NCBI RefSeq assembly: GCF_029948125.1
Contig: NZ_JASAMB010000001.1
Coordinates: forward strand, 558,001-622,000
DNA from: Catellatospora sp. KI3
Lineage (GTDB): Bacteria > Actinomycetota > Actinomycetes > Mycobacteriales > Micromonosporaceae
Length of the DNA stretch: 64,000 bases
Direction of reading: 5' to 3'
The translations under genes and the position numbers were made by a program. Below are positions 1 to 64,000 of this stretch, piece after piece (the stretch's first letter is position 1; the number at the start of each line of letters is the position of its first letter). Below the pieces are notes generated by a model. That model was not told the origin of the DNA. It was given only the letters and a program-made list of their open reading frames with translations, and made no database searches.

Positions 1-1
1 G

Positions 2-535
2 CTGGCCGGATTCGCCGCGTTCCAGCTGGTCCAGGCGGACTCGCCGCTGTGGCTGCTGCTGGTCGTGGCCATGTTCTACTCGACCGGCCTGGTCGTGGTG
101 ATGTCGCTGGGCACCGAGATGATCGTCGGCGCGGTCCCCGCGGAGCAGGCGGGCGCGGCCTCGGCCGTATCGGAGACCGGCACCGAGTTCGGCGGCGCAC
201 TGGGCATGGCCCTGCTGGGCAGCCTCGGCACCGCGGTCTACCGGCACGAGGTGCCGGTGCCGGCTGGGCTGGAGAGCGCGGCCGGCACCATCCGGGAGAC
301 CCTGGCCGGGGCCGCGGGCGTCGCGCACACCCTGCCCGGCCCGGCCGCGGCCGACCTGCTGCGCGGGGCCAAGGTGGCTTTCACCGCCGGCATGCACGCC
401 GCCGCGCTGGGCGCGGTCGCGGTGATGGCCCTGGGTGCGGTGGTGGCGCTGATCGCGCTGCGCCGGGTCCCGGCGGTCCGGCCCGCGGCGGCCGCCGCCG
501 AGGCCGAGCAGCCCGAACCGGTACCCACCGCTTGA
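2..535 (+). CDS. MFS drug exporter (DHA2 type), C-terminal part
   Basis: The reading frame is open from the window edge, so only the last ~177 residues are present. It shows two hydrophobic spans, one near the left edge and one about 40 residues before the stop, with a central stretch rich in Gly/Ala typical of the EmrB/QacA (DHA2, 14-helix) major facilitator family. The motif GAASAVSETGTEFGGALG matches the segment before helix 13 in these exporters. The tail is Ala/Glu/Pro-rich and probably cytoplasmic. The next gene handles ferric siderophores and lies behind an iron box, so a siderophore or drug export role is possible but the substrate cannot be read from this fragment. Confidence 0.8.
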   Translation: MAGFAAFQLVQADSPLWLLLVVAMFYSTGLVVVMSLGTEMIVGAVPAEQAGAASAVSETGTEFGGALGMALLGSLGTAVYRHEVPVPAGLESAAGTIRETLAGAAGVAHTLPGPAAADLLRGAKVAFTAGMHAAALGAVAVMALGAVVALIALRRVPAVRPAAAAAEAEQPEPVPTA

Positions 536-547
536 TCGACGAACAAC

Positions 548-566
548 ATAGGCTAGCCTAACCTAA
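548..566 (+). promoter_or_regulatory. Iron box (IdeR/DmdR operator)
   Basis: The 19 bases ATAGGCTAGCCTAACCTAA agree at 16 of 19 positions with the consensus TTAGGTTAGGCTAACCTAA bound by iron-dependent repressors of the DtxR/IdeR/DmdR family. It lies 66 bases before the siderophore-interacting protein start, so that gene is expected to be induced when iron is scarce. The palindromic core and the fitting target gene support the call. Confidence 0.85.
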
Positions 567-569
567 ACC

Positions 570-605
570 GCTGTCCCCGCCGGTTGAGCCATCGGCGGGG
601 ACAGC
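570..605 (+). terminator. 13-bp hairpin between iron box and SIP gene
   Basis: Two perfectly complementary 13-base arms (570-582 and 593-605) enclose a 10-base loop. No T-run follows on the plus strand. It may end the upstream exporter transcript, but because it lies downstream of the iron box it would also be in the 5' leader of the siderophore gene. Confidence 0.6.
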
Positions 606-632
606 ACTGCCCATCCCCCAGGAGGCTTCGGC

Positions 633-1520
633 ATGCCGGCAACCCAGCCCTGGCGCTTCTTCACCGCCACCGTCACCCGGGTCGCCGAACTCAGCCCCTC
701 CTTCCTGCGCCTGACGTTCACCGGCGCGGAGCTGGGCACCTTCGCCGACAACGGGTACGACCAGCGCATCAAGCTGGTGCTGCCGCTGCCCGGGATCGGA
801 CTGGCCGGACTGCCCACCGACGAGCACTGGTACACGGCCTGGCGCTCGCTGCCCGACGAGCGGCGCAACCCCATCCGCACCTACACCGCCCGCGCGGTAC
901 GGCCCGAGCTGCGCGAGGTCGATGTGGACGTCGCCCTGCACGGCGACACCGGGCCCGCCTCCCGGTGGGCGCGTGCCGCCAAGCCCGGCGACGAGATCGT
1001 GCTGCTCGGGCCGGACGCCACGTACCCCGGCGAGCACGGCGGCGTCGAGTTCCGGCCGCCCGCGCCCGGCACCCCCGTGCTGCTGGCCGGGGACGAGACC
1101 GCGGTGCCCGCGATCGCGGCCATCCTGGAGCGGCTGCCCGAGGAGACCGTCGGCGCGGCCGTGCTGGAGGTGCCGCACGCCGCCGACCAGCTCGGCATCG
1201 TCGCACCCGAGGGGGTACGGGTCGAGTGGCTGGCCCGCGACGGCGCCGCCCACGGGGCCCGGCTGATCCCCGCCGTGCAGGCGGCGGCCGCGCGGCTGGT
1301 GCCCGGATCGGCGAGCGCCGCCGAGATCGAGGACGTCGACGTCGACGCCGGGATCCTGTGGGAGGTCCCGGAGCAGGCGGGCAGCTCGGTCTACGCCTGG
1401 CTGGCCGGGGAGGCGGCGGTGATCCGCACACTGCGCCGCCACCTGGTCTCCGAGCTGGGCTTCGACCGCGGCTCGGTCGCCTTCATGGGCTACTGGCGCC
1501 ACGGCCGCGCCGAGGGCTGA
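633..1520 (+). CDS. Siderophore-interacting protein (FAD-dependent ferric-siderophore reductase)
   Basis: A 295-residue cytoplasmic flavoprotein of the SIP/ViuB family, which releases iron from imported ferric siderophores by NAD(P)H-dependent reduction. The N-terminal FAD-binding beta-barrel contains the RTYTAR motif (RxYS/T type) near residue 89. The C-terminal half has [29 protein letters not shown] and the closing GYWRHG motif characteristic of the family. A good ribosome site (AGGAGG) lies 7 bases before the ATG. The iron box upstream predicts repression under iron sufficiency. Confidence 0.93.
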
Positions 1521-1891
1521 CCTTCCCACCGGGCCCGCCCTGCCGCGCGCCGCCCCGCCGCGCCGCCCCGCCGCGCCTCCCGCGCCGCCTTGCCGCGCCG
1601 GACCGCCCCTCCCGCGCCGCGCCGCGCCACGCCGCCCGTCCGGCGCCCGGCTGCCCTCCCGCGCGTCGCTCCCGGCGCCGCGCGTCGCGCGCGCTCCTTC
1701 CGCCAAGATCGTCGTTTGCGGTCAGACGGCGCGGTTCAGCGCCATGATCTGACCTCGAATAACGATCACCGCTGGAAGATCGGCGTTTCGGGGACGGGCT
1801 GCGGTCATCTGCGGCTGCGGTGGCCGGGTCGGCGAGGGTCGTTGGCCGAGACACTCTCCTTTTTGTCGCTTTCGTCGATAAGCTCACGTTT
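1521..1891. other. Gap with C-rich tract and imperfect palindrome
   Basis: The first ~180 bases are a low-complexity CCGC-rich stretch. From 1704 to 1768 there is a two-part inverted repeat: outer arms related to GATCGT...GGTCAGA on either side and an inner GGCGC/GCGCC stem with a 6-base loop. No gene was recognised. The palindrome could end the upstream transcript or be a dispersed repeat. Confidence 0.6.
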
Positions 1892-2674
1892 GTGAGTGTG
1901 CTGGGTCATTCCATCCAGTTCGGCGGGTGGCAGTGGTACGGCGATCAGACGCTGATCAACCTGATCGCCGCCTCGACCAACGCGCTGAACGGGGCGCTGC
2001 TGGCGCGCCGGCCGGACCACTTCCGGCAGTACACCGTCGTCGGCGTGATCCTGATGGCCCTGCTCGGCGGCATCGGCGGCGGCGTGACCCGCGACGTGCT
2101 CATCAACCAGGTCCCGAGCGCGCTCACCAACCCGGCCTACATCACCCTGAGCGTGCTCTTCGGGTACCTCGGCTACAAGGTCGCCTACGGCCCCGGCCAG
2201 CTGTTCCGCGAGGGCTTCTTCCAGTTGATGACCGCCTTCTCGCTGCCCTGGTACGCGGTGGCCGCCGCCGAGAAGGCGGCCGCGGCCGGGATCCCCGCCA
2301 TCGGCATCCTGGTGCTGGCCATCGTCGGCCCCACCGCCGGCCGGGTCTACATCGACCTGTGCAGCGGCGTCGCGCCGAAGGAGTTCATCCGCAGCGAGTG
2401 GTTCGTCGGCACCGCCCTGCTCACCGGCATGGTGTGGATCACCTGCGACACGGCCGGTCTCAGCACCTGGTGGGCGGCGGGCGTCTCGGTCGCGGTCGGG
2501 TTCTGCTTCCGGCTGCTTGCGCTGTTCCGGGGCTGGGAGGAACCGCTGGCGGCCGAACCGGCGGGCATCGTCGTACACAAGCCGCATGTGCTGCTGGGGC
2601 GCAAGCTGCACGACAAGTCGGATGAGGAGCTGCGCGACCTCGGGCTGCTGGTCGGCGACCCACCCGCGCGTTGA
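1892..2674 (+). CDS. TRIC-type cation channel family protein (UPF0126/YadS)
   Basis: A protein of about 260 residues with six to seven hydrophobic segments. It belongs to the bacterial TRIC/UPF0126 family, homotrimeric potassium-permeable channels in the inner membrane. The N-terminal half contains ALNGALLARR and LLGGIGGGVTRDVL, the family hallmark with the Gly-rich kink and Arg/Asp pair; the second repeat carries GPTAGRVYIDLCSG and WFVGTALLTG. The C-terminal tail is soluble. The GTG at 1892 gives a normal N-terminus but no clear ribosome site; another GTG at 1820 would add 24 unconserved-looking residues. The physiological ion and role cannot be deduced here. Confidence 0.85.
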   Translation: MSVLGHSIQFGGWQWYGDQTLINLIAASTNALNGALLARRPDHFRQYTVVGVILMALLGGIGGGVTRDVLINQVPSALTNPAYITLSVLFGYLGYKVAYGPGQLFREGFFQLMTAFSLPWYAVAAAEKAAAAGIPAIGILVLAIVGPTAGRVYIDLCSGVAPKEFIRSEWFVGTALLTGMVWITCDTAGLSTWWAAGVSVAVGFCFRLLALFRGWEEPLAAEPAGIVVHKPHVLLGRKLHDKSDEELRDLGLLVGDPPAR

Positions 2675-2738
2675 GGTTTTTCACAGGGTTGACAGAGCGT
2701 CGCCCGGGTATCTCCGCCTGTGAAGGAGGTACCCCACC

Positions 2739-3341
2739 ATGACAACGACACAGCTGGTCCTGCTGATCGCGGTAGTGGTCGTCCTCGTGCTGTGCGGGGT
2801 CGGCGCGTGGCTGTACGCCCGGCGGGCCGCGCTGCGGCAGCGATTCGGCCCGGAGTACGACCGAGTGCTGGCCGAGCAGGAGTCCCGCACCGCGGCCGAG
2901 GCCGAACTGCGCGAGCGCGAGCGCCGCCACGCCGAACTCGAACTGCGCGAGCTGACCGACGACGAGCGCGCGCGGTTCACCGCCCGGTGGCGCTCGGTGC
3001 AGCAGCGGTTCGTCGACGAGCCGGCGGCGGCGGTCGCCGAGGCCGACGACCTGATCACCGAACTCGTCGCGGCGCGCGGCTACCCGACCGGCGACTACGA
3101 CGAGCAGTTGGCCCAGCTGTCGGTGGACCACGCCGAGACGCTGGAGTCGTACCGGCACGCGCACGAGATCAGTGCGCGCGGCCGCGACGGGCAGGCGGAC
3201 ACCGAGGACCTGCGGGTCGCGGTGGTCCACTTCCGCAAGCTCGCCGCCCAGCTGCTCGGCGAGGAGCCGGTGGCGCCCCTGACCGACGAGCAGTCCCCCC
3301 GAACCGATGCCGCCCGGCAGCCGAAAGAGGTGCACGCATGA
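2739..3341 (+). CDS. Single-span membrane protein with C-terminal shared domain
   Basis: This 200-residue protein begins with a hydrophobic span (residues ~5-25, LVLLIAVVVVLVLCGVGAWL) and then has a charged, probably coiled-coil region rich in Arg and Glu. A perfect Shine-Dalgarno sequence (AAGGAGGT) precedes the ATG. The C-terminal half contains RWRSVQQRFVDEPAAAVAEA, which recurs in the next gene as RWEALQLRFVDDPAGITSEL, so the two share a domain. Its stop overlaps the next start (ATGA), indicating one operon and translational coupling. I recognise no named family; a membrane-anchored partner of the downstream acidic protein is the simplest reading. Confidence 0.8.
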   Translation: MTTTQLVLLIAVVVVLVLCGVGAWLYARRAALRQRFGPEYDRVLAEQESRTAAEAELRERERRHAELELRELTDDERARFTARWRSVQQRFVDEPAAAVAEADDLITELVAARGYPTGDYDEQLAQLSVDHAETLESYRHAHEISARGRDGQADTEDLRVAVVHFRKLAAQLLGEEPVAPLTDEQSPRTDAARQPKEVHA

Positions 3342-4087
3342 CCACGTACGACACCCGTACCGAGACTGATCAGGACCGTGACGAGCTGCGCGAGGAGGCG
3401 CCGCGCGGGTACGAGGGCAACCATGTCGCCGACGGCGAGGTCGTCGACGTCGACGCGGTGCCGGAGCGGCCCGAGGCGCGGGGCGACGAGCCGATCGTCG
3501 ACCTGGAGGAGCGCGACGGCGTCTACGTCCCGACCGACTCCGCCGCCACCGACGACGCGACCGAGGACGACCGCGCCGACGACAGCGACGGCACCACGCA
3601 GCCGCGCGGCGAGTTCCGTCCCGAGACCGACGAGGCCGCCCCGCTGTCGGAGCACCTCGAGGACGAGCCGGAGTCCGAGCCTGAACCGGCCGAGCAGACC
3701 CTGAGCGACGCCGAGGTGGCCGCGGCCGCTGCGGCGCAGACCGAGCCGCAGGAGCGGCCCGACGACGTCGCCGTCGGTGTCGCCGCGGTGCCGACCGCCG
3801 CCGGGGCCGAGCAGCCGGCGCCCGCGACGCTGTGGGCTGACGGCAAGACCGACGAGCTGCGCGACCGCTGGGAGGCGCTGCAGCTGCGGTTCGTGGACGA
3901 CCCGGCCGGGATCACGTCCGAGCTGCGCGACCTGGTGGAGGAGGCGCTGCAGACGATGCAGCAGGAGCTGAGCCGCCGCCACGACGAGCTGGACTCGCTG
4001 GTGCAGGGCGCGGACGGCGACACCGAGCAGCTGCGGCAGGCGGTGCAGCGCTACCGCGACTTCTACCACGCGCTGCTGGCCCACTGA
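3338..4087 (+). CDS. Acidic protein with C-terminal domain paralogous to upstream gene
   Basis: A 249-residue soluble protein starting at the ATG that overlaps the previous stop codon. Residues 1-150 are strongly acidic and low in complexity (Asp, Glu, Thr, Ala), likely disordered. The last ~80 residues form a helical domain beginning ELRDRWEALQLRFVDDPAG and ending in YRDFYHALLAH. The upstream protein carries the same domain, which suggests duplication of a helical module, one copy tethered to the membrane and one attached to an acidic tail. No enzymatic motif is visible. A strong terminator follows, so the operon ends here. Confidence 0.8.
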   Translation: MTTYDTRTETDQDRDELREEAPRGYEGNHVADGEVVDVDAVPERPEARGDEPIVDLEERDGVYVPTDSAATDDATEDDRADDSDGTTQPRGEFRPETDEAAPLSEHLEDEPESEPEPAEQTLSDAEVAAAAAAQTEPQERPDDVAVGVAAVPTAAGAEQPAPATLWADGKTDELRDRWEALQLRFVDDPAGITSELRDLVEEALQTMQQELSRRHDELDSLVQGADGDTEQLRQAVQRYRDFYHALLAH

Positions 4088-4096
4088 GCTGACAGC

Positions 4097-4140
4097 ACGG
4101 CGGAGGGCGCCCACCCCGCGGGGTGGGCGCCCTCCGCCGT
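4097..4140 (+). terminator. Strong hairpin terminator, 21-bp stem
   Basis: Arms 4097-4117 and 4120-4140 are perfectly complementary, with a two-base loop. It lies 10 bases after the stop of the acidic protein gene and carries no long T-run, as is usual for actinobacterial hairpin terminators. Confidence 0.85.
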
Positions 4141-4256
4141 TCGTGCTACAACGACACTCGTCGATGCATCTGGGCAGGGTCACAACCGTTTCACAGTCGT
4201 TTCGCAGCCGCCGCCTGCTCTCCTCACTGATGCCCACATAGGACTCGGGAGGAGAC

Positions 4257-6092
4257 ATGAGGCTATCCAGCTTCACCGGCACCGTACGGCACCGGGTGCT
4301 GAGCGCGGTCGCGCTCACCGCCGCGCTACTGGTGTCCACGGCGCCCGCACAGGCCGCGACGATCGACACACACCCCAGCCTGGCGGCCCAGCAGGACTGG
4401 CAGACGAGGATCTCGCAGCTCGCCAAGCCGGCCCAGGGCTGCTTCACGGCCGTCTATCCGGCCGTCGAGTGGCAGCGGGCGGCGTGCGTGACGCCGTCGA
4501 AGAATCCGATGGTGCCGCGCCCGGCGGCGCCGAACAACCCCCGCACCGGTCCCCGGCCCATGGTCGTCGGCAACGGCGACGACCTCTCGGCCAAGGCCCC
4601 GAGCGGGTTCATCTTCAACGCGATCGGCTCGTTCGACAACGTGTCGGGCGTGACCAGCGTGAGCAGCCCGCCCGGCGGGGTGGGCGCGCCGGTGGCCAAC
4701 GCGTACTCGCTGCAGTTGAACACCGACTTCTTCGTCAGCACCGCCTGCGCCGCCTCGCCCGACCCGAACTGCCGGGGCTGGGAGCAGTTCATCTTCGCCA
4801 ACAACGGCACGTCCGGGATGTCCTTCATCCAGTACTGGCTGATCTTCTACAACGCCCCGTGCCCCGCCGGGTGGTTCACCTACGCCATCCACTGCTACCG
4901 CAACAGCCCCACCGCCGTGGGCGTGCCCAACCAGCCGATCACGAACCTGGCCAACCTGCGCGTGTCCGGCACCGCGAACCCGGGCAGCGACAGCGTCACC
5001 ACCTTTGTCGGGCTCACCGCCTACACGACGGCCGGCGGCAACTACGTCAACGCGGCCGCGGGCTGGAAGATCGCCGAGTTCAACGTGTTCGGCGACGGCG
5101 GCGGCTTCTCCGCCAACTTCAACCCGGGCGCCTCGCTGACCGTCCGGACCCGGATCAACTACGGCGGCACGGCCGCGCCCATCTGCGTGGCTCAGGGCTT
5201 CACGGGCGAGACCAACAACCTGAGCTTCGGGTCTCCGCCGCCACCCCCCACTCCGCCGGGCCCGGCCATCCTGTTCACCGAGAACACGTCCAACACGGGT
5301 ACGGCGAACTGCGCGTACGCCACCGCCGTGGGCGACACCCATGAGCACACCTTCTCCGGGCTGTCCTACGACTTCCAGGCCAGCGGCGACTTCATCGAGG
5401 CGCGTACCAGCGGCTTCGAGGTGCAGTCGCGGAAGGTGTCGGGTGCGCCGAACTGGCCGAACACGTCGATCAACGCGTGCGTCGGCACGCGTTCGGGCAG
5501 CACCAGCGTCGTGGTGGCGCTAGGCCCGAAGCTCTACGTGAACGGCAAGGCCGTCCTGCTCAACTCGGGCCAGCTCGCGCTGCCCGGAGTCGTGGTCAAC
5601 CGCAGCGGCAACACGTACACCGTCGTCAACGACGCCGGTGACAGCATGAAGGCCGTGGTCAACCCGCTCTACGTCGACCTGTCGGTGGGGATGGGCACCT
5701 GGCCGACGTCGGTACGGGGCCTGCTCGCCAACCCCAACAACGACGTCACGAAGCTGGAGGCGGCGGACGGCACGATCTTCAACGTGCCGCTCTCGTTCAG
5801 CGACCTGTACAACGTCTACGGCCAGAGCTGGCGTGTCCCGCCGACCAGCAACCTGCTCACCGCGTGCAGCGGCCAGGTCCAGGCCGGCAACCCGAGCCGG
5901 CCGTTCTTCGCCAACGACCTGCCGCAGGACCTGCGCGAGCAGGCCGAGACCACCTGCATCCGGGCGGAGATCCACCAGGCGTGGCTCAACAACTGCACCC
6001 TGGACGTCGCCGTGCTCGGCGAGAACGCCGTGAAGGTGTACATCGGTGCGGCCCCGCCGGTGCTCGACGGCAACCCCCGGACGCAGTCGTAG
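4257..6092 (+). CDS. Secreted protein with von Willebrand factor type D-like domain
   Basis: A 611-residue exported protein. Residues 1-34 form a Sec signal peptide (charged start, hydrophobic core, cleavage near AQAA). The middle region is Gly/Asn/Ser-rich with several Cys pairs and resembles an adhesive beta-sandwich. A Pro-rich linker (SPPPPPTPPGP) leads into a VWD-like domain at about residues 355-545, beginning GDTHEHTFSGLSYDFQASGD and including FEVQSRK and a late Cys. The VWD fold, known from mucins and vitellogenin, is less usual in bacterial secreted proteins and often serves adhesion or assembly. The ribosome site GGAGGA precedes the ATG. It stands alone, followed by a bidirectional terminator. 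Confidence 0.8.
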   Translation: MRLSSFTGTVRHRVLSAVALTAALLVSTAPAQAATIDTHPSLAAQQDWQTRISQLAKPAQGCFTAVYPAVEWQRAACVTPSKNPMVPRPAAPNNPRTGPRPMVVGNGDDLSAKAPSGFIFNAIGSFDNVSGVTSVSSPPGGVGAPVANAYSLQLNTDFFVSTACAASPDPNCRGWEQFIFANNGTSGMSFIQYWLIFYNAPCPAGWFTYAIHCYRNSPTAVGVPNQPITNLANLRVSGTANPGSDSVTTFVGLTAYTTAGGNYVNAAAGWKIAEFNVFGDGGGFSANFNPGASLTVRTRINYGGTAAPICVAQGFTGETNNLSFGSPPPPPTPPGPAILFTENTSNTGTANCAYATAVGDTHEHTFSGLSYDFQASGDFIEARTSGFEVQSRKVSGAPNWPNTSINACVGTRSGSTSVVVALGPKLYVNGKAVLLNSGQLALPGVVVNRSGNTYTVVNDAGDSMKAVVNPLYVDLSVGMGTWPTSVRGLLANPNNDVTKLEAADGTIFNVPLSFSDLYNVYGQSWRVPPTSNLLTACSGQVQAGNPSRPFFANDLPQDLREQAETTCIRAEIHQAWLNNCTLDVAVLGENAVKVYIGAAPPVLDGNPRTQS

Positions 6093-6103
6093 GCACCGGA
6101 TAG

Positions 6104-6142
6104 ACCAAGGGCACTTACCCGGTCCGGGTAAGTGCCCTTGGT
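6104..6142. terminator. Bidirectional hairpin terminator
   Basis: A perfect 17-bp stem (6104-6120 with 6126-6142) with a five-base loop sits between the converging VWD-protein gene and the initiator tRNA. The plus strand continues TATTTG, consistent with intrinsic termination in both directions. Confidence 0.85.
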
Positions 6143-6147
6143 ATTTG

Positions 6148-6221
6148 TAGCGGGGACAGGATTTGAACCTGCGACCTCTGGGTTATGAGCCCAGCGAGCT
6201 ACCGAGCTGCTCCACCCCGCG
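6148..6221 (-). tRNA. Initiator tRNA-fMet (CAT)
   Basis: The minus strand folds as a 74-nt tRNA: acceptor 5' arm CGCGGGG, D arm with GAGC/GCTC, anticodon stem CTGGG/CCCAG around loop CTCATAA, and T arm GCAGG-TTCAAAT-CCTGT. Three consecutive G:C pairs in the anticodon stem and the unpaired first base (C1 opposite T72) are initiator hallmarks. The discriminator is A73 and CCA is not encoded. Confidence 0.96.
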
Positions 6222-6268
6222 TCGGCTCCGTAACACTAGCGCGTTGATCGCGGGACCTGCAAATCGGC

Positions 6269-6308
6269 ACCGGGGTGATCCGGGTCATATGTCCCCGATC
6301 ACCCCGGT
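6269..6308 (-). terminator. Hairpin terminator after UPF0182 gene
   Basis: Arms 6269-6280 and 6297-6308 are perfectly complementary over 12 bp, with a further short pairing inside the loop. It lies just past the UPF0182 stop codon on the minus strand. Confidence 0.7.
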
Positions 6309-6317
6309 ACGCGGAGA

Positions 6318-9233
6318 TCAGCCGGTGGTGGGCGTAGGGCTGGGCGTGGGCGTGGTCGGGTTCGCGGCGGCGTTGGCCGTCTCGAACTCCTTGATCGCCG
6401 CGTCCAGGGCGGCCAGCGCCTTGCCGTACGCCTCGAAGTCGCCCTTCTGCTGCGCCGCCCGCAGGTCGTCGATGGCCTGGTCGACCTTCGCGGCCGCCGC
6501 CGCCAGCGGTGTGCCCGTGACGGGCGGCGTGCCCGTCGTCGGCGGCTTCTCGGGAGTCACCACGGGCGGAGTGCCGGTGGTGGTCCCGACCAGCTGCTTG
6601 ATGCCCTCGGCGAGGGTGTCCGCGAAGGCCACCTTGTCGCCGTAGCTCAGCAGCACCTTCTCCAGCAGCGGGTACGTCTTCTCACCGCTGGAGCGCAGGT
6701 AGATCGGCTCGACGTAGAGCATGCCGCCGCCGTACGGCAGGGACAGCAGGTTGCCCTTGACGACGTTGGGGCCCCAGATGTTGAGCTGGTTGCGGACCGC
6801 CCCGTCGTTCTCCATCTGCTGCTGCGCCTGGCCCGGACCTGGGATGCGGTTGTCCTTGTTGAGCTCCAGCACCTCCAGCACCGGCTTGCCGTCGACGTAC
6901 GACCCGGAGATCAGCGCGGCGAGGTTCTGCCGCGCCGCCGGCGTCACCGCCGAGGTGAGCTGGAAGCGCGCCTCGGTCTGCCCCGGCAGCTGCGTGAGCA
7001 GGTAGTACGGCGGCTGCTTGGCGTCGCCGTGGCCGGCCGGGTCGTTGGGCACCGCCCAGAAGTCGGGTGCGTTGAAGAAGTCGTTGGCGTTGTTGACGTG
7101 GAACCGGGTCAGCAGGTCGCGCTGCACCTTGAACATGTCCGCCGGGTAGCGGAAGTGCGCCGCGAGCTCCGCCGGGATCTGGTCCTTCGGGGTGATCAGC
7201 TTGCCGCCGAACGCCTTGTTCCAGGCCTGGAGGACGGGGTCCTTATCGTCGAACTGGTACAGCGTGACCGTGCCGTCGTAGGCGTCCACGGTGGCCTTGA
7301 CCGAGTTGCGGATGTAGTTGATCTCCTGCTTGGCCAGGCGGAACGTGCCGTCGCCGGTCAGCGAGTCGCTGGTGGCGTCCTGCAGGTCGATGCGCTGCGA
7401 GTACGGGAAGTTCGCGCTGGTGGTGTAGCCGTCGACGATCCACACGATGCGCCCGTTCACCGCCGCCGGGTACGGGTCGCCGTCCAGGGTCAGGAACGGC
7501 GCCACCTTCTGCACCCGGTCGCGCGGGTCGCGCTCGTACAGGATCTTCGAGTTGCCGTTGACCGCGTCGGCCAGCAGGAACTTCGACTCCGCGTACTTGA
7601 TCGAGTAGAGCAGCCGCCGCCAGGTCGAGCCGATGTCGACGCCGCCCTTGCCGGTGTAGGTGTAGCGGGCGTCGCTGGTGTCGCCGGTGGGCCGGTCGTA
7701 CTCGGCCGCGGCCGCGCCGTCGGAGCTGCCCACCACCGCGTAGTCGCTCATCCGCTCGCCGTAGTAGATGCGCGGCTGCTCGACCGGCAGCTTGTCGGTG
7801 GGCGAGGAGCAGCCCTGCTCGCTGGACTGCTTCGACTGCCCGGTGAAGAAGCCGGAGACGAAGAACGGCTGGCCGTTGCAGACCGTGGTGTTGGCCGGGG
7901 CCGCCACCAGGCCGTAGCCGTGGGTGAAGACGGTGTGCCGGTTGATCCAGTTGTTCTGTGCCGCCGACAGCTTGCTGTACTCGATCTCGCGTACGCCGAC
8001 CACGTAGTCGGCGAGCTTGCCGTCGACGGTGTACCGGTCGATGTCCAGCTTGTCGCCGAACTGGTAGAAGCTGCGCACCTGCGAGAACTGCGTGTACGTC
8101 TCGGGCACCACGGCCGGGTCGAGCAGGCGGATGTTCGGCACGATGGTCTTGTCGTCCGCCAGCGAGGCCGGCGGCACCAGCGTCTCCGACGAGTAGGGCG
8201 TGCTCACCGCCGCGTCCAGCCCGTACGCGCTGCGCGTGGAGGCGATGGCCCGCTCGATGTACGGCGCCTCGCGGCTGTTGCGGCTCGGGTCGACCTGGAA
8301 CGTCTGCACGCCCCACGGGTAGATGCCACCGATCGCCACCGCCGAGATCGCCAGCAGGCCCAGCGCCACGCCCGGCCAGGTCAGGTTGCGCAGCCACGCG
8401 TTGGAGAAGATCAGGATCGCGATCGCCACGATCACGGAGATGTAGGTCAGCATCTCCTTGGCCGGCAGCAGCGCGTGGATGTCGGTGTAGCCGGCGCCGG
8501 TCAGGCCGGTGCCGGTGATGGTGTCCAGCAGCAGCGCCCGGCGGTCCAGCACGTACGCGATCGCCTTGAGGATCACGAACAGCGCCACCAGGCTGGTCAG
8601 GTGGGCCCGCGCGCCGGTGGTCATCCGGTCGCCCGGCCCGGCCAGGCGCACCCCGCCGTAGAGGTAGTGCACGCCCATCGCGCCGAGCAGCGCCAGCACC
8701 GTCACGGTGAAGCCGGTGTTCAGCAGGTACTGCCAGAACGGCAGCTTGAAGACGTAGAACCCGATGTCGGTGCCGAACTGCGGATCCTTCTGCCCGAACG
8801 GCACCGCGTTCTCGAACAGCAGCCACTGCTGCCAGTGGCCCTGCGCGGCCAGGCCGCCGAAGAACGCGATCACGCCGGACAGCAGCAGGAACCAGCGGTT
8901 CAGGTGCGGGCCGAGCAGGTACCGGTAGCGCTCCAGCGTCTGCTGCTCCACCCCGGTCGGGGGCAGGAACGGCCGCAGCTTGTACGCCAGGTACAGGTTG
9001 CCGAACAGGAACGCGCCGATGATCAGGCCGAACACCCCGAACAGGCCCAGCCGCGTGCCGAGCTGCCCGGTGAACACCCTGGTCGCGCCGAGTTCGTCGA
9101 ACCACAGCCATTCGGTCCAGGCGTCCACCACCCATCCGATGAGGGCGAAGAACACCAGCAGGCCGGTCAGCACGATGAGCCAGGCGCGGCCGCGGCGGCT
9201 CATGTGCGGCAGTTGACTTGATCGGGTCACCAC
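6318..9233 (-). CDS. UPF0182 family large membrane protein
   Basis: A 971-residue protein of the UPF0182/COG1615 family, conserved in actinobacteria and cyanobacteria but of unknown function. About seven hydrophobic segments occupy the first ~300 residues (for example AWLIVLTGLLVFFALIGWVV followed by WLWFDELGATRVF). A large, probably extracytoplasmic domain follows, with motifs such as VTLYQFDDKDPVLQAW and PYGGGMLYVEPIYL. The tail is Thr/Pro-rich with a short helix and another Pro/Thr end. The GTG at 9233 (or 9230) gives the expected TRSS-type N-terminus; an ATG at 9203 is the alternative, as neither has a clear ribosome site. The neighbouring protease and DUF2342 genes occur in the same order in mycobacteria. 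Confidence 0.93.
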   Translation of the reverse strand: MVTRSSQLPHMSRRGRAWLIVLTGLLVFFALIGWVVDAWTEWLWFDELGATRVFTGQLGTRLGLFGVFGLIIGAFLFGNLYLAYKLRPFLPPTGVEQQTLERYRYLLGPHLNRWFLLLSGVIAFFGGLAAQGHWQQWLLFENAVPFGQKDPQFGTDIGFYVFKLPFWQYLLNTGFTVTVLALLGAMGVHYLYGGVRLAGPGDRMTTGARAHLTSLVALFVILKAIAYVLDRRALLLDTITGTGLTGAGYTDIHALLPAKEMLTYISVIVAIAILIFSNAWLRNLTWPGVALGLLAISAVAIGGIYPWGVQTFQVDPSRNSREAPYIERAIASTRSAYGLDAAVSTPYSSETLVPPASLADDKTIVPNIRLLDPAVVPETYTQFSQVRSFYQFGDKLDIDRYTVDGKLADYVVGVREIEYSKLSAAQNNWINRHTVFTHGYGLVAAPANTTVCNGQPFFVSGFFTGQSKQSSEQGCSSPTDKLPVEQPRIYYGERMSDYAVVGSSDGAAAAEYDRPTGDTSDARYTYTGKGGVDIGSTWRRLLYSIKYAESKFLLADAVNGNSKILYERDPRDRVQKVAPFLTLDGDPYPAAVNGRIVWIVDGYTTSANFPYSQRIDLQDATSDSLTGDGTFRLAKQEINYIRNSVKATVDAYDGTVTLYQFDDKDPVLQAWNKAFGGKLITPKDQIPAELAAHFRYPADMFKVQRDLLTRFHVNNANDFFNAPDFWAVPNDPAGHGDAKQPPYYLLTQLPGQTEARFQLTSAVTPAARQNLAALISGSYVDGKPVLEVLELNKDNRIPGPGQAQQQMENDGAVRNQLNIWGPNVVKGNLLSLPYGGGMLYVEPIYLRSSGEKTYPLLEKVLLSYGDKVAFADTLAEGIKQLVGTTTGTPPVVTPEKPPTTGTPPVTGTPLAAAAAKVDQAIDDLRAAQQKGDFEAYGKALAALDAAIKEFETANAAANPTTPTPSPTPTTG

Positions 9234-9250
9234 GTAGGAAGCCTACGTGG
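9230..9250. repeat. Perfect 9-bp inverted repeat at UPF0182 start
   Basis: CCACGTAGG and CCTACGTGG flank a three-base spacer and overlap the putative GTG start of the UPF0182 gene. It could be an operator, or a hairpin in the short gap after the Lon-like protease gene. Confidence 0.6.
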
Positions 9251-9292
9251 CCGCGCAAGGACCAGCCTCGCCGCGTCGCGGTGCCGACGCCG

Positions 9293-10351
9293 TCAGCAGG
9301 TCGGCGGCTGACCGCCCGCACGCAGCGTGGCCAGGGCGTTCAGCGCGTCGTCGAGGGTCGCCACCTTGATCAGCGGCAGGCCGTCGAGGGCGTTGGCCTT
9401 CGCCTCGGCGCAGTTGTCGGCCGGGGTCAGGAAGACCTTGGCGCCGGCCTTCTTGGCGCCGTACAGCTTCTGCGGCACGCCGCCGATCGGGCCGACGTTG
9501 CCGGCGTCGTCGATGGTGCCGGTACCAGCGATGATCTTGCCGCCGGTGAGGTCCTCCGGGGTCAGCTTGTCCATGATGCCCAGGGCGAACATCAGGCCCG
9601 CGCTGGGACCGCCGATGTCGTCGAGCTTGATGCTCAGGTCGAACGGGTGCGGCTGCACCGTGGCGACCTCGATGTTGATGCGCGGGGTCTGGTCGGTGGC
9701 GGAGGCGGGCTTGGTGGCCACCTCGACCGCCTCAGCCTTGCCGTCCCGGGTGACCTGGAACTTCAGCACCGTACCCACCGGCTTGGCCTTGATCAGCTCG
9801 ACCAGCTGCGACGGCGACTCGATCTTCGTGCCGTCGACCGACTCGATGACGTCGCCCTTCTTCAGCTTCCCGTCCGAGGCGCCGCCCGCGGTGACCTCGC
9901 CGACACTGACGCGCACCGGGTAGCCCAGCTTGCGCAGCGCGGCGGTCTCCGCGCTGGTCTGCGACTCCTTGAAGTCCTCCTGGTTCTGCTGCTCGACCTG
10001 GTCCTTGGTGCGGTCGGGCGGGTAGACGAACTCGTACGGCACGACGGCCTGCTCGTCGGAGAACCAGCCCTTGATCACGTCGAGCAGGCCGGTGCGCGAC
10101 TGCACGTTCACGGTGACCAGCCGCAGCTGCCCGTCGGAGTCCGACGTCGAGGTCTTGGCGATCTGGATCACCTCCTGGCAGCCCTTGGCGCCGACGGTGC
10201 ACTCGTCGCCGTCGGCGTCCACCGCGGTCAGCGTGTTCACGGTGGGACCGGCGCTCATCACCACGTAGGGCACCCGGGCCAGGCTGATTCCGGCCACCAG
10301 CAGCACGGCGAGCACGAAGCCCGCCAGTACGGTCACACCGCGACGTTTCAT
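9293..10351 (-). CDS. Membrane-anchored PDZ/Lon-like serine protease
   Basis: A 352-residue protein with an N-terminal membrane anchor (residues ~7-26), a PDZ domain (roughly 150-215, with KKGDVIESVDG) and a C-terminal Lon-type (S16) catalytic domain. Ser250 in GGPSAG and Lys295 in PQKLYGAKKAG form the Ser-Lys dyad, 45 residues apart as in Lon. ATP-binding domains are absent, as in the YlbL/Rv3194c family, so it is an ATP-independent protease acting at the extracytoplasmic face. The ATG at 10351 is chosen because translation from there begins MKRRG followed directly by the anchor. It is divergent from the DUF2342 gene. Confidence 0.92.
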   Translation of the reverse strand: MKRRGVTVLAGFVLAVLLVAGISLARVPYVVMSAGPTVNTLTAVDADGDECTVGAKGCQEVIQIAKTSTSDSDGQLRLVTVNVQSRTGLLDVIKGWFSDEQAVVPYEFVYPPDRTKDQVEQQNQEDFKESQTSAETAALRKLGYPVRVSVGEVTAGGASDGKLKKGDVIESVDGTKIESPSQLVELIKAKPVGTVLKFQVTRDGKAEAVEVATKPASATDQTPRINIEVATVQPHPFDLSIKLDDIGGPSAGLMFALGIMDKLTPEDLTGGKIIAGTGTIDDAGNVGPIGGVPQKLYGAKKAGAKVFLTPADNCAEAKANALDGLPLIKVATLDDALNALATLRAGGQPPTC

Positions 10352-10470
10352 GCGGGCCAGCGTAGCCGCCGCGCCCGGGAATCCGGCTCGAAGAGCGGCC
10401 GACCCTGAATTGTCCCCGATCAGCCCGGGGTATGAGTCACTTCGGCTCAACTTCGCGTACGGTGGAGGGC

Positions 10471-11748
10471 GTGTCCGACACCCCATTCGGGTTCGCCTTC
10501 CCCGGCGGCCAACCACCAGACCCCAACGACCCGCAGCAGATGCAGCAGTTCCTGGCGGGCCTGCAGCAGCTCATGGCCATGAGCCAGCCGGGCGGCGGCC
10601 CGGTGAACTGGGACCTCGCCCGCCAGGTCGCCACCACGACGCTGAACACCGAGGGCGATCCGGCGGTCTCGGCCGCCGACCGCGCCGAGGTCGGGGAGGC
10701 GCTGCGCCTGGCCGACCTGTGGCTGGAACCGGTCACCTCGCTGCCCAGCGGCCTGGTCGGCACCGCCGCCTGGAACCGCAATGAGTGGATCTTCAACACG
10801 CTCGACGTGTGGCGCAAGCTCGCCGACCCGGTGGCCGGGCGCATGGTCGCCGCCATGGGCGACCTGGTCCCGCCGGAGCGCCGCGCGCAGCTCGGCCCGA
10901 TGGCCGCGATGATCACCGGCCTGGGCGGCGCCCTCTTCGGCGGCCAGTTCGGCCAGGCCCTGGCCAAGCTCGCCACCGAGGTCCTCTCGGCCGGCGACAT
11001 CGGCCTGCCGCTGGGCCCCGCCGGCACCGCCGCGCTGGTCCCGGCCAACATCCGGGCGTACGGCGAGGGCCTGGAACTCGACCCCGGTGAGCTGCGCCTG
11101 TTCACGGCCCTGCGCGAGGCCGCCCACCAGCGGCTGTTCGGGCACGTCCCGTGGCTGCGCGGGCACGTGCTCAGCGCCGTCGAGGCGTACGCCAACGGCA
11201 TCAAGGTCGACCGGGAGGCGATCGAGGAGGCGCTGGGCCGCATCGACCCGAGCGACCCCGAGTCGATGAACGAACTGCGCCTGGAGGGCATCTTCACGCC
11301 CGACGACAGCGAGCAGCAGCGCATCGCGCTCAACCGGCTGGAGACCACGCTCGCGCTGGTCGAGGGCTGGGTCTGCCACACCGTCGAGGCGGCGGCCGCC
11401 GGTCGCCTGCCCAACGTGGTGCGGCTGTCCGAGATGTTCCGGCGCCGCCGCGCCGCGGGCGGACCCGCCGAGCAGACGTTCGCCGCGCTGGTCGGACTGG
11501 AGCTGCGCCCGCGCCGCCTGCGCGAGGCGGCAGCCCTGTGGGCGGCGCTGACCGAGCACCGGGGCGTGGACGGGCGGGACGCCCTCTGGGCCCACCCGGA
11601 CCTGCTGCCCGACGAGGAGGCGTTCACCGATCCGGTCGCGTACGCCACCCGCTCGGAGACCGACTGGGACATCAGCGCGCTGGACGACCTCGCGCCGAAC
11701 CCGGAACCGGGGCCGCCGTCGGACCCCGACGACCCCGCTCACCCCTAG
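10471..11748 (+). CDS. Zinc-dependent metalloprotease-like protein (DUF2342)
   Basis: About 425 residues, matching the actinobacterial DUF2342/zincin-like hydrolase family (Rv3195 type). The conserved core AAWNRNEWIFNTL and the helix REAAHQRLFGHVPWLRGH are visible; the latter carries the presumed metal ligands in place of a classical HExxH. The N-terminus is Gly/Pro/Gln-rich. The GTG at 10471 has GGAGG close upstream; an ATG at 10432 is possible but lacks a ribosome site. It is divergent from the Lon-like protease with about 120 bases between, the same arrangement as in mycobacteria. Substrate unknown. Confidence 0.88.
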   Translation: MSDTPFGFAFPGGQPPDPNDPQQMQQFLAGLQQLMAMSQPGGGPVNWDLARQVATTTLNTEGDPAVSAADRAEVGEALRLADLWLEPVTSLPSGLVGTAAWNRNEWIFNTLDVWRKLADPVAGRMVAAMGDLVPPERRAQLGPMAAMITGLGGALFGGQFGQALAKLATEVLSAGDIGLPLGPAGTAALVPANIRAYGEGLELDPGELRLFTALREAAHQRLFGHVPWLRGHVLSAVEAYANGIKVDREAIEEALGRIDPSDPESMNELRLEGIFTPDDSEQQRIALNRLETTLALVEGWVCHTVEAAAAGRLPNVVRLSEMFRRRRAAGGPAEQTFAALVGLELRPRRLREAAALWAALTEHRGVDGRDALWAHPDLLPDEEAFTDPVAYATRSETDWDISALDDLAPNPEPGPPSDPDDPAHP

Positions 11749-11758
11749 CTTCAACCGA

Positions 11759-11806
11759 AGGAAGGGCCCCTTCTTATCGCTTCGCGATGTAGAAGGGGCC
11801 CTTCCT
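11759..11806. repeat. Intergenic palindrome, family A (GAAGGGGCCCTTC), copy 1
   Basis: Arms 11759-11774 and 11791-11806 are perfectly complementary over 16 bp and the loop contains a secondary ATCGC/GCGAT stem. The same core with a GCGATAAGAAGGG-like border recurs near 40,017 and 48,288. It may end the DUF2342 transcript. Confidence 0.85.
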
Positions 11807-11848
11807 AACGCTCACGCCCCCGCCGAGGCGGCCCGGCGCAGGGCGAAC

Positions 11849-11913
11849 GTGCAGTTTCGGGGAAACTGGGCGAATTGGGGTCATGATTCCAGCACTTTCC
11901 CTGAAATTGCACG
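11849..11913. repeat. Intergenic palindrome, family B (TGCAGTTTCGGGGAAACTG), copy 1
   Basis: An imperfect inverted repeat of about 65 bp with arms GTGCAGTTTCGGGGAAACTG and AGCACTTTCCCTGAAATTGC. Related copies lie at 28,275 and 51,107. All three are outside coding regions. Confidence 0.8.
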
Positions 11914-11947
11914 CATCCGGCGGCGCGGCGCCGCTCAGTGCCCCGGG

Positions 11948-12463
11948 TCAGTGGCCGGCGGCGGCGATGCCCTCGAGGTAGCCGCGGGCGCGCTCGGTGC
12001 GCGGGTAGCGGCTGACCAGCTCCCAGAAGCGGGCGTTGTGGCTGGGCACGATCAGGTGGACCAGCTCGTGCAGCAGCACGTAGTCGCCCACCCAGCCCGG
12101 CATCTCGCGCACCCGCTCCGACAGCCGGATGGTGCGGTCGGCCGGGGTGCAGGAGCCCCAGCGTCCGTTCTGGTTGGTGACCCAGCGGACGCTGGCGGGC
12201 ATGGCGATCGCGCCGAACTCGGTCAGGTAGCGTTGGGCGAGCTGCCGCGCGCGCGTCTCCAGATCGGCATCGCTACGCTGGCTGCGCAGGTCTCTCGCGG
12301 CGAGCCGGGCGAGCATCTTGCCGACCCACTCGCTCTCCTCCGCGCGGGAGAACTGGCTCGGAATGAGCACCACCACCCGCTCACCCTCCCGGTAGGCGGA
12401 CACCGTCCGACGCCGACGCTCGCTGCGCCGGACCTCGACCACGGGCTTGCGTGCGGCGGCCAT
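11948..12463 (-). CDS. YgjP-like zinc metallopeptidase (M48 family)
   Basis: A 171-residue soluble protein of the YgjP/DUF45 family. The motif HELVHLIVPSHNARFWEL contains the HExxH zinc site and the downstream His six residues later that is typical of the family; WGSCTPADRTIRLS is the second conserved block. The N-terminus is basic (VEVRRSERRRRTVS), also typical. Function is unknown beyond predicted peptidase activity. It starts at ATG 12463 and faces a long promoter region shared with the DUF5679 gene. Confidence 0.92.
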   Translation of the reverse strand: MAAARKPVVEVRRSERRRRTVSAYREGERVVVLIPSQFSRAEESEWVGKMLARLAARDLRSQRSDADLETRARQLAQRYLTEFGAIAMPASVRWVTNQNGRWGSCTPADRTIRLSERVREMPGWVGDYVLLHELVHLIVPSHNARFWELVSRYPRTERARGYLEGIAAAGH

Positions 12464-12907
12464 CAGCGACCGGCACAGGCCAGGTGGTTTGCGGGGGTAA
12501 CCAGGGGGGTGTTGCTCACGGCATGGACGCTAGCGGCCGCCTCCCAGGGTTCCGCAAGGGTCAATCTTGTGATCATCGCCAGATTTGGCTGGATACGTGC
12601 CCTTCGCCAAGAAAATTCTTGCGGCCGGGCATGATCGCCTAGGTCGCCATAAGGGACATTGCTCGATACGCAGGCGACTTCCAGAGAATGCCTCATCTTC
12701 GACAAGCGTGATGACTCCGGCGTGTCTCGCGTAACCTGACTAGTCAGATCGATCCGGACAGGCAGACTTCCACCGTCACAGCACGGGCGCCCCGGCGGTG
12801 GCGCCCGGCGATCCGTCGCCAGTGGCTCCACTCGGCCGTCCGCCGCAACGGCGGCCGTCACCGACTCCCCACCGGCGCCCGGCACCGTTGATCATGGAGG
12901 AGGAATC
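12464..12907. other. Intergenic region with two perfect palindromes
   Basis: This 444-base region separates divergent genes. It is less GC-rich than its surroundings around 12,540-12,750 and holds two perfect palindromes, CAAGAAAATTCTTG (12608-12621) and CTGACTAGTCAG (12736-12747), which could be operators. A minus-strand open frame across it has no family resemblance and was not accepted. The last bases contain the ribosome site of the DUF5679 gene. Confidence 0.6.
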
Positions 12908-13063
12908 ATGGCCGAGGAGAAGTACAACGGCTACTGCGTGAAGTGCAAGGAGAAGCGTGACTTCACCGGCAAGGTGGAGATCTCCAAGACCGGTATGCGG
13001 ATGGCCAAGGGTCCCTGCCCCGTCTGCGGCACCACGGTGAACCGCATTCTCGGCAAGGCCTGA
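12908..13063 (+). CDS. DUF5679 small zinc-ribbon-like protein
   Basis: A 51-residue protein beginning MAEEKYNGYCVKCKEKRDF and ending CPVCGTTVNRILGKA. Two CxxC pairs (YCVKC and CPVCG) form a predicted zinc knuckle. This is the DUF5679 family, abundant in actinobacteria and adjacent to the ABC1 kinase/WhiB7 region in many of them. GGAGGAGG lies 6-13 bases before the ATG, predicting strong translation, and a clear terminator follows. Role unknown. Confidence 0.92.
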   Translation: MAEEKYNGYCVKCKEKRDFTGKVEISKTGMRMAKGPCPVCGTTVNRILGKA

Positions 13064-13102
13064 GCCACCGACCGTTCCCGCGCGGCACCTTCGCGCACAG
13101 CA

Positions 13103-13134
13103 CAGAGGGCCCGCGAGGTTACGCGGGCCCTCTG
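13103..13134 (+). terminator. Hairpin terminator after DUF5679 gene
   Basis: A perfect 13-bp stem (13103-13115 with 13122-13134) with a six-base loop, 39 bases past the stop codon. Confidence 0.85.
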
Positions 13135-13163
13135 TCGTACTCCCGACATTTCTCCCCAAGATC

Positions 13164-13226
13164 TGTGGATAACCCCGGTCCGGGCTGTGGAAAACGCCTT
13201 GATCATCGGGGATGGCCTGTGGATAA
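13164..13226 (+). promoter_or_regulatory. Cluster of three DnaA-box-like motifs
   Basis: TGTGGATAA occurs at 13164-13172 and 13218-13226, with TGTGGAAAA at 13186-13194. TGTGGATAA is the exact complement of the classical DnaA box TTATCCACA. All three are in the same orientation within 63 bases, between the DUF5679 terminator and the ThiF-like gene. Whether DnaA binds here is untested. Confidence 0.5.
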
Positions 13227-13263
13227 CGCACCGGAAGTCCGATCCCGGCGGCACGCTCGGCAC

Positions 13264-14226
13264 GTGGAACGTCACCCCCTGCCACGCCCGACCCTGCTGC
13301 CCGGCCTGCGCCTGCTCTGGCGCAACCGGCACACCGTGCAGGTGGGCACCGACCCCGGCCAGGCCGTCGTGCTGGAGCTGCCGCACCCGGCCGCGGCCCG
13401 GCTGTTCGACCTGCTCGACGGCGCGCGCACCGAACGGGCCGTGCTGGCCGAGATGGGCCGGATCGGCCTGGCGGCGCCGCAGGTGCACGAGGTGCTGGGC
13501 GCGCTGGTCGAGGCGGGCCTGGTCGTCCCCGCCGACGCGCTGCTGCCCGCCGCCCTGCCCGCCGCCCGACGCGACCAGCTGCGCGACGAGGCGGCCGCCC
13601 TGGCCCTGCGCGACGCCGGGCGACCAGGCGCCCGGCCCTCGCGGACGCTGCGCCGCCGGGCGCAGGCGCGGATCGTGGTCGCTGGCCACGGGCCGCTGGC
13701 CGAGCTGCTGGGCGAGACCCTGCAGGCCGCCGGGGTCGGCACGGTCGCCTGGGTGGACCGCCCCGGCGGCACCGCCCGGCTCGCCGGGTCGGCCGGGCAC
13801 ACCCTGCGCGCCACCGACGCCACCTTCCGGGTGCAGGTCGGTCCCGCCGTGAGCGGCCGGGGCACCCGGCGGCGCGTGCCGCACCTGGCCCTGGGCGTGC
13901 GCGACGGCACCGCCGTGGTCGGCCCGCTGGTGCCCGCCACCGGCGGCCCCTGCCTGCGCTGCCTGGACCTGCACCGGGCCGACCGCGACCCGTGCTGGCC
14001 GGATCTGGCGGCGCAGCTGGCGCAGGCGGCGCCGGTGCGCGACCCGTGTGCCGCGGCCACCCGGGTCACCGCGGCCGGCTTCGCCGCCGCCGAGATCCTG
14101 GCCTTCCTGGACGGCGCCGAGCCCACCACGATCGGCACCACGGTGGAGATCAACGGGGTGGCGCCGTGGCGGCGGCGGTCATGGTCACCGCACCCGGCCT
14201 GCGACTGCACCCGGCGCCGCCGGTGA
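13264..14226 (+). CDS. ThiF-like/cyclodehydratase-type protein
   Basis: About 320 residues resembling the E1/ThiF-like proteins annotated as TOMM precursor leader peptide-binding proteins (Rv3196 neighbourhood). The first ~80 residues look like a winged-helix leader-binding fold (RPTLLPGLRLLWRNRHTVQV). The middle has a Rossmann-like start ARIVVAGHGPLAELLGE. Cys pairs GPCLRCLD and HPACDC form the tetra-Cys zinc site of the family. No thiazole/oxazole precursor or YcaO gene is nearby, so a peptide-modifying role is not supported by context. The GTG at 13264 is chosen for its N-terminus; no ribosome site is obvious. Confidence 0.72.
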   Translation: MERHPLPRPTLLPGLRLLWRNRHTVQVGTDPGQAVVLELPHPAAARLFDLLDGARTERAVLAEMGRIGLAAPQVHEVLGALVEAGLVVPADALLPAALPAARRDQLRDEAAALALRDAGRPGARPSRTLRRRAQARIVVAGHGPLAELLGETLQAAGVGTVAWVDRPGGTARLAGSAGHTLRATDATFRVQVGPAVSGRGTRRRVPHLALGVRDGTAVVGPLVPATGGPCLRCLDLHRADRDPCWPDLAAQLAQAAPVRDPCAAATRVTAAGFAAAEILAFLDGAEPTTIGTTVEINGVAPWRRRSWSPHPACDCTRRRR

Positions 14227-14303
14227 GCGCCCACCGCCGTGGCCTTCACGAACTCTTCACCGCGGCATGACGCATTCGCGCCGAGGTCGGCGACAATGGC
14301 ACG

Positions 14304-15638
14304 GTGACCGACATCCCGCGCCGAGCCGTCTCCCGGACCGCCAAGCTCGCGTCCCTGCCGCTCGGCTTCGCCGGGCGGACCGTCCTGGGCTTCGGCAAGC
14401 GGATGACGGGGCTCGCCACCGACGTGATCAGCGCCGAGATCCAGGAGCGCACCGCCGAGCAGCTGTTCAGCGTGCTCGGGCAGCTCAAGGGCGGCGCGAT
14501 GAAGCTCGGCCAGGCGCTGAGCGTGTTCGAGGCGGCGCTGCCCGACGCCCTGGCCGAGCCGTACCGGGAAGCGCTGGTCAAGCTGCAGGAGGCGGCCCCG
14601 CCGCTGCCCGCCGCGACCGTGCACCGGGTGCTGGCCGAGCAGCTGGGGCCGGACTGGCGCACCATGTTCCGCGAGTTCGACGACTCCCCCGCCGCCGCGG
14701 CCAGCATCGGCCAGGTGCACCGGGCCGAGTGGAAGGTGCCGCGCCGCAAGGCCGGTCTGCCGGTCGCGGTGAAGGTGCAGTATCCGGGCGCCGGGGACGC
14801 GCTGATCGCCGACCTGACCCAGCTGTCCCGGCTGGCCGGGCTGTTCAAGGTGATCCAGCCCGGGCTGGACGTGAAACCACTGGTCACCGAGCTGCGCGCC
14901 CGGGTGGTGGAGGAGCTCGACTACGAGCTGGAGGCGGCCAGCCAGCGGGCGTTCCACGAGGCGTACGCCGACGACGAGGAGATCCTGGTGCCGCGGGTGC
15001 TCGCCGCCGCGCCGCAGGTGCTGGTGACCGAATGGGTCGAGGGCATTCCGCTGTCGAAGATCATCGGCAGCGGGACCGTGGCCCAGCGCGACCGGGCCGG
15101 GGCGCTCATGGCGACGCTGCACTTCTCTGCCCCGGCTCGCGCCGGGCTGCTGCACGCCGACCCGCACCCGGGCAACTACCGGCTGCTGCCCGACGGGCGG
15201 CTCGCCGTGATCGACTTCGGGGCGGTCGCGCGGCTGCCGCTGGGGCTGCCGGAGCCGGTGGGCCGGATCACCCGGCTCGCGCTGGCCGGGCAGGCCGACG
15301 CGGTGCTGGCCGGGCTGCGCGACGAGGGGTTCGTGCGGCCCGACACGCAGGTCGACGCGCAGGCGGTGCTCGACTTCGTCCGGCCGATGCTGGAGCCGCT
15401 GGCAGTCGAGGAGTTCCGGTTCACCCGGCAGTGGCTGCGCGACGAGGCGGCCCGGCTGGCCAGCCCGCGCAGTGCGGCGTACCAGCTGGGGCGGCAGCTC
15501 AACCTGCCGCCGTCGTACCTGATGATCCACCGGGTGACGCTGGGGTCGATCGGGGTGCTGTGCCAGCTGGAGGCCAAGGCCGGTTACCGGGGCATCCTGG
15601 AGCGCTGGCTGCCGGGCTTCGCCGAACCGGCGGCCTGA
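14304..15638 (+). CDS. ABC1/UbiB-like atypical kinase
   Basis: A 444-residue protein of the AarF/UbiB/ADCK family. The KxGQ motif (KGGAMKLGQALS, residues ~61-72), the Ala-rich loop PAAAASIGQVHRAE, the catalytic-loop HADPHPGNYR and the metal-binding VIDFG are all present. These ATPases support isoprenoid or quinone lipid metabolism in other organisms; in actinobacteria the gene typically lies beside whiB7 and uvrD2, as here (Rv3197 position). The GTG at 14304 is preceded by a weak ribosome site. A terminator follows. Confidence 0.93.
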   Translation: MTDIPRRAVSRTAKLASLPLGFAGRTVLGFGKRMTGLATDVISAEIQERTAEQLFSVLGQLKGGAMKLGQALSVFEAALPDALAEPYREALVKLQEAAPPLPAATVHRVLAEQLGPDWRTMFREFDDSPAAAASIGQVHRAEWKVPRRKAGLPVAVKVQYPGAGDALIADLTQLSRLAGLFKVIQPGLDVKPLVTELRARVVEELDYELEAASQRAFHEAYADDEEILVPRVLAAAPQVLVTEWVEGIPLSKIIGSGTVAQRDRAGALMATLHFSAPARAGLLHADPHPGNYRLLPDGRLAVIDFGAVARLPLGLPEPVGRITRLALAGQADAVLAGLRDEGFVRPDTQVDAQAVLDFVRPMLEPLAVEEFRFTRQWLRDEAARLASPRSAAYQLGRQLNLPPSYLMIHRVTLGSIGVLCQLEAKAGYRGILERWLPGFAEPAA

Positions 15639-15654
15639 GCGGTCGTACGACGCA

Positions 15655-15687
15655 GGATGCCCGCCGCTGGGGAGGCGGCGGGCATCC
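15655..15687. terminator. Hairpin terminator between ABC1 kinase and small minus-strand gene
   Basis: A perfect 13-bp stem (15655-15667 with 15675-15687) with a seven-base loop, lying between converging genes. Confidence 0.85.
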
Positions 15688-15716
15688 GATGAAGTGAGCT
15701 CATCAGGTTGTCGCTA

Positions 15717-15878
15717 TCAGCGCATCGACTGCTCTCGGGCACGTCGGCGGGCGGAGAGGATGACCTGGCGAGCGGAGCGGGAAGCCTCAGAGGGGATGGT
15801 CTGAGGCTTCGGCATTCGAGCCCGGCTCATGATTTCGTGGATCATATACATGTCGCTGATTCCGCTTCTCTCATTCAT
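15717..15878 (-). CDS. Small basic protein downstream of whiB7
   Basis: A 53-residue open frame starting MNERSGISDMYMIHEIMSRA and ending RRRAREQSMR. AGGA lies about 7 bases before the ATG. The composition (Met, Ser and Arg rich, with amphipathic MIHEIMSRARMP) looks like a real short protein. It is on the same strand as whiB7, 62 bases behind it, and could be in the same transcript. Two internal Met codons are alternative starts. No function is known to me; conservation would need checking. Confidence 0.65.
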   Translation of the reverse strand: MNERSGISDMYMIHEIMSRARMPKPQTIPSEASRSARQVILSARRRAREQSMR

Positions 15879-15940
15879 TTCTTCGTCCTATTCGGATAAC
15901 TTGCTAGCCGGCAGGCGGCTGGTGTGGATGGTTGCAGAGC

Positions 15941-16303
15941 TCAGGCGGCCAGACGGACCGACTCGCGAACGGTGACCGTCGCGGCTACCCGCGCCTCGGT
16001 CTCGGCCACGAGGGCCGCCTCGCGAGCGAGGTCCTCCTTGCGCGGACGGCCACGGGGACGCTTGCGCGCCACGACGGCACCACGCTCGAAGATCTCACCG
16101 CCCCATACACCCCACGGCTCCTCGCGCTCGAGCGCCCCAGCGAGGCACTCGACCTTGAGCGGGCACTCGCCGCACATCGACTTGGCGAGCTCGAGCTCCG
16201 CGGGAGCGTCGGAGAACCACAGGTCCGGGTCGAACTTGCGGCAAGGAAGCTCTGCACCCAGCTCGACGCTGAAGTCGAGGGCTGGGGCCAACGCCAGACT
16301 CAT
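15941..16303 (-). CDS. whiB7: WhiB7 redox-sensitive antibiotic-resistance regulator
   Basis: A 120-residue WhiB-family protein. Four Cys for the 4Fe-4S cluster are visible (LPCRKF, then CGECPLKVEC), followed by the EPWGVWGGE turn that contacts the primary sigma factor and a C-terminal AT-hook, RPRGRPRK, which distinguishes WhiB7/WblC. It activates ribosome-protection, efflux and modification genes during translation stress. The ATG at 16303 has AAAGGTGA upstream. The long 5' region contains an upstream ORF and a terminator. Position next to uvrD2 matches mycobacteria (Rv3197A). Confidence 0.97.
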   Translation of the reverse strand: MSLALAPALDFSVELGAELPCRKFDPDLWFSDAPAELELAKSMCGECPLKVECLAGALEREEPWGVWGGEIFERGAVVARKRPRGRPRKEDLAREAALVAETEARVAATVTVRESVRLAA

Positions 16304-16352
16304 CTTTCGGTCACCTTTCCTTCGTTGCAGTTGCGGTGGCTGCAATCGGGGG

Positions 16353-16368
16353 CCCGGTCTGTTGACCG
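16353..16368 (-). other. Short hairpin in whiB7 leader
   Basis: CCGGTCTGTTGACCGG forms a 6-bp stem with a four-base loop, between the leader terminator and the whiB7 ribosome site. It could be a further regulatory hairpin or a 5' stabiliser of the processed message. Confidence 0.4.
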
Positions 16369-16378
16369 GAAATAACTA

Positions 16379-16413
16379 AGGCCGCGGATCCCGGTGTACG
16401 GGTTCCGCGGCCT
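16379..16413 (-). terminator. Intrinsic terminator/attenuator in whiB7 leader
   Basis: A 9-bp G+C-rich stem (16379-16387 with 16405-16413) with an inner CCCG/CGGG stem. On the minus strand it is followed by the T-rich TAGTTATTT, so it looks like a functional intrinsic terminator ahead of whiB7. It sits 23 bases after the upstream ORF stop codon. Confidence 0.85.
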
Positions 16414-16436
16414 CGAGGTGAGCCGGTTTCGGTCTG

Positions 16437-16787
16437 CTAGACCGGTATACCTCGAGGTGGAACGCCGCCGAATCCATCGAGCTTGATGCCCTCGGACTCG
16501 TTCTTCCGGTAACCCTTGGTGGTGCTGGTGCTGCTGTTGTTGCTGGTGGTGCTCGTGCTGCCCATCAGGACCGGGGCACCCGCCGGGGCGGTGGCCAGGA
16601 TCGGGTTCCTCGGGGCCCAGTGCAGCTGTCGCTGGGCGACCAGCTGTGCCGCCAGCAGGCTGGCGACGGCCGGGACTGCGGCCACCAGGGCACGGTCCAC
16701 GGGCAGAGTGCGGTTCACGGGCGACGCGAACGTGGGCGCACAGGCGGAAGCGAACGCCGACAGGGTGATCGTGTTGGTCATCTCCAC
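16437..16787 (-). CDS. Upstream ORF (leader peptide) of whiB7
   Basis: A 116-residue open frame with a good ribosome site (AGGAGG, eight bases before GTG 16787). It starts MEMTNTITLSAFASA, has Ala/Pro-rich hydrophobic middle segments and a Ser/Thr/Asn-rich stretch (STSTTSNNSSTSTT), and stops just before the attenuator. WhiB7/WblC genes of mycobacteria and streptomycetes are known to use translated leader ORFs to sense ribosome inhibition. The stop codon lies inside a small hairpin (16431-16443). The peptide itself probably matters less than ribosome position, although this one is long. Confidence 0.72.
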   Translation of the reverse strand: MEMTNTITLSAFASACAPTFASPVNRTLPVDRALVAAVPAVASLLAAQLVAQRQLHWAPRNPILATAPAGAPVLMGSTSTTSNNSSTSTTKGYRKNESEGIKLDGFGGVPPRGIPV

Positions 16788-16920
16788 GGGACTCGCCTCC
16801 TCTCCGAAAGTGCCCTAGTCGCTTACAGAACGTGAATCACCATCTCGGAGCAGCACAGATGCGCGCTCTTTGAGGTGTGACCGAAGGCTATGCCTCCGGG
16901 GCGGGGACGCGCAAACGGTT
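16788..16920 (-). promoter_or_regulatory. Probable whiB7 promoter region
   Basis: The space between the uvrD2 stop and the leader ORF contains, on the minus strand, an A-rich TAAAACC block next to TTTGCG (16910-16915) and TAGCCT (16885-16890), 19 bases apart. WhiB7-dependent promoters have an AT-rich element beside the -35 hexamer, so autoactivation is plausible. The assignment is by eye. Confidence 0.35.
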
Positions 16921-19101
16921 TTACGGCTCTGTTGCCAAATCTTTTTGAAGATCTTCTGAATCCGGTTGATCGGGCGCCAAATCCGCCACCGCCGCACCCC
17001 TGAGCAGCGCCAGCACAGCCTCGCCGTACAGCTCCAACTTGCGCGGACCGATGCCGGCGATCTCCACCAGACCGGATCTGTCCGATGGACGACGCTCGGC
17101 CAGCGCCGTCAGGGTCGCGTCGGTGAACACCACGTACGCGGGGACCCGGGCCACCGCCGCGACCCGGCCCCGCCAGTCGCGCAGCCGCTCCAGCAGCGCC
17201 TCGTCCAGCGTCGACGGGCAGGTCACGCAGCGGCCGAGCTTGCGCTCCGGCCCGGTCAGCAGGGTCGCGCCGCACACCCGGCAGCTCACGATCACGGTGC
17301 GGACCCGGCGCTCGGCCGGCGCGCCCGGCACCGCCGCCGCCCGCCGCGCCGACGGCACCGCCGCGCCGTCGACCGGACCGGGCAGGAACCGGCACGCCCG
17401 GCGCGCGCGGCCGCCCGGCGACCGGGCCTCGCCGTAGCTCAGCCACAGCCACTGCCGGGCCCTGGTGATCCCGACGTACAGCAGGCGCCGCTCCTCCTCC
17501 AGCGCCTCCGGCGTGCGCGCGTAACCGGTGGGCAGGGTGCCCTCGACCAGGCCGACCAGGAACACCGCGTCCCACTCCAGGCCCTTCGCGGCGTGCAGGC
17601 TGGCCAGGGTGACCCCGGCGACCGTCGGCGCGTGCTGCGCGTGCTCCCGGCGCGCCAGCTCCTCGTTGAAGCCGGTCAGGCCGCCGTCGGCGCCCGGCTC
17701 GGGGCGGAACTCGGTCGCCAGGCGCACCAGCGCGGCCAGCGACTCCCAGCGCTCGCGCGCCGCCCCACCGCTGGGCGGGCGGTCCGGCTGCCAGCCCAGC
17801 CCGGTCAGCACCGCGCCGACCGTGCCGACCAGGTCGCCGCCGTCCTCGGACCGGGCCGCACCGCGCAGGGCCACCATCGCCTGGCGGATCTCGGGGCGCT
17901 CGAAGAAGCGCTCGCCGCCGCGCAGCACGTACGGCACGCCGTGCTCGGCCAGCGCCTCCTCGTACGTCTCCGACTGGGCGTTGGCGCGGAACAGCACCGC
18001 GATCTCGGCCGCGGGCGTGCCCGCCGCGATCAGCTCGGCGCACCGGCGCGCCACCGCGATCGCCTCGTTCGCCTCGTCGGGGAAGGTGCGCAGATCCGGC
18101 TGCGGGCCGGGCGGGCGCTGGCCGATCAGGTCCAGCCGCAGCCGCGCCTCACTGCCCCTGGCCTGCCGGATCACCGCGTTGGCCAGGCCGACCACCTGCG
18201 GCGTGGACCGGTAGTCCCGCACCAGCCGCACCACGGTCGCGTCCCGGTGCGTACGCGCGAAGTCCACCAGGTACGACGAGGTCGCGCCGGTGAACGAGTA
18301 GATCGTCTGCGCCGCGTCGCCGACCACGGTCAGGTCCCGGCGGCCGCCCAGCCACGCCTCCAGCAGCCGCTGCTGCAGCGGATTGACGTCCTGGTACTCG
18401 TCGACGACGAAGTGGCGGTACTGCGAGCGCACCTGCTCGGCGACGTCGGAGTGCTCCTCGATGCCCCAGCACATCGCGCGCAGCAGGTCCTCGAAGTCGA
18501 TCACGCCCTGGTGGCGCTTGACCTGCTCGTACGCCTTGAACACCGCCTCGACCTGAGCGGCCTCCAGCGGCACCTCGCGCCCGGCCTTCGCCGCCTCGAC
18601 CGCGTACTCCCCCGGCTCGACCAGGGACGACTTCGCCCACTCGATCTCGCCGGCCAGGTCGCGGGCGCCGACGCGGTCGGCCCGTACCCCCGCCTTGGCC
18701 GCCGCCAGCGTGACCAGCCGGGCCTTGCTCTCCACCAGCTGCGGCATCTCGCGGCCGCGCAGCAGCCGCGGCGCGAAGAACCGGAGCTGGCGCAGCGCCG
18801 CCGCGTGGAACGTGCGCGCCTGCACGCCCCGGGCATCCAGTGCGGCCAGGCGTTCCCGCAGCTGAGCAGCCGCGCGGGCGGTGAATGTGACGGCCAACAC
18901 ATGCCGCGCCTGGATCTGCTCGGACACCACCCGGTACGCGATCCGGTGCGTGATCGCGCGCGTCTTACCGGTGCCCGCACCAGCGAGAATGCACACTGGA
19001 CCGGCCGGGGCCACCACTGCCGCCCGCTGCTCGTCGTCCAGGCCGGCCAGCACCCGGGCCGCCTTGACCTGGGCGGTGTCCTGGGCACGGTCGTCGGTCA
19101 C
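16921..19101 (-). CDS. uvrD2: UvrD2-type ATP-dependent DNA helicase
   Basis: About 726 residues. Superfamily 1A motifs are complete: ILAGAGTGKT (Walker A, ~residue 35), VVDEYQDVNPLQQ (II), GDAAQTIYSFTGA (III) and YVGITRAR (VI). After the motor come a tetracysteine zinc module (CRVCG...CVTCP) and an HRDC domain (LVEIAGIGPRKLELYGEAVL), the exact layout of mycobacterial UvrD2. It is a 3'-5' helicase of DNA repair. The start is GTG 19101 or ATG 19113; both are in frame. It is divergent from the glutaredoxin gene as in mycobacteria. Confidence 0.95.
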   Translation of the reverse strand: MTDDRAQDTAQVKAARVLAGLDDEQRAAVVAPAGPVCILAGAGTGKTRAITHRIAYRVVSEQIQARHVLAVTFTARAAAQLRERLAALDARGVQARTFHAAALRQLRFFAPRLLRGREMPQLVESKARLVTLAAAKAGVRADRVGARDLAGEIEWAKSSLVEPGEYAVEAAKAGREVPLEAAQVEAVFKAYEQVKRHQGVIDFEDLLRAMCWGIEEHSDVAEQVRSQYRHFVVDEYQDVNPLQQRLLEAWLGGRRDLTVVGDAAQTIYSFTGATSSYLVDFARTHRDATVVRLVRDYRSTPQVVGLANAVIRQARGSEARLRLDLIGQRPPGPQPDLRTFPDEANEAIAVARRCAELIAAGTPAAEIAVLFRANAQSETYEEALAEHGVPYVLRGGERFFERPEIRQAMVALRGAARSEDGGDLVGTVGAVLTGLGWQPDRPPSGGAARERWESLAALVRLATEFRPEPGADGGLTGFNEELARREHAQHAPTVAGVTLASLHAAKGLEWDAVFLVGLVEGTLPTGYARTPEALEEERRLLYVGITRARQWLWLSYGEARSPGGRARRACRFLPGPVDGAAVPSARRAAAVPGAPAERRVRTVIVSCRVCGATLLTGPERKLGRCVTCPSTLDEALLERLRDWRGRVAAVARVPAYVVFTDATLTALAERRPSDRSGLVEIAGIGPRKLELYGEAVLALLRGAAVADLAPDQPDSEDLQKDLATEP

Positions 19102-19191
19102 ACCTGGAATCATCCCAGGTCCATTCGATGTTGCTGCGGTTAGAGTCCGAGTCCCCCGCGGAGAGAGCTCTCCCCCGACCTGAGGATGACC

Positions 19192-19449
19192 ATGCTGACC
19201 ATGTACTCGACCACCTGGTGCGGCTACTGCCACCGGCTGCGCACCCAGCTCGACCGCGAGGGCATCGCCTACACGGTGATCGACATCGAGCAGGACCCGA
19301 ACGCGGCCGAGTTCGTCATGAGCGTCAACGGCGGCAACCAGACGGTCCCGACGGTCAAGTTCAGCGACGGCTCCGCCCTCACCAACCCGAGCATCATCCA
19401 GGTCAAGGCCCACCTCGCCACCCTGTCAACGGCGACCGAACCGGCCTGA
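19192..19449 (+). CDS. Glutaredoxin-like mycoredoxin
   Basis: About 85 residues with the glutaredoxin fold: CGYC active site (TTWCGYCHRL, residue ~9-12), TVPTVKF cis-Pro loop and the GG motif NGGNQTV. Actinobacterial proteins with this signature reduce mixed disulfides with mycothiol, and the window also encodes MshB of the mycothiol pathway. The ATG at 19192 has GAGG six bases before it; ATG 19186 would add two residues. It is adjacent to uvrD2 (Rv3198A position). A long inverted repeat follows and may end transcription. Confidence 0.93.
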   Translation: MLTMYSTTWCGYCHRLRTQLDREGIAYTVIDIEQDPNAAEFVMSVNGGNQTVPTVKFSDGSALTNPSIIQVKAHLATLSTATEPA

Positions 19450-19500
19450 CCAGGCTCGCGGCGGCCCCGTCGCGACCTGCCCCGCACCCGCCTGGCATCG

Positions 19501-19557
19501 ACACTGGCCTATCTAGAAGACGTATCTCGGAATTCCGTCTTCTAGATAGGCCAGTGT
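19501..19557. repeat. Intergenic palindrome, family C (ACACTGGCCTATC), copy 1
   Basis: Two perfectly complementary 22-base arms (19501-19522 and 19536-19557) enclose a 13-base loop containing GGAATTC. It is AT-richer than its surroundings. A diverged copy is at 28,181. It may end the glutaredoxin transcript. Confidence 0.9.
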
Positions 19558-19598
19558 CAATTTAAGGCGGGTGCGCGGAGCGCGGCCGGAAGCGCAGC

Positions 19599-19847
19599 TC
19601 AGCTGGGCCACTTCGGGGCGTCGAGCCGGACCACCTTCACCCGCTGGCGCCCCGACCGGACCGCGCCCACCGACGCGAGCGCCCGCGCCAGCTGGAGCGC
19701 CGCGTCCAGGGAGTCCGCCTCGGCGACCTGGCGCCGCTGCTCCGGACTGATGGTCTCGTCGCGCAGGGGCAGCTCTTCATGAACCGACGCCACCACATCC
19801 TCGGGGGCGAACGGTCGGACCTCGGTCCGGACGATCAGGTACCGCAT
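19599..19847 (-). CDS. Small hypothetical protein
   Basis: An 82-residue soluble protein, MRYLIVRTEVRPFAPEDVV at the start, with a helical C-terminal half (SLDAALQLARALASVG) and RQRVKVVRLDAP near the end. GGAG lies seven bases before the ATG. The beta-start/helix pattern and codon use look genuine, but I recognise no family. It lies alone between the family C repeat and the XRE regulator gene. Confidence 0.6.
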   Translation of the reverse strand: MRYLIVRTEVRPFAPEDVVASVHEELPLRDETISPEQRRQVAEADSLDAALQLARALASVGAVRSGRQRVKVVRLDAPKWPS

Positions 19848-20020
19848 GCGCTACTCCGTCACTGCTGGCGGGCGGAGGCGAAGTGGGTCCATGGGTGGAA
19901 CTTCCACATTCGGCTGTTGTCATGCTTGTGCATTTCCCGAGCTGGAATCAAGCAAGACGCGACGATCGGCGGGTAGCACCGCCCGAACGGGTGACTCAGC
20001 GTAACGTTTGCACGTTTTGA

Positions 20021-20962
20021 TCACTTGAGCCGCGACTCGAGCCACGCCCGCGACCGGATCGGGTCGAGCGCCGCCGCGCGCAGCCAGTCGAAGACCCGGG
20101 AGTACCGCTGCACCGCCATACGGTCAGTGATGACCAGCTCACGCGCAAGCGCTTCGACAGCCACGGTCTCGGGATCCTCCGGGTCGGAAAAGTGATAGAT
20201 GGAAAATCCCGTATACGGCACGAACTCCGGACCGACGCACGCCTCGCGCGGCAGTACTCTGATCGTCACGTTAGGTAACAGCATGAGGCTCGACAGGTGT
20301 GCGAGCTGGCCGTCGCGCACCGCCCGCGGCGCGCCCCGACCGAGCACCGCCTGCTCGTCGAGCACCGCCTCGTAGCGGGGCGGATCGGGCTGCCGGGCGA
20401 GGACGGCCTGCCGGGCCAGCCGCGCCGCGACCTCGGTGTCGGGCTCCTGGGCGGCCGGCAGCTCCGCCGCCGAGCCCGCGCGCTGCACGGGCACCGCCTC
20501 GGCCCGGCCGGCCGGGTGCGGGGCAGGCGAGGACGGGGCAGGCTCGGGCGAGGACAGGATGCGGGCGCGGGCGTACTCGGCGGTCTGCAGCAGGCCGGGG
20601 ACGATGCTGAGCGCGTACTCCCGGATCTCGGCACTGCCCGCCTCCAGCTCGGCGTAGCCCCGCTGCCGCTGGGTCATCACCGGGTAGGCGCGCAGCCAGC
20701 CGCGGGTGTTGCCCGCCTCGCGGGTGATGGCCACCAGCTGGTCCCGGTCCCGCCCGCGCACCTGGTACAGGTCGAGCAGGTCCAGCACGTCGGCCAGGTC
20801 GGGGCGGCTGCGCCCGTTCTCCAGCCGGGACAGCTTCGACTTGGCCGCCCAGCCGACCCGGTCGACGACCTGCTCGCCGGTGAGCCCGGCGTGTTCGCGC
20901 AGGCGGCGCAGCTCCGCGCCCAGGCGCTGGCGGCGGACGATGGGACTGGATCCTCGCGGCAA
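20021..20962 (-). CDS. XRE-family regulator with DUF5753 domain
   Basis: A 313-residue regulator with an N-terminal helix-turn-helix (residues ~12-66, RLREHAGLTGEQVVDRVGWA then SRLENGRSRPD) and a C-terminal DUF5753 ligand or protein-binding domain (YALSIVPGLLQTAEYARA, and LPNVTIRVLP). A low-complexity Pro/Ser/Ala insert interrupts the DUF5753 part. Such proteins usually neighbour a small DUF397 gene; none is seen here. The start is TTG 20962, supported by GGAGG five bases before it and by the lack of other starts near the HTH. Confidence 0.88.
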   Translation of the reverse strand: MPRGSSPIVRRQRLGAELRRLREHAGLTGEQVVDRVGWAAKSKLSRLENGRSRPDLADVLDLLDLYQVRGRDRDQLVAITREAGNTRGWLRAYPVMTQRQRGYAELEAGSAEIREYALSIVPGLLQTAEYARARILSSPEPAPSSPAPHPAGRAEAVPVQRAGSAAELPAAQEPDTEVAARLARQAVLARQPDPPRYEAVLDEQAVLGRGAPRAVRDGQLAHLSSLMLLPNVTIRVLPREACVGPEFVPYTGFSIYHFSDPEDPETVAVEALARELVITDRMAVQRYSRVFDWLRAAALDPIRSRAWLESRLK

Positions 20963-21065
20963 GGGGACCTCCGTGGTGACCGGTCCCCAGGCTAGGCTGC
21001 CCTACCTCTCCCGATCCGTCCGACACGCGGCTTTCACCCGTACGCCGCGAGCTGGGGACAGGGTT

Positions 21066-21093
21066 GAAAGACTTCTTTCGAAAGGGTACTTTC
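21066..21093 (+). promoter_or_regulatory. Probable operator of the ArsR-like gene
   Basis: Four evenly spaced boxes GAAAG-n4-CTTTC-GAAAG-n4-CTTTC form a 28-base symmetrical site centred on CTTTCGAAAG and ending five bases before the regulator start. A dimeric winged-helix repressor binding here would block its own expression and that of the exporter gene. Confidence 0.65.
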
Positions 21094-21098
21094 GACGC

Positions 21099-21671
21099 AT
21101 GGATGAAGCGCGTCATGAGATCCGGGAGGTCACCGACCCCCGGATGCTGCGGGCACTGGCGCATCCGCTGCGGCTGCGGCTGCTGAACGAGCTGGCCATG
21201 CGCGGTCCGGCCACCGCCACCGAGCTGGCCGAGCAGGTGGACGAGTCGCCGTCGAACTGCTCCTGGCACCTGCGCCAGCTGTCGAAGTTCGGCTACGTCG
21301 AGGAGGCCGAGGGCGGGGTCGGGCGCAACCGGCCCTGGCGCTGGATCCCGGTCGGCCACCGCTGGGGCGACCCGGACGACTCCCCCGAGATGGTCCGCGC
21401 GGGCGAAGAGATGGGCAACACGCTCATGGCCTTCGAGCTGGCCCAGCGCAACGCGTGGGAGGCCGCCCGCGCGGCCGAGCCCGCCGCCTGGCAGCGCGCG
21501 GCGTACACGAACCAGATCGTCACCTGGCTCACCGTCGAGGAGCTGGCCGAGCTCAACACGGCGATCACCGAGCTGATGAGCCGCCACGTCGACCGCATCG
21601 GCGACCCGGCGCGCAGGCCGGACGGCTCCCGCGCGGTGCGCCTGGTCGCCTGGGGCGTCCCCGCCGCCTGA
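21099..21671 (+). CDS. ArsR-like winged-helix transcriptional regulator
   Basis: A 190-residue protein with an ArsR-type DNA-binding domain (residues ~10-80): MLRALAHPLRLRLLNELAMR, then TELAEQVDESPSNCSWHLRQ as the recognition helix region and a wing (GVGRNRPWRW). The C-terminal part is helical and resembles the substrate-binding portion found in regulators paired with MFS exporters. It overlaps a palindromic operator and is followed 33 bases later by the exporter gene, so it probably represses that pump until a drug or metabolite binds. Confidence 0.9.
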   Translation: MDEARHEIREVTDPRMLRALAHPLRLRLLNELAMRGPATATELAEQVDESPSNCSWHLRQLSKFGYVEEAEGGVGRNRPWRWIPVGHRWGDPDDSPEMVRAGEEMGNTLMAFELAQRNAWEAARAAEPAAWQRAAYTNQIVTWLTVEELAELNTAITELMSRHVDRIGDPARRPDGSRAVRLVAWGVPAA

Positions 21672-21704
21672 TCCACCCGCACCGACCCCTGGAAAGGAAC
21701 CACC

Positions 21705-22961
21705 ATGCGCGCCGTCCTCAGCCGACCCGCGTTCCGGCTGCTCTTCTGCGGCCTGCTCTTCAGCATGACCGCCGAGTCGGTGCTGCTGCTGGCGCTCGCG
21801 ATCTGGGCCAAGGACCTGACCGGCTCCGACGGCATGGCCGGGGCCGCGATCCTGGCCGTGGTCGCGCCGATGGCGCTGGCCCCGGTGCTCGGCTTCGTGG
21901 TGGACCGCTTCCGCCGCCGCCCGTTCCTGGTGGCGGTGCTGCTCAGCTCCGCGGCGATGCTCACCCCGCTCTTCCTCGTACACGACCGCGGCGACCTGTG
22001 GATCCTGTTCACCGTCGGGGTGGGCTACGGCGCCTCGTTCATCATGGTCAGCGCCGCCCTCAACGGCCTGATCAAGGAGGTCGTCCCCGACGAGCTGCTC
22101 GCCGAGGCCAACGGCGCGCTGCAGACGGTCAAGCAGGGCCTGCGCCTGGTCGGCCCGCTGCTCGGCGCCGGGCTCTACGGCGCGACCAAGGGCTGGGGGC
22201 TGGCCGCCGTCGGCATCACCGGCTTCGTCGTGGCCGCGCTGGTCATCTCCGCGGTACGGGTGCACGAACAGCCCCCGCGCCGCTCCGAGCTGCGCTGGGC
22301 GGCCGAGGTGACGGCGGGCATGCGCCAGCTCGTCGCCACCGCCGCCATGCGCCGGGTGATGGTCGGCGTCGTCATCGCGATCACGGTGTTCGGCTTCGGC
22401 GAGTCGGTCTTCTTCGCCTACGTCGACCAGGGCCTGCACCGGTCGCCCACGTTCCTGGGCGTGCTGATCAGCATCCAGGGCGTCGGCGGGCTGATCGGCG
22501 GCCTCACCGCGGCGAAGGTGGTGCGCCGCCTCGGCGAGATCGGCACCATCACGCTGGGTCTGGCCCTGTTCGCGCCGTGGCAGTTCGCCGGGCTCGTGCC
22601 CCGGCTGTGGCTGGCCGTCCCGCTGGTGGTCGTGGCCGGCCTGGGGCTGCCGTACGCGATCGTCGGGCTGATGACGCTGCTGCAGCGCACCACCCCGGCC
22701 GAGCTGATGGGCCGCACCTCGGCGGCGATGGACGCGCTGCTCAGCGGACCGCAGGCGCTGTCCATCGCGTTCGGGGCGGTGCTGGTCGGGTTGGTCGACT
22801 ACCGGGTGCTGATGACGGGCATGGGCGTGGTGATGGCCGCCTCCGCCGTGTACCTGTGGGCGGGGCGGGGGCTGACCAGGCCGTCAGAGACCGCCGAGCC
22901 AGCGCCGGATCAGGTGGTTGGCGATGGAGGAGCGGTTCGGCAGCCCGAAGCTGTCGTCTGA
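21705..22961 (+). CDS. MFS efflux transporter
   Basis: A 418-residue major facilitator with about 12 hydrophobic spans. The first half carries the loop signature GFVVDRFRRRPFL and the helix-4/5 region LLAEANGALQTVKQGLRLVG, common in MFS exporters of the macrolide-efflux type. AAGGAA precedes the ATG. Its last 26 codons run past the nudC stop codon on the other strand, a 78-base convergent overlap. Pairing with the ArsR-like gene suggests inducible drug efflux; the substrate is unknown. Confidence 0.92.
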   Translation: MRAVLSRPAFRLLFCGLLFSMTAESVLLLALAIWAKDLTGSDGMAGAAILAVVAPMALAPVLGFVVDRFRRRPFLVAVLLSSAAMLTPLFLVHDRGDLWILFTVGVGYGASFIMVSAALNGLIKEVVPDELLAEANGALQTVKQGLRLVGPLLGAGLYGATKGWGLAAVGITGFVVAALVISAVRVHEQPPRRSELRWAAEVTAGMRQLVATAAMRRVMVGVVIAITVFGFGESVFFAYVDQGLHRSPTFLGVLISIQGVGGLIGGLTAAKVVRRLGEIGTITLGLALFAPWQFAGLVPRLWLAVPLVVVAGLGLPYAIVGLMTLLQRTTPAELMGRTSAAMDALLSGPQALSIAFGAVLVGLVDYRVLMTGMGVVMAASAVYLWAGRGLTRPSETAEPAPDQVVGDGGAVRQPEAVV

Positions 22962-23819
22962 GCCGTCCAGCACCGCGGCGACCTCGGCCCGGGTGAACCA
23001 GCGCGCGTCGACCAGCTCCTCCGGGTCGGTGCGCACCGGTTCGGCCGGGTCGCCCTGCACGGTGAAGCCGAGCATCAGCGAGCGCGGGTACGGCCAGGGC
23101 TGGCTGCCCACGTACACCGGGTCGGCGACCGTGACGCCGCACTCCTCGGCGACCTCGCGGATCACCGCCGCCTCGGCGGACTCGCCCGCCTCGACGAACC
23201 CGGCCAGGGTCGAGTAGCGGCGCTTCTCGGCGGTCGCCCACATCACGTTGGCGCCGAGCAGCGCCCGGCCCTGCGGCCCGGCCACCCCGTCGTGCACGAT
23301 CATGATCACGGCCGGGTCGGTCCGTGGGAAGTGCAGCTCGCCCTCGGCGTCACGGCGCACCCAGCCGCCCTGCTCGACCGTGGTCGGCTGGCCGGACTTC
23401 GGCGCGAACATGTGATCGCGGTGCCAGCGCACCAGCGCCAGCGCCTGGGCGAGCACCCCCGCGTCGCGCTCGCTCAGGTCGGCGCCGACCTCCCACAGGT
23501 GCATCGGCCGCGCGCCCTCGACCTGCGGCAGCTCGGCGTTGACCGCGAAGAACGGCTGCCCGTCGGGCTCGACGCCCAGGAACAGCGGCGCCGCCGCCGG
23601 GTCGGTGACCGGCAGCTCCGCGGAGCGCAGCAGCACCAGTTCGGTGCCGCGGATCAGCGCCTTGCCGTCGGGGCCGACGACCACGACCTGGGCCCGCAGC
23701 CACGCGTCGGCCAGCCACTGCGGGTCGGCGCGCCGGAACGCTGCCCGGTCCAGCGAGGACCGGGCCAGCGCGGGCCGCTCGCCGAGTTCAGCGGCCCGCT
23801 GCGCGTGTACGTGGTTCAT
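22884..23819 (-). CDS. nudC: NudC-like NAD(H) pyrophosphatase
   Basis: A 311-residue Nudix hydrolase. The Nudix box GFVEAGESAEAAVIREVAEE fits Gx5Ex7REUxEExGU, and SQPWPYPRSLMLGF is the NudC-specific SQPWPxPxS motif that recognises NAD(H). It cleaves NADH to NMNH and AMP and may remove NAD caps from RNA. The two Cys pairs of the usual zinc ribbon are missing: the expected FCxxCG is MFAPKSG and the second pair is absent. Its ATG overlaps the stop of the upstream M16 gene (TAATG), so translation is probably coupled. Confidence 0.93.
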   Translation of the reverse strand: MNHVHAQRAAELGERPALARSSLDRAAFRRADPQWLADAWLRAQVVVVGPDGKALIRGTELVLLRSAELPVTDPAAAPLFLGVEPDGQPFFAVNAELPQVEGARPMHLWEVGADLSERDAGVLAQALALVRWHRDHMFAPKSGQPTTVEQGGWVRRDAEGELHFPRTDPAVIMIVHDGVAGPQGRALLGANVMWATAEKRRYSTLAGFVEAGESAEAAVIREVAEECGVTVADPVYVGSQPWPYPRSLMLGFTVQGDPAEPVRTDPEELVDARWFTRAEVAAVLDGSDDSFGLPNRSSIANHLIRRWLGGL

Positions 23820-25135
23820 TACTTCGACTCGACCTGCACCGGCACGATCGCGGCGACCGCGGCCTGGATCTTCTCCGCGTCGCCCAGGATCACCGGGGCG
23901 GACACGGCCGGGGCCAGGTACGTGCGGGCGACCCGCGCGATGTCGTCCAGGGTCGCGGCGGCCAGCCGGGCGGAGTGCTCGGCCAGGTAGTTCAGCCGCA
24001 GCCCGAACCCGGCGTACGTGCTGGCCAGCCCGGCCAGGCCCGCCTGGGTGGACATGCCCAGCTGCAGCGTGCCCAGCGCGTACTGCCGGGCCTGCTCCAG
24101 CTCCGCCTCGGACGGGGGCAGGCTGGCCAGGCGGCCCAGCTCGTACAGCGTCTCCACCAGCGCGGGCGCGGTCACCTCGGTGGCGACCTCGGCCGAGACG
24201 GTGAGCGTCGAACCGGCCACCGAGTGCTCGATCACCGAGTGCGGGCCGTACGTGTACCCCTTGTCCTCGCGGATGTTCTCCACCCAGCGGGACGAGAAGT
24301 AGCCGCCGAACACCATGTTCGCCAGCTGCAGCGCCGCGTGGTCGGGGTGGGTCCGCCCCACCGCGGGCAGCGCGATGCGCAGCGACGACTGGACCGCGCC
24401 GGGCCGGTCGACCAGCAGCAGCGGGCCGGGCACCAGGTCCGGGATCGCGGGCAGCTCGGCCTGCGTGCCCTGCCCGTTCCAGCCGCCGAGGCGCTTGCCC
24501 GCCAGCTCCACGGCCTGCTCGGGGTCGATGTCGCCGACCAGCACCAGCGTCGCCCCGGCCGGGTGCAGCCGCTCGGCGTGCATCGCCCGCAGCTCCTCCG
24601 GCCGCACCGCGCGCACCTCGTCGACGCTCGGCGTCTGCACCGCGTACGGGTGGCCGGGGTAGATCCGCTTCAGCAGCGCCACCCGGGCCAGGTGCGCGGG
24701 CTGGCTCTGCGCCACCTGGATCCGGTCGGCCAACCGCTCGGACTCGGTGTCGACCTCGCCGTCGGGGTAGACCGCGTCGTCGAGCACCTCGGCCAGCAGC
24801 TCCAGCAGCCGGTCCAGCCCGGACACCAGCGAGTTGCCGCTGACCAGCAGGCGGTCGGGGTCGATGCCGGCGCCCAGGCCGCCGCCGACGGTCTGCAGCT
24901 CGGCGGCGATCTGGACGGTGCTCTTGGTGCTGGTGCCGGAGAACAGCGTCTGGCCCAGCACCGCGGAGCGGGCCAGGTCGGTCTTGGCGAACGGCACCCG
25001 CAGCCGCAGCTCCACCAGCGGCACGCTGGGCCGCCGGATGGCGATGACGGTGAGCCCGTTGGGCAGCGTGCGCTCGGCCTGCAGCGGCAGCGACAGCGGA
25101 CGGTTCTCGTCCAGTTCGGGCAGGGCGAGAGTCAC
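23819..25135 (-). CDS. M16 peptidase, non-catalytic partner subunit
   Basis: A 438-residue M16 (insulinase-like) protein lacking the HxxEH zinc motif but retaining the C-terminal substrate-binding signature SSRWVENIREDKGYTYG (R/Y motif). This is the pattern of the inactive subunit in heterodimeric M16B peptidases. The start GTG overlaps the stop of the catalytic gene (GTGA), and its own stop overlaps nudC, so the three are translated as a coupled set. It probably closes the clamshell around peptide substrates with the upstream subunit. Confidence 0.92.
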   Translation of the reverse strand: MTLALPELDENRPLSLPLQAERTLPNGLTVIAIRRPSVPLVELRLRVPFAKTDLARSAVLGQTLFSGTSTKSTVQIAAELQTVGGGLGAGIDPDRLLVSGNSLVSGLDRLLELLAEVLDDAVYPDGEVDTESERLADRIQVAQSQPAHLARVALLKRIYPGHPYAVQTPSVDEVRAVRPEELRAMHAERLHPAGATLVLVGDIDPEQAVELAGKRLGGWNGQGTQAELPAIPDLVPGPLLLVDRPGAVQSSLRIALPAVGRTHPDHAALQLANMVFGGYFSSRWVENIREDKGYTYGPHSVIEHSVAGSTLTVSAEVATEVTAPALVETLYELGRLASLPPSEAELEQARQYALGTLQLGMSTQAGLAGLASTYAGFGLRLNYLAEHSARLAAATLDDIARVARTYLAPAVSAPVILGDAEKIQAAVAAIVPVQVESK

Positions 25136-26448
25136 TGGTTGCCTCCGGGCACGACCTCGATGGTGGCCCGGCGCTGCGGGCGCAGGGTGGCGGCGGCCGC
25201 GCGGATCTGGTCCTCGGTCACCGAGGCGATCGCGTGCGGCAGGTCGTTGAGCAGCCCGGGGTTGCCCCGCTGCAGCTCAAGCACGGCCATGCGCAGGGCG
25301 CGGCCGAGCACCGCGTCGGTCTCGCGCAGCAGGTGCGTGGCCAGGCGGGCCTGGGTACGGGCCAGCTCGCCCGCGGTCAGGCCGTCGTTGGCCAGCCGGT
25401 CCAGCTCCTCGTCGATGGTGCCCAGCACCTTGTCGACGCTGCCGCCGGGCGGCAGGTGCGACTGCAGCAGCAGCGCGGTGGGGTCGCGCACCTCGAACGG
25501 CTCGCCCATGAAGCCGATGTAGCCGCCGACGCTGGTGACGCTGCGGTCCTTGAGCACCAGGCGCTCGACCAGCCGGGACGCGTCGCCGTCGGTCAGCACC
25601 TCGGCCAGCACCATGTACGGCAGGTAGCCCTCGAAGTCGTTGACCGGGTCGGGCACGCGCCAGGCCGAGGCCACCGCGGGCAGCGGGGCGAGGGAGTCCA
25701 CGTACGACTCGCGGCGCTCGGTGGTCAGGTCGGGCTCGGCGAAGTCGGCTCGCGCCGGGGCCGGCCGGGCCGGTACGTCGCTGAAGTGCCGCTCCACCAG
25801 CGTGCGGGCGTGCGCCGGGTCGAAGTCGCCGCTGACCGCGAGGGTGGCGTTGCCGCAGGCGTAGTAGCGGTCGAAGAACTCGGCCGCGTCGGGGACGGTG
25901 GCCGACTCCAGGTCGAGGAACGAGCCGTAGCCGTCGTGCGCGTTCGGGAACGTGTCGAACATGACCGGCGGGAGCTTGAGCCACGGGAAGCCGCCGTACG
26001 GGCGGTTCAGCACGTTGACCCGGATCTCCTCCTTGACCACGTCGATCTGGTTGCGCAGGTTCTCCTCGGTGAGCCGGGGCCCGCGCATCCGGTCGGCCTC
26101 CAGGAACAGCATGCGCTCGAGCGCGTTGCTGGGGGCCGTCTCGTAGTAGTCGGTGTAGTCCAGGTGGGTGGAGCCGTTGAAGGTGCCGCCGGCGCCCTGG
26201 ACGTGCCGGAAGTGGGCCAGCTTCTCCAGGTTGGCCGAGCCCTGGAACATGAGGTGCTCGAAGAGGTGGGCGAAACCGGTGCGGCCCTCGGGCTCCGAGC
26301 GGATGCCCACGTCGTAGACGACCGCCACACCGATGACGGGGGCGCTGCGGTCCGGGCTCAACACCACGCGCAGTCCGTTGGCGAGCGTGAACCGCTCCAC
26401 CTCGTACGCCGTGCGCGGGATCTGGATGTTGCTGGTCTCCATGGACAC
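25132..26448 (-). CDS. M16 zinc peptidase, catalytic subunit
   Basis: A 438-residue M16 protein with the inverted zinc motif FAHLFEHLMF (HxxEH) near residue 59, followed ~75 residues later by the ligand Glu in the NLRNQIDVVKEEIR region. It forms the active half with the next gene. Such pairs degrade peptides in the cytoplasm or at the envelope; no signal peptide is seen. The start is GTG 26448 or ATG 26442, neither with a strong ribosome site. It lies 56 bases behind the flavoprotein gene. Confidence 0.93.
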   Translation of the reverse strand: MSMETSNIQIPRTAYEVERFTLANGLRVVLSPDRSAPVIGVAVVYDVGIRSEPEGRTGFAHLFEHLMFQGSANLEKLAHFRHVQGAGGTFNGSTHLDYTDYYETAPSNALERMLFLEADRMRGPRLTEENLRNQIDVVKEEIRVNVLNRPYGGFPWLKLPPVMFDTFPNAHDGYGSFLDLESATVPDAAEFFDRYYACGNATLAVSGDFDPAHARTLVERHFSDVPARPAPARADFAEPDLTTERRESYVDSLAPLPAVASAWRVPDPVNDFEGYLPYMVLAEVLTDGDASRLVERLVLKDRSVTSVGGYIGFMGEPFEVRDPTALLLQSHLPPGGSVDKVLGTIDEELDRLANDGLTAGELARTQARLATHLLRETDAVLGRALRMAVLELQRGNPGLLNDLPHAIASVTEDQIRAAAATLRPQRRATIEVVPGGNQ

Positions 26449-26504
26449 AACGCGACCCTAGCAAGCCGGAGGGCCCACCCACACCCGCGTGCGATCACAC
26501 CCGC

Positions 26505-27884
26505 CTACGAGTCGACGGTCTCGGGGACCTCCACCCGCACCGGGCCGAAGGCCAGCGCCAGCGCCCTGGCCTGGGCGCGGATCTCCGGAGCCGCCGTGGT
26601 CTCCCACAGCCGCCCGCGCCGGGTCGGGCCCAGTGTCCACAGCGCGCCGCCGGCCGAACCGTCGCGGCGCAGCACGGCACCCGAGGCGTCGGTGTCCAGG
26701 CCCAGGCGGTGCGGCCCGGGACGGGCCATGCCGACCGCGATCAGCGACCGGACCAGCGGGTCCGACTCCACCAGGCGGCCGGGGCCGGTGCAGTTCACCA
26801 CCGCCGCGAACCGGCGGGTCACCACCTCGCCGCGGTGACGGTCGCGCAGCACGGCCCGTACGCCCCCGTCCTCGTCGGCCGCCAGGCCGCACAGCTCGGC
26901 CGCGGTGACCGCCAGCGTGCCGTGCGCCAGCAGCCCGTCGACGGTGTCGGCGATCGGCGGCGCCATCCGGTGCCGGTGCACCTCCCAGTAGCGGGCCAGG
27001 TGCCGCAGGAAGCGGTGCTGGTCGGGCTCCGACAGCCCCTGCCACAGCGCATCCCAGCGCGGGCGCAGCGCGTCCATCACCGCCCGCCAGTCACCGGTGC
27101 GTACGGCCAGCCGCCGCAGTCCGCGCACCAGCTCGGCGGCCGAACCGGTGGGCAGCGCGGCCAGCGCGGCCGGGTCCACCGGCTCCGACGGCACACCCGG
27201 ACGCCGGTGCGGCTGGGGCAGCAGCCCGTGCCGCGACACCGCGGTCAGCGCGTGGTGCCGCCCGGTACGCGACAGCGTCAGCGCCACGTCGACCGCGGTC
27301 AGTCCGGTGCCGATGAGCAGCACCTCCCCCTCCGGCAGCGAGGCCAGCGCCCCCGGCCGCCACGGGTCCCCCAGGTACGCCGCGGACCCGCCCAGCCCGG
27401 CGTCCAGCCGCGCCGGGGCGCCCGGGGCCGGGTGGCCCAGCGCCAGCACCACCCGGTCAGCGTTGATCACCACATCGTCGCCGAGCAGCACGGTCAACCG
27501 GCCGTCGGCCGTGCCGCCGGTCTCGAAGATCCGGGCGACCCGGCCGCGCTGCACGGTCAGCCGACCGGGCGCACCCCGGTCGGCGGCCAGCAGCGTGTCG
27601 GTCAGGTAGTCGCCGTACCAGGTGCGCGGGACGAAGTCGCCCGGCCCGGTCTGCGGCGCGCGGGCCCGGCACCAGTCGAGGAACTCCTCGGGGCGGTCCG
27701 GGTCGGCGCTCATCGCGGCGACCGGAGAGTTGAGCAGGTGCCACGGGTCGGCCGTGCCGTACGCCAGCCCCCGGCCGGGGCGGGCGCCCGGGTCGATCAG
27801 CACGACCTGCCAGCCGGAGCGCAGCAGCTCACGCGTGGCGAACACGCCGCTGCAGCCGCCCCCGACCACGACCACGATGCCCAT
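26505..27884 (-). CDS. FAD/NAD(P)-binding protein (NAD_binding_9 type)
   Basis: A 459-residue flavoprotein beginning MGIVVVVGGGCSGVFATREL, a dinucleotide-binding Rossmann loop. The motifs LLNSPVAAMSADPDRPEEFL and GTGLTAVDVALTLSRTGRHH (second nucleotide site) match the FAD-NAD(P)-binding family sometimes found near siderophore or amine hydroxylases, whose reactions are mostly unknown. GGAGG lies before the ATG. C-terminal motifs NCTGPGRL and LDTDASGAVL are typical. No partner enzyme is evident nearby. Confidence 0.88.
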   Translation of the reverse strand: MGIVVVVGGGCSGVFATRELLRSGWQVVLIDPGARPGRGLAYGTADPWHLLNSPVAAMSADPDRPEEFLDWCRARAPQTGPGDFVPRTWYGDYLTDTLLAADRGAPGRLTVQRGRVARIFETGGTADGRLTVLLGDDVVINADRVVLALGHPAPGAPARLDAGLGGSAAYLGDPWRPGALASLPEGEVLLIGTGLTAVDVALTLSRTGRHHALTAVSRHGLLPQPHRRPGVPSEPVDPAALAALPTGSAAELVRGLRRLAVRTGDWRAVMDALRPRWDALWQGLSEPDQHRFLRHLARYWEVHRHRMAPPIADTVDGLLAHGTLAVTAAELCGLAADEDGGVRAVLRDRHRGEVVTRRFAAVVNCTGPGRLVESDPLVRSLIAVGMARPGPHRLGLDTDASGAVLRRDGSAGGALWTLGPTRRGRLWETTAAPEIRAQARALALAFGPVRVEVPETVDS

Positions 27885-28180
27885 GGCGGTACCTCCTCTG
27901 TCAGCCGATCAACCTAGGGACCCTGTCCGGAGTCGCGGCACCAGCCCCCAGCCTAAAACCCATATATCCTACCGGCACAATAGGAGATACGGCTCAACCA
28001 GGCTAGCCCGGGGGCGGCCGCGACGTCCCGCGGCGCGATCGGGCGAAAGCTTTTGTTGACAGCCGAGCCCGGCGTTTCCCCCCATCCCAGGATGTGGCAC
28101 CCCGCCCCGCCCCGCCCTGCCCCGTCCCGCCCTGCCCCGCCCCCGTCGCCCCGTCGCGCCCGCCCCGCCCGCGCCTTGAA

Positions 28181-28242
28181 TCGACGCTGGCCTATCCAGA
28201 GGACGATTTCTCGCAAACCGTCCACCAGATAGGCCAGTGTCA
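28181..28242. repeat. Intergenic palindrome, family C, copy 2
   Basis: A diverged copy of the element at 19,501: the outer sequence CTGGCCTATC and GATAGGCCAGTGTCAA are kept, while the inner arms are mismatched and the loop differs. Confidence 0.8.
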
Positions 28243-28274
28243 ATGTCAGCGCGGGCCGCGCCGCGGGGGTGCTT

Positions 28275-28348
28275 GCTGCAGTTTCAGGGAAAGTGCCGGA
28301 ATCCGTGCCGAGATTCGTGCAGTTTCGCCGAAACTGCACGAATCTCGT
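28275..28348. repeat. Intergenic palindrome, family B, copy 2
   Basis: It contains CTGCAGTTTCAGGGAAAGTG followed by a separate perfect palindrome (28310-28327 with 28329-28346, one-base centre) built on GTGCAGTTTCG. Compared with the other two copies, the second half seems to have been replaced by a self-complementary version of the first. Confidence 0.8.
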
Positions 28349-28459
28349 AGGCGCGAGGGGCGGGTCGCCCCGCGAGCCGCCCCTCGCAGCATGACCGGGG
28401 CCGGGCGGGGGCAGCCAGCGGGCGGGGCTGGTCCGGGAAGGGTCAGCGGGAGGTGCGGG

Positions 28460-29713
28460 TCACGGGCGGGAGGTGCGGCGGGCGGTGCGGTGGGACCACA
28501 GGCCGAGGGCCGCCAGGAAGCCGAGCAGTGGCAGGACCACCAGCCAGCGGCGCCAGTCGCCGCTGTCGGCCAGCGCCACGGGCCGCGGCGACGCACTCGG
28601 CGACGGGCTGGGCGCCAGGCTCGGCGCGAGCGCGGGGCTGGGCGTCACCGAGGGCTCGGGCAGCACCAGGGACAGCGCGGCGTTCAGGTTCAGCGCGCCG
28701 GCGCCGTACCGGCTGTCGGGGCCGTCCGCGCCGCGGTCCAGCGCGGTGGTCCGCATCCGCTGCACGACCTGCGCGGCCGTGGAGCGCGGGTACGCCGACC
28801 AGATCACCGCGGCCGCACCGGCGAGCACCGCCGCGGCGCTGGCCCCGCCCTCGTCGATGTGGTAGCCACCGCCGACGTCGGTCGAGATGAGGTCCACGCC
28901 CGGCACGGTGATGCCGGTGGTCTGCCCGCTGACGGGCAGCACGGGCACCGCGCCGGTCCGGTCGGCCGCGATCGCGCCCAGCACGCCCGGGTACGACACC
29001 GGCCACGGCGTGAACGGCCGGCCGGTCTTCGCGGAGTCGGCCGCGATGATCAGCACCCCGCGCGCGACCGCCGCGTCGACCGACGCCTGCAGCCTGCTGC
29101 TGGGGGCGACGCCGCGCCCGATACAGATGATCTTCACATCGCGGCTGACCGCGTAGTCGATCGCGTCGGCCAGCCGGTCCGGCTCGCCGGTCGCCCCGGC
29201 CGCGGGCGCGAACGCCACCGGCAGGATCTTCGCCCCGGGTGCCACGCCGCGCACGCCCGCGGGGCGGTCGTCGGCCGGGGGCACCGTGGCGGGGCTCGGC
29301 GCCAGTCCGGGCGCCTGCGCCGACGCGCTGGGGGTGGGCGAGGGCGACGAGGAGGGCGTCGGCGACGCCGGGGCCAGCGGCTCGCCGATGATCTGCACCA
29401 CATGGCCGCGCCCGGCGATCAGCCCGGCGAGTTCGGTGCCGCGGCCGTCCACATCGGTGGTCGCCTGCGCGTCCGGCCCGGCCAGCACCTGTCCGACCAG
29501 GTCAGGATGGGTGGCGTCGACGCCGGAGTCGAGCACCGCGACCACGATGCCGCTGCCGTCGGCGCGCTGGTGCACGCTGGGCAGGTCGAGGGCCGCGAAC
29601 TGCCACTGCAGCCCGCGTACGACATCAGGCTCGGCGGCGGCCGCCGGGACCGCGTTCAACGCCAGCGCCACGCCGAGCGCGGTCGCCGACAGCAGTTTCA
29701 TCCGACTTGGCAT
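28460..29713 (-). CDS. Mycosin-like subtilase, probably catalytically inactive
   Basis: A 417-residue protein with signal peptide (to about residue 26), an S8 subtilase-like domain, a Pro/Ser-rich insert and a C-terminal membrane span (WLVVLPLLGFLAALGLW) followed by an Arg-rich tail, the layout of type VII secretion mycosins. The Asp motif VAVLDSGVDATHPD and Ser region GGASAAAVLAG are kept. The catalytic His is replaced: the expected HGTxxAG reads RGTELAGLIAG, and the oxyanion Asn region reads AADSAKTG. No ESX genes are nearby. ATG 29713 has CCGGAG eight bases upstream; 29701 is the alternative. Probably a pseudoprotease. Confidence 0.82.
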   Translation of the reverse strand: MPSRMKLLSATALGVALALNAVPAAAAEPDVVRGLQWQFAALDLPSVHQRADGSGIVVAVLDSGVDATHPDLVGQVLAGPDAQATTDVDGRGTELAGLIAGRGHVVQIIGEPLAPASPTPSSSPSPTPSASAQAPGLAPSPATVPPADDRPAGVRGVAPGAKILPVAFAPAAGATGEPDRLADAIDYAVSRDVKIICIGRGVAPSSRLQASVDAAVARGVLIIAADSAKTGRPFTPWPVSYPGVLGAIAADRTGAVPVLPVSGQTTGITVPGVDLISTDVGGGYHIDEGGASAAAVLAGAAAVIWSAYPRSTAAQVVQRMRTTALDRGADGPDSRYGAGALNLNAALSLVLPEPSVTPSPALAPSLAPSPSPSASPRPVALADSGDWRRWLVVLPLLGFLAALGLWSHRTARRTSRP

Positions 29714-29776
29714 CGCGCGCACTCCGGCAGGGTATCGAGGGGGTCCACAGGTTCGCACGGGGCTGTGACGGGGACG

Positions 29777-29938
29777 TCAGGGCACCGTCGGGCACTGGAC
29801 GTCCACGACGATACCGGCCTGCGCCGCATGCCATGGCGCCAGCACCACCGCGCCGGCGACGGCCACGCCGGCGAGGGCGAGCAGCACCACCAGCGCGATC
29901 TCCCGTACCGACGACTCCACAACGCCTCCCGCATGCAT
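29777..29938 (-). CDS. Small single-span membrane protein
   Basis: A 53-residue open frame with REIALVVLLALAGVAVAGAV as a clear membrane span and the short exported tail IVVDVQCPTVP. GGGAGG lies shortly before an internal GTG at 29920, which would give 47 residues instead. It is between adnB and the mycosin-like gene on the same strand and may be cotranscribed with both. It could be a partner of the membrane-anchored pseudoprotease; that is inference. Confidence 0.6.
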   Translation of the reverse strand: MHAGGVVESSVREIALVVLLALAGVAVAGAVVLAPWHAAQAGIVVDVQCPTVP

Positions 29939-30002
29939 ACGCGGTACCCACTCTGCATCGTGAGTACGACATCACGCAGTCGGTTTTATGACCGAAGGCC
30001 CC

Positions 30003-33000
30003 TCATTCGCTTTCTGCCGGAAGGCTTGTGAGCAGGGCGGTCAGCCCGTCATGGTCGAGCAGATCGGCCGGTCGGACGGTGAGATTGTCACGTACGTAAT
30101 GGAAGGCGGCGCTGACCTGGGCCACCGGCACCCCGGCCAGGGCCGCCCAGGCGAGCCGGTACGCGGCGAGCTGCACGGCGGCGGCCGCGGCGGCGGCACC
30201 GGTCGGCATCCGGCCGGTCTTCCAGTCCACCACCTCGTAACCGCCGCCGACGGTGCGGAAGACCGCGTCCATCCGTCCACGCACGACTGTGCCGCCGAGT
30301 TCGATCACGAACGGCGTCTCGACCTCGACCGGGGTCCGGTCGGCCCAGACGCTCTCCTCGAACCGCTGCCGCAGCTGGTCCAGCGCCTCGTCGGGGGCGG
30401 CGTCCTCGTCGGCGGCGCCGGGCAGGTCGTCGAGGTCGAGCAGCTGGTCGGCGCCGTAGCGCTGCTCCAGCCAGTGGTGGAAGGCGGTGCCGCGCCGGGC
30501 GTACACGTCGGGGGCGGCGGGCAGCGGCCGGCGCAGCCGCCGCGCCAGCGCCAGCGGATCCTTGCGCAGCGCGACCAGCTGTGACACGGATAGGTGCGCG
30601 GGCAGCACCACGTCGGCCCGCTGCGCCCGCCGGGCCTGCTCCTCGCGTTCGATCAGCAGCAGGTCGGACTCCTGCCGCCAGCGGCGGGTGACCTCGTCGT
30701 GCTCGGCCAGCCGCACGCCGCCGTCGGGGTCGTCGAGCATCGAGCGCACCAGCGCGGCCGCCGCCTCGACGTTCGGGCGGCGCTCACCCAGCGGGTCGCT
30801 GGGCCAGACCACGGCGACTTCGCCGCTGGTCGGGTTGACCGCGTCGTCGGCGGGCTGGGGCGCCCACACGTCGACGTGCCCGTGCCCGGCCTCGCACACG
30901 GCGACGATCTCGGCCAGCAGCGGCGACGGGCCGCGCGGTTTGCGCACCTTGTCGCCCCACCAGTAGCCGGAGGCGAACAGCCAGCCGCGCGGGCGGGTGA
31001 CCGCGACGTACGCCAGGCGGCGCTCCTCGCGGGCGTCGTGCTCGCGCCACTCCTGCTCGAAGGCGGTCACCGCGCGGCCCAGGTCCTTCTGGTCGTCCGC
31101 GCCGGCGACGGCCAGCTCGGGCAGGCCGTCGCGGTCGCCGCGCAGCGGGAACGGCAGCACGCCCAGGCCCTTGAGGAAGTGGTCGGAGCCCTTGCTCGGG
31201 CCCGGCCACACGTCCTTGGTGAGCCCGGCGACCGCGACCACGTCCCACTCCAGGCCCTTGGCCGCGTGCGCGGTGAGGATCTGCACCGCGCCCTCGGCCA
31301 CATCGACCTCGCCGGGGGTGAGGCCGCGCTCCTCGTCCTCGGCCGCGGCCAGGTAGGACAGGAACGCGCTCAGCGGCGCGCCGTCGGTCTCGATCGCGAA
31401 CCGGGCCGCGACCTCGCCGAGGGTGTCCAGGTGGGCGCGGGCCAGGCCGGTGTCGCCGGCGCGGACCGCGACCTCGACGTCCAGGCCGACGGTCCGCTCG
31501 ACGTCGGCGATCAGGTCGCTGACCGGTTGGTCCAGGCGAGCTCGCAGGCTCGCGATCTCCTGGGCGTACGCCGCCAGCCGGGTGTACGCCGCGGGCGAGT
31601 ACTGCTCCGGCTCGCCCAGGTCGTCCAGGGCCTCGCTCAGCGACGCCTCGTCGAGCCGGTCCACCGCGATCTCGGCGTCCGGGCCGCCCGGCTGGCGGCC
31701 CCTGGCCAGCTCGCGGGCCCGCCGGTGCAGCGCCACCAGGTCGCGCGGGCCGATCCGCCAGCGCGGGCCGGACAGCAGCCGCAGCAGGCTCGCCCCGTCC
31801 AGCGGGTCGGACAGCACCCGCAGCGTGCAGACGACGTCGCGCACCTCCGGGGTGTCCAGCAGGCCGCCCAGGCCGACGACCTCGACGGGCAGGCCCCGGG
31901 CCCGCAGCGCCGCCTCGATCGGGGCGATCTGCGAGCGCACCCGCACCAGCACCGCCGAGCTGGGCCGCCGCTCGATCGGGAGGTGCGCCGGGTTCTGGTC
32001 GGCCGTGGTCTTCGCCTCGGTCCGCCAGGCGGTGACGATCTGGTCGGCGATCCACTCGGCCTCGTCCAGGTACGACTCCAGCAGCCCCGTCAGCACGATG
32101 CCCGGCTTGTCGCTGCCGGAGGTCAGCGAGACGACCCGCGCCCCGCGCTCGCGCAGCGGCGCCGAGATGGTGTTGGCCACCGCCAGGATCTCCGACCGGT
32201 TCCGGAAACTGCGCCCCAGCTGCGCCATCTCGGCGGGCGTCGTGTCCGCGGCCGGAAACTCGCGCGGGAACCGGTCCAGGGTGCCCGCGCTGGCGCCGCG
32301 CCAGCCGTAGATGGACTGGCACGGGTCGCCGACGGCGGTCACCGGGTGGCCCGCGCCGGTCTCGGGGGTGTCCCCGGAGAACAGCGCGCGCAGCAGGGTC
32401 ACCTGGGCGTGGCTGGTGTCCTGGTACTCGTCGAGCAGGACGACGCGGAACCTGTCCCGCTCGGCCGCCCCGACCTCGGGGTGCGACAGGGCGACCCGGG
32501 CCGCCCGCGACATCTGGTCGCCGAAGTCCATCGCCTCCAGCGTGTGCTTGCGGGCCGCGTACGCCCGCACCAGCGGCAGCAGCTGCAGCCGGGCCCGCTG
32601 CCGGGCCAGCAGGTCGCGCACGTCGGCCAGCATCCGGCCCGGCCGCGACGACACCTCGGCGTGGAACCGCCCCGTCCACGCGGCCAGGTCGTCCGGCTCG
32701 ACCAGGTGCTCGGCCAGCTCGCCGGCCAGGGCCAGCACCGCCGACACGACCGTGCTCGGCGCCGACTCCACCGCCGACATGTCCCCCTTGTACGACCGCA
32801 CCACCTCGTCGGCCAGCTGCCAGCAGGACGCCTCGGTGAGCAGCCGGGTGCTCGGCTCGTACCCGGCGCGCAGGCCGTGCTCGGTGACGATGCGGGCGGC
32901 GAACGAGTGGTACGTGGCGATGGTCGGCTCGCCGTCGAAGCCCTCGGCGACGCGGGCGCCGATGTGGCGGCGCAGCTGGCTCAGCCGCATCCGGACCCGG

Positions 33001-33260
33001 TGCGACAGTTCACCGGCGGCCTTGCGGGTGAAGGTGAGGCCGAGCACGTGCTCCGGGCGTACGTGCTGGTTGGCGACCAGCCACAGCACCCGCGCCGCCA
33101 TCGTCTCGGTCTTGCCCGACCCGGCACCCGCCACCACCAGCAGCGGTGCCACCGGCGCGCTGATGACCGCCGCCTGCTCCTCGGTCGGCGGATGCAGCCC
33201 CAGCTGCTCGGCCAGCTCCTCCGGCGTCCACCGGGGCCCGTCCTTGATGACTATCGACAC
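30003..33260 (-). CDS. adnB: AdnB helicase-nuclease subunit
   Basis: A 1085-residue fusion of a UvrD-like (SF1A) motor and a RecB-family nuclease. The motor motifs are intact: VVAGAGSGKTETMAARVL (Walker A, ~residue 43), VVLLDEYQDTSHAQ (II), GDPCQSIYGWRGA (III) and YVAVTRPR (VI). The nuclease carries VRGRMDAVF and YEVVDWKTGR (D...DxK) and the family Q/Y helix. With AdnA it forms the end-resecting AdnAB heterodimer that replaces RecBCD/AddAB in many actinobacteria; AdnB is the leading motor. The start GTG lies 43 bases after adnA. Expected to process double-strand breaks. Confidence 0.95.
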   Translation of the reverse strand: MSIVIKDGPRWTPEELAEQLGLHPPTEEQAAVISAPVAPLLVVAGAGSGKTETMAARVLWLVANQHVRPEHVLGLTFTRKAAGELSHRVRMRLSQLRRHIGARVAEGFDGEPTIATYHSFAARIVTEHGLRAGYEPSTRLLTEASCWQLADEVVRSYKGDMSAVESAPSTVVSAVLALAGELAEHLVEPDDLAAWTGRFHAEVSSRPGRMLADVRDLLARQRARLQLLPLVRAYAARKHTLEAMDFGDQMSRAARVALSHPEVGAAERDRFRVVLLDEYQDTSHAQVTLLRALFSGDTPETGAGHPVTAVGDPCQSIYGWRGASAGTLDRFPREFPAADTTPAEMAQLGRSFRNRSEILAVANTISAPLRERGARVVSLTSGSDKPGIVLTGLLESYLDEAEWIADQIVTAWRTEAKTTADQNPAHLPIERRPSSAVLVRVRSQIAPIEAALRARGLPVEVVGLGGLLDTPEVRDVVCTLRVLSDPLDGASLLRLLSGPRWRIGPRDLVALHRRARELARGRQPGGPDAEIAVDRLDEASLSEALDDLGEPEQYSPAAYTRLAAYAQEIASLRARLDQPVSDLIADVERTVGLDVEVAVRAGDTGLARAHLDTLGEVAARFAIETDGAPLSAFLSYLAAAEDEERGLTPGEVDVAEGAVQILTAHAAKGLEWDVVAVAGLTKDVWPGPSKGSDHFLKGLGVLPFPLRGDRDGLPELAVAGADDQKDLGRAVTAFEQEWREHDAREERRLAYVAVTRPRGWLFASGYWWGDKVRKPRGPSPLLAEIVAVCEAGHGHVDVWAPQPADDAVNPTSGEVAVVWPSDPLGERRPNVEAAAALVRSMLDDPDGGVRLAEHDEVTRRWRQESDLLLIEREEQARRAQRADVVLPAHLSVSQLVALRKDPLALARRLRRPLPAAPDVYARRGTAFHHWLEQRYGADQLLDLDDLPGAADEDAAPDEALDQLRQRFEESVWADRTPVEVETPFVIELGGTVVRGRMDAVFRTVGGGYEVVDWKTGRMPTGAAAAAAAVQLAAYRLAWAALAGVPVAQVSAAFHYVRDNLTVRPADLLDHDGLTALLTSLPAESE

Positions 33261-33303
33261 GGCGCTGTGCTCCTGACAAGAGCCGTTCCTTCGCTGCGCC
33301 CAC

Positions 33304-36300
33304 TCACGGCTCGACCACCTGCCGCCCCTTCCCGGACACCGGGCAGCTCGACTTCACCGGGCACATCCGGCACTTGTCGTTGACCTTCGCCACGAACGTC
33401 GAGGCGGCCATGGTCGCGGCGGTCCGGTGCACCATCGCGTGCGCCCAGTTCGGGTCGCCGGACTCGCCGATCGCCTCCTGCACCTGCTCCTTGGCGTCCC
33501 TGTGGGTGGTCCCGAGCTGCACCAGCGCCGCCCCGCCGGACACCTCCCCCTCCGGGAACCCGCCCTCCTCCACCGCCACCTGGTACGCCCCCAGTTGCGG
33601 ATGCTCGGGCAGCTCCTCGCGGGTGGCGGTGGTGGTCTTGCCGGTCTTGAGGTCGATCACCACCAGGCGGCCCTGGTCGTCGACTTCGAGGCGGTCGACC
33701 CGGCCGACCAGGTCGATCGGGGGCTCGTGCGCCAGCCGTACCGCGAACTCGCGCTCGATCGCGACCAGGCGGCGCGGATTCTCCGCCAGCCACCGGGTCA
33801 GCTTGGCCAGCATGTCCCGCGACCGGTCGCGCTCGCGCCCGGCCAGCCACTGCGCCGCCAGCTCGATCGCGTCGAACCGCGCCGCCACGTAGTCCACCAG
33901 CACCGACGGGTCGCTCATCGCCTCGTCGGCGAGCATCGCCGCCGCGTGCACCAGGTTGCCGACGCCCTGCGCGCTGGACGAGGCCGCCGCGCCGCCATGC
34001 TTCTCCAGCAGCCAGCGCAGCCCGCACCGCAGCGCGCTCTCCATCGTCGAGGGGGTGACCCGCACCGGCTCGTCCGGGCCGTGCAGCGGCCCGTCGTCGG
34101 TCAGCTCTGGCAGCCCCCACCACTCGTCCGGATGCGCGCCCGGGATGCCCGCTGCGGCCAGCCGGGCCAGCTCGCGGGCGGCGGCGTGGCGGCGCGGGCC
34201 GTCGGGGCCGACCACGGCCGCGCGCAGCTCCGCCACCAGCGCGGGCAGCGTCAGCGCGCGCGGCGGGCGGGCCGTCTGCAGCTCGGCCACCTCGTCCTCG
34301 TCCACCTTCACCGGCGGGGCCAGCTCGAACAGGAACCGGCTCGGCCGGTCCTCGCCTTCGGCGCCGCCGACCGCGCCCGAGTCGACCGCCGTCACCACCA
34401 GCCGCCGCCGGGCCCGGGTCGCCGCCACGTAGAACAGGCGCCGCTCCTCGGTCAGCAGGGCCGCGGTCTGCGCCACCCGCTGCGCCCGCTCCCCCGCCAG
34501 GGCCCGGTGCGCCACCTCGTCCACCAGCTGCTCCGATCCCAGCAGGCTGCCGCGCAGCCGCAGGTCAGGCCACATCCCCTCCTGTACGCCCGCGACCACG
34601 ACCACGTCCCACTCCAGGCCCTTGGCCGCGTGCGCGGTCAGCAGCCGCACCGCCTCACCCCGGTCGCCGCTGGCCGCCAGCGAGTCGGCGGGCAGCTGCT
34701 GGTCGGCCACGTGCTCCAGGAACGTGTCGATGCGCGCGCCCGGCAGCCGGTCGGTGAACCGCGCCGCCGCGTCGAACAGGACCATGATCGCGTCGAGGTC
34801 CCGGTCGGCGGTCTCCGCGCGCCGCTGCTGGTCCAGCCCCAGCGCGGGCGACGTCGCCACCGCGGCCCAGCGCTCGGCCAGCCCGGTGGCCCGCCACACC
34901 GACCACAGCACCTCCTCCGCGGTGGCCCGCGGCCGCTCGGCGGCCTCGCGCGCAGTGGTCAGCAGCATCGCGATCCGGGCCGCCGGGAAGGCCCAGCGCC
35001 GGTCCAGCGCCGCCAGCTCGGCCGGATCCCGCAGCGCCTCCACCAGCAGCTCACCCGAGCCGCGCTCGTCCCCGGCCGCCATCGCCAGCGCGCGCAGACC
35101 CTGGCGCAGCCGCCGCTCCGCCATCGGATCGGCACCGCCCAGCGGCGAGTGCAGCAGCGCCACCGCCGCCTCCTCGGTCAGCAGCTGCGGCCGCAGCGCG
35201 CAGCGCAGCAGCGTCAGCAGCGGCTTGACCGCGGGCTGCTGGTGCAGCGGCAGGTCCTCGGCCAGCACCTTCGTCGGCACGCCCGCCTGCCGCAGCGCCC
35301 GCTCGTACGCGGCGAGCTGGTTGTTGGTGGAGCGCATGATCACGGCCATCCGGGACCAGGGCACGCCGTCGACCAGGTGCGCCCGCCGCAGCCGGTGCGC
35401 CACGAACGCGGCCTCGCTGATCCGGCTGCGCAGCGCCACCACCTCGACGCCGGTATCCGGGTCGGGTTCGCGTTCGGGCTGGTCGTCGCGCTGCAGCGGC
35501 ACCACCGGCAGGTGCCCCGGCAGCCTGCGGGCCAGCCGCGCCGTCGCCGCGCGGACCGCCGGGGCGGCCCGGTGCGCGACGGGCAGGATCACCTCGGCGG
35601 TGCCCGGGAAGCGCTGCGTGAACGTGCGCACGATCTCCGGGTCGGCACCGCGGAACGCGTACGTCGAGCTGTCCGGGTCGGCGAAGGCGGTCAGCGGCAG
35701 CCCGGTGGCGATCAGCTCCAGCAGCTCGATCTGGGCCGGGTCGGTGTCGGCGAGCTCGTCGACGTAGACGGCGGACAGGCGGGAGCGCTCGGCCGCCAGC
35801 AGTTCCGGGTCCCGGCGCAGCAGCGAGGCGGCGGCGCGGACCAGTTCGGCGTGGTCGAAGCCGACCGAGCCCCGGGTGGAGGCGTCGCGCAGGGCCATCG
35901 TCTGCTCGTACTCCCGCAGGAAACGCGCGGCGGCCGACCAGTCGTCGCGGCGCTGCCACAGCGGGTCGTCCGGGCCGATGCCGCGCTCGGACGCGCGCAG
36001 CAGCAGGTCGCGCAGCTGCTCGGCGAAGGCGCGGGTGTTCAGGGCGGGCAGCAGGCGCTCGGGCCAGCCGGCGGTCTCGCCGGGTAGCAACTCGCGGATG
36101 ACGAGGTCCTGCTCGGGGCCGGACAGCAGGCGCGGCGGTGCCGCGTCGTAGAGGGCGGCGGCGCGCCTGAGCAGGCCGAACGCGTACGCGGGAAAGGTTC
36201 TGACCAGCGGCTCGTGGCCGATGCCCTGGGCGATGCGGGCCTCGATGCGGCGGCGCAGCGACTGCGAGCCCCGGCGGCCGAAGGTGAGCACCAGGATGCG

Positions 36301-36504
36301 CTGCGGGTCGGCGCCCTCGGCGACGCGGCGGGCGACGGACTCGACCAGGGTGGTGGTCTTGCCGGTGCCGGGGCCGCCGCGCACCAGCAGCGGGCCGGAG
36401 TCGTGCGCGACGACGCGGAGCTGGGCGGGGTCGGGCAGCAGCGGGGGCTGGTCCGAGGCGGTGCCCCGGACCAGCCGCCACTCCCGCTGAACGCCGCTGC
36501 TCAC
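33304..36504 (-). CDS. adnA: AdnA helicase-nuclease subunit
   Basis: About 1066 residues: motor domain, then RecB-like nuclease with an iron-sulfur cluster. Walker A is VRGGPGTGKTTTLVE (~residue 40); the DE box is AVYVDELADTDPAQ rather than DEYQD, and motif III has DPDSSTYAFRG where AdnB has a Gln, consistent with a weaker motor as described for mycobacterial AdnA. The nuclease has LVGRVDRLE and LVVIDLKTGKT. Cys ligands are ALRCGLRW and CRMCPVKSSC, the AddB/Cas4-type 4Fe-4S arrangement. GTG 36504 or ATG 36513 is the start. It is first in the adnAB operon. Confidence 0.94.
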   Translation of the reverse strand: MSSGVQREWRLVRGTASDQPPLLPDPAQLRVVAHDSGPLLVRGGPGTGKTTTLVESVARRVAEGADPQRILVLTFGRRGSQSLRRRIEARIAQGIGHEPLVRTFPAYAFGLLRRAAALYDAAPPRLLSGPEQDLVIRELLPGETAGWPERLLPALNTRAFAEQLRDLLLRASERGIGPDDPLWQRRDDWSAAARFLREYEQTMALRDASTRGSVGFDHAELVRAAASLLRRDPELLAAERSRLSAVYVDELADTDPAQIELLELIATGLPLTAFADPDSSTYAFRGADPEIVRTFTQRFPGTAEVILPVAHRAAPAVRAATARLARRLPGHLPVVPLQRDDQPEREPDPDTGVEVVALRSRISEAAFVAHRLRRAHLVDGVPWSRMAVIMRSTNNQLAAYERALRQAGVPTKVLAEDLPLHQQPAVKPLLTLLRCALRPQLLTEEAAVALLHSPLGGADPMAERRLRQGLRALAMAAGDERGSGELLVEALRDPAELAALDRRWAFPAARIAMLLTTAREAAERPRATAEEVLWSVWRATGLAERWAAVATSPALGLDQQRRAETADRDLDAIMVLFDAAARFTDRLPGARIDTFLEHVADQQLPADSLAASGDRGEAVRLLTAHAAKGLEWDVVVVAGVQEGMWPDLRLRGSLLGSEQLVDEVAHRALAGERAQRVAQTAALLTEERRLFYVAATRARRRLVVTAVDSGAVGGAEGEDRPSRFLFELAPPVKVDEDEVAELQTARPPRALTLPALVAELRAAVVGPDGPRRHAAARELARLAAAGIPGAHPDEWWGLPELTDDGPLHGPDEPVRVTPSTMESALRCGLRWLLEKHGGAAASSSAQGVGNLVHAAAMLADEAMSDPSVLVDYVAARFDAIELAAQWLAGRERDRSRDMLAKLTRWLAENPRRLVAIEREFAVRLAHEPPIDLVGRVDRLEVDDQGRLVVIDLKTGKTTTATREELPEHPQLGAYQVAVEEGGFPEGEVSGGAALVQLGTTHRDAKEQVQEAIGESGDPNWAHAMVHRTAATMAASTFVAKVNDKCRMCPVKSSCPVSGKGRQVVEP

Positions 36505-36618
36505 GCCCCACATTCCAGCATGCGGGGGCGACAGAGCCCTAAACGCCGTCCTCGGCCAGGCGCACCCCGGCCTTCCGCTACGTCCTCTGGCATGGCAGCG
36601 GACCAAACAATCTGCGAC

Positions 36619-36780
36619 CTAGTGGTAGACGTCGGCGCGATGGTCTATTCGCATGACATGTACGGAGTGGGTCTTCTCATCGATGCGGTAGACGACGCGG
36701 TAAGCACCACGTCGAGCAGAGTGATAAGCAGCGAGTTCGTTCGTCAAGGGTTTACCGAAGCGGTCGGCTTCACCGAGATG
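36619..36780 (-). pseudogene. RelE/ParE-type toxin remnant
   Basis: The minus strand reads LGEADRFGKPLTNELAAYHS then RRGAYRVVYRIDEKTHSVHV and MRIDHRADVYH before a stop at 36619. This is the C-terminal half of a RelE-family mRNA-interferase toxin (kinked SARRGxYRVxYRID core and RIDHRxDVY ending). No start codon or N-terminal half remains: upstream is a terminator hairpin belonging to the next gene. No antitoxin is visible. It is a truncated relic of a toxin-antitoxin module. Confidence 0.8.
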
Positions 36781-36812
36781 TCGGCTGCGACAGGAGCACC
36801 TGTCGCAGCCGA
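36781..36812 (-). terminator. Hairpin terminator after metallopeptidase gene
   Basis: A perfect 14-bp stem (36781-36794 with 36799-36812) with a four-base loop, 16 bases past the stop of the secreted metallopeptidase gene. Confidence 0.85.
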
Positions 36813-36828
36813 CCGGCGACTGGTGGTG

Positions 36829-37863
36829 TTACAGGATGCCCCGAGCCGTGAACGCCGCCCGTACCTGTGCGGCGGCGGCGTTGCCGTACAGGCGCTGGGC
36901 CGTGGCGACGGTCTTGAGGGCCGCGTCGTGGAAGGTGGTGTCGACGGCGAAGTCGAACTGCGCCTCGATGACCACCGTGCTGCCCTTGACGTCGCCGAGC
37001 GCGTTGTGGACGTCCCACAGCGCCCGCGACCAGATCTCCCCGTCCGCGTGCACCTCACCGCGCACGTCGGCCGGGTACACCTTGTTCCCGTCGAGCCGCC
37101 GCAGGCAGTGCGGTGCGGCCGTGTACGACGCCGAGTCCCAGTCGGCCACGCACGCCTCGGCCGTGGCGGTCGGCACACCGGTCGCCCAGTCGGTGACGAC
37201 GACCGACAGGTAGTCGCCGAAGCCCTCGCCGATCGCCCCGGACTCCAGGGTGGTGCCGAAGCCGGGCACCTGGCCGTCCTGCACCGAGTGGCCGTACTCG
37301 TGGATGATCACCTCGGCGTCCTCGGCGTCGTCGACGCCACCCTTGCCGAGGGTGATGTTGGCCTTGTCCTCGCGGAAGAACGAGTTGTCGCCGCCGTACT
37401 GGTCGATGCGCAGCTCGATCTGCCGCTGGTTGACCGGCCGCAGGGTGCTGCCGAACCCGAGGTGCTGGAGGTAGTGCTGGGCGGTGGTGACCCAGTAGTA
37501 CCCCATGACCTGCTCGAACTGGTCCTTGTCACGGTGCCAGTCGGCGTAGGCCCCGTTCACGGCCAGGGCGCGCTGGCCGGTCTTGCTCTTGACGGCCACG
37601 TACGCGCCGGTGAGCGTGCCGGAGCCGTCGAGGTCGGTCAGCACCACGCGCCGGTACGCCGCCGCGAAGGCCGCGCTGTCGGCGTCCTTGTCGTCGGCCA
37701 GGTTCTGCAGCCCCAGCTGCTGTACCGGGTTCGGGTGGAACACGGTGCCGGTCGCGCTGTGACCGAACCCGCCGCCCGCCTGGGCACCGCCGGCCGTCCC
37801 CGTGACGGCGGCGACGGCCACCGCGACCGCGACGGTGGCGCCCCGAATCTTGGACAGTCGCAT
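36829..37863 (-). CDS. Secreted zinc metallopeptidase (HEYGH, M36/M4-like)
   Basis: A 344-residue exported protein with a signal peptide (to about residue 29, AVAVAAVTGTAGGAQA). The catalytic helix is EVIIHEYGHSVQD (HExxH), and the third ligand lies in GAIGEGFGDYLSVVV (Glu, ExxxD), the gluzincin pattern of thermolysin/fungalysin-type enzymes. No long propeptide (FTP) is present, so it is shorter than typical M36 or M4 precursors. GGAGG precedes the ATG. A predicted extracellular protease; it is divergent from the sigma-factor gene. Confidence 0.85.
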   Translation of the reverse strand: MRLSKIRGATVAVAVAVAAVTGTAGGAQAGGGFGHSATGTVFHPNPVQQLGLQNLADDKDADSAAFAAAYRRVVLTDLDGSGTLTGAYVAVKSKTGQRALAVNGAYADWHRDKDQFEQVMGYYWVTTAQHYLQHLGFGSTLRPVNQRQIELRIDQYGGDNSFFREDKANITLGKGGVDDAEDAEVIIHEYGHSVQDGQVPGFGTTLESGAIGEGFGDYLSVVVTDWATGVPTATAEACVADWDSASYTAAPHCLRRLDGNKVYPADVRGEVHADGEIWSRALWDVHNALGDVKGSTVVIEAQFDFAVDTTFHDAALKTVATAQRLYGNAAAAQVRAAFTARGIL

Positions 37864-38193
37864 CTCTCTCCTCCCCTTGAGATGCGCCCAGCCTAGAAAC
37901 CACCGCACGCGCCCCGACTCGTCCGATCTACCTACTGCGACGTCGCGCCCGCGACACGGCGATCCGGCGACGACGCCGGCTCCGGCGGTACGGCCGCGGG
38001 AACGGCGCCGCCGCCCGGAGCACCGGACACGCGCCACCAAACTCCGATCGATCATGAAGTTGTGGGCGGGACACGCCGTCGAACACGGCCATAGGTTCAT
38101 GATCGGCCAGAAAAGGGGGGCCGGGTGGTGCAACCGGGGGGTGGGCGGGGGCCGTTTGAGGTCTGCAATGGACATCTAGGGACGGGGGTTCCG
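37864..38193. other. Divergent promoter region with palindrome (family D)
   Basis: The 330-base space between the metallopeptidase and sigma-factor genes. At 38049-38105 the sequence CGATCATGAA and TTCATGATCG form outer arms of a 57-base inverted repeat with a GC-rich inner part. No gene was recognised. Promoters for both genes must lie here. Confidence 0.55.
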
Positions 38194-38718
38194 ATGGCAC
38201 CGGACAGGGCCGGGCAGCGGGACGCGGAGTACGCGGAGTTCGTATCGGCGCAGCTGCCGGCGCTGCGTCGGACGGCTTTCCTGCTGTGCGGCGATGCCCA
38301 TCGCGCGGACGACCTGATACAGGAGGCGATCACCAAGCTGTATGTGCGCTGGCACAGGCTCGGTGAGGTGGAGCGGCTGGATCGCTACCTGCGCACCATG
38401 CTGGTGCGCGAGTTCCTGAACGAGCGGCGCCTGTCCTGGGCGCGCGTGCTGCTGTTCGGGCAGCCGGTGTACGAGCCCGTGGCCAGGGCCGACGACACCG
38501 AGCAGCGACTCGCCGTACGTGCCGCGCTGGCGAAGGTGCCCAAGCGACAGCGGGCCGTGCTGGTGCTGCGGTTCATGTGCGACCTGCCCGTGGACGAGGT
38601 GGCCCAGTTGCTGGGCTGCTCGGCCGGGACGGTCAAGAGCCAGACCTCGCACGGCCTCGATTCGCTGCGCAGGCATCTGGGCAACCGGGTCGACCTCGTC
38701 CCCACCCTGGCCGATTAG
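38194..38718 (+). CDS. SigE-family ECF-like RNA polymerase sigma factor
   Basis: A 174-residue sigma factor of the SigE-like ECF group common in Streptomyces and Micromonosporaceae. Region 2 includes FVSAQLPALRRTAFLLCGD and DLIQEAITKLYVRW; region 4 has KVPKRQRAVLVLRF and the helix-turn-helix DEVAQLLGCSAGTVKSQTSH. The next gene starts 12 bases later and encodes a membrane protein, which is likely its regulator. No anti-sigma zinc motif is present in that partner. The target promoters are unknown. Confidence 0.92.
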   Translation: MAPDRAGQRDAEYAEFVSAQLPALRRTAFLLCGDAHRADDLIQEAITKLYVRWHRLGEVERLDRYLRTMLVREFLNERRLSWARVLLFGQPVYEPVARADDTEQRLAVRAALAKVPKRQRAVLVLRFMCDLPVDEVAQLLGCSAGTVKSQTSHGLDSLRRHLGNRVDLVPTLAD

Positions 38719-38729
38719 GAGAGTCGAGA

Positions 38730-39962
38730 GTGAATATCGAGGAAGAGTACGGCCGCCGGCTGCTGGAGCCGCTGGTCGGTGAGCCGGTGGCGCCGTCGCG
38801 CGTCGACGTGTCCGCCGCGATGAAGACCGGCCGCAAGCGGCGCCGCACCCGCCAGGCGGTGGCGACGACCGGGCTGCTGGCCGTCGCGACGGCCGCGGTG
38901 ATCTCGCTGCCGATGGTGATCCAGCGGGTGTCGGCCGACCAGGCCGAGCCCGCCGCGAGCGGCTCGGCGTCGGCGGTCGCCAGCGCGGCGGCGTCGCCGA
39001 GTCCGGCCGCGCCCCGCTACGACCGCGGCGGCGCACCGGCGCTGCCGGCCTCGTGCAAGGCGACGGCCTTCCCGTCGCCCGGCGGCAAGCACAGCTACAC
39101 GCGGGCCGTCGACCCGTCGGGGCACTGGGCGACATACCGGACCTACATCAACGGGACCAACGCGAAGATCTGGCACGACGGCAAGGTCGACGCGGTCCGG
39201 ATGCCCGGTGAGGACAACGGGTTCGAGGCGGTCAACAGCCTCGGCGTCGCGGTCGGGCAGACGTTCATCGGCGAGGCGGGCGCCAACGCGATGGTGTACC
39301 GCGACGGCGGGGTGGCGAAGCTGCCCGGCGGGGTGGGGGCGTCGCCGAGCGGCATCAACGACGCCGGCGTCATCGTCGGCGAGAAGGACCGCAAGCCGAT
39401 CGTCTGGCGGTCGGTGACCAGCCGTCCGGAGCCGCTGCCGCTGCCTGAGGGCTTCACCGGCGGACAGGCCTCCGACATCGACGACGACGGGACGATCGTG
39501 GGCCACGTCGACAACGGCCAGGACCGGACCGCGTACGTGTGGCTGCCCGACGGGACGGGACGGGCCCTGCCCGCACCCGAGTACAAGGGCGTCGAGGCGA
39601 CCGACTTCGACGCCCGGAAGGTCACCAACGGCTGGGTCTCCGGCTACGCGGGCTTCCGCAACGGGAACATGAACTCGGTGCGCTGGGACCTGGCCACCGG
39701 CAGGGTCGAGACGTTCCCGAAGCTGAGCTGGAGCAACGACGTCAACCGGTACGGCTGGATGACCGGCATGAGCGCCGAGAACCGGGCCGTGCTCACCGAC
39801 GGCACCGCCTACGTGGTGCTGGAGGAGATATTCCCGCTCTACAAGGAGTACGGGATGAACTTCGGCGAGTCGATGAGCGACGACGGGCGCGTCATCGTCG
39901 GGCAGAACGACGACGGCGCCCACGACGGCGTCCAGCGCGCCCTGCTCTGGCGCTGCTCGTAA
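38730..39962 (+). CDS. Membrane protein with extracytoplasmic HAF-like repeats, sigma-factor partner
   Basis: A 410-residue protein with a ~45-residue cytoplasmic N-terminus (NIEEEYGRRLLEPLVGEPVA), one membrane span (residues ~48-67), a Ser/Ala/Pro linker and a repeat domain. The repeats (SGINDAGVIVGEKD, SDIDDDGTIVGHVDN, SMSDDGRVIVGQND) match the HAF-type NxxGxxVG pattern of secreted beta-propeller-like proteins. AGGAG precedes the GTG start. Placement right behind the sigma gene with the short basic N-terminus suggests signal sensing through the envelope, but no classical anti-sigma domain is visible. Confidence 0.78.
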   Translation: MNIEEEYGRRLLEPLVGEPVAPSRVDVSAAMKTGRKRRRTRQAVATTGLLAVATAAVISLPMVIQRVSADQAEPAASGSASAVASAAASPSPAAPRYDRGGAPALPASCKATAFPSPGGKHSYTRAVDPSGHWATYRTYINGTNAKIWHDGKVDAVRMPGEDNGFEAVNSLGVAVGQTFIGEAGANAMVYRDGGVAKLPGGVGASPSGINDAGVIVGEKDRKPIVWRSVTSRPEPLPLPEGFTGGQASDIDDDGTIVGHVDNGQDRTAYVWLPDGTGRALPAPEYKGVEATDFDARKVTNGWVSGYAGFRNGNMNSVRWDLATGRVETFPKLSWSNDVNRYGWMTGMSAENRAVLTDGTAYVVLEEIFPLYKEYGMNFGESMSDDGRVIVGQNDDGAHDGVQRALLWRCS

Positions 39963-40016
39963 CCCACCCGCGAAGAAGGGGCGCCCAGGTCACCCTGAGC
40001 GCCCCTCCGGAGGTTG

Positions 40017-40062
40017 GGAAGGGACCCTTCCACATCGGATTCCGATAAGAAGGGTCCCTTCC
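40017..40062. repeat. Intergenic palindrome, family A, copy 2
   Basis: Arms GGAAGGGACCCTTC (40017-40030) and GAAGGGTCCCTTCC (40049-40062) with an inner ATCGG/CCGAT stem. It lies between converging genes and may terminate both. The central CC/GG differs from copy 1 by matched changes in both arms, so pairing is kept. Confidence 0.85.
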
Positions 40063-40067
40063 TTACT

Positions 40068-42119
40068 TCACCAGGCGGAGGGCGCCGGCGGGACGACCAC
40101 CGGGGGACGGTCGTCGCAGGTGATGGTGTTCGGCAGCTCCCACGAGGCGAACCAGGGGCCGGTGGTGCCGCCGCCGTCGTTGCCGCCCAGGTCGGTGAGG
40201 GAGAACTCCGAACCGGCGGGCGTGAAGTGGAACGACCCGCAGTTGTTGATGCCGACCGCGCCCACGTTGCGCGCGTCCACGTTCTCGAACGAGGCCGACC
40301 CGGCCGCGCGGGCGCTGACCACCGAGGTGCCGGTGCCGTCGACCCGGACGTCCTTGAAGTGCACGTTCGAGATCGAGTACAGGTCCTTCACCGGCCAGTC
40401 GCTGACCAGCATGATCGCGTTGTAGGTGCTGTCGAGGAAGTGGTCCCCGACGACCTGGATGTCGGCGTCGATGCTGCGCTCCAGCGCGAGGAACCAGATG
40501 GCCCCGAGGCCGATGTTCCAGTTCAGCTCGTACGTGCCGGCGCGCACGGTGGTGTTGTTCGTGATCGCCAGCGTGCCGGTGAACGGCTGCGCGCCGAAGC
40601 GCGAGCCGACGTGCAGGCCGCTGCCCTCGCGGATCGGGTCGGCGACCAGGTTGTTCGACACCGTGTTGTCGGTGCCGCCGTAGATCGCGATGCCGTTGGC
40701 CAGGGTCGGGGTCTGGACCGTGTTGTGGTCGAAGACGTTGTTCGCGTCCGCGACCTGGTCGGACCACATGGCCAGGCCGTCGTCACCGGTGTTGCGGATG
40801 AAGGTGTGCGACACCGACGAGTTGGTGACGCCCTTGCGGAAGTTGATCGCGTCGGCGATCTGGTCCGTGATGATGCTGTTGGTGATCTTCAGGTTGTCCA
40901 TCGGACCGTCGAACCACATGCCCACCTTGGTGTGGTGGATGTAGAGGCCGTCGATGGTGGAGTCGCTCAGCGACCCGCCGACGCCGTTGACCTGGTCGGT
41001 GTCGATGCGCTCGCGGACGTCGCCCTCGATCGCGAACCCGGACAGGTGCACGTTGCGGCTGCCGCCGGCCTCGGCGTACTTACCGTAGAAGCCGACCCCG
41101 GTGTGCACCGAACCGTCGGCGGCGGGGGTGCTCAGCGCGACCTCGCTGCCCTTGATCACGGTGTACCAGTTGCCGGCGCCCTCGATGGTCACGTCGTCGA
41201 CGATGATGTGCCGGTTGACCTGGAACACGCCCGGCGGGACGTAGACGCTGAGGTGGAATCGCTTGGCGAACGCGATCGCCTGGTCGAACGCGTCGGCCGA
41301 GTCACGCCGGCCGGTCGGGTCGGCGCCGAACAGCAGCACGTTCGCCGCGATCACGCGCACCTTCGGCGCGCCGACCAGCTCGGAGTCGAGCAGGTCGATC
41401 GTGGTCGTGGCGGCGCCGGTGCCCGCCGGGGCGGTGAGCCGGATCCGGTCGCCCGCCTTGTACACCTTGCCGAGCAGCAGGCGCTGCTCGTCGTAGAAGT
41501 GCATGGGGCGGAACGGGGTGCTGATGACCGGCGCCGGGTCGGTGTACTGCGGGACGCAGGCGCACTCGGTGATCCACCAGTCGGGGTGCAGCAGCCCGGC
41601 GGTCGGGTCGTTGCTGAACGGGTACTGATTGTACAGCCACGCGTACTGCGAGGTCAGCGTCATGGTCTGCTTGTGCTTGCCGTTGACCGTGACGTCCAGC
41701 GGCGCGGTGATGCCGCCGCCGGTCGGCGCGTCCGGGATGCTGTAGCGCACCGTGATCGCGTTGGCGGCGCTGGGCAGCGTGAACTCGACATACTGCCCGG
41801 GGGTCAGCTGCACGGCCTTGCGGCCCGAGGCCTCCGCCGCCAGCGTGTACGCGGCCCGGCCGCTGATGACCGAGCCGTTGTGGACCGCGTTCTCGGCCTC
41901 CTGCTCGGCGAAGGCCACGGTGGCACCGCGACCGGCGACGAGCGACGGGTCGAGAGCCGCCCTGGTGACGACCGGGGCGGCGGGGGCGTTGGCGGCCAGA
42001 GCCGGGGCGGCGTTGCCGACCACGAGGCTCAGGCCGACGGCGGCCGTCGTCGCGGAGGCGACCGCCACCGGCGCCCAACGCCGGCGGGACCACCTCGCTC
42101 CTGTGATGCTCCGAGACAT
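40068..42119 (-). CDS. Secreted alpha-1,3-glucanase-like glycoside hydrolase (GH87-like)
   Basis: About 683 residues: a signal peptide (cleavage near residue 43, PALAANA), a CBM6/35-like domain (residues ~55-160, FAEQEAENAVHNGSVISGRA), then a right-handed parallel beta-helix (LLFGADPTGRRDSADAFDQA, DDVTIEGAGNWYTVI, repeated DG/N turns). Catalytic-type Asp residues occur in IADAINF and NTGDDGLAMWSD, consistent with the clustered acids of GH87 alpha-1,3-glucanase/mycodextranase. It ends with a short Pro tail. Predicted to hydrolyse fungal or bacterial alpha-1,3-glucan outside the cell. The ATG at 42119 is chosen over an upstream TTG. Confidence 0.78.
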   Translation of the reverse strand: MSRSITGARWSRRRWAPVAVASATTAAVGLSLVVGNAAPALAANAPAAPVVTRAALDPSLVAGRGATVAFAEQEAENAVHNGSVISGRAAYTLAAEASGRKAVQLTPGQYVEFTLPSAANAITVRYSIPDAPTGGGITAPLDVTVNGKHKQTMTLTSQYAWLYNQYPFSNDPTAGLLHPDWWITECACVPQYTDPAPVISTPFRPMHFYDEQRLLLGKVYKAGDRIRLTAPAGTGAATTTIDLLDSELVGAPKVRVIAANVLLFGADPTGRRDSADAFDQAIAFAKRFHLSVYVPPGVFQVNRHIIVDDVTIEGAGNWYTVIKGSEVALSTPAADGSVHTGVGFYGKYAEAGGSRNVHLSGFAIEGDVRERIDTDQVNGVGGSLSDSTIDGLYIHHTKVGMWFDGPMDNLKITNSIITDQIADAINFRKGVTNSSVSHTFIRNTGDDGLAMWSDQVADANNVFDHNTVQTPTLANGIAIYGGTDNTVSNNLVADPIREGSGLHVGSRFGAQPFTGTLAITNNTTVRAGTYELNWNIGLGAIWFLALERSIDADIQVVGDHFLDSTYNAIMLVSDWPVKDLYSISNVHFKDVRVDGTGTSVVSARAAGSASFENVDARNVGAVGINNCGSFHFTPAGSEFSLTDLGGNDGGGTTGPWFASWELPNTITCDDRPPVVVPPAPSAW

Positions 42120-42434
42120 CGATTGACTCGTTTCTGTCGGAGGGGTGAACGCCAAAGACGCTCTCGGCGGAGCGGACGCCAGGAGGTGAGGCTGACTCTA
42201 AGTCGCAGATGTCTGCTCCCACAAGCATCTCGTGAAATCTTTCCGTAACCTTGCCCGGCAGATTCGTATGTCCATTTGGTTATTGCGCTCTTGTCGTAAA
42301 GAGTTGCGCAACCGAGGTCCGTCGAACGGCTCGGCCCCACCGCATGTAGGGGTCATCCCCGACAACCTCCGGAGAGACAGAAGGCGTTCCGGAGGCGAGG
42401 ATCGAACCGTTGTCGACGGCCCAGGGAGCGCGGC
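42120..42434. other. Divergent promoter region of glucanase and DUF4407 genes
   Basis: This 315-base gap is AT-richer near 42,240-42,310 and contains the perfect palindrome GTTGCGCAAC (42303-42312). TTGCGCAA resembles LacI-family operator cores, so sugar-dependent control of the glucanase is possible. No gene was seen in it. Confidence 0.5.
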
Positions 42435-43808
42435 GTGTACCCCACCGAACCGAACGCACAGCCCGGACCGGCAGCTCCGCAACGGCCCGCGCCCGCGGCC
42501 GATCTGGACGGCGGCGACGTGCCGGCACTGCCCGCCGCCGAGACCGCGCCGGCGCCGGCGGCTCCGGAGCCACGGCGGGAGTGGCCGAAGGTCGAGCTCG
42601 GGCGCCGCCTACGGGTGCTGGCCGGGGTGGACGAGGCGCTGCTGGACCGGGTGCCGCAGGAGCGTGCCTGGTACACCTCGCTGGGCGGCGTGGTGCTGGG
42701 CACCGCCACCATCGCGGCGTTCTCCATGTTCTTCGCGATCAGCCAGGCGATCGGCGGCCCGCACTGGCTGGTGATCGTGCCGGTCGCGGTGTGGTTCCTG
42801 TTCATCCTCAACGTCGACCGCTGGCTGGTCTCCAGCCGCCTGGGCACCGGCTGGTTCCGCCGCGTGCCGGTGCTGGTGATGCGGGTGCTGATGGCCGTGT
42901 TCTTCGGCATCGTCATCGCCGAGCCGCTGGTGCTGAAGATCTTCGAGACCGCGGTGGTACAGCACGTCGCCGACCAGCGCACCCAGCACCTGGCCGACCT
43001 CGCCGGGCGGCTCAAGGTGTGCAACCCCGTCCCGGGCGGCACCGACACCGCCCCGGCCGACTGCCGGGCCACCGAGACGTTCAACTTCGACCAGTCCCCG
43101 GTGGCGACGCTACGCGAGCTCCAGGCCCGCCGCACCGACGCCGACGCCCTGCTCAAGACCATCGACGCCGACACCGCCCAGCTTCGGGCGATCAACGACC
43201 TGGCCCGGCGCGAGTGTGTCGGCGACTCCGGAGCCGGCCTGACCGGTCAGCGCGGCGTCGGACCGAACTGCCGCCGCCTGCGGGCCGAGGCGGACGCGTT
43301 CGCGCGCAACCACAACATCTCCGGCAACAGCGCGAAGCTGGCGACGCTGCGTACGCAGATCTCGGAGCTGGAGTCGGGCGCCCGCGCCAGCCACGCCGCG
43401 TTCGAGGCCGAGCGGGAGGCGAAGGTCAAGGCCCGGGTCGCGGAGGAGCGCAGCCACCAGGGCGCCATCGGCCTGCTGGAGCGCCTCGGCGCGCTGCACG
43501 GCCTGGCCGACAGCAGCGGGGTGCTCGCCGTCGGCATCTGGGCCGTGCGCATCCTGTTCATCCTGGTCGACTGCATGCCGATCCTGGTCAAATTCGTCGG
43601 CGGCAGCACCACCTACGACCGGCTGGTGTCCCAGCAGCTCGCGGTCGCCGAACGCGACCTCAACCACGACATCGAGGCCGAGTACGCCGAGCGCGAGGCG
43701 GCGCTGCGCAAGCGCCGGGCCGAGATCGACCTTGAGGTGCTGGAGCACAAGGCCGAGCTCAACACCCGCCTGCACCGCGCCGCCGACCGCCTCAGCGAAC
43801 GGATCTGA
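42435..43808 (+). CDS. DUF4407 membrane protein
   Basis: A 457-residue protein: Pro/Ala-rich N-terminus, about four membrane spans (residues ~85-170 and again ~350-380), a long coiled-coil loop between them (KLATLRTQISELESGARASH and neighbours) and a charged helical C-terminus. The motifs LNVDRWLVSSRLGTGWF and FGIVIAEPLVLKIFE, and CMPILVKFVGGSTTYDRLV, match the DUF4407 family. Function is unknown; such proteins often occur in envelope or conflict contexts. GGGAG lies before the GTG start. Confidence 0.88.
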   Translation: MYPTEPNAQPGPAAPQRPAPAADLDGGDVPALPAAETAPAPAAPEPRREWPKVELGRRLRVLAGVDEALLDRVPQERAWYTSLGGVVLGTATIAAFSMFFAISQAIGGPHWLVIVPVAVWFLFILNVDRWLVSSRLGTGWFRRVPVLVMRVLMAVFFGIVIAEPLVLKIFETAVVQHVADQRTQHLADLAGRLKVCNPVPGGTDTAPADCRATETFNFDQSPVATLRELQARRTDADALLKTIDADTAQLRAINDLARRECVGDSGAGLTGQRGVGPNCRRLRAEADAFARNHNISGNSAKLATLRTQISELESGARASHAAFEAEREAKVKARVAEERSHQGAIGLLERLGALHGLADSSGVLAVGIWAVRILFILVDCMPILVKFVGGSTTYDRLVSQQLAVAERDLNHDIEAEYAEREAALRKRRAEIDLEVLEHKAELNTRLHRAADRLSERI

Positions 43809-43822
43809 GTGCCGGGTACAGG

Positions 43823-43987
43823 TCAGAACAGGTCGACGATGCCGCGGACGAACGAAGCCGCGCTGTCGGGCCGGAAGGCGACCCAGCCGCCGACCCCGCA
43901 GCAGCACAGTGCCGCCACCGCGACCACCAGCACGATGACGATGACGGTGCTGCTGGACTTGCGGGGAGGCGTCGGCAGGTTGCTCAT
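43823..43987 (-). CDS. Small membrane protein
   Basis: A 54-residue protein, MSNLPTPPRKSSS followed by a hydrophobic span (TVIVIVLVVAVAALCCCGVG) and GWVAFRPDSAASFVRGIVDL. AGGA lies seven bases before the ATG. The Pro/Lys N-terminus plus one span with a Cys triplet at its membrane end suggests a lipid- or protein-associated small envelope protein. It converges with the DUF4407 gene, 14 bases apart. Unknown family. Confidence 0.7.
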   Translation of the reverse strand: MSNLPTPPRKSSSTVIVIVLVVAVAALCCCGVGGWVAFRPDSAASFVRGIVDLF

Positions 43988-44063
43988 GTCTGTCCTGTCA
44001 CGAGAGGGGTGGGCGCCATCGTCTCATGGTGCGACCGACGTCGCCGCCCCTCGATTCGCGGTG

Positions 44064-44852
44064 CTAGGCGCGCGGGCCGCCGTGGCGGATCTGCTGCTCG
44101 GTGGTCAGGACCTTGTCGGCCTCGACGATGTGGCTGACCGCCTCGTCGACGTCGTCGGTCACCAGCAGCAGGTCCAGGTCAGCCGCGTCGATCTTGCCGT
44201 CCGCCAGCATCCGCTCGCGCAGCCACTTGAGCAGGCCGCTCCAGTAGTCCACGCCCATCATCACGACCGGGAACCGGGTGACCTTCTCGGTCTGCACCAG
44301 CGTCAGCGCCTCGAACAGCTCGTCCATGGTGCCCATGCCGCCGGGCAGCACCACGAAGGCCTGGGCGTACTTGACGAACATGGTCTTGCGGACGAAGAAG
44401 TAGCGGAAGTCGATGCCGATGTCGACCCACTCGTTGATGCCCTGCTCGAACGGCAGCTCGATGCCGAGCCCGACCGACAGCCCGCCCGCCTCGGTGCAGC
44501 CGCGGTTGGCCGCTTCCATCACCCCCGGGCCGCCACCGGTGATCACCGCGTACCCGGCGCGGGCCAGGGCGGCGCCCAGGCGCTCGGCCAGCCGGCACTC
44601 GGGCGACTCCGGGGCGCTGCGGGCCGAGCCGAAGACGCTGACCGCCGGGGGCAGATCGCTGAGGCTGTCGAAGCCTTCGACGAACTCACTCAGGATGCGC
44701 AGCGTCCGCCACGAGTCCCGGACCTTCCAATCCGGACGCCCGACAGAGTCGAGCAGTGCCTGGTCCGCGGTGCCCGCGGTGACCGCGTCGCGGCGCAGGG
44801 TCACCGGACCCCGGTGCCGCTCCGGTCGGGAATTGCTGTGCGTCATGCCCAT
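44064..44852 (-). CDS. LOG family (TIGR00730) Rossmann-fold protein
   Basis: A 262-residue protein of the lysine decarboxylase-like/LOG family. The phosphoribohydrolase signature is complete: AVITGGGPGVMEAANRG and VLPGGMGTMDELFE. These enzymes cleave nucleoside monophosphates to a base and ribose-5-phosphate (cytokinin activation in plants and mycobacteria). The N-terminal ~50 residues are poorly conserved. Neighbouring dapE/dapD matches the mycobacterial order (Rv1201c, Rv1202, Rv1205). ATG 44852 or 44846 is the start. Confidence 0.9.
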   Translation of the reverse strand: MGMTHSNSRPERHRGPVTLRRDAVTAGTADQALLDSVGRPDWKVRDSWRTLRILSEFVEGFDSLSDLPPAVSVFGSARSAPESPECRLAERLGAALARAGYAVITGGGPGVMEAANRGCTEAGGLSVGLGIELPFEQGINEWVDIGIDFRYFFVRKTMFVKYAQAFVVLPGGMGTMDELFEALTLVQTEKVTRFPVVMMGVDYWSGLLKWLRERMLADGKIDAADLDLLLVTDDVDEAVSHIVEADKVLTTEQQIRHGGPRA

Positions 44853-45102
44853 CACCGTAGTCCGCCGCGATCGTTGCCCGTAGGAACCGGGGGTGTCCCG
44901 GGAACAAACAGCGGCCGGACCGCGATTCCAAGGTTTGACGCGTCCTTCCCACCGGGTAAGGAACGCCCACCGGACCACAGCCTGGGGCGCATGCCACAGG
45001 TGGCGAAATTCTCTGCGAAACGCGCAACCCTGCGCCATGCTGTGGCGTCAGGAATGTCAGACGACCAGGGTTGAATCGAAGCCGACGAGGGAGGCGATCA
45101 CC

Positions 45103-45243
45103 GTGATGACCCGCTCCGAGATGCTCCGCCAGCGCCAGGCCATGCGCCAGCGCATCCGCGCCACCGTGCACGCCCGGCGCATCGCCCAGGTCACCGGCCC
45201 GCTCGACAACGACCAGGCCGAAGAGGCCGCGGCCGCCCGCTGA
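45103..45243 (+). CDS. Small basic helical protein
   Basis: A 46-residue protein, VMTRSEMLRQRQAMRQRIRA followed by TVHARRIAQVTGPLDNDQ and an acidic/Ala end. GGGAGG lies eight bases before GTG 45103. It is highly Arg-rich with a regular amphipathic helix and resembles short nucleoid- or membrane-associated peptides, but I recognise no family. It ends six bases before the dapE stop on the other strand. Confidence 0.6.
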   Translation: MMTRSEMLRQRQAMRQRIRATVHARRIAQVTGPLDNDQAEEAAAAR

Positions 45244-45249
45244 CCCCGG

Positions 45250-46320
45250 CTACGCCTCCAGCCAGCGGCGCAGCAGGGCCGCGCCCTGCTCGATCTTCTC
45301 CAGCTCCACGTGCTCGTCGCGCTTGTGCGCCAGGTTGGGGTCGCCCGGTCCGAAGTTGAGGGCCGGGATGCCCAGCTCCGCGAAGCGCGCCACGTCGGTC
45401 CAGCCCAGCTTCGCCGCCGGGGCCGCCCCGGTGGCGGCCAGGAACTGCGCGGCGGGCGGCGCCTCCAGCCCCGGCAGGGCGCCGGGGGCGAAATCCGTGA
45501 TCTCCACGTCGTACCCGGACATCACCTCGCGCAGGTGCTCCTCCGCCTGCGCGACGCTGCGGTCCGGGGCGAACCGGAAGTTGATCTCGACCTCGCACTC
45601 GTCCGGGATGACGTTGCCGGCCACCCCGCCGGTGACCTTGACCGCGTTAAGGCCCTCGCGGTACCGGCAACCGTCGATCATCACCTCGCGCGCCTGGTAC
45701 TGCTCCAGCCGCCGCAGCACCTCGCCCGCCTTGTGGATCGCGTTGTCGCCCAGCCACGACCGGGCCGCGTGGGCCCGCACGCCGTGCGTGCGCACCTTCG
45801 CCCGCATGGTCCCCTGGCACCCCGCCTCGACCACCCCGTACGTCGGCTCCAGCAGGATGGCGAAGTCGGCCCGCAGCAGCTCGGGCCGCAGGTCGGCGAC
45901 GATCTTCAACCCGTTGCGCACCGCCTCGACCTCCTCGCACTCATAGAAGAAGTACGTGGCGTCGTAGCGCGGCCGGTCGACCGTGACGGCCAGGTGCAGC
46001 GCCAGCGCGGTGCCGCTCTTCATGTCCGAGGTGCCGCAGCCCCACATCCGCTTCCCGTCCGTAGTGGACGGGAAGTTGTCGGCGATCGGCACCGTGTCCA
46101 GGTGCCCGGCCAGCACCACCCGCTGCTCGCGGCCCAGTTCGGTCCGCGCGATCACGGTATGGCCGATCCGCTCCACCCGCAGGTGGGCGCAGTCGCGCAG
46201 CACCTGCTCCACCGCGTCGGCGATCTCCTTCTCGTCGCCGGAGACGGACTCGATGTCCACCAGGGCACGGGTCAGCGCGACGGGATCGGCGAGCACCTGC
46301 GGCGTCAGCGGGTTCGACAT
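45250..46320 (-). CDS. dapE: Succinyl-diaminopimelate desuccinylase
   Basis: A 356-residue M20-family dinuclear zinc hydrolase that removes succinate from N-succinyl-LL-diaminopimelate in lysine and peptidoglycan biosynthesis. Metal-binding motifs are [13 protein letters not shown] (His, Asp) and [13 protein letters not shown] (catalytic Glu pair), with the dimerisation lid between (GMRAK-like [20 protein letters not shown]). Full length starts at ATG 46320. It diverges from dapD with only 19 bases between the start codons, so their promoters overlap. Confidence 0.95.
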
Positions 46321-46339
46321 ACGGGTAGCCTAGGGCACC

Positions 46340-47278
46340 GTGAGCAGCACACGTCTCGACCAGCCCGCCTGGGGCTTCGGCCTCGCCACCGTCAGCGGCG
46401 AGCAGACCCTCGAAGTGTGGTTCCCCGCCGGTCAGCTCGGCCTGGGCACCCCGACCGCGTCCGCCCCGGACCTCAAGGCCGCCGAGCCGGCCCTGCCCGG
46501 CCTGCGCGTGGTCCCGGTCACCGTGTCGATCGCGTCACTGGCCGACGCGCCCGCCGACACCGCCGACGCCTACCTGCGCCTGCACCTGCTGTCGCACCGG
46601 ATCATCCGGCCGCACCAGGCCAACCTGGACGGCGTCTTCGGCCTGCTGCCCAACAACGCCTGGACCTCGGCTGGGGTCTGCCCGCCCGAGCGCGTCGACG
46701 AGCTACGCCTCATCGAGCGCGCCGCGGGCCGGCACCTGGCCGTGTACGGCGTGGACAAGTTCCCGCGCATGACCGACTACGTCGTGCCCGCCGGGGTGCG
46801 CATCGCCGACGCCGACCGGGTCCGCCTCGGCGCGCACCTGTCGGCGGGCACCACCGTCATGCAGAAGGGCTTCGTCAACTTCAACGCCGGCACGCTGGGC
46901 ACCTCCATGGTCGAGGGCAGCATCTCGGCCGGGGTCGTGGTCGGCGAGGGCGCCGACATCGGCGCGGGCGCCTCGATCATGGGTACCCTGTCCGGTGGCG
47001 GCAAGGAGGTCATCTCGGTCGGCCAGCGCAGCCTGGTCGGCGCGAACGCGGGCATCGGCATCTCGCTGGGCGACGACTGCGTCGTCGAGGCGGGCTGCTA
47101 CGTGACCGCCGGAAGCAAGGTGCTGCTCGTCGAGACCGGCGAGGTCGTCAAGGCGTTGACCCTGTCGGGCGCGTCGAACGTGCTGTTCCTGCGCAACTCG
47201 GTGACCGGGGCGATCGAGGCCCGGCCGCGCACCGGCACGGGCATCGTGCTCAACGCCGCCCTGCACGCCAACGACTGA
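46340..47278 (+). CDS. dapD: Tetrahydrodipicolinate N-succinyltransferase
   Basis: A 312-residue acyltransferase of the actinobacterial DapD type. The first ~120 residues are an alpha/beta domain; the rest is a left-handed beta-helix of hexapeptide repeats (VRIADADRVRLGAHLSAGTT, VVVGEGADIGAGASIMG, VGANAGIGISLGDDC). It transfers succinate from succinyl-CoA to tetrahydrodipicolinate. The start is GTG 46340. The pathway partner DapE is divergent and DapC lies 6 kb downstream across the accessory cassette. Confidence 0.96.
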   Translation: MSSTRLDQPAWGFGLATVSGEQTLEVWFPAGQLGLGTPTASAPDLKAAEPALPGLRVVPVTVSIASLADAPADTADAYLRLHLLSHRIIRPHQANLDGVFGLLPNNAWTSAGVCPPERVDELRLIERAAGRHLAVYGVDKFPRMTDYVVPAGVRIADADRVRLGAHLSAGTTVMQKGFVNFNAGTLGTSMVEGSISAGVVVGEGADIGAGASIMGTLSGGGKEVISVGQRSLVGANAGIGISLGDDCVVEAGCYVTAGSKVLLVETGEVVKALTLSGASNVLFLRNSVTGAIEARPRTGTGIVLNAALHAND

Positions 47279-47346
47279 CCTAGCCAGGCACTGCGACATG
47301 CTCGCCGGGTACCGCGGGCGACGATTTTCGGACTGGAGGCGTCCAC

Positions 47347-48273
47347 GTGGACCCGAGACGGATAGCGGGGCTGCTCGACGCGCCCGGCTGCCGTCGCAGG
47401 CTGGCCGTGGACGTCTCCGGGATCGAGCCCGCCGTGCTCGCCGCCGCGGTCGGGGCGGCCGAGGGCGGGCAGAGCCCGTACGCGCGCGAGCGGGACGGCA
47501 CGTTCGCGCAGCTCGCCCTGGCCCGGCTGCCCGAGCTCGCCGCGCGGCACCTGGGTGTGCGGGCTGAGGCCGTGGTCGAGACCGACGAGCTGCCCAGCGG
47601 GGCCGGGCTGTGGTCGTGGCGGGCGCCGAAGCTGCGCCTGGGCGACACCGACCTCACCGTGGACCGGGTGCTGCTGGTCGGGGACGGGACGCGGCTGCAC
47701 CCGATCGAGACCAGGTCGTACGCGTGCCTGGACGGCCAGGCAGACCCGACCAAGGTCGCGGGCACGGCCCGGGAGCTGGCCGTCACCGTGGCCGCGCTGC
47801 GCCAGGCCGCCGACGAGCCGGACCAGGTCAGCAGCGCCTGCCTGCTGGTGCTGCCGCGCAACTTCGGCCTCAACCCGGTCGGCACCACGCTGGACGTGGC
47901 GCCGCAGCTGCGGCGGCTGCGCTGGGTGCTCGACCGGCTGAACGCCGGCACCGACCGCATCTCCGCCGCCCTCGAAGGACCCGAGCTGGTCGGCGCGCTG
48001 GGCCGGGTGCCCGCCCGGTTCGGCGACGGATGCCCGAGCTGCGCGGTGTACCCGTACTGCCGGGGCGACGCCGAGCAGTCCGGCGCCGCCGCCCGCGCCG
48101 GAGCCACCGTGGCCAACCTGTGCGGCCCGGTCGGCCTGGCGGCCGACGCCCTGGCCCTGGCCCACGGCGACCGCGTCCCCGGCGACGAGACCGAGCACGC
48201 CATCGCCACCGAACTCTCCCGCGCCGCCCTCGCCTACACCCAAGCCAAAACCCGCTCCCAAGAGCCCTCATGA
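47347..48273 (+). CDS. Fe-S cluster RecB/Cas4-like nuclease-related protein
   Basis: A 308-residue protein with Cys15 (DAPGCRRRL) and the cluster Cys229-x2-Cys232-x5-Cys238 (CPSCAVYPYC), the 4Fe-4S pattern of Cas4/AddB nucleases. Between them lies a plausible PD-(D/E)xK core: Asp106 (TVDRVLLV) and, 15 residues later, IETRSY where the usual Lys would be; Arg123 takes its place, so activity is uncertain. GGAGG lies eight bases before the GTG. It is first in a group of three co-directional genes ending in a helicase. Related nucleases act with helicases in repair and phage defence. Confidence 0.65.
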   Translation: MDPRRIAGLLDAPGCRRRLAVDVSGIEPAVLAAAVGAAEGGQSPYARERDGTFAQLALARLPELAARHLGVRAEAVVETDELPSGAGLWSWRAPKLRLGDTDLTVDRVLLVGDGTRLHPIETRSYACLDGQADPTKVAGTARELAVTVAALRQAADEPDQVSSACLLVLPRNFGLNPVGTTLDVAPQLRRLRWVLDRLNAGTDRISAALEGPELVGALGRVPARFGDGCPSCAVYPYCRGDAEQSGAAARAGATVANLCGPVGLAADALALAHGDRVPGDETEHAIATELSRAALAYTQAKTRSQEPS

Positions 48274-48287
48274 TCCACCCATCGACG

Positions 48288-48338
48288 TTAAGAAGGGGCC
48301 CTTCCACCACGCATTGCGATAAGAAGGGGCCCTTCCTT
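48288..48338. repeat. Intergenic palindrome, family A, copy 3
   Basis: Two near-palindromic cores AAGAAGGGGCCCTTCC at 48289-48305 and 48321-48336, in direct rather than inverted orientation and separated by ACCACGCATTGCGAT. It sits between the first and second genes of the helicase group. Confidence 0.8.
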
Positions 48339-48364
48339 TCCTCGCGGAGCGGGGTGGGTGGGGC

Positions 48365-49786
48365 GTGAGCCTCGACGTCTACCAGCGGCTGCTGGCGCTG
48401 CAGCGGCGCCGGGCCGTGCCGGCCGCGTCGCGGGCGCACCGGCACCTGTCCCAGCGGCCGTGGGTGCTGGTCGGATACCACCTGGCCGGTGAACCGTCCG
48501 CGCCGGTCGCGATCCGGTACGGGTCGTTCCGCGGCCAGCCGAAGCTGCTCGTCGTCGCCGAGCCGCGCGACCGCGACCAGCGCTTCGCCGCGCTCGGAGC
48601 GCTCGCCCGCGACCTGGCCACCTACGTGAGCCGCTACACCGAGACCGAGCCGGTGGTCCGCGTCGGCAACGGCCGCGACCTCGACGTCGACCACTGCTGC
48701 ACCGACGCCCCGCAGCTGGTGGTGCCGAACGAGGCCACCGCACACTGGCTCGACCTGCTCGGCCAGTACCTGCGCACCCTCGACGTAGACCCGGTGCTGC
48801 AGACCGCCGGGGCGCACCTGGGCTGGTTCGCCTCCCGGCGCCACCTGCCCGGCTCCAGTGCCGTGCTCACCGCCACCGACCTGCTGGCCACGCACTGGCG
48901 CACCGGCCAGCTGCCCACCGAGGACGGCCACCTGGGCCGCCTGCTCGCCTGGGTCGAACCGCCCGCCGGCCAGGACGCCTGGACCGCCGCGGCCGCCGCC
49001 GAGCAGCGCCCGCCCGCCGGGCCGGCCAGCGACCCCGAATGGGACCTGATGACGCTGCGCCCGGCGCTGGAGCGGGCCAAGCAGCTCGGCGACGTACGCC
49101 GGCTGAAGCTGGCCGCGGCCGAGGTGCTGGACCAGGCCTGGCGCGACACCTGGACCGCGCTGGACCTGGTCGCGCTGCTGCCGCCCGGCGGCCACACCGC
49201 CCAGCGCTGGGAGTCCGACCGCTGGTCCTGGACCCGGCACCGGGAGCGGGTCACCGCCGGCACGATCCGCTTCGGCGGCCGCCTGTCCGACGTGCCCGCG
49301 TTCCGGTTCCTGCACGAGCTGGAGACCCGGACCGTGGCCCTGGAGCGGCAGATGGCGCTGGACGATCCGCTGGTGATGGCGCGCTGGCTGGCCACCGGCG
49401 AGGCCGTCGCGGGCACGGTGATCAAGCGGGACCTGGAGCACACCGCGACCAGCGCCCGGGGCTCCGCGCTGCTGCGGCCGCTGCTGTGGCTGCGCACCCA
49501 GGGGTTCGACCGGCCCGCGGGCACCGAGCTGTGGCTGGGCAAGGTCGGTCTGACCGTACGCGCGTCCACGGTGGACACCGTCGAGCTGATGGTCACCAGC
49601 GGCGCCGTGACCAGGCCGAAGTTCAACCTGCTGCCCGAGTGCGACGCCGAGGTGGTGCTGGCGCCGTTCGGGCCGCAGCAGTACTTCCCCGACAACCTGC
49701 CCGAGGAGCTGCCCTGGCCCGCCCGCCCGACGCGGCTCGCCGCACCGGCCGGGGACGCCGAACCGGCCGGGGACACCGGTGAGTGA
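48365..49786 (+). CDS. Unknown protein of the helicase cassette
   Basis: A 473-residue soluble protein without a recognised domain. It begins MSLDVYQRLLALQRRRAVPA, has a mixed alpha/beta first third (WVLVGYHLAGEPSAPVAIRY, two adjacent Cys near residue 110) and a helical remainder with many Trp and Arg (WRTGQLPTEDGHLGRLLAWV; TGEAVAGTVIKRDLEHTATS). The C-terminus contains PFGPQQYFPDNLPEELPW. It overlaps the helicase gene by 8 bases, so the products are probably made in fixed ratio and may form a complex. No membrane span or nuclease motif is evident. Weak ribosome site before GTG 48365. Confidence 0.7.
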   Translation: MSLDVYQRLLALQRRRAVPAASRAHRHLSQRPWVLVGYHLAGEPSAPVAIRYGSFRGQPKLLVVAEPRDRDQRFAALGALARDLATYVSRYTETEPVVRVGNGRDLDVDHCCTDAPQLVVPNEATAHWLDLLGQYLRTLDVDPVLQTAGAHLGWFASRRHLPGSSAVLTATDLLATHWRTGQLPTEDGHLGRLLAWVEPPAGQDAWTAAAAAEQRPPAGPASDPEWDLMTLRPALERAKQLGDVRRLKLAAAEVLDQAWRDTWTALDLVALLPPGGHTAQRWESDRWSWTRHRERVTAGTIRFGGRLSDVPAFRFLHELETRTVALERQMALDDPLVMARWLATGEAVAGTVIKRDLEHTATSARGSALLRPLLWLRTQGFDRPAGTELWLGKVGLTVRASTVDTVELMVTSGAVTRPKFNLLPECDAEVVLAPFGPQQYFPDNLPEELPWPARPTRLAAPAGDAEPAGDTGE

Positions 49787-51056
49787 GGCCGCACGGCGGC
49801 ACGAGGCCGCCATCGAGCAGGTCTGGGACCGGGTACGCGGCACCGACCGCGCCGTCGTCGTCGACTCCCCGCCCGGCGCGGGCAAGTCGACGCTGGTCCG
49901 CGAACTGACCAAGCGGCTGGTCGCCGCCGGTGAGCACGTGCCGGTGGTGGTGCAGACCAACGACCAGGCCGACGACCTGGTGATCGCACTGGCCGCCGCC
50001 GGGCTGCGCACCGGCCGCCTGCACGGCACCGAGTGGGCGCCGCCGCCGCGCTGGCCCCGCGACCGGGTGCGGACCGGGACGAAGCTCGGCGAGCTGGGCG
50101 GCTGCGACGTCATCGTCGGGACGGCCGCGAAGTGGGCCTACGTCAAGGCCGACGACCGGGTGTGGCCGCTGGGGATCATCGACGAGTCGTACCAGATGTC
50201 GGCCGCCGCCCTGGTCCGGGTCGGGCACCTGTTCGACCGGCTGCTGCTCGTCGGGGACCCGGGGCAGCTCGCCCCGTTCACCGTCGCCGACGAGCACTCG
50301 GTGCGCTCGCTGGCCACCTGGCCGCTGGACACCGCGGCGGGCACGGTGCTGCGCCACCACCCGGACACCCCGGTCATCCCGCTGCCGGTGAGCTGGCGGC
50401 TGGCCCCGCACACCGCCCCGGTCATCTCCGACGCGTTCTACACCCGACCGTTCCGCGCCGGCGCCGACGCGCAGGACCGGCGGCTCGACCTGCACACGCT
50501 GGCCCATCCGGCGCTGTCCCAGGCGGCCGAGACCGGCTGGGCGCTGCTGGAACTGCCCGCCGCGCACGTGCCGCGTACCGACCCGGCGCTGGTCTCCGTG
50601 CTCGCCGACCTGACCCACCAGCTCGTCACCGCCGACGCGTCCACCGTGGACCCATCCGGCGGGCGGCCGCTGACCAGCGCCGACATCGCCGTAGGGGTGG
50701 TGCACCGGGACCAGAAGGCACAGGTGGAGGCCGCGCTGCAGCGGCTCGGCGTGACCGGGGTGACCGTGGACACCGCCAACCGGCTGCAGGGCCGGCAGTA
50801 CGAGGTCGTGCTGGCCTGGCATCCGCTCAGCGGCCGCCGCGACGCCAGTGCGTTCCACCTGGAGGCCGGGCGGCTGTGCGTGCTCGCGTCCCGGCACCGG
50901 CAGGCCTGCGTCGTGGTGACCCGCGCCGGGATCACCGACCAGCTCCACGCCTACCCCGCCGCCGAACCGGTCTGGCTCGGCACGGATCCGCCCCAGGTGG
51001 ACGGCTGGGAAGCCAACCGCGTCTTCCTCGACCGCCTCGCCCCGTTCCGCGTCTGA
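49779..51056 (+). CDS. Compact SF1 DNA/RNA helicase (Upf1-like)
   Basis: A 425-residue superfamily 1B-type helicase with all core motifs: SPPGAGKST (Walker A, ~30-38), IIDESYQM (II, ~133), VGDPGQLAPF (III), TVDTANRLQGRQYEVVL (V) and LASRHRQACVVVTR (VI). It lacks large 1B/2B insertions and accessory domains, so it is close to the minimum for a helicase. The partner proteins encoded immediately upstream may supply nuclease and targeting functions. The GTG start lies inside the end of the previous gene. No housekeeping helicase has this layout, and its location between dapD and dapC points to an accessory genome-conflict role. Confidence 0.85.
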   Translation: MSEAARRHEAAIEQVWDRVRGTDRAVVVDSPPGAGKSTLVRELTKRLVAAGEHVPVVVQTNDQADDLVIALAAAGLRTGRLHGTEWAPPPRWPRDRVRTGTKLGELGGCDVIVGTAAKWAYVKADDRVWPLGIIDESYQMSAAALVRVGHLFDRLLLVGDPGQLAPFTVADEHSVRSLATWPLDTAAGTVLRHHPDTPVIPLPVSWRLAPHTAPVISDAFYTRPFRAGADAQDRRLDLHTLAHPALSQAAETGWALLELPAAHVPRTDPALVSVLADLTHQLVTADASTVDPSGGRPLTSADIAVGVVHRDQKAQVEAALQRLGVTGVTVDTANRLQGRQYEVVLAWHPLSGRRDASAFHLEAGRLCVLASRHRQACVVVTRAGITDQLHAYPAAEPVWLGTDPPQVDGWEANRVFLDRLAPFRV

Positions 51057-51106
51057 TCCCGCCCGCGCCGCCGCACCCCACGCGCCGCGCGCCCCGGCGC
51101 AAGATC

Positions 51107-51170
51107 ACTGCACTTTCGGGGAAACTGCGCGAATCTTGGCCCGGATACCTGCACTTTCCCCGAAATTGCA
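51107..51170. repeat. Intergenic palindrome, family B, copy 3
   Basis: CTGCACTTTCGGGGAAACTG and CTGCACTTTCCCCGAAATTG face each other across a 24-base centre. It is located between the converging helicase and PtuB-like genes, where it may act as a terminator. Confidence 0.8.
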
Positions 51171-51201
51171 GCACCGTCCCGGGCGGATGTCGTGATGATC
51201 G

Positions 51202-51732
51202 TCAGTTCAGGAGGGAAGCGCGCAGGCGGGGCTCCAACAGGATGCGGTGCAGTCGCCGATCGTGGCGGAACACCACCTCCGCGCCCGGCTGCACGGCCGC
51301 GAGCAGCATCGCGGTGATCACCTCGGCGAACGGCTGCATTCTGATCGTCAGCAGGCACTCGTTCATCCGGCGCCGGTCCCCGAGCCGCATGGCGTCATGC
51401 CACCCTGGCAGCGCCAGCTCGATCACCCGTCGTGCCTGCTGACGTCCATCCACCAGCACCGCCCGGTTCAGGCGTAGTACGACGATCGTGTGCTGCCCCT
51501 TGTCGGTGCGCGGCCGGTACTCCCCCACCGACAGCGCCAGGGCCAGATGGTCGGAAGGATCGTCCACCGTCGGATCGATCAGCAGATCACGCAGGCTCTG
51601 GCGGGGTTGAGCACGGCGCCACAGACTTCTGGCGTGCCGCACCCGATCGGCGGCGGCACCGATCTCACCGTTGAGCTGCTTCGTGCGTACGTCCAGCTCC
51701 ACCGAGAGCGGCGGTCGGATGATCCGGATCAC
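51202..51732 (-). CDS. PtuB-like partner protein lacking the HNH segment
   Basis: A 176-residue protein starting MIRIIRPPLSVELDV, as do HNH-type partners of AAA ATPases (TIGR02646-like, Septu PtuB). The C-terminal part fits the same family: LIDPTVDDPSDHLALALSVG, TDKGQHTIVVLRLNR and GRQQARRVIELALPGWHD. The expected central HNH core (CxxC, DHxxP, second CxxC, about 40-60 residues) is absent; the text jumps from WRRAQPRQSLRD to LLIDPT. No Cys pair remains. So either it is an internal deletion or a non-nuclease variant. It lies six bases behind the ATPase gene. Confidence 0.6.
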   Translation of the reverse strand: MIRIIRPPLSVELDVRTKQLNGEIGAAADRVRHARSLWRRAQPRQSLRDLLIDPTVDDPSDHLALALSVGEYRPRTDKGQHTIVVLRLNRAVLVDGRQQARRVIELALPGWHDAMRLGDRRRMNECLLTIRMQPFAEVITAMLLAAVQPGAEVVFRHDRRLHRILLEPRLRASLLN

Positions 51733-51738
51733 CGGCCG

Positions 51739-53079
51739 TCACACCCTGTTCTTGCTGAACCGCCGCGCCGCGTCCCGAGCCGCCGAGGCGGGTGAGCTGG
51801 TCAGCTGCTCCTGCAACCGGGTATAGCGCGCGATCTCATCCTGACTCGCATCACCCGCAAGGACCCGAATCTCCAGGTCCGCGAGTTCACGACGCATACG
51901 AGCCGCCTTCTCCGAGTACGGCTGGTCCAGGCCGAACAACTCCGACATGACCGCGTCGTCACCCGTGCCGTAGACGATCCGCTCGTAGAGATCCTGGTCG
52001 ACCACCCGCGGCGGTTCCTGCTCGTCAGGGCCCGGCAGGCGGATCAGGCCGCCTGGGTCTGCCGCCTGGCAGATGTATGGGCTGTGCGAGGTGACGATGA
52101 ACTGGATGCCCGGAAAGTGCTGCTTGAGCCACACGCCAATGCGCTGCTGCCAGGAAACGTGCAGATGCGCGTCGACTTCGTCGATGATCACTACGCCAGG
52201 GGCCGTGACCACGGTTCGACCCTGTTCGAGCGCGCTTGGCACGCCGCCGAAGGCCATGTGGATCTGGCGGATGATGTCAACGGTCAGCGCCGCCACGGTG
52301 CGATACCCATCACTCATCTCCCGGAGGGGATATGGATGACCGCCGTGGCTTACCCACAGCCCTTCGGAGTCGACGTGGTGTATCCGGTAGCCGTCCGGCA
52401 GTAGACCGTCCCCGAGCACAGCCAGAACCAGGTCTTTCAACTCTGCGGCGCCTGGCCGATGCTCGAGTGATCTCAAATGCTGCTCCACCAGCCAGGTCAC
52501 GCCTTCAGCCAGCGACGCATCCTCGTGGAAAAGAGTTGCCGCCCGAGCTGCACCAGGGCTCGCGGTGAGCCGTTGCGCATCAGTAGCTCCGCCGGTCAGC
52601 CGCCGGAACGGACCGTAGGCCGCACAGAACGGAACTCCCTGCTCGTCTTCCCAGATGTCAGCCCGCATACCGGTCACTGCATGCATGAGGGCCGGCTGGC
52701 GCTCCGCCCCCTCTTCGCCGAGCCGACGCCAGCCGAGACCAACAGCGATCTTGGAATCGGATCCCGCCGGGGCCCCGTTCCCGTTCTCCGCAGCCGTGCC
52801 GGACGAGGTCGGTACCGCTAGATCCAAATCGACCCAGCCGATATCCCGGCCCCGCGAGATCCAGTGCCGGAAGTCCGGTACCAGCGTTCGCGCTGTCGAA
52901 GGTCCGGTCAACGCGAGTGCCATGGCCCGCAGCAGCGAGGTCTTGCCGGAACCGTTGCGCCCGGCGATGACGGTCCAGCCGGCACGACTCCCGTCGCCAC
53001 GCGCGGCGAACGTCAGATCGACAGCACGCTCACCACTGAAGCCACGAATGTCCGACACCTCGACCCGAGAGATGTGCAT
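51739..53079 (-). CDS. AAA/ABC-type ATPase resembling Septu PtuA
   Basis: A 446-residue ATPase of the ABC/SMC-like AAA_21 group. Walker A is AGRNGSGKTSLLRAMALAL (~residue 40), the ABC signature is LREMSDGYRTVAALT, and Walker B is GVVIIDEVDAHLHVSWQQ with D-loop and the His switch IVTSHSPYI. There is no nuclease domain of its own. Pairing with a TIGR02646-like gene is the PtuA/PtuB layout of Septu anti-phage systems. G+C is lower than in neighbours (one 60-base line at 52,141 has 37 G+C against 47 at 50,281), suggesting acquisition. GGAGG precedes the ATG; it starts 34 bases behind dapC. Confidence 0.85.
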   Translation of the reverse strand: MHISRVEVSDIRGFSGERAVDLTFAARGDGSRAGWTVIAGRNGSGKTSLLRAMALALTGPSTARTLVPDFRHWISRGRDIGWVDLDLAVPTSSGTAAENGNGAPAGSDSKIAVGLGWRRLGEEGAERQPALMHAVTGMRADIWEDEQGVPFCAAYGPFRRLTGGATDAQRLTASPGAARAATLFHEDASLAEGVTWLVEQHLRSLEHRPGAAELKDLVLAVLGDGLLPDGYRIHHVDSEGLWVSHGGHPYPLREMSDGYRTVAALTVDIIRQIHMAFGGVPSALEQGRTVVTAPGVVIIDEVDAHLHVSWQQRIGVWLKQHFPGIQFIVTSHSPYICQAADPGGLIRLPGPDEQEPPRVVDQDLYERIVYGTGDDAVMSELFGLDQPYSEKAARMRRELADLEIRVLAGDASQDEIARYTRLQEQLTSSPASAARDAARRFSKNRV

Positions 53080-53113
53080 GCGACGCCTCCGTCCACTGAT
53101 TAGAGCGCCAGAC

Positions 53114-54217
53114 TCAGGACAGGCGGGCGACCACCGTACGCACGCGTTCGTCGGTGGCGGTCAGGGCGACGCGGACGTGCCGCGCGCCCTTGGGGCCGTA
53201 GATCTCGCCGGGGGCGACGAGGATGCCGCGGTCGGCGAACCAGTCGGTGGTGTCCCAGCAGGCCTCGCCCCGGGTCACCCACAGGTACAGCCCGGCCTCG
53301 GAGTGGTCGACCGTGAACCCGGCGCCCTGCAGCGCGGGCAGCAGCAGCTCGCGGCGGGCCGCGTACCGCAGGCGCTGCTCGTCGGCGTGGGACTCGTCGG
53401 CCAGCGCCGCGATCATCGCCGCCTGCACCGGGGCGGGCATGATCATGCCGGCGTGCTTGCGTACGGCCAGCAGCTCGCCGACCAGCCCAGGGTCGCCCGC
53501 CACGAACCCGGCGCGGTATCCGGCCAGGTTGGAGCGCTTGGACAGCGAATGCACCGCGAGCACCCCGGCGTAGTCCCCGCCGCACAGCGACAGCACCGAT
53601 TCGGGCTGCGCGGTCCACGGCAGGGTGAGGTAGCACTCGTCGCTGGCGAGCACCGCGCCGGTCTCGCGGGCATACCCGATCCAGGCGCGCATCTCGCCGG
53701 CGGAGGCGACCCGGCCGTGCGGGTTGCCGGGCGAGTTGATCCAGATCAGGGCGGGTCGCTCCCCGGCGGGCGGGGTGTCGGCGCGCAGCACGCGCGCTCC
53801 GGCCAGCCGCACCCCGACCTCGTAGGTCGGGTAGCAGATCTCGGGGATGACCACGGTGTCGTCGGGGCCCAGCCCGAGCAGCGTGGGCAGCCAGCCGACC
53901 AGCTCCTTCGAGCCGATCGAGGGCAGTACGGCGAAGCCGGGTTCGGCGCGGCAGGCGCGCGCGGTCCAGGCGGCGATCTCCTGCCGCAGCTCGGGCGTGC
54001 CCGCGGTCAGCGGGTAGCCGGGCGAGTCAGACGCCTCGGCCAGCGCCGTGCGGATGAGCGCGGGCACCGGGTCGACCGGGGTGCCGATGGAGAGGTCGAC
54101 GATGCCGTCGGGGTGGGCCGCGGCGCGCCGCTTGGACGGCTCCAGCAGGTCCCACGGAAAGTCGGGCAGGCCGGCGGAGACCCTCCGCCGGCCGGAACCC
54201 GTGGCGCCGGTGCTCAG
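53114..54217 (-). CDS. dapC: Succinyldiaminopimelate aminotransferase
   Basis: A fold-type I PLP aminotransferase of about 367 residues. PLP Lys lies in VHSLSKRSNLAGYRAGF, the substrate/PLP contacts in SPGNPHGR and SDECYLTL. It transfers an amino group to N-succinyl-2-amino-6-ketopimelate for lysine synthesis, next to dapD and dapE. The conserved N-terminus (VSAGLPDFPWDLL...DGIVDLSIGTPVDP) extends upstream of the first GTG (54067), and the only suitable codon is CTG at 54217, six bases behind AAGGAAGG and overlapping the ferredoxin stop (CTGA). So CTG initiation with coupling is proposed; GTG 54067 would truncate 50 residues. Confidence 0.88.
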   Translation of the reverse strand: MSTGATGSGRRRVSAGLPDFPWDLLEPSKRRAAAHPDGIVDLSIGTPVDPVPALIRTALAEASDSPGYPLTAGTPELRQEIAAWTARACRAEPGFAVLPSIGSKELVGWLPTLLGLGPDDTVVIPEICYPTYEVGVRLAGARVLRADTPPAGERPALIWINSPGNPHGRVASAGEMRAWIGYARETGAVLASDECYLTLPWTAQPESVLSLCGGDYAGVLAVHSLSKRSNLAGYRAGFVAGDPGLVGELLAVRKHAGMIMPAPVQAAMIAALADESHADEQRLRYAARRELLLPALQGAGFTVDHSEAGLYLWVTRGEACWDTTDWFADRGILVAPGEIYGPKGARHVRVALTATDERVRTVVARLS

Positions 54218-54540
54218 TGCTCGCCTTCCTTCGGCGGCAGTCCCGCGACGAACGTCGCGTCAGCGGTGATCTTGCCGATCTTGGAGGCGCCGCCCGGCGA
54301 GCCGAGCTCGTTGAAGAACTCGTAGTTGGCCGTCACGTAGTCGCGCCACTGCTCCGGCACATCGTCCTCGTAGAAGATCGCCTCGACGGGGCAGACCGGC
54401 TCGCAGGCGCCGCAGTCGACGCACTCGTCCGGGTGGATGTAGAGCATCCGGTTGCCCTCGTAGATGCAGTCGACGGGGCACTCCTCGATGCAGGCCTTGT
54501 CGAGCACATCGACGCACGGCTCGGCGATGATGTAGGTCAC
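54214..54540 (-). CDS. Seven-iron ferredoxin (FdxC type)
   Basis: A 108-residue ferredoxin beginning MTYIIAEPCVDVLDKACIEE. The Cys pattern CVDVLDKACIEECPVDC then CVDCGACEPVCP matches the actinobacterial 7Fe type (one 3Fe-4S and one 4Fe-4S cluster), with the usual C-terminal tail ending PPKEGEH. It donates electrons to cytochromes P450 and other enzymes. GTG 54540 has AAGGA eight bases upstream. The fdxC-dapC order is conserved in mycobacteria (Rv1177, Rv1178). Confidence 0.95.
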   Translation of the reverse strand: MTYIIAEPCVDVLDKACIEECPVDCIYEGNRMLYIHPDECVDCGACEPVCPVEAIFYEDDVPEQWRDYVTANYEFFNELGSPGGASKIGKITADATFVAGLPPKEGEH

Positions 54541-54678
54541 TGATCGTCCTTCCACGCACTTCTCCACGGACCGCACCCGCCCCCGGACCTCACACTCCGA
54601 TCCGTGGGACGTGCACGCTCCGCCGCTCTACGCGGCCAAGCGCAAGCCTAGTATCCGGGGGTGGGAGGTAGGTAGTCA

Positions 54679-55629
54679 GTGTTGGCTAAGCGCGATCTCG
54701 GGTCCCGCGTGGTGGTACGCAGATTCGTCGGTTTCCGCGACGAACGCCCACAGTTCACCGATGTACTGGGCGAACTCACCGCACTCAGCGAGACGGAACT
54801 GTCCGTCCGCACGTCCCAAGGTGTGGTCGTGATGCCGCTGGCACAGGTGCACCGCGCGAAGGTGGTCCCGGCCCGGCGCGGCCCGACCGCCCGGGAGGTC
54901 GCCGCGCTCGAGCTGGCCGCCGCCGAGGCATGGCCCGCACCGGTACGGCGGCAGCTGGGCGACTGGTGGCTGCGGGCCGCCGAGGGGTACACGGGACGGG
55001 CGAACTCCGCGCTGCCGGTGGGCGACCCCGGCCTGCCCCTGCCCCGGGCGGTCGACGCGGTGGTCGGCTTCTACCGCGATCTGGGCCTGCCGCCGCAGGT
55101 GGACGTGCCGCTGCCGCTGGCCTCGTCGGTCGAGCGGGAGCTGCTGGCGCGCGGCTGGCACGCCGAGTGCACCGTGCAGGTGCAGACCTGCCCGCTGGAC
55201 GAGCTGATCGCGGCGACCCCGGACGGGGCGCAGTTCGCGCTGTCCGATACCCCCTCGGAGCAGCTGCTGGCCATGATCGCCGGCAGCCTCGGGCCGCTGC
55301 CGGACGCGGCCCGGCACGTGCTGACCGCCGTGCCCGGCGTGGTCTTCGCCCAGCACTTCGACGAGGCCGGCGAGCTACTGGCGCGGGCCCGGGGCACGGT
55401 CACCGGCGCGGGCCGCTGGCTCGGCGTCTTCGGCGTGGAGACGGCGCCTGCCGCCCGGCGCCGCGGGCTGGCCGCCGCCTCGATGGGCGTCCTGGCCCGC
55501 TGGGCCGCCGCTCAGGGCGCCACCGACGCGTTCCTCCAGGTCAACTCGCCCAACACGGGCGCGCTGGCGCTGTACGCGGGTCTCGGCTTCACCAGCCACC
55601 ACGTCTACACCCGCTACCGACTCCCCTGA
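54679..55629 (+). CDS. GNAT family acetyltransferase
   Basis: A 316-residue protein. The first ~75 residues form a small beta domain (TELSVRTSQGVVVMPLAQVH), and the C-terminal half is a GNAT fold with the acetyl-CoA loop VETAPAARRRGLAAASMGV and the closing NTGALALYAGLGFTSHHVY. Substrate unknown. GGAGGT lies upstream of the GTG start. It is divergent from fdxC, as seen for a GNAT gene beside fdxC in mycobacteria. A 17-bp hairpin terminator follows. Confidence 0.88.
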   Translation: MLAKRDLGSRVVVRRFVGFRDERPQFTDVLGELTALSETELSVRTSQGVVVMPLAQVHRAKVVPARRGPTAREVAALELAAAEAWPAPVRRQLGDWWLRAAEGYTGRANSALPVGDPGLPLPRAVDAVVGFYRDLGLPPQVDVPLPLASSVERELLARGWHAECTVQVQTCPLDELIAATPDGAQFALSDTPSEQLLAMIAGSLGPLPDAARHVLTAVPGVVFAQHFDEAGELLARARGTVTGAGRWLGVFGVETAPAARRRGLAAASMGVLARWAAAQGATDAFLQVNSPNTGALALYAGLGFTSHHVYTRYRLP

Positions 55630-55659
55630 CCACGGGCTCTGCTTCGCCGCCGCGACGGC

Positions 55660-55695
55660 GAGCGCCGGAGGACACCGTGGTGTCCTCCGGCGCTC
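55660..55695. terminator. Bidirectional hairpin terminator
   Basis: A perfect 17-bp stem (55660-55676 with 55679-55695), two-base loop, between converging GNAT and membrane-protein genes. Confidence 0.88.
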
Positions 55696-55718
55696 GGACG
55701 AACCGTGACCGGTACGGC

Positions 55719-56174
55719 CTACGCGCGGCGCGGGCGGGCCTTGCTGTGCTGCTGCTGCGCGAACGCCTTCAACTGGCGGGCCCGGTGGTCGGCGTTGAAC
55801 GCCATCAGGCCGACCAGGCCGAGCCCGGTACCGATGATGAACACCCCGGCGTAGAGCCAGATCTGGTTGAAGAACGCCCCGGCCCCGTGCGCGAACGGGC
55901 CCTCGCCCGCGAGCAGCGGCCCGACCAGGATGCTGAGCAGGCAGGCGACGCCACCCGCGGCGGCCAGGTCGGCGACGACCCGGGCCTGCGGCCGGACCCG
56001 TCCCCAGTAGACCGCCATCACCAGGAAGACCAGGCCGATCACGCCGAGCGCCACCAGTCCGGCCACGGACTGCCTGTCGGCGTCCGTGATGCCCTTGGCG
56101 ACCCAGCGGGCCACCAGGTTGACTGCGAACAGCACCGCCGCGATCACTCCGACCGGCAGCCACCGCTCCTTCAT
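55719..56174 (-). CDS. Four-span membrane protein
   Basis: A 151-residue protein with about four hydrophobic spans (LPVGVIAAVLFAVNLVARWV; VALGVIGLVFLVMAVYWG; GGVACLLSILVGPLLAG; LYAGVFIIGTGLGLVGLMAF) and a basic C-terminus ending in KARPRRA. GAGGAGG precedes the ATG, and the gene starts 24 bases after the VanW gene, so the two probably form an operon. No family name recognised. Confidence 0.8.
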   Translation of the reverse strand: MKERWLPVGVIAAVLFAVNLVARWVAKGITDADRQSVAGLVALGVIGLVFLVMAVYWGRVRPQARVVADLAAAGGVACLLSILVGPLLAGEGPFAHGAGAFFNQIWLYAGVFIIGTGLGLVGLMAFNADHRARQLKAFAQQQHSKARPRRA

Positions 56175-56197
56175 GGCATCCTCCTCAGCGCACATCA

Positions 56198-57907
56198 TCA
56201 CTGCGGTTTGGCATCGCACACGTATTGTGGCTCAGCGTCATACCGCCAGGTGAACTTCTCCCGCTTGAGTTCTTTACCGTCCTTGCGGAAGATGCGCCAG
56301 GCGTCCTGAGTGAAGCCCTGACTACCCTGAGTAGCAATGCAGGTCGGACCGGCCGGAAGTGACATCTTCTTCGGCTCGGTGATGTCGCGCTTCGGGTCGT
56401 ACTTCGTGGTGATGCTGTCGTAGACCTTGGTGGACCACATGCTCACCGTGATCGAGTCCGCGGTGTACGAGGTGTCGATCAGCACGCCGTACGGGGTGTC
56501 GTTGGTGAAGCGCAGGTCCAGCGACGGGTACATGATGGTCGACTCGATGACCGCCGGGTAGCGGGTGAAGTAGAACGAGTGCGGCTTGTGCTCCACGTCC
56601 TTCAGGCCCGCGTAGTACGAGGCGTTGAAGATCGTGGTGGTGAACTGCGACGCGCCGCCGCCCACGCCCGGGATCAGCTTGCCGTCCATGATGATCGGGG
56701 CGTCGTGGTAGCCCTCGGCGTAGCCGCGCGGGCCGGTGTGGCCGTTGAGGGAGAAGGTCTCGCCCGGCTTCACGATCGCGCCGTCGACCTCCTTGGCGAT
56801 CTGGATGATGTTCTTGCTGCGCGGGCTCTCCAGCCCGCCGGTGAAGTACGTGGTGAACGACGACACCTGCTCGCGGATGCCCAGCTTGGCCAGGTCCTTG
56901 GCGGTGGTCGCGGCCGCGACCTCGTTGATCTGCGCGGTCACGGTGCGCGCGCCGGCCTGCTTGAGCACCGGCACCAGGTCGGCGGCGAGCTTGGCCGTGT
57001 CGACCAAGGTGCCGCCGGTGCTGGCGATGACCTGCGCCTTGCCGTTCTTGCCGTCGATCGCGGCGTTCTTCGGCTGCGTCTCGACCCTGTCCAGGGTCGA
57101 CTTCCAGCCGCTGCGCAGCTTCTTCTCGTCGACCTTGACGGTCAGCTTCCCGTCCGCGTCCGAGCCGATGACCAGGCTCGACGCGATGACCCGGGTGGAC
57201 AGGCTCAGCCTGCCCTGCGGCGTGTCCACGGTCACCGGCGCGGCCACGGCGGGCTCGGCGACCTCGGCGATCATCGCGTCCACGTCGGCGGCGCTGCTGG
57301 CCGGAGTCTTGTCGACCAGCGGCACGGTCACCTCACCCTTGAGCCAGCCGTCGCGCACGGCGTCGGCGGCGCGGGCCGCGTCCAGAGCGCGGCCGGGCTT
57401 CGGGTAGACCGCCTTGGGTGTACGGCCGTCGAAGACCACCCCGGGCAGCGTCATCGCGGCGCCGCTGGCCTTGGCCGCGACCGGCTGCAGCGCGGCCGCC
57501 AGGCGGGCGGCGTCGACGGTGACCACCGGCGCCACGTCGGTGGTGCCGAAGGTGGAGGTGAGCGCGTCCCACGGGTTGTGCGCGGCGTCGGCCGCGGCGG
57601 CCACCGTGGCGTCCACGTCCACGCCCAGGCCGACGTCCTGCGGCTGCACCGTGGCGGTCTGGTCGCCGACGTGCACGGTCAGCGGGGCGGCGAGCTGGTC
57701 GGCGCGGGCGGCGAGCCCGTCGCGCAGCGCGTCGGCGGCCTCGGCGCGGTCGCGGTCGCCGATGGCGACCCCGAGCACGCGCACGTTGCGCGGGACCTCG
57801 CTACCGAGGGCGTAGCCAGCGAAAGCGGCGACCAGCGCCAGTGCGACGGCGGTGGTCGTACCTGCGATCAGCCAGCGTCGCCAGGACTTGCCGGGGGTGG
57901 AGAACAC
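56198..57907 (-). CDS. VanW family cell-wall-associated protein
   Basis: A 569-residue protein with an N-terminal membrane anchor (residues ~11-34), two repeated YoaR-like peptidoglycan-binding modules (TPLTVHVGDQTATVQPQDVG-type and LSLSTRVIASSLVIGSD), and a VanW domain (FTTYFTGGLESPRSKNIIQI, GETFSLNGHTGPRGYAEGYH, GGGASQFTTTIFNASYYAGL). VanW proteins accompany some glycopeptide-resistance loci but are widespread in actinobacteria with no confirmed activity. GTG start with GATGAGG upstream. Extracytoplasmic. Confidence 0.92.
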   Translation of the reverse strand: MFSTPGKSWRRWLIAGTTTAVALALVAAFAGYALGSEVPRNVRVLGVAIGDRDRAEAADALRDGLAARADQLAAPLTVHVGDQTATVQPQDVGLGVDVDATVAAAADAAHNPWDALTSTFGTTDVAPVVTVDAARLAAALQPVAAKASGAAMTLPGVVFDGRTPKAVYPKPGRALDAARAADAVRDGWLKGEVTVPLVDKTPASSAADVDAMIAEVAEPAVAAPVTVDTPQGRLSLSTRVIASSLVIGSDADGKLTVKVDEKKLRSGWKSTLDRVETQPKNAAIDGKNGKAQVIASTGGTLVDTAKLAADLVPVLKQAGARTVTAQINEVAAATTAKDLAKLGIREQVSSFTTYFTGGLESPRSKNIIQIAKEVDGAIVKPGETFSLNGHTGPRGYAEGYHDAPIIMDGKLIPGVGGGASQFTTTIFNASYYAGLKDVEHKPHSFYFTRYPAVIESTIMYPSLDLRFTNDTPYGVLIDTSYTADSITVSMWSTKVYDSITTKYDPKRDITEPKKMSLPAGPTCIATQGSQGFTQDAWRIFRKDGKELKREKFTWRYDAEPQYVCDAKPQ

Positions 57908-58049
57908 AGACGAACCTCATCATCGTTGGTGGGGCCTCTTGCGGAGAACCCGCTGCTCGACGCGCCGAGACGCGCCCCCTGCGGGGCCTCCGGCGGTCTA
58001 GGGTAACGCGATATACGAAGCTCGCCCACATTCGAGAAAATAGGTCGAT

Positions 58050-59405
58050 ATGGGGGATTCTGCCGGTTCTGAGCTCGAACATCGGGTAGCGCCGCATGTA
58101 CGGCGGCTGCGCAGCAGGGCGCTGCGCGACCGGCTGGCCGAGAGCCTGCTGTTCATACCCGGCCTGATGCTGGCCGCCTCGGTCGCGCTGGCCATGGTGC
58201 TCGGGCACATCGACGCCCACCACGTCGGCCTGCTCAGCGAGTGGGTCACCTTCACCCCGGACGTGGCCGTGACGCTGCTGGGCATCATCGCCGGTGCGAT
58301 GATCACCACAGCTGGAGTGGTCTTCTCGCTGCTGGTGGTGTCGCTCCAGCTCGCCAGCGGGCAGTTCTCACCCCGGGTGCTGCGCGGCTTCTGGCGCGAC
58401 CGGCCCGGCCAGGTCCTGGTGGGCCTGCTGCTCAGCACGTTCGCCTTCTGCGTGCTGGCCCTGGCGCGCGTCGACACCAGCGCCACCGTGGCGCCCACGC
58501 TGACCGTCGGCTGCGCTCTGCTGCTGACCCTCGCCTCGGTGCTCGCCATCGTCGTCTACCTGGACCGCATCAGCCGCCAGCAGTACGTCGGCCGGATCAT
58601 GGAACGCGTCGCCCGCGAGACCACCTCCCTGATCGCCGAGCTGCCCTACGGCCCCCGCATCGGCGTCAAGGTGGGTGAGCCGGTGGAGCCGCCGGACGTC
58701 GCCGCGCTGGGGCCGGGGCTGGCCGTGCCGGCGGTCCACGACGGCTGGGTGCAGCAGCTCAGCCGACGGGCCCTGGTCGCGGCCGCGCCGCCCGGCTCGG
58801 TGGTGCGGCTGGACACGCGCGTGGGGGCGTACCTGGTGGCGGGCACGCCCATGGTCACCATCTGGCCCGCCCCCGCCGACCCGGCGACCTCGGCCCGGCT
58901 GGTCTGCGACGCGGTCATCGTCGGGGTGGCCCGGACCATGCAGCAGGACATCGACTTCGGGCTGCGCCAGCTCTCCGACATCGGGCTGCGGGCGCTGTCG
59001 GCGGCGGTCAACGACCCCACCACCGCGATCGAGGTGATCCTGCGCATGGCGTCGGTGCTGCGACCGCTCATGCTGGCCGAGACGCCCGCCCGCGCCGTAC
59101 GCGACGGGCAGGGGCGCACGCTGCTCACGCCGCACGAGCTGGGCCATGCCGACTACGTCGAGCACGCCTTCCACCAGCTGCGCACCTACGCGGCACCGCA
59201 CCCGAGCGTGGTGGTGCCGCTGGTGCGCAGCATGCGCATGCTGCGCACCGCCTGCACCGACCCGGCGCGCGGACCGCTGACCCCGGACCGGGCCGCCACC
59301 GTGGCCGCGCTGGACCAGCAGCTGGCGCTCACGGTCGCCGCCGTACGCCGCGCCGGACCGCTGCCGGAGGAGCTGGCCGCGATCGAGGCGATCGCGGCCG
59401 GCTGA
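58050..59405 (+). CDS. DUF2254 membrane protein
   Basis: A 451-residue protein with four to five spans in the first half (LFIPGLMLAASVALAMVLG; VAVTLLGIIAGAMITTAGVV; VLVGLLLSTFAFCVLAL) and a soluble C-terminal half containing the family motif DIDFGLRQLSDIGLRALS and AVNDPTTAIEVI. The DUF2254 family is of unknown function. ATG 58050; only four bases separate its stop from that of the secreted protein gene on the other strand. Confidence 0.9.
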   Translation: MGDSAGSELEHRVAPHVRRLRSRALRDRLAESLLFIPGLMLAASVALAMVLGHIDAHHVGLLSEWVTFTPDVAVTLLGIIAGAMITTAGVVFSLLVVSLQLASGQFSPRVLRGFWRDRPGQVLVGLLLSTFAFCVLALARVDTSATVAPTLTVGCALLLTLASVLAIVVYLDRISRQQYVGRIMERVARETTSLIAELPYGPRIGVKVGEPVEPPDVAALGPGLAVPAVHDGWVQQLSRRALVAAAPPGSVVRLDTRVGAYLVAGTPMVTIWPAPADPATSARLVCDAVIVGVARTMQQDIDFGLRQLSDIGLRALSAAVNDPTTAIEVILRMASVLRPLMLAETPARAVRDGQGRTLLTPHELGHADYVEHAFHQLRTYAAPHPSVVVPLVRSMRMLRTACTDPARGPLTPDRAATVAALDQQLALTVAAVRRAGPLPEELAAIEAIAAG

Positions 59406-59409
59406 GACC

Positions 59410-60342
59410 TCACAAGGGCAGCTTGGCCTTGACCGCCGTGCCCTGCGTACCGATCTCCTGCCACTTAGCGCCCAGCGCGTTCAGGTCGGCCTCGTGCGCC
59501 TCGGTGAAGTCGGCCAGCTCGTCGCGGGCACCGGCCATCGCCAGCTGCCACACCGGCGTGCGGCAGGTCCGGTCGGCGGCCACCGCCTTGTCCTGGAACG
59601 CGATCGCCTGCTGCCACGGCCCCGGGTGCGTCTTCGGGCTCACCGGCACACCCCGGTCGTTGAACTTCTCGCGCACCGCGGCGTAGAGCTCGCCCAGGTC
59701 GTTGGCCTCGATCCCCTGCCTGGCCATGCAGCTGCCGTAGCCGAGCATCGCCGACTGCACGGCCGGGTCGTCGCCGACGCGGCGCAGCAGCTCCAGGAAC
59801 TGCGCGTCCAGCTGCAGGCTCGCCTCGGGCACGAACCTGCCCTCGTACGACTCCGCCGGCGGCTCGCAGTACACGAGCTGGTCGGAGTACTGCTGGCGCT
59901 GCTCGGGCGGCAGCCGGTCGAAGCCGGGGTTGCTGTACTCCTCCTGCGCCGTGGCCGCCTCGACCGACGCCGCGACGCTGGTGAGCAGCTTCTCCGCACC
60001 CGGCTCGACCACCGCCGAGACCTCGAACGGCAGCAGCGTGCGGTCGCTGCCGGCCTTCACGAACGGCGGCGGCGTGTACCCGAAGCGCTCCTTGGCCATG
60101 CAGTCCTTGATCGGCTGCTGGTACGCCTGGTACGTGAGCACCTCGACGGCCTCGTGCTGCGCCACCGTGCCGTTGATCCGCTCGTACGTCGCGACCAGGC
60201 CCGCCTCGACGGCGTTGGCCGCGGGCACGGACAGCGGGGCCGGACCGGCCTCCCTCGCGTACCCGGCGAGGGTGAGCACGCTCAGCACCCCGACGGCTCC
60301 CACCGCCGCGTGCCGCCGCCACTGCTGACCCGTGAACCTCAT
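59410..60342 (-). CDS. Secreted hypothetical protein
   Basis: A 310-residue protein with an N-terminal signal or anchor (RHAAVGAVGVLSVLTLAGYA). The mature part is helical with six Cys (KDCMAKE, LVYCEPP, GSCMARQGI, RTCRTP), suggesting disulfides, and the order QPIKDCMAKERFGY / YGSCMARQGI / DRTCRTPVW repeats a CM-type pattern. GGGAGAGGG precedes the ATG. No family recognised. Confidence 0.8.
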   Translation of the reverse strand: MRFTGQQWRRHAAVGAVGVLSVLTLAGYAREAGPAPLSVPAANAVEAGLVATYERINGTVAQHEAVEVLTYQAYQQPIKDCMAKERFGYTPPPFVKAGSDRTLLPFEVSAVVEPGAEKLLTSVAASVEAATAQEEYSNPGFDRLPPEQRQQYSDQLVYCEPPAESYEGRFVPEASLQLDAQFLELLRRVGDDPAVQSAMLGYGSCMARQGIEANDLGELYAAVREKFNDRGVPVSPKTHPGPWQQAIAFQDKAVAADRTCRTPVWQLAMAGARDELADFTEAHEADLNALGAKWQEIGTQGTAVKAKLPL

Positions 60343-60528
60343 CGTCGCCCTCTCCCGGCCGTTGACAAATGACCAGGACATCCTGGGCAGACGTCCGGTC
60401 AGTGTCCATGGCCCGTACGGTGCGGGCTTGCCCGCACCGTCGGCGCCCACCGCGCTGACCAGCATGTTCATCGCCGCCGACGGTCGAGTGTGGTGTCGGT
60501 AACGTGACATGCGCCCGACCGGGCGACC

Positions 60529-61755
60529 TCACCTCCGGGAGAAGCGCCGCAGCAGCAGCCGCCCGCCGGACAGGCCCAGGATCAGCACGGTCACCGTGTC
60601 ACGGCCGGTCTTGACCGGGTCCCGCCGGTGCTCCGAACTCACCACGGCCGCCGGCGTGTGCCGCGGGCGCGGCCGGGGGCTGGGCGGCGTCGGCCGCGGC
60701 TGCGACGACGGCGGCGGCACCACCGGCGCGGGCAGCACCGGTGGCGGCGGCACGATCGGGCTGGGCAGCAGCGGCCGCGGACTCGGGCTCGGCGACGGAC
60801 TGCGGCTGGGCGACGGGCTCGGACTCGGACTGACACTCGGGCTCGGGCTCGGGCTCGGCGAAGGCGGCGGACTCGGCGAGGGGCTGGGGGACGGCGACGG
60901 GCTGGGCGGTGCGGCGACCCAGGCTCCGTCGGTGCTGCTCAGCGGGGAGTCGGTGGCCAGCTGCACCGCCGTCGCGCTGCCCAGGTCGATCCGGTACTGG
61001 GTGGTGATCCGGCCGTCGCCGTTGTTGACCGTGTACAGGTCGCCGCCGATCACGGCCGAGGTGCCGTAGGTGCCGCCCGGACGCGGGCCGCCGCCCAGCG
61101 CCCGGCGGGTGGTCGCGCCGGTGTCCGGGTCCACCCGGACCAGCACGGGCGGCCCGCCGGTGCTGGAGTCGACGCCGTAGAGCAGGCCGTCGGCCGGGTT
61201 CAGCGCCCAGTCGCCGAGATAGGACGGCACCGACAGGGGCAGGTCGCGCAGCACGTGCCCGAAGGTCGGGCGGGACGGTCCGATGTCGAGGATTAGCAGG
61301 CGGTCGTCAGCCTGCAGGTAGAGCAGGCCGTCGGCCGCGGTGCCGCCGTACGCGTGGGAGATCGGGGTGGTCGAGCCGGGCGGGCGCCCGCCCACCGGGC
61401 CGTGGTCGGTCACGGCACCCGTTCGGGTGATGGAGACCAGGTGCCCGCCGCCGCCGAGCGGCGCCGAGAACCGGCGCGTGGCCACCCCGTAGAGCAGCCG
61501 CTGCGCGGCGTCCCAGCCGATGGCGTTGACCGAGTAGTCGAGGTCGGCCACCGGCCGTACGGCACCGGTCTGCGGGTCGAGCTCGACCAGGTCGGACGGC
61601 ACGTTGGGCACCGGGGTGCGCACCTGCAGCAGCGTGCCCGGCAGGGGCGCGGCGACGCCCCGGGCCGGTCCGCCGAGCAGCACCGGAAACGCCAGCGCGG
61701 CACCGGCGGCGGCGAGCGCGCCGAGCAGGGGTCGATATCGGGAGCTGGTACGCAT
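60529..61755 (-). CDS. Secreted/anchored protein with beta-propeller-like domain and Ser-Pro stalk
   Basis: A 408-residue protein: signal peptide (to about residue 36), a DUF6923-like domain of short repeats (DLVELDPQTGAVRPVADLDY, LYGVDSSTGGPPVLVRVDPD, GDLYTVNNGDGRITTQ), a long SPSPSP-rich stalk (about residues 285-345), then a Pro/Arg region and a C-terminal hydrophobic stretch VTVLILGLSGGRLLL with Arg tail. This layout suggests surface display. ATG 61755. Confidence 0.8.
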   Translation of the reverse strand: MRTSSRYRPLLGALAAAGAALAFPVLLGGPARGVAAPLPGTLLQVRTPVPNVPSDLVELDPQTGAVRPVADLDYSVNAIGWDAAQRLLYGVATRRFSAPLGGGGHLVSITRTGAVTDHGPVGGRPPGSTTPISHAYGGTAADGLLYLQADDRLLILDIGPSRPTFGHVLRDLPLSVPSYLGDWALNPADGLLYGVDSSTGGPPVLVRVDPDTGATTRRALGGGPRPGGTYGTSAVIGGDLYTVNNGDGRITTQYRIDLGSATAVQLATDSPLSSTDGAWVAAPPSPSPSPSPSPSPPPSPSPSPSPSVSPSPSPSPSRSPSPSPSPRPLLPSPIVPPPPVLPAPVVPPPSSQPRPTPPSPRPRPRHTPAAVVSSEHRRDPVKTGRDTVTVLILGLSGGRLLLRRFSRR

Positions 61756-61808
61756 ACCATCCTGTATAGCCCCAGATGTACTGTTTGGGCGAATCGGTGG
61801 AGGAATGC

Positions 61809-62570
61809 ATGCAGGCGTACGTGATCGGCTTACTGTGGTTCCTCGGCGTGTCCGCCGTCGCCGCCGTGGCGGTGGTGCTGATCCGCCGATCCTGGCCGCC
61901 GGACCAGCGGGCCGACATCCACGACGTGCTCAGCGTCGTCTTCTCGATGACCGGCACGCTGTACGCCGTCGTCGCCGCCTTCGTCTTCATCGACGTCTGG
62001 CAGATCGGCAACGACGCCCGCGCCGCCACCTACCGCGAAGCCCAGACGGTGCAGGCGATCGCGTGGTCGACCGAGAGCAGCCCGCCCGAGCTGCGCGCCC
62101 AGATCGTGGCACTGTCCAAGCAGTACCTGCACGAGATCATCGATCAGGAGCTGCCCCGGCTGCGGGCCGGGCTGCCCGTCGGCGAGGAGGGCTGGACCGT
62201 GCTGGACGACCTGCGCTCGGTCAGCGCGCGGACCCCCGCCGGCGCCGACGACGGCGGAGACAGCCCGGAGCTCGCGGTGCAGGCCGTCATGCAGGCGCGC
62301 GAGGACCGGCTGGCCCTGGGCGACAAGCGGATCGGCAGCGTGACCTGGTTCGCGCTGCTGTTCGGGGCGCTGCTGGCCGGGATGCCGATCCTGTTCTTCC
62401 GGTTCGAGCACATCGGTACGCAGCTGGCCATGACCACCGCGGTGGTCGGCATGATCACGCTGCTGCTGGTGACCATCCACCAGATCGAGCGCCCGTTCAC
62501 CAGCACCGAACGCGTCCCCGCCACCGCCTACCAGAACGCCCTGACCCGCCTCGACGCCCTAGACGGCTGA
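61809..62570 (+). CDS. DUF4239 (bestrophin-like) membrane protein
   Basis: A 253-residue protein with two N-terminal spans (residues ~3-22 and ~45-65, containing VVFSMTGTLYAVVAAFVFID), a long soluble loop and two C-terminal spans (FALLFGALLAGMPILFF, TAVVGMITLLLVTIH). The pattern and WQIGNDARAATYREAQTVQA match DUF4239, distantly related to bestrophin channels. GGAGGA lies six bases before ATG 61809. Its stop lies 12 bases inside the converging neighbour. Confidence 0.88.
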   Translation: MQAYVIGLLWFLGVSAVAAVAVVLIRRSWPPDQRADIHDVLSVVFSMTGTLYAVVAAFVFIDVWQIGNDARAATYREAQTVQAIAWSTESSPPELRAQIVALSKQYLHEIIDQELPRLRAGLPVGEEGWTVLDDLRSVSARTPAGADDGGDSPELAVQAVMQAREDRLALGDKRIGSVTWFALLFGALLAGMPILFFRFEHIGTQLAMTTAVVGMITLLLVTIHQIERPFTSTERVPATAYQNALTRLDALDG

Positions 62571-62975
62571 CCCGCGCGGTGGGCGGGGGGCGCGGGCGCT
62601 CAGGAAGGCGACCGGGCCGACCAGGGCCATCCCGCCCAGCGCGAGCAGGGCCAGGCCCAGCCACGAGTTGGCGAGCTGGTCGCCCTCGGTGGTGCCGCCC
62701 ACGGCGAAGATCATCACGAGGAACCACGGCACGGCGGCGAACCACCAGCCCCACGGTGCGCCGACCGCCGTCCGGGCGAACCAGATCAGGGCGATGTTCG
62801 CCCCGACCGCCAGCGGCAGCACCCACACCGCGGGCCAGCCGCCAACCCGGACCGAGGTGCACACCGCCTCGATGAACGCGGTCAGCACCGCCAGCACGAC
62901 GGTGACCGCCGCCCCGGCCACGCCCAGCACCAGTCGGGTGCCGTGCGGGTCGGGGCGGTCGTCGACCGCGGTCAC
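62559..62975 (-). CDS. Small polytopic membrane protein, coupled to mshB
   Basis: A 138-residue protein with four spans ([76 protein letters not shown]). The GTG start overlaps the mshB stop (GTGA), so it is translated with mshB; a similar small membrane gene follows mshB in other actinobacteria as I recall. Function unknown. Confidence 0.85.
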
Positions 62976-63829
62976 TCCAGCCCGGCGAACAGGTCGGTCT
63001 CCCAGCCGTACGGCCCGTCGCCGCGACCCCGCTCACCCAGCGCCAGCGTGTAGTGCTCGACGCCCATGAACTCCTGCCCGAAGTTCCCGGCGATCGAGTA
63101 CAGCCAGGAGGTGTCCGGGATCTGGGTGGCGTGCGCCTTCAGCGCGGCGATCTTGGCGTCGTGGTAGTCGGAGCCGTCGATGCAGGCGGCGACCTCGTCG
63201 TCGGGCGTGCCGAACGGGAAGTCCTCGACGCTGGTGATGCCCGCGAACGGGTTGTCGGTCGAGTCGCGCAGCGCCTCGACGCCCGCCTTGAGCACGCTCA
63301 GCGGCATCGCGGTCCAGTAGATCTTCTTAGGGCCGAAGCCCCGCTCGGCGGCCAGCTCGCTGGCCCGCATCGCGACCCGGTGGGCCTGGATGTGGTCGGG
63401 GTGACCGTAGAAGCCGTTCGCGTCGTACGTGACGACGATCTGGGGCCGGACCTCGTCCATGATCGCGAGCAGGTGGGTCGAGGCCTCCTCCAGGTCCGCA
63501 CCCCAGAAGGCGCGCGGGTGCTCGTTGGCCGGGGTGCCCATCATGCCGGAGTCGCGGTAGCGCCCGGCGCCGCCGAGCTGCCGGTGGTCGATGTCGCCGA
63601 GCGCCGCCAGCGCGGCGCGCAGCTCGGTGAGCCGGTAGCCGCCGAGCTGGTCGGCCTGGCTCGCCTCCAGCTGGGCGAGCGCGGGCACGTGGATCTCGCC
63701 CTCCTCGCCGAGGGTGCAGGTCACCAGGGTCACCTTGGCGCCCTGGGCGGCGTAGTGCGCCATGGTCGCGCCGGTGCCGATGGACTCGTCGTCGGGGTGG
63801 GCGTGAACGAAGAGAATGCTGCGGGCCAC
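62972..63829 (-). CDS. mshB: GlcNAc-Ins deacetylase of mycothiol biosynthesis
   Basis: A 285-residue LmbE/PIG-L family zinc deacetylase. The AHPDDE motif ([14 protein letters not shown], residues ~9-20) and downstream [15 protein letters not shown] provide the zinc ligands. It deacetylates GlcNAc-inositol in mycothiol synthesis, the actinobacterial thiol used by the glutaredoxin-like protein encoded at 19.2 kb. GTG start at 63829. Length and motifs are typical of MshB rather than Mca. Confidence 0.93.
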
Positions 63830-63896
63830 CCGGTCACTCTAGCCCGCATCAGGCAAACCGCCACGCGCCTGCCTGTCGCGTCGATAGCATCCGGCC

Positions 63897-64000
63897 ATGG
63901 GTGAGCAGCAGGTCCGGCCCGGTACGGGCGGACACACCATTGCCGTGAGCAGCGACGGCCTACGGGTCGGCCATCTGCATCACGGAGTGCTGCGAAATTG
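63897..64000 (+). CDS. Start of a truncated gene at window edge
   Basis: An open frame reading MGEQQVRPGTGGHTIAVSSD and on to the edge. TAGCAT lies a few bases before the ATG, compatible with a leaderless promoter. Too short to identify; the open frame may also be fortuitous. Confidence 0.4.
   Translation, partial: MGEQQVRPGTGGHTIAVSSDGLRVGHLHHGVLRN

Follow-up and report, generated by a model that had tools for sequence, protein, structure and literature searches.

Three open reading frames were examined on the forward strand of the window, the 64,000-nucleotide stretch of the genome of the soil actinomycete Catellatospora sp. KI3 analyzed here (Table 1). ORF calls and alignments bore out what had originally been read from the letters: the 8-base overlap of gene 2 with gene 3, a complete set of SF1 helicase motifs in gene 3 and, in gene 1, the residues Cys15, C229-x2-C232-x5-C238 and Asp106 together with the string I120-E-T-R-S-Y125. 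The interval between genes 1 and 2 was found to hold a GC-rich dispersed repeat, present at at least 44 further places in the genome, a lower bound that derives from the scoring of 40 of 1992 candidates.

Profile scans of the neighbors placed the trio between dapD and dapC and beside a Septu-like pair, as anticipated; dapD likewise flanks the trio on the left in the Catellatospora and Hamadaea-type loci compared. Septu is defined by a PtuA ATPase and a PtuB HNH nuclease; the former is present in the window, while the ptuB-like gene lacks the approximately 60 codons that hold the HNH-type residues in a close relative (locus L077), such that the pair as a whole falls short of the definition. When the interval downstream of the trio was compared in two Catellatospora relatives, L077 was found to carry the Septu pair and L079 to carry other genes. 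Because the pair is missing from this interval of L079, it was rejected as a component of the trio's system, and its presence alongside is incidental. No cas1 or cas2 gene was detected among the five neighboring proteins scanned.

Table 1. Positions of the trio and of adjoining features in the window
Feature	Position	Strand	Remark
dapD (context only)	46340..47278	+	DapD_actino 435.3 bits, slightly below the cut-off of 441.5
Gene 1 (G1), 308 aa	47347..48273	+	ORF; predicted Fe-S 'iron-staple' RecB/Cas4/DNA2-type nuclease homologue, catalytic site degenerate
Residue-123 codon of gene 1	47713..47715	+	Arg in the window
Dispersed repeat	48287..48363		GC-rich; gene 1/gene 2 interval
Gene 2 (G2), 473 aa	48365..49786	+	ORF; family without assigned fold
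Gene 3 (G3), 425 aa	49779..51056	+	ORF; predicted SF1 helicase, motifs intact
ptuB-like gene (context only)	51202..51732	-	Match to part of the PtuB model only
ptuA-like ATPase of Septu pair (context only)	51739..53079	-	PDLC00269, E 2.9e-170, full length
dapC	53114..54067		Downstream of the trio; profile scan of neighbors

Protein families of the trio

Gene 3 exceeded the Pfam cut-offs of AAA_30, AAA_11, AAA_12, and Viral_helicase1, and its Walker A, DE, GDPGQ, and SRHR motifs were invariant across 20 aligned homologues. The gene 3 profile matched the DNA2 structure 5eaw with an E-value of 5.4e-14, with SMUBP-2 (IGHMBP2) and UPF1 being the next-best relatives; when the single sequence was used to search the PDB, DNA2 alone was retrieved at E ≤ 0.01. 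No UvrD model was among the 18 Pfam matches of this protein. PLuB_AAA was the best NCBIfam model, scoring far below its cut-off (E 6.1e-9 for the window protein), and the literature searched for the name 'PLuB' returned no relevant paper. Judged by these matches, gene 3 is classed as a DNA2/Upf1-type SF1 helicase with DNA2 as its closest solved structure.

Gene 2, described at the outset as having no recognizable domain, indeed had no above-cut-off match in Pfam, NCBIfam, or PADLOC, its sole match being DUF5726 at E 0.16; a profile search of the PDB with its C-terminal part was also without a match. Comparison with distant plasmid homologues gave a profile probability of 95.8 and an E-value of 7e-9, and on all four plasmids opened these homologues were found directly upstream of distant gene-3-type helicases, with gene 1 absent. 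That gene 2 might be homologous to gene 1 or Cas4 was considered and rejected, as the comparison gave no sign of it. Gene 2 represents an undescribed family.

Gene 1 likewise had no match above cut-off in Pfam, NCBIfam, or PADLOC. In two scans of gene-1 members, no more than 9 out of 29 and 20 out of 58 matched PDDEXK_1 at E ≤ 0.1 (best E 4.3e-4 and 8.2e-4, respectively), and the window protein gave no match at this threshold. Identity with Cas4 was rejected on the grounds that (i) PF01930 was unmatched by gene 1, by the members of the gene-1 alignments, and anywhere in the window genome; and (ii) comparisons of the gene 1 profile with small Cas4 and RecB-type alignments were not significant (E 0.34, 0.097, and 0.05). 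Alignment of the homologues showed the four cysteines (15, 229, 232, and 238) in 146 of 146 rows, with E54, D106, E121, K123, and Q143 occurring together in 126 of the 134 rows outside the window's wider group (123 of 130 distinct sequences); the catalytic site was also complete in 36 of 37 additional relatives. The window protein retains the cysteines and reads A54, D106, E121, R123, E143, and T147. Within its wider group of 12 sequences, none has all five catalytic residues while every one has the four cysteines. The suggestion of a variant in which the catalytic Lys is Arg is supported: position 123 is Arg in all 12 and Lys in 129 of the 134 rows outside, with the substitution being one among several catalytic losses in the group. 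By its residues, gene 1 shows the arrangement of four cysteines that marks the DNA2/AddB/Cas4 'iron-staple' nucleases, the catalytic motifs of which are seen in its relatives; sister versions that keep the cutting site intact are frequent among Streptomyces-type genomes.

Conservation of the trio and its fuller form

The three genes, proposed to belong together, were found to co-occur widely. Genes 1 and 2 are present in the identical 91 of 150 family genomes and gene 3 in 90 of these, with the single exception being a miss at a contig end. Gene 2 was detected in 114 of 121 genomes of a Streptomyces-type genus, and the trio in all 11 sampled genomes of the window genus. Conservation of this kind across actinomycetes is more than chance. 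Genes 1 and 2 overlap by 4 to 13 bases in 61 of 76 loci (window counted) and are fused in one ORF at five loci of the set examined; in a number of genera, gene 3 is separated from them by distances ranging from 3 kb to approximately 100 kb. Motifs and co-occurrence together support the predicted link of an Fe-S RecB-type protein with an SF1 helicase. As foreseen, the libraries and literature searched held no named system with this gene order, and an established repair role for the trio was not found.

A fuller form was identified in which an additional gene, G0, lies upstream and a dedicated second SbcCD (Mre11-Rad50) is present at part of the loci. In all 11 chosen genomes, a second SbcD was located next to the module, and every one of them encodes a further, more distant SbcD at another site; in less selected samples, SbcCD adjoins only 10 of 51 G0 loci. 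The window trio has no SbcCD alongside, and G0 was not found in any of the 11 genomes of its genus. Searches of the PDB for relatives of gene 1, gene 2, and G0 gave chance-level or helical-hairpin matches only. S. coelicolor SCO4111 was considered and rejected, as it corresponds to TrmB.

Relationship to DNA2 and other helicase-nuclease systems

DNA2 acts with Mre11-Rad50. In the eukaryotic enzyme, the order is nuclease (~310 aa), beta barrel/stalk, and helicase (~450 aa), with His164, Asp278, Glu299, Lys301, and Gln314 forming the nuclease site (PMC4716839). The trio is alike in its nuclease-middle-helicase order, its predicted Fe-S nuclease, and its helicase sequence; however, eukaryotic DNA2 is a single chain with an OB domain (PMC4716839), whereas gene 2 gave no significant PDB match that would tie it to the barrel or the stalk. 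Bad of Geobacillus, a single-chain bacterial DNA2-like enzyme whose processive motor is seen only with the nuclease suppressed, similarly combines an Fe-S RecB-type nuclease with a DNA2-type helicase, and a second, single-chain bacterial DNA2-like class is described from Mycobacteria and Rhodococcus (PMC7430649). While Bad is one chain and is described as rare and sporadic (PMC7430649), the trio consists of three genes including the partner family of gene 2, is near-universal in one genus, has a dedicated SbcCD beside some of its forms, and includes one group with a degenerate nuclease. Measured against the features that mark DNA2 and Bad, gene 1 has the four cysteines spanning the nuclease domain, the cluster itself being predicted, and gene 3 is of the DNA2/Upf1 type; the RecB catalytic motifs (motif I ligand, Asp, ExK, and Gln) are incomplete in window gene 1, and nuclease and helicase do not share one chain, with the fusions joining genes 1 and 2 only. 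The DNA2/Bad type is further marked by 5′-to-3′ polarity and ssDNA endonuclease activity.

AddAB, AdnAB, and RecBCD also bring a helicase and a RecB-type nuclease to DNA ends, but their helicases are UvrD-like, whereas gene 3 is not of this SF1A type, its PDB matches being led by DNA2, SMUBP-2, and UPF1. In the archaeal HerA-NurA-Mre11-Rad50 operon, helicase and nuclease genes are linked to Mre11-Rad50; the HerA and NurA families are not known to be related to those of the trio. The AddB nuclease is of the same Fe-S kind (PMC4716839, PMC7430649), and AdnAB occupies a separate locus that is essential in Streptomyces (Zhang 2014 via PMC5124664). Cas4 and Cas4-like pfam12705 proteins are RecB-type nucleases, some of them paired with UvrD-like or COG1205 helicases (PMC5704561, in the main text of which Streptomyces and Actinobacteria do not occur); the helicase of the trio is from a different subfamily, and the trio has no PF01930 match and no cas1/cas2 among its five scanned neighbors.

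We consider it reasonably probable that the trio encodes subunits of one split DNA2-like DNA-end-processing machine, the nuclease of which has turned structural in Catellatospora and its kin. Gene 1 would supply the iron-sulfur RecB-type nuclease chain, its nuclease fold being presumed from the motifs, gene 2 a dedicated partner of the motor, and gene 3 the DNA2/Upf1-like SF1 motor, with the gene order 1-2-3 corresponding to the domain order of DNA2. The ancestral form probably acted with G0 and the dedicated SbcCD, opening and trimming DNA ends, as may befit a role in repair. In Catellatospora and kin, the nuclease has lost catalytic residues, and presumably its activity, while keeping the Fe-S cysteines; therefore, the predicted complex should act as a DNA motor, putatively 5′-to-3′, with a structural, DNA-guiding first subunit. 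Several results weigh against this reading: the non-significant profile comparisons and sparse PDDEXK_1 matches of gene 1, the lack of a PDB match for the C-terminal part of gene 2, the separation of gene 3 from genes 1 and 2 in some genera, the scarcity of SbcCD beside G0 loci in the less selected samples and its absence beside the window trio, and PLuB_AAA as the best NCBIfam model of gene 3.

Alternative readings and implications

The trio had been proposed to be a defense module, and an anti-plasmid or anti-phage role, in which the helicase-nuclease would recognize the ends of foreign DNA and break them down, by itself or together with SbcCD and Wadjet, draws on several observations. Of the 16 selected Streptomyces-type second-copy loci and plasmids, 12 have SbcCD alongside and 4 have a JetABCD operon; the trio is patchy in the family, distant gene-3 homologues occur on 65 plasmid records, and the Septu pair adjoins the trio in the window. 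However, gene 2 occurs on just 3 plasmid records out of 72,556 (one of the three being 11.9 Mb) and had no match in viral contigs, PADLOC 2.0.0 has no model for G0, G1, or G2 and offers gene 3 only weak helicase matches (MkoA and MkoC), the trio is present in all 11 sampled genomes of the window genus, and the would-be effector nuclease lacks its full catalytic residues in the window's group. Because the module is near-universal in one genus and neither gene 2 nor gene 3 was matched in phage records, a defense island was dropped as the main reading; it is unsupported for the window's copy, and we regard it as unlikely.

Still less probable is a decaying remnant, with gene 1 of Catellatospora on its way to a pseudogene and the trio now without function. 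The dN/dS of gene 1 (0.15 to 0.56) is higher than the values for genes 2 and 3 in five of five pairs, a repeat lies between genes 1 and 2, G0 was not found in the 11 genomes of the genus, and gene 3 of one genome (G118) was matched as two pieces. Yet dN/dS is below 1 in all five pairs, the reading frame of gene 1 is uninterrupted in all 11 genomes of the window genus, the cysteines have outlasted the catalytic losses, and the constraint on gene 3 is close to that on dapD.

Second copies of the module lie 6.8 to 22 kb from the contig ends of three single-contig chromosomes (G628, G495, and G588, both ends) and approximately 4 to 13 kb from an end in two plasmid records, which could point to a telomere-linked machine that maintains the ends of linear replicons; we find this improbable, as other second copies are internal (G643, ~0.5 Mb from an end, G549, and G575), the main Streptomyces-type copies are also internal, and the record of plasmid NZ_CP027023.1 gives a circular topology. 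An RNA-directed machine, with the Upf1-like gene 3 acting on RNA and gene 1 as a non-nuclease Fe-S protein, would suit the kinship to IGHMBP2 and UPF1 and is very improbable given that DNA2 is the best solved relative, the sole one by single sequence, and that the SbcCD link is a link to DNA.

Returning to the split DNA2-like machine, we tentatively propose, as a possibility that falls somewhat short of being probable, that G0-G1-G2-G3(-SbcD-SbcC) is an undescribed bacterial counterpart of Mre11-Rad50 plus DNA2 end resection across actinomycetes, and that Catellatospora and kin, with the nuclease switched off and the Fe-S fold kept, have a DNA2-type motor that is naturally free of nuclease activity. 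The series of first subunits found in nature, some intact and others degenerate, makes it directly testable why DNA2-type enzymes put a nuclease before the motor, and four protein families (G0, G1, G2, and G3) are offered for annotation. If the proposal is right, one of the best-studied bacterial groups would have a near-universal, uncharacterized helicase-nuclease alongside AdnAB, which is essential, and bacteria would possess end processing of the DNA2 type that employs its own Mre11-Rad50.

Setting and distribution of the three-gene cassette

Re-reading of the sequence confirmed the three open reading frames of the original prediction, together with their lengths and the 8-base overlap of genes 2 and 3. 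The cysteines, Asp106, and IETRSY of gene 1 were all present as claimed, the trio was flanked by dapD upstream and dapC downstream, and gene 3, which had been called an SF1 helicase, matched SF1 helicase models. Genes 1 and 2 had no matches over the cut-off in Pfam, NCBIfam, or PADLOC. The repeat separating them has at least 44 further matches in the 8.2-Mb genome, and folding of the 87-base stretch around it was slightly better than that of shuffles (z -2.2). Compared with a 244-aa relative in locus L077, the ptuB-like gene of the adjoining Septu pair was found to lack about 60 codons in frame; because this missing segment carries the CxxC/DHxxP/CxxCN (HNH-type) residues of the relative, the Septu nuclease of the window looks inactive.

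Coordinates of the cassette and adjoining features in the window
Feature	Position	Strand	Description
Gene 1	47347-48273	+	Fe-S RecB/Cas4/DNA2-type nuclease homologue
Repeat	48287-48363		77 bases, GC-rich
Gene 2	48365-49786	+	Family without a recognised domain
Gene 3	49779-51056	+	SF1 helicase
ptuB-like gene	51202-51732		Member of the Septu pair

Genes 1 and 2 were each detected in 91 of 150 family genomes, with identical genomes listed for both, and gene 3 was detected in 92, including 90 of these 91. The sole miss was in a genome (G025) whose contig ends right after gene 2, while the extra gene 3 matches without genes 1 and 2 were on a contig fragment (G094) or weak (G019, E 6e-4). All three genes were present in 11/11 genomes of the window genus. 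Gene 2 was also found in 71/394 class genomes, in 11/296 phylum genomes (all 11 inside the class), and in 114 of the 121 genomes of the genus of G167, which we infer to be Streptomyces because its rows adjoin named Streptomyces loci in the trees. The best 80 of at least 505 confirmed stretches in a gene 2 collection scan were mostly from Streptomyces, along with Kitasatospora, Actinomadura, Nocardia, Planobispora, and others, and included a C. paridis record. Of 81 loci (window counted), 78 yielded gene 1 and 79 yielded gene 3, with all five misses at the ends of sequence stretches. Of 76 loci, 61 show an overlap of 4-13 bases between genes 1 and 2, 13 (including the window) have the two genes apart, and 2 have them fused; the overlap counts depend on our choice of start codons. 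One ORF holds both genes in 5 of 146 gene 1 rows (three Hamadaea-type, one from genus g10, and one Streptomyces). In several genera gene 3 stands apart, the distance ranging from about 3 kb in L085 to about 100 kb in G140, or is placed on a different contig, which counts against a strict operon.

The catalytic site of gene 1

Most gene 1 relatives carry E54, D106, E121-x-K123, and Q143-x3-Y147 with four cysteines, a pattern that agrees with the 'iron-staple' RecB-type nuclease signature described in PMC7430649; the DNA2 site residues are His164, Asp278, Glu299, Lys301, and Gln314 (PMC4716839). Across the 146 aligned rows, 142 of them distinct, with one locus listed in duplicate and another present at each end of a chromosome, the four cysteines and F53 were invariant. 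E54, D106, E121, K123, and Q143 occurred together in 126/134 rows outside the window's group (123/130 distinct) and in 36 of 37 further loci, with Asp54 replacing Glu54 in the remaining one. The complete site was found in 0/12 rows of the window's group (Catellatospora, Hamadaea-type, genus g10, and Actinocatenispora-type), all 12 of which have Arg123; the window gene 1 retains D106 and E121, with A54, R123, E143, and T147 at the other positions. Arg123 was also detected, with Leu121, in five Streptomyces-type second-copy rows (four distinct). Leu121 and Arg123 are found in L214, L217, L218, and L220 (= L124), a separate Streptomyces-type second-copy group in which G0, an extra gene upstream of gene 1, adjoins without SbcCD (Mre11-Rad50); in this group the nuclease site may have been lost a second time, independently.

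HMM evidence for a nuclease fold in gene 1 is weak: PDDEXK_1 was matched at E ≤ 0.1 by 9/29 and 20/58 family members (two alignments), and hhalign comparisons with seven sequences of Cas4 and three of RecB type were not significant, although ExK and the Gln region aligned in register. In five Catellatospora species pairs, dN/dS spanned 0.15-0.56 (gene 1), 0.11-0.39 (gene 2), 0.06-0.24 (gene 3), and 0.04-0.25 (dapD); gene 1 is constrained, yet less than genes 2 and 3. The gene 3 match of one Catellatospora genome (G118) is split into residues 1-77 and 74-425, possibly by a frameshift or sequencing error.

Fuller forms with G0 and SbcCD

G0 (about 280 aa, no family matches over the cut-off) lies immediately upstream of gene 1 in many loci and was detected in 39/150 family genomes, 22/394 class genomes, and 0/11 genomes of the window genus. 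Genes 1-3 adjoin G0 in 20 of the 21 class loci examined (of 22), and genes 1-2 in 29 of the 31 family rows examined (of 47); in L283, L285, and L302, G0 occurs without the trio inside the 20 kb examined. SbcD/SbcC share the 20-kb stretch in 5/20 class loci and 5/31 family rows, with the five family cases coming from five genera and having SbcCD after gene 3 on the same strand; a rough estimate of the frequency expected by chance, taking two SbcD genes per 8 Mb and a 20-kb stretch, is 0.5%. SbcCD adjoins 12 and a Wadjet operon 4 of 16 second-copy Streptomyces-type loci or plasmids, figures that are not rates because the 16 were hand-picked. Second copies near Streptomyces-type chromosome or plasmid ends (L205, L206, L207, L208, L210, and L211) have SbcCD adjoining, three of them also a Wadjet JetABCD operon, and G588 has one second copy at either end. 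In the available text of PMC8743542, which deals with the ends of Streptomyces chromosomes, ttrA is mentioned and SbcC is not. A separate, more distant SbcD was present in 11/11 module-bearing genomes tested, so the linked SbcCD is an additional, dedicated copy. The window genome has a single SbcD, of the more distant kind, and G0 and SbcCD are both absent beside the core loci of Streptomyces-type genomes and of Catellatospora within the stretches compared.

In a quick gene 3 tree (55 rows), the 12 window-group rows and two intact-site rows, L097 (= L282) and L128 (Micromonospora okii), formed a clade, with the SH-aLRT of 100 applying to all 14 rows and not to the 12 alone. G0 and SbcCD adjoin both intact-site loci. 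The simplest reading makes the four-gene form with linked SbcCD old and that of Catellatospora derived. Two copies coexist in one Hamadaea-type genome (G080), one fused and degenerate at the site, the other a G0-G1-G2-G3-SbcD-SbcC set with an intact gene 1 site.

Likeness to DNA2 and proposed mechanism

The gene 3 profile best matched DNA2 (E 5.4e-14), followed by SMUBP-2 and UPF1, and DNA2 was the only match at E ≤ 0.01 for the window protein in a single-sequence search. A Streptomyces gene 3 query matched 65 of 72,556 plasmid records (26 Rhodococcus, 10 Piscirickettsia, and 7 Mycobacterium), at about 33% identity for most among the matches listed. In all four of these 65 plasmids that were examined (two Rhodococcus, Euzebya, and Xylanimonas; L312-L315), a 388-448 aa protein is encoded directly upstream of the helicase, and the profile of these four proteins matched gene 2 (probability 95.8, E 7e-9); an AAA ATPase and a VWA-like protein lie further upstream in three (Pfam for one). 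Plasmid records with a gene 1 match numbered only 3, and L312-L315 were not among these. Genes 2 and 3 thus make up a unit able to exist without a recognisable gene 1.

The gene order nuclease, gene 2, helicase mirrors the DNA2 domain order of nuclease, middle part, and helicase (PMC4716839). As described in PMC7430649, the nuclease precedes the motor in DNA2-type enzymes, and Bad, a single-chain bacterial DNA2-like helicase-nuclease, is a processive looping motor only under nuclease suppression. Among the papers listed by searches of the open-access literature, none was recognised as describing this operon. Based on the DNA2-like order and the behavior of Bad, we propose that the products of genes 1-3 would form a complex, which in Catellatospora may work as a motor with its nuclease naturally switched off, the Fe-S subunit serving to guide or grip DNA; the complexes of relatives would cut DNA too, some alongside Mre11-Rad50.
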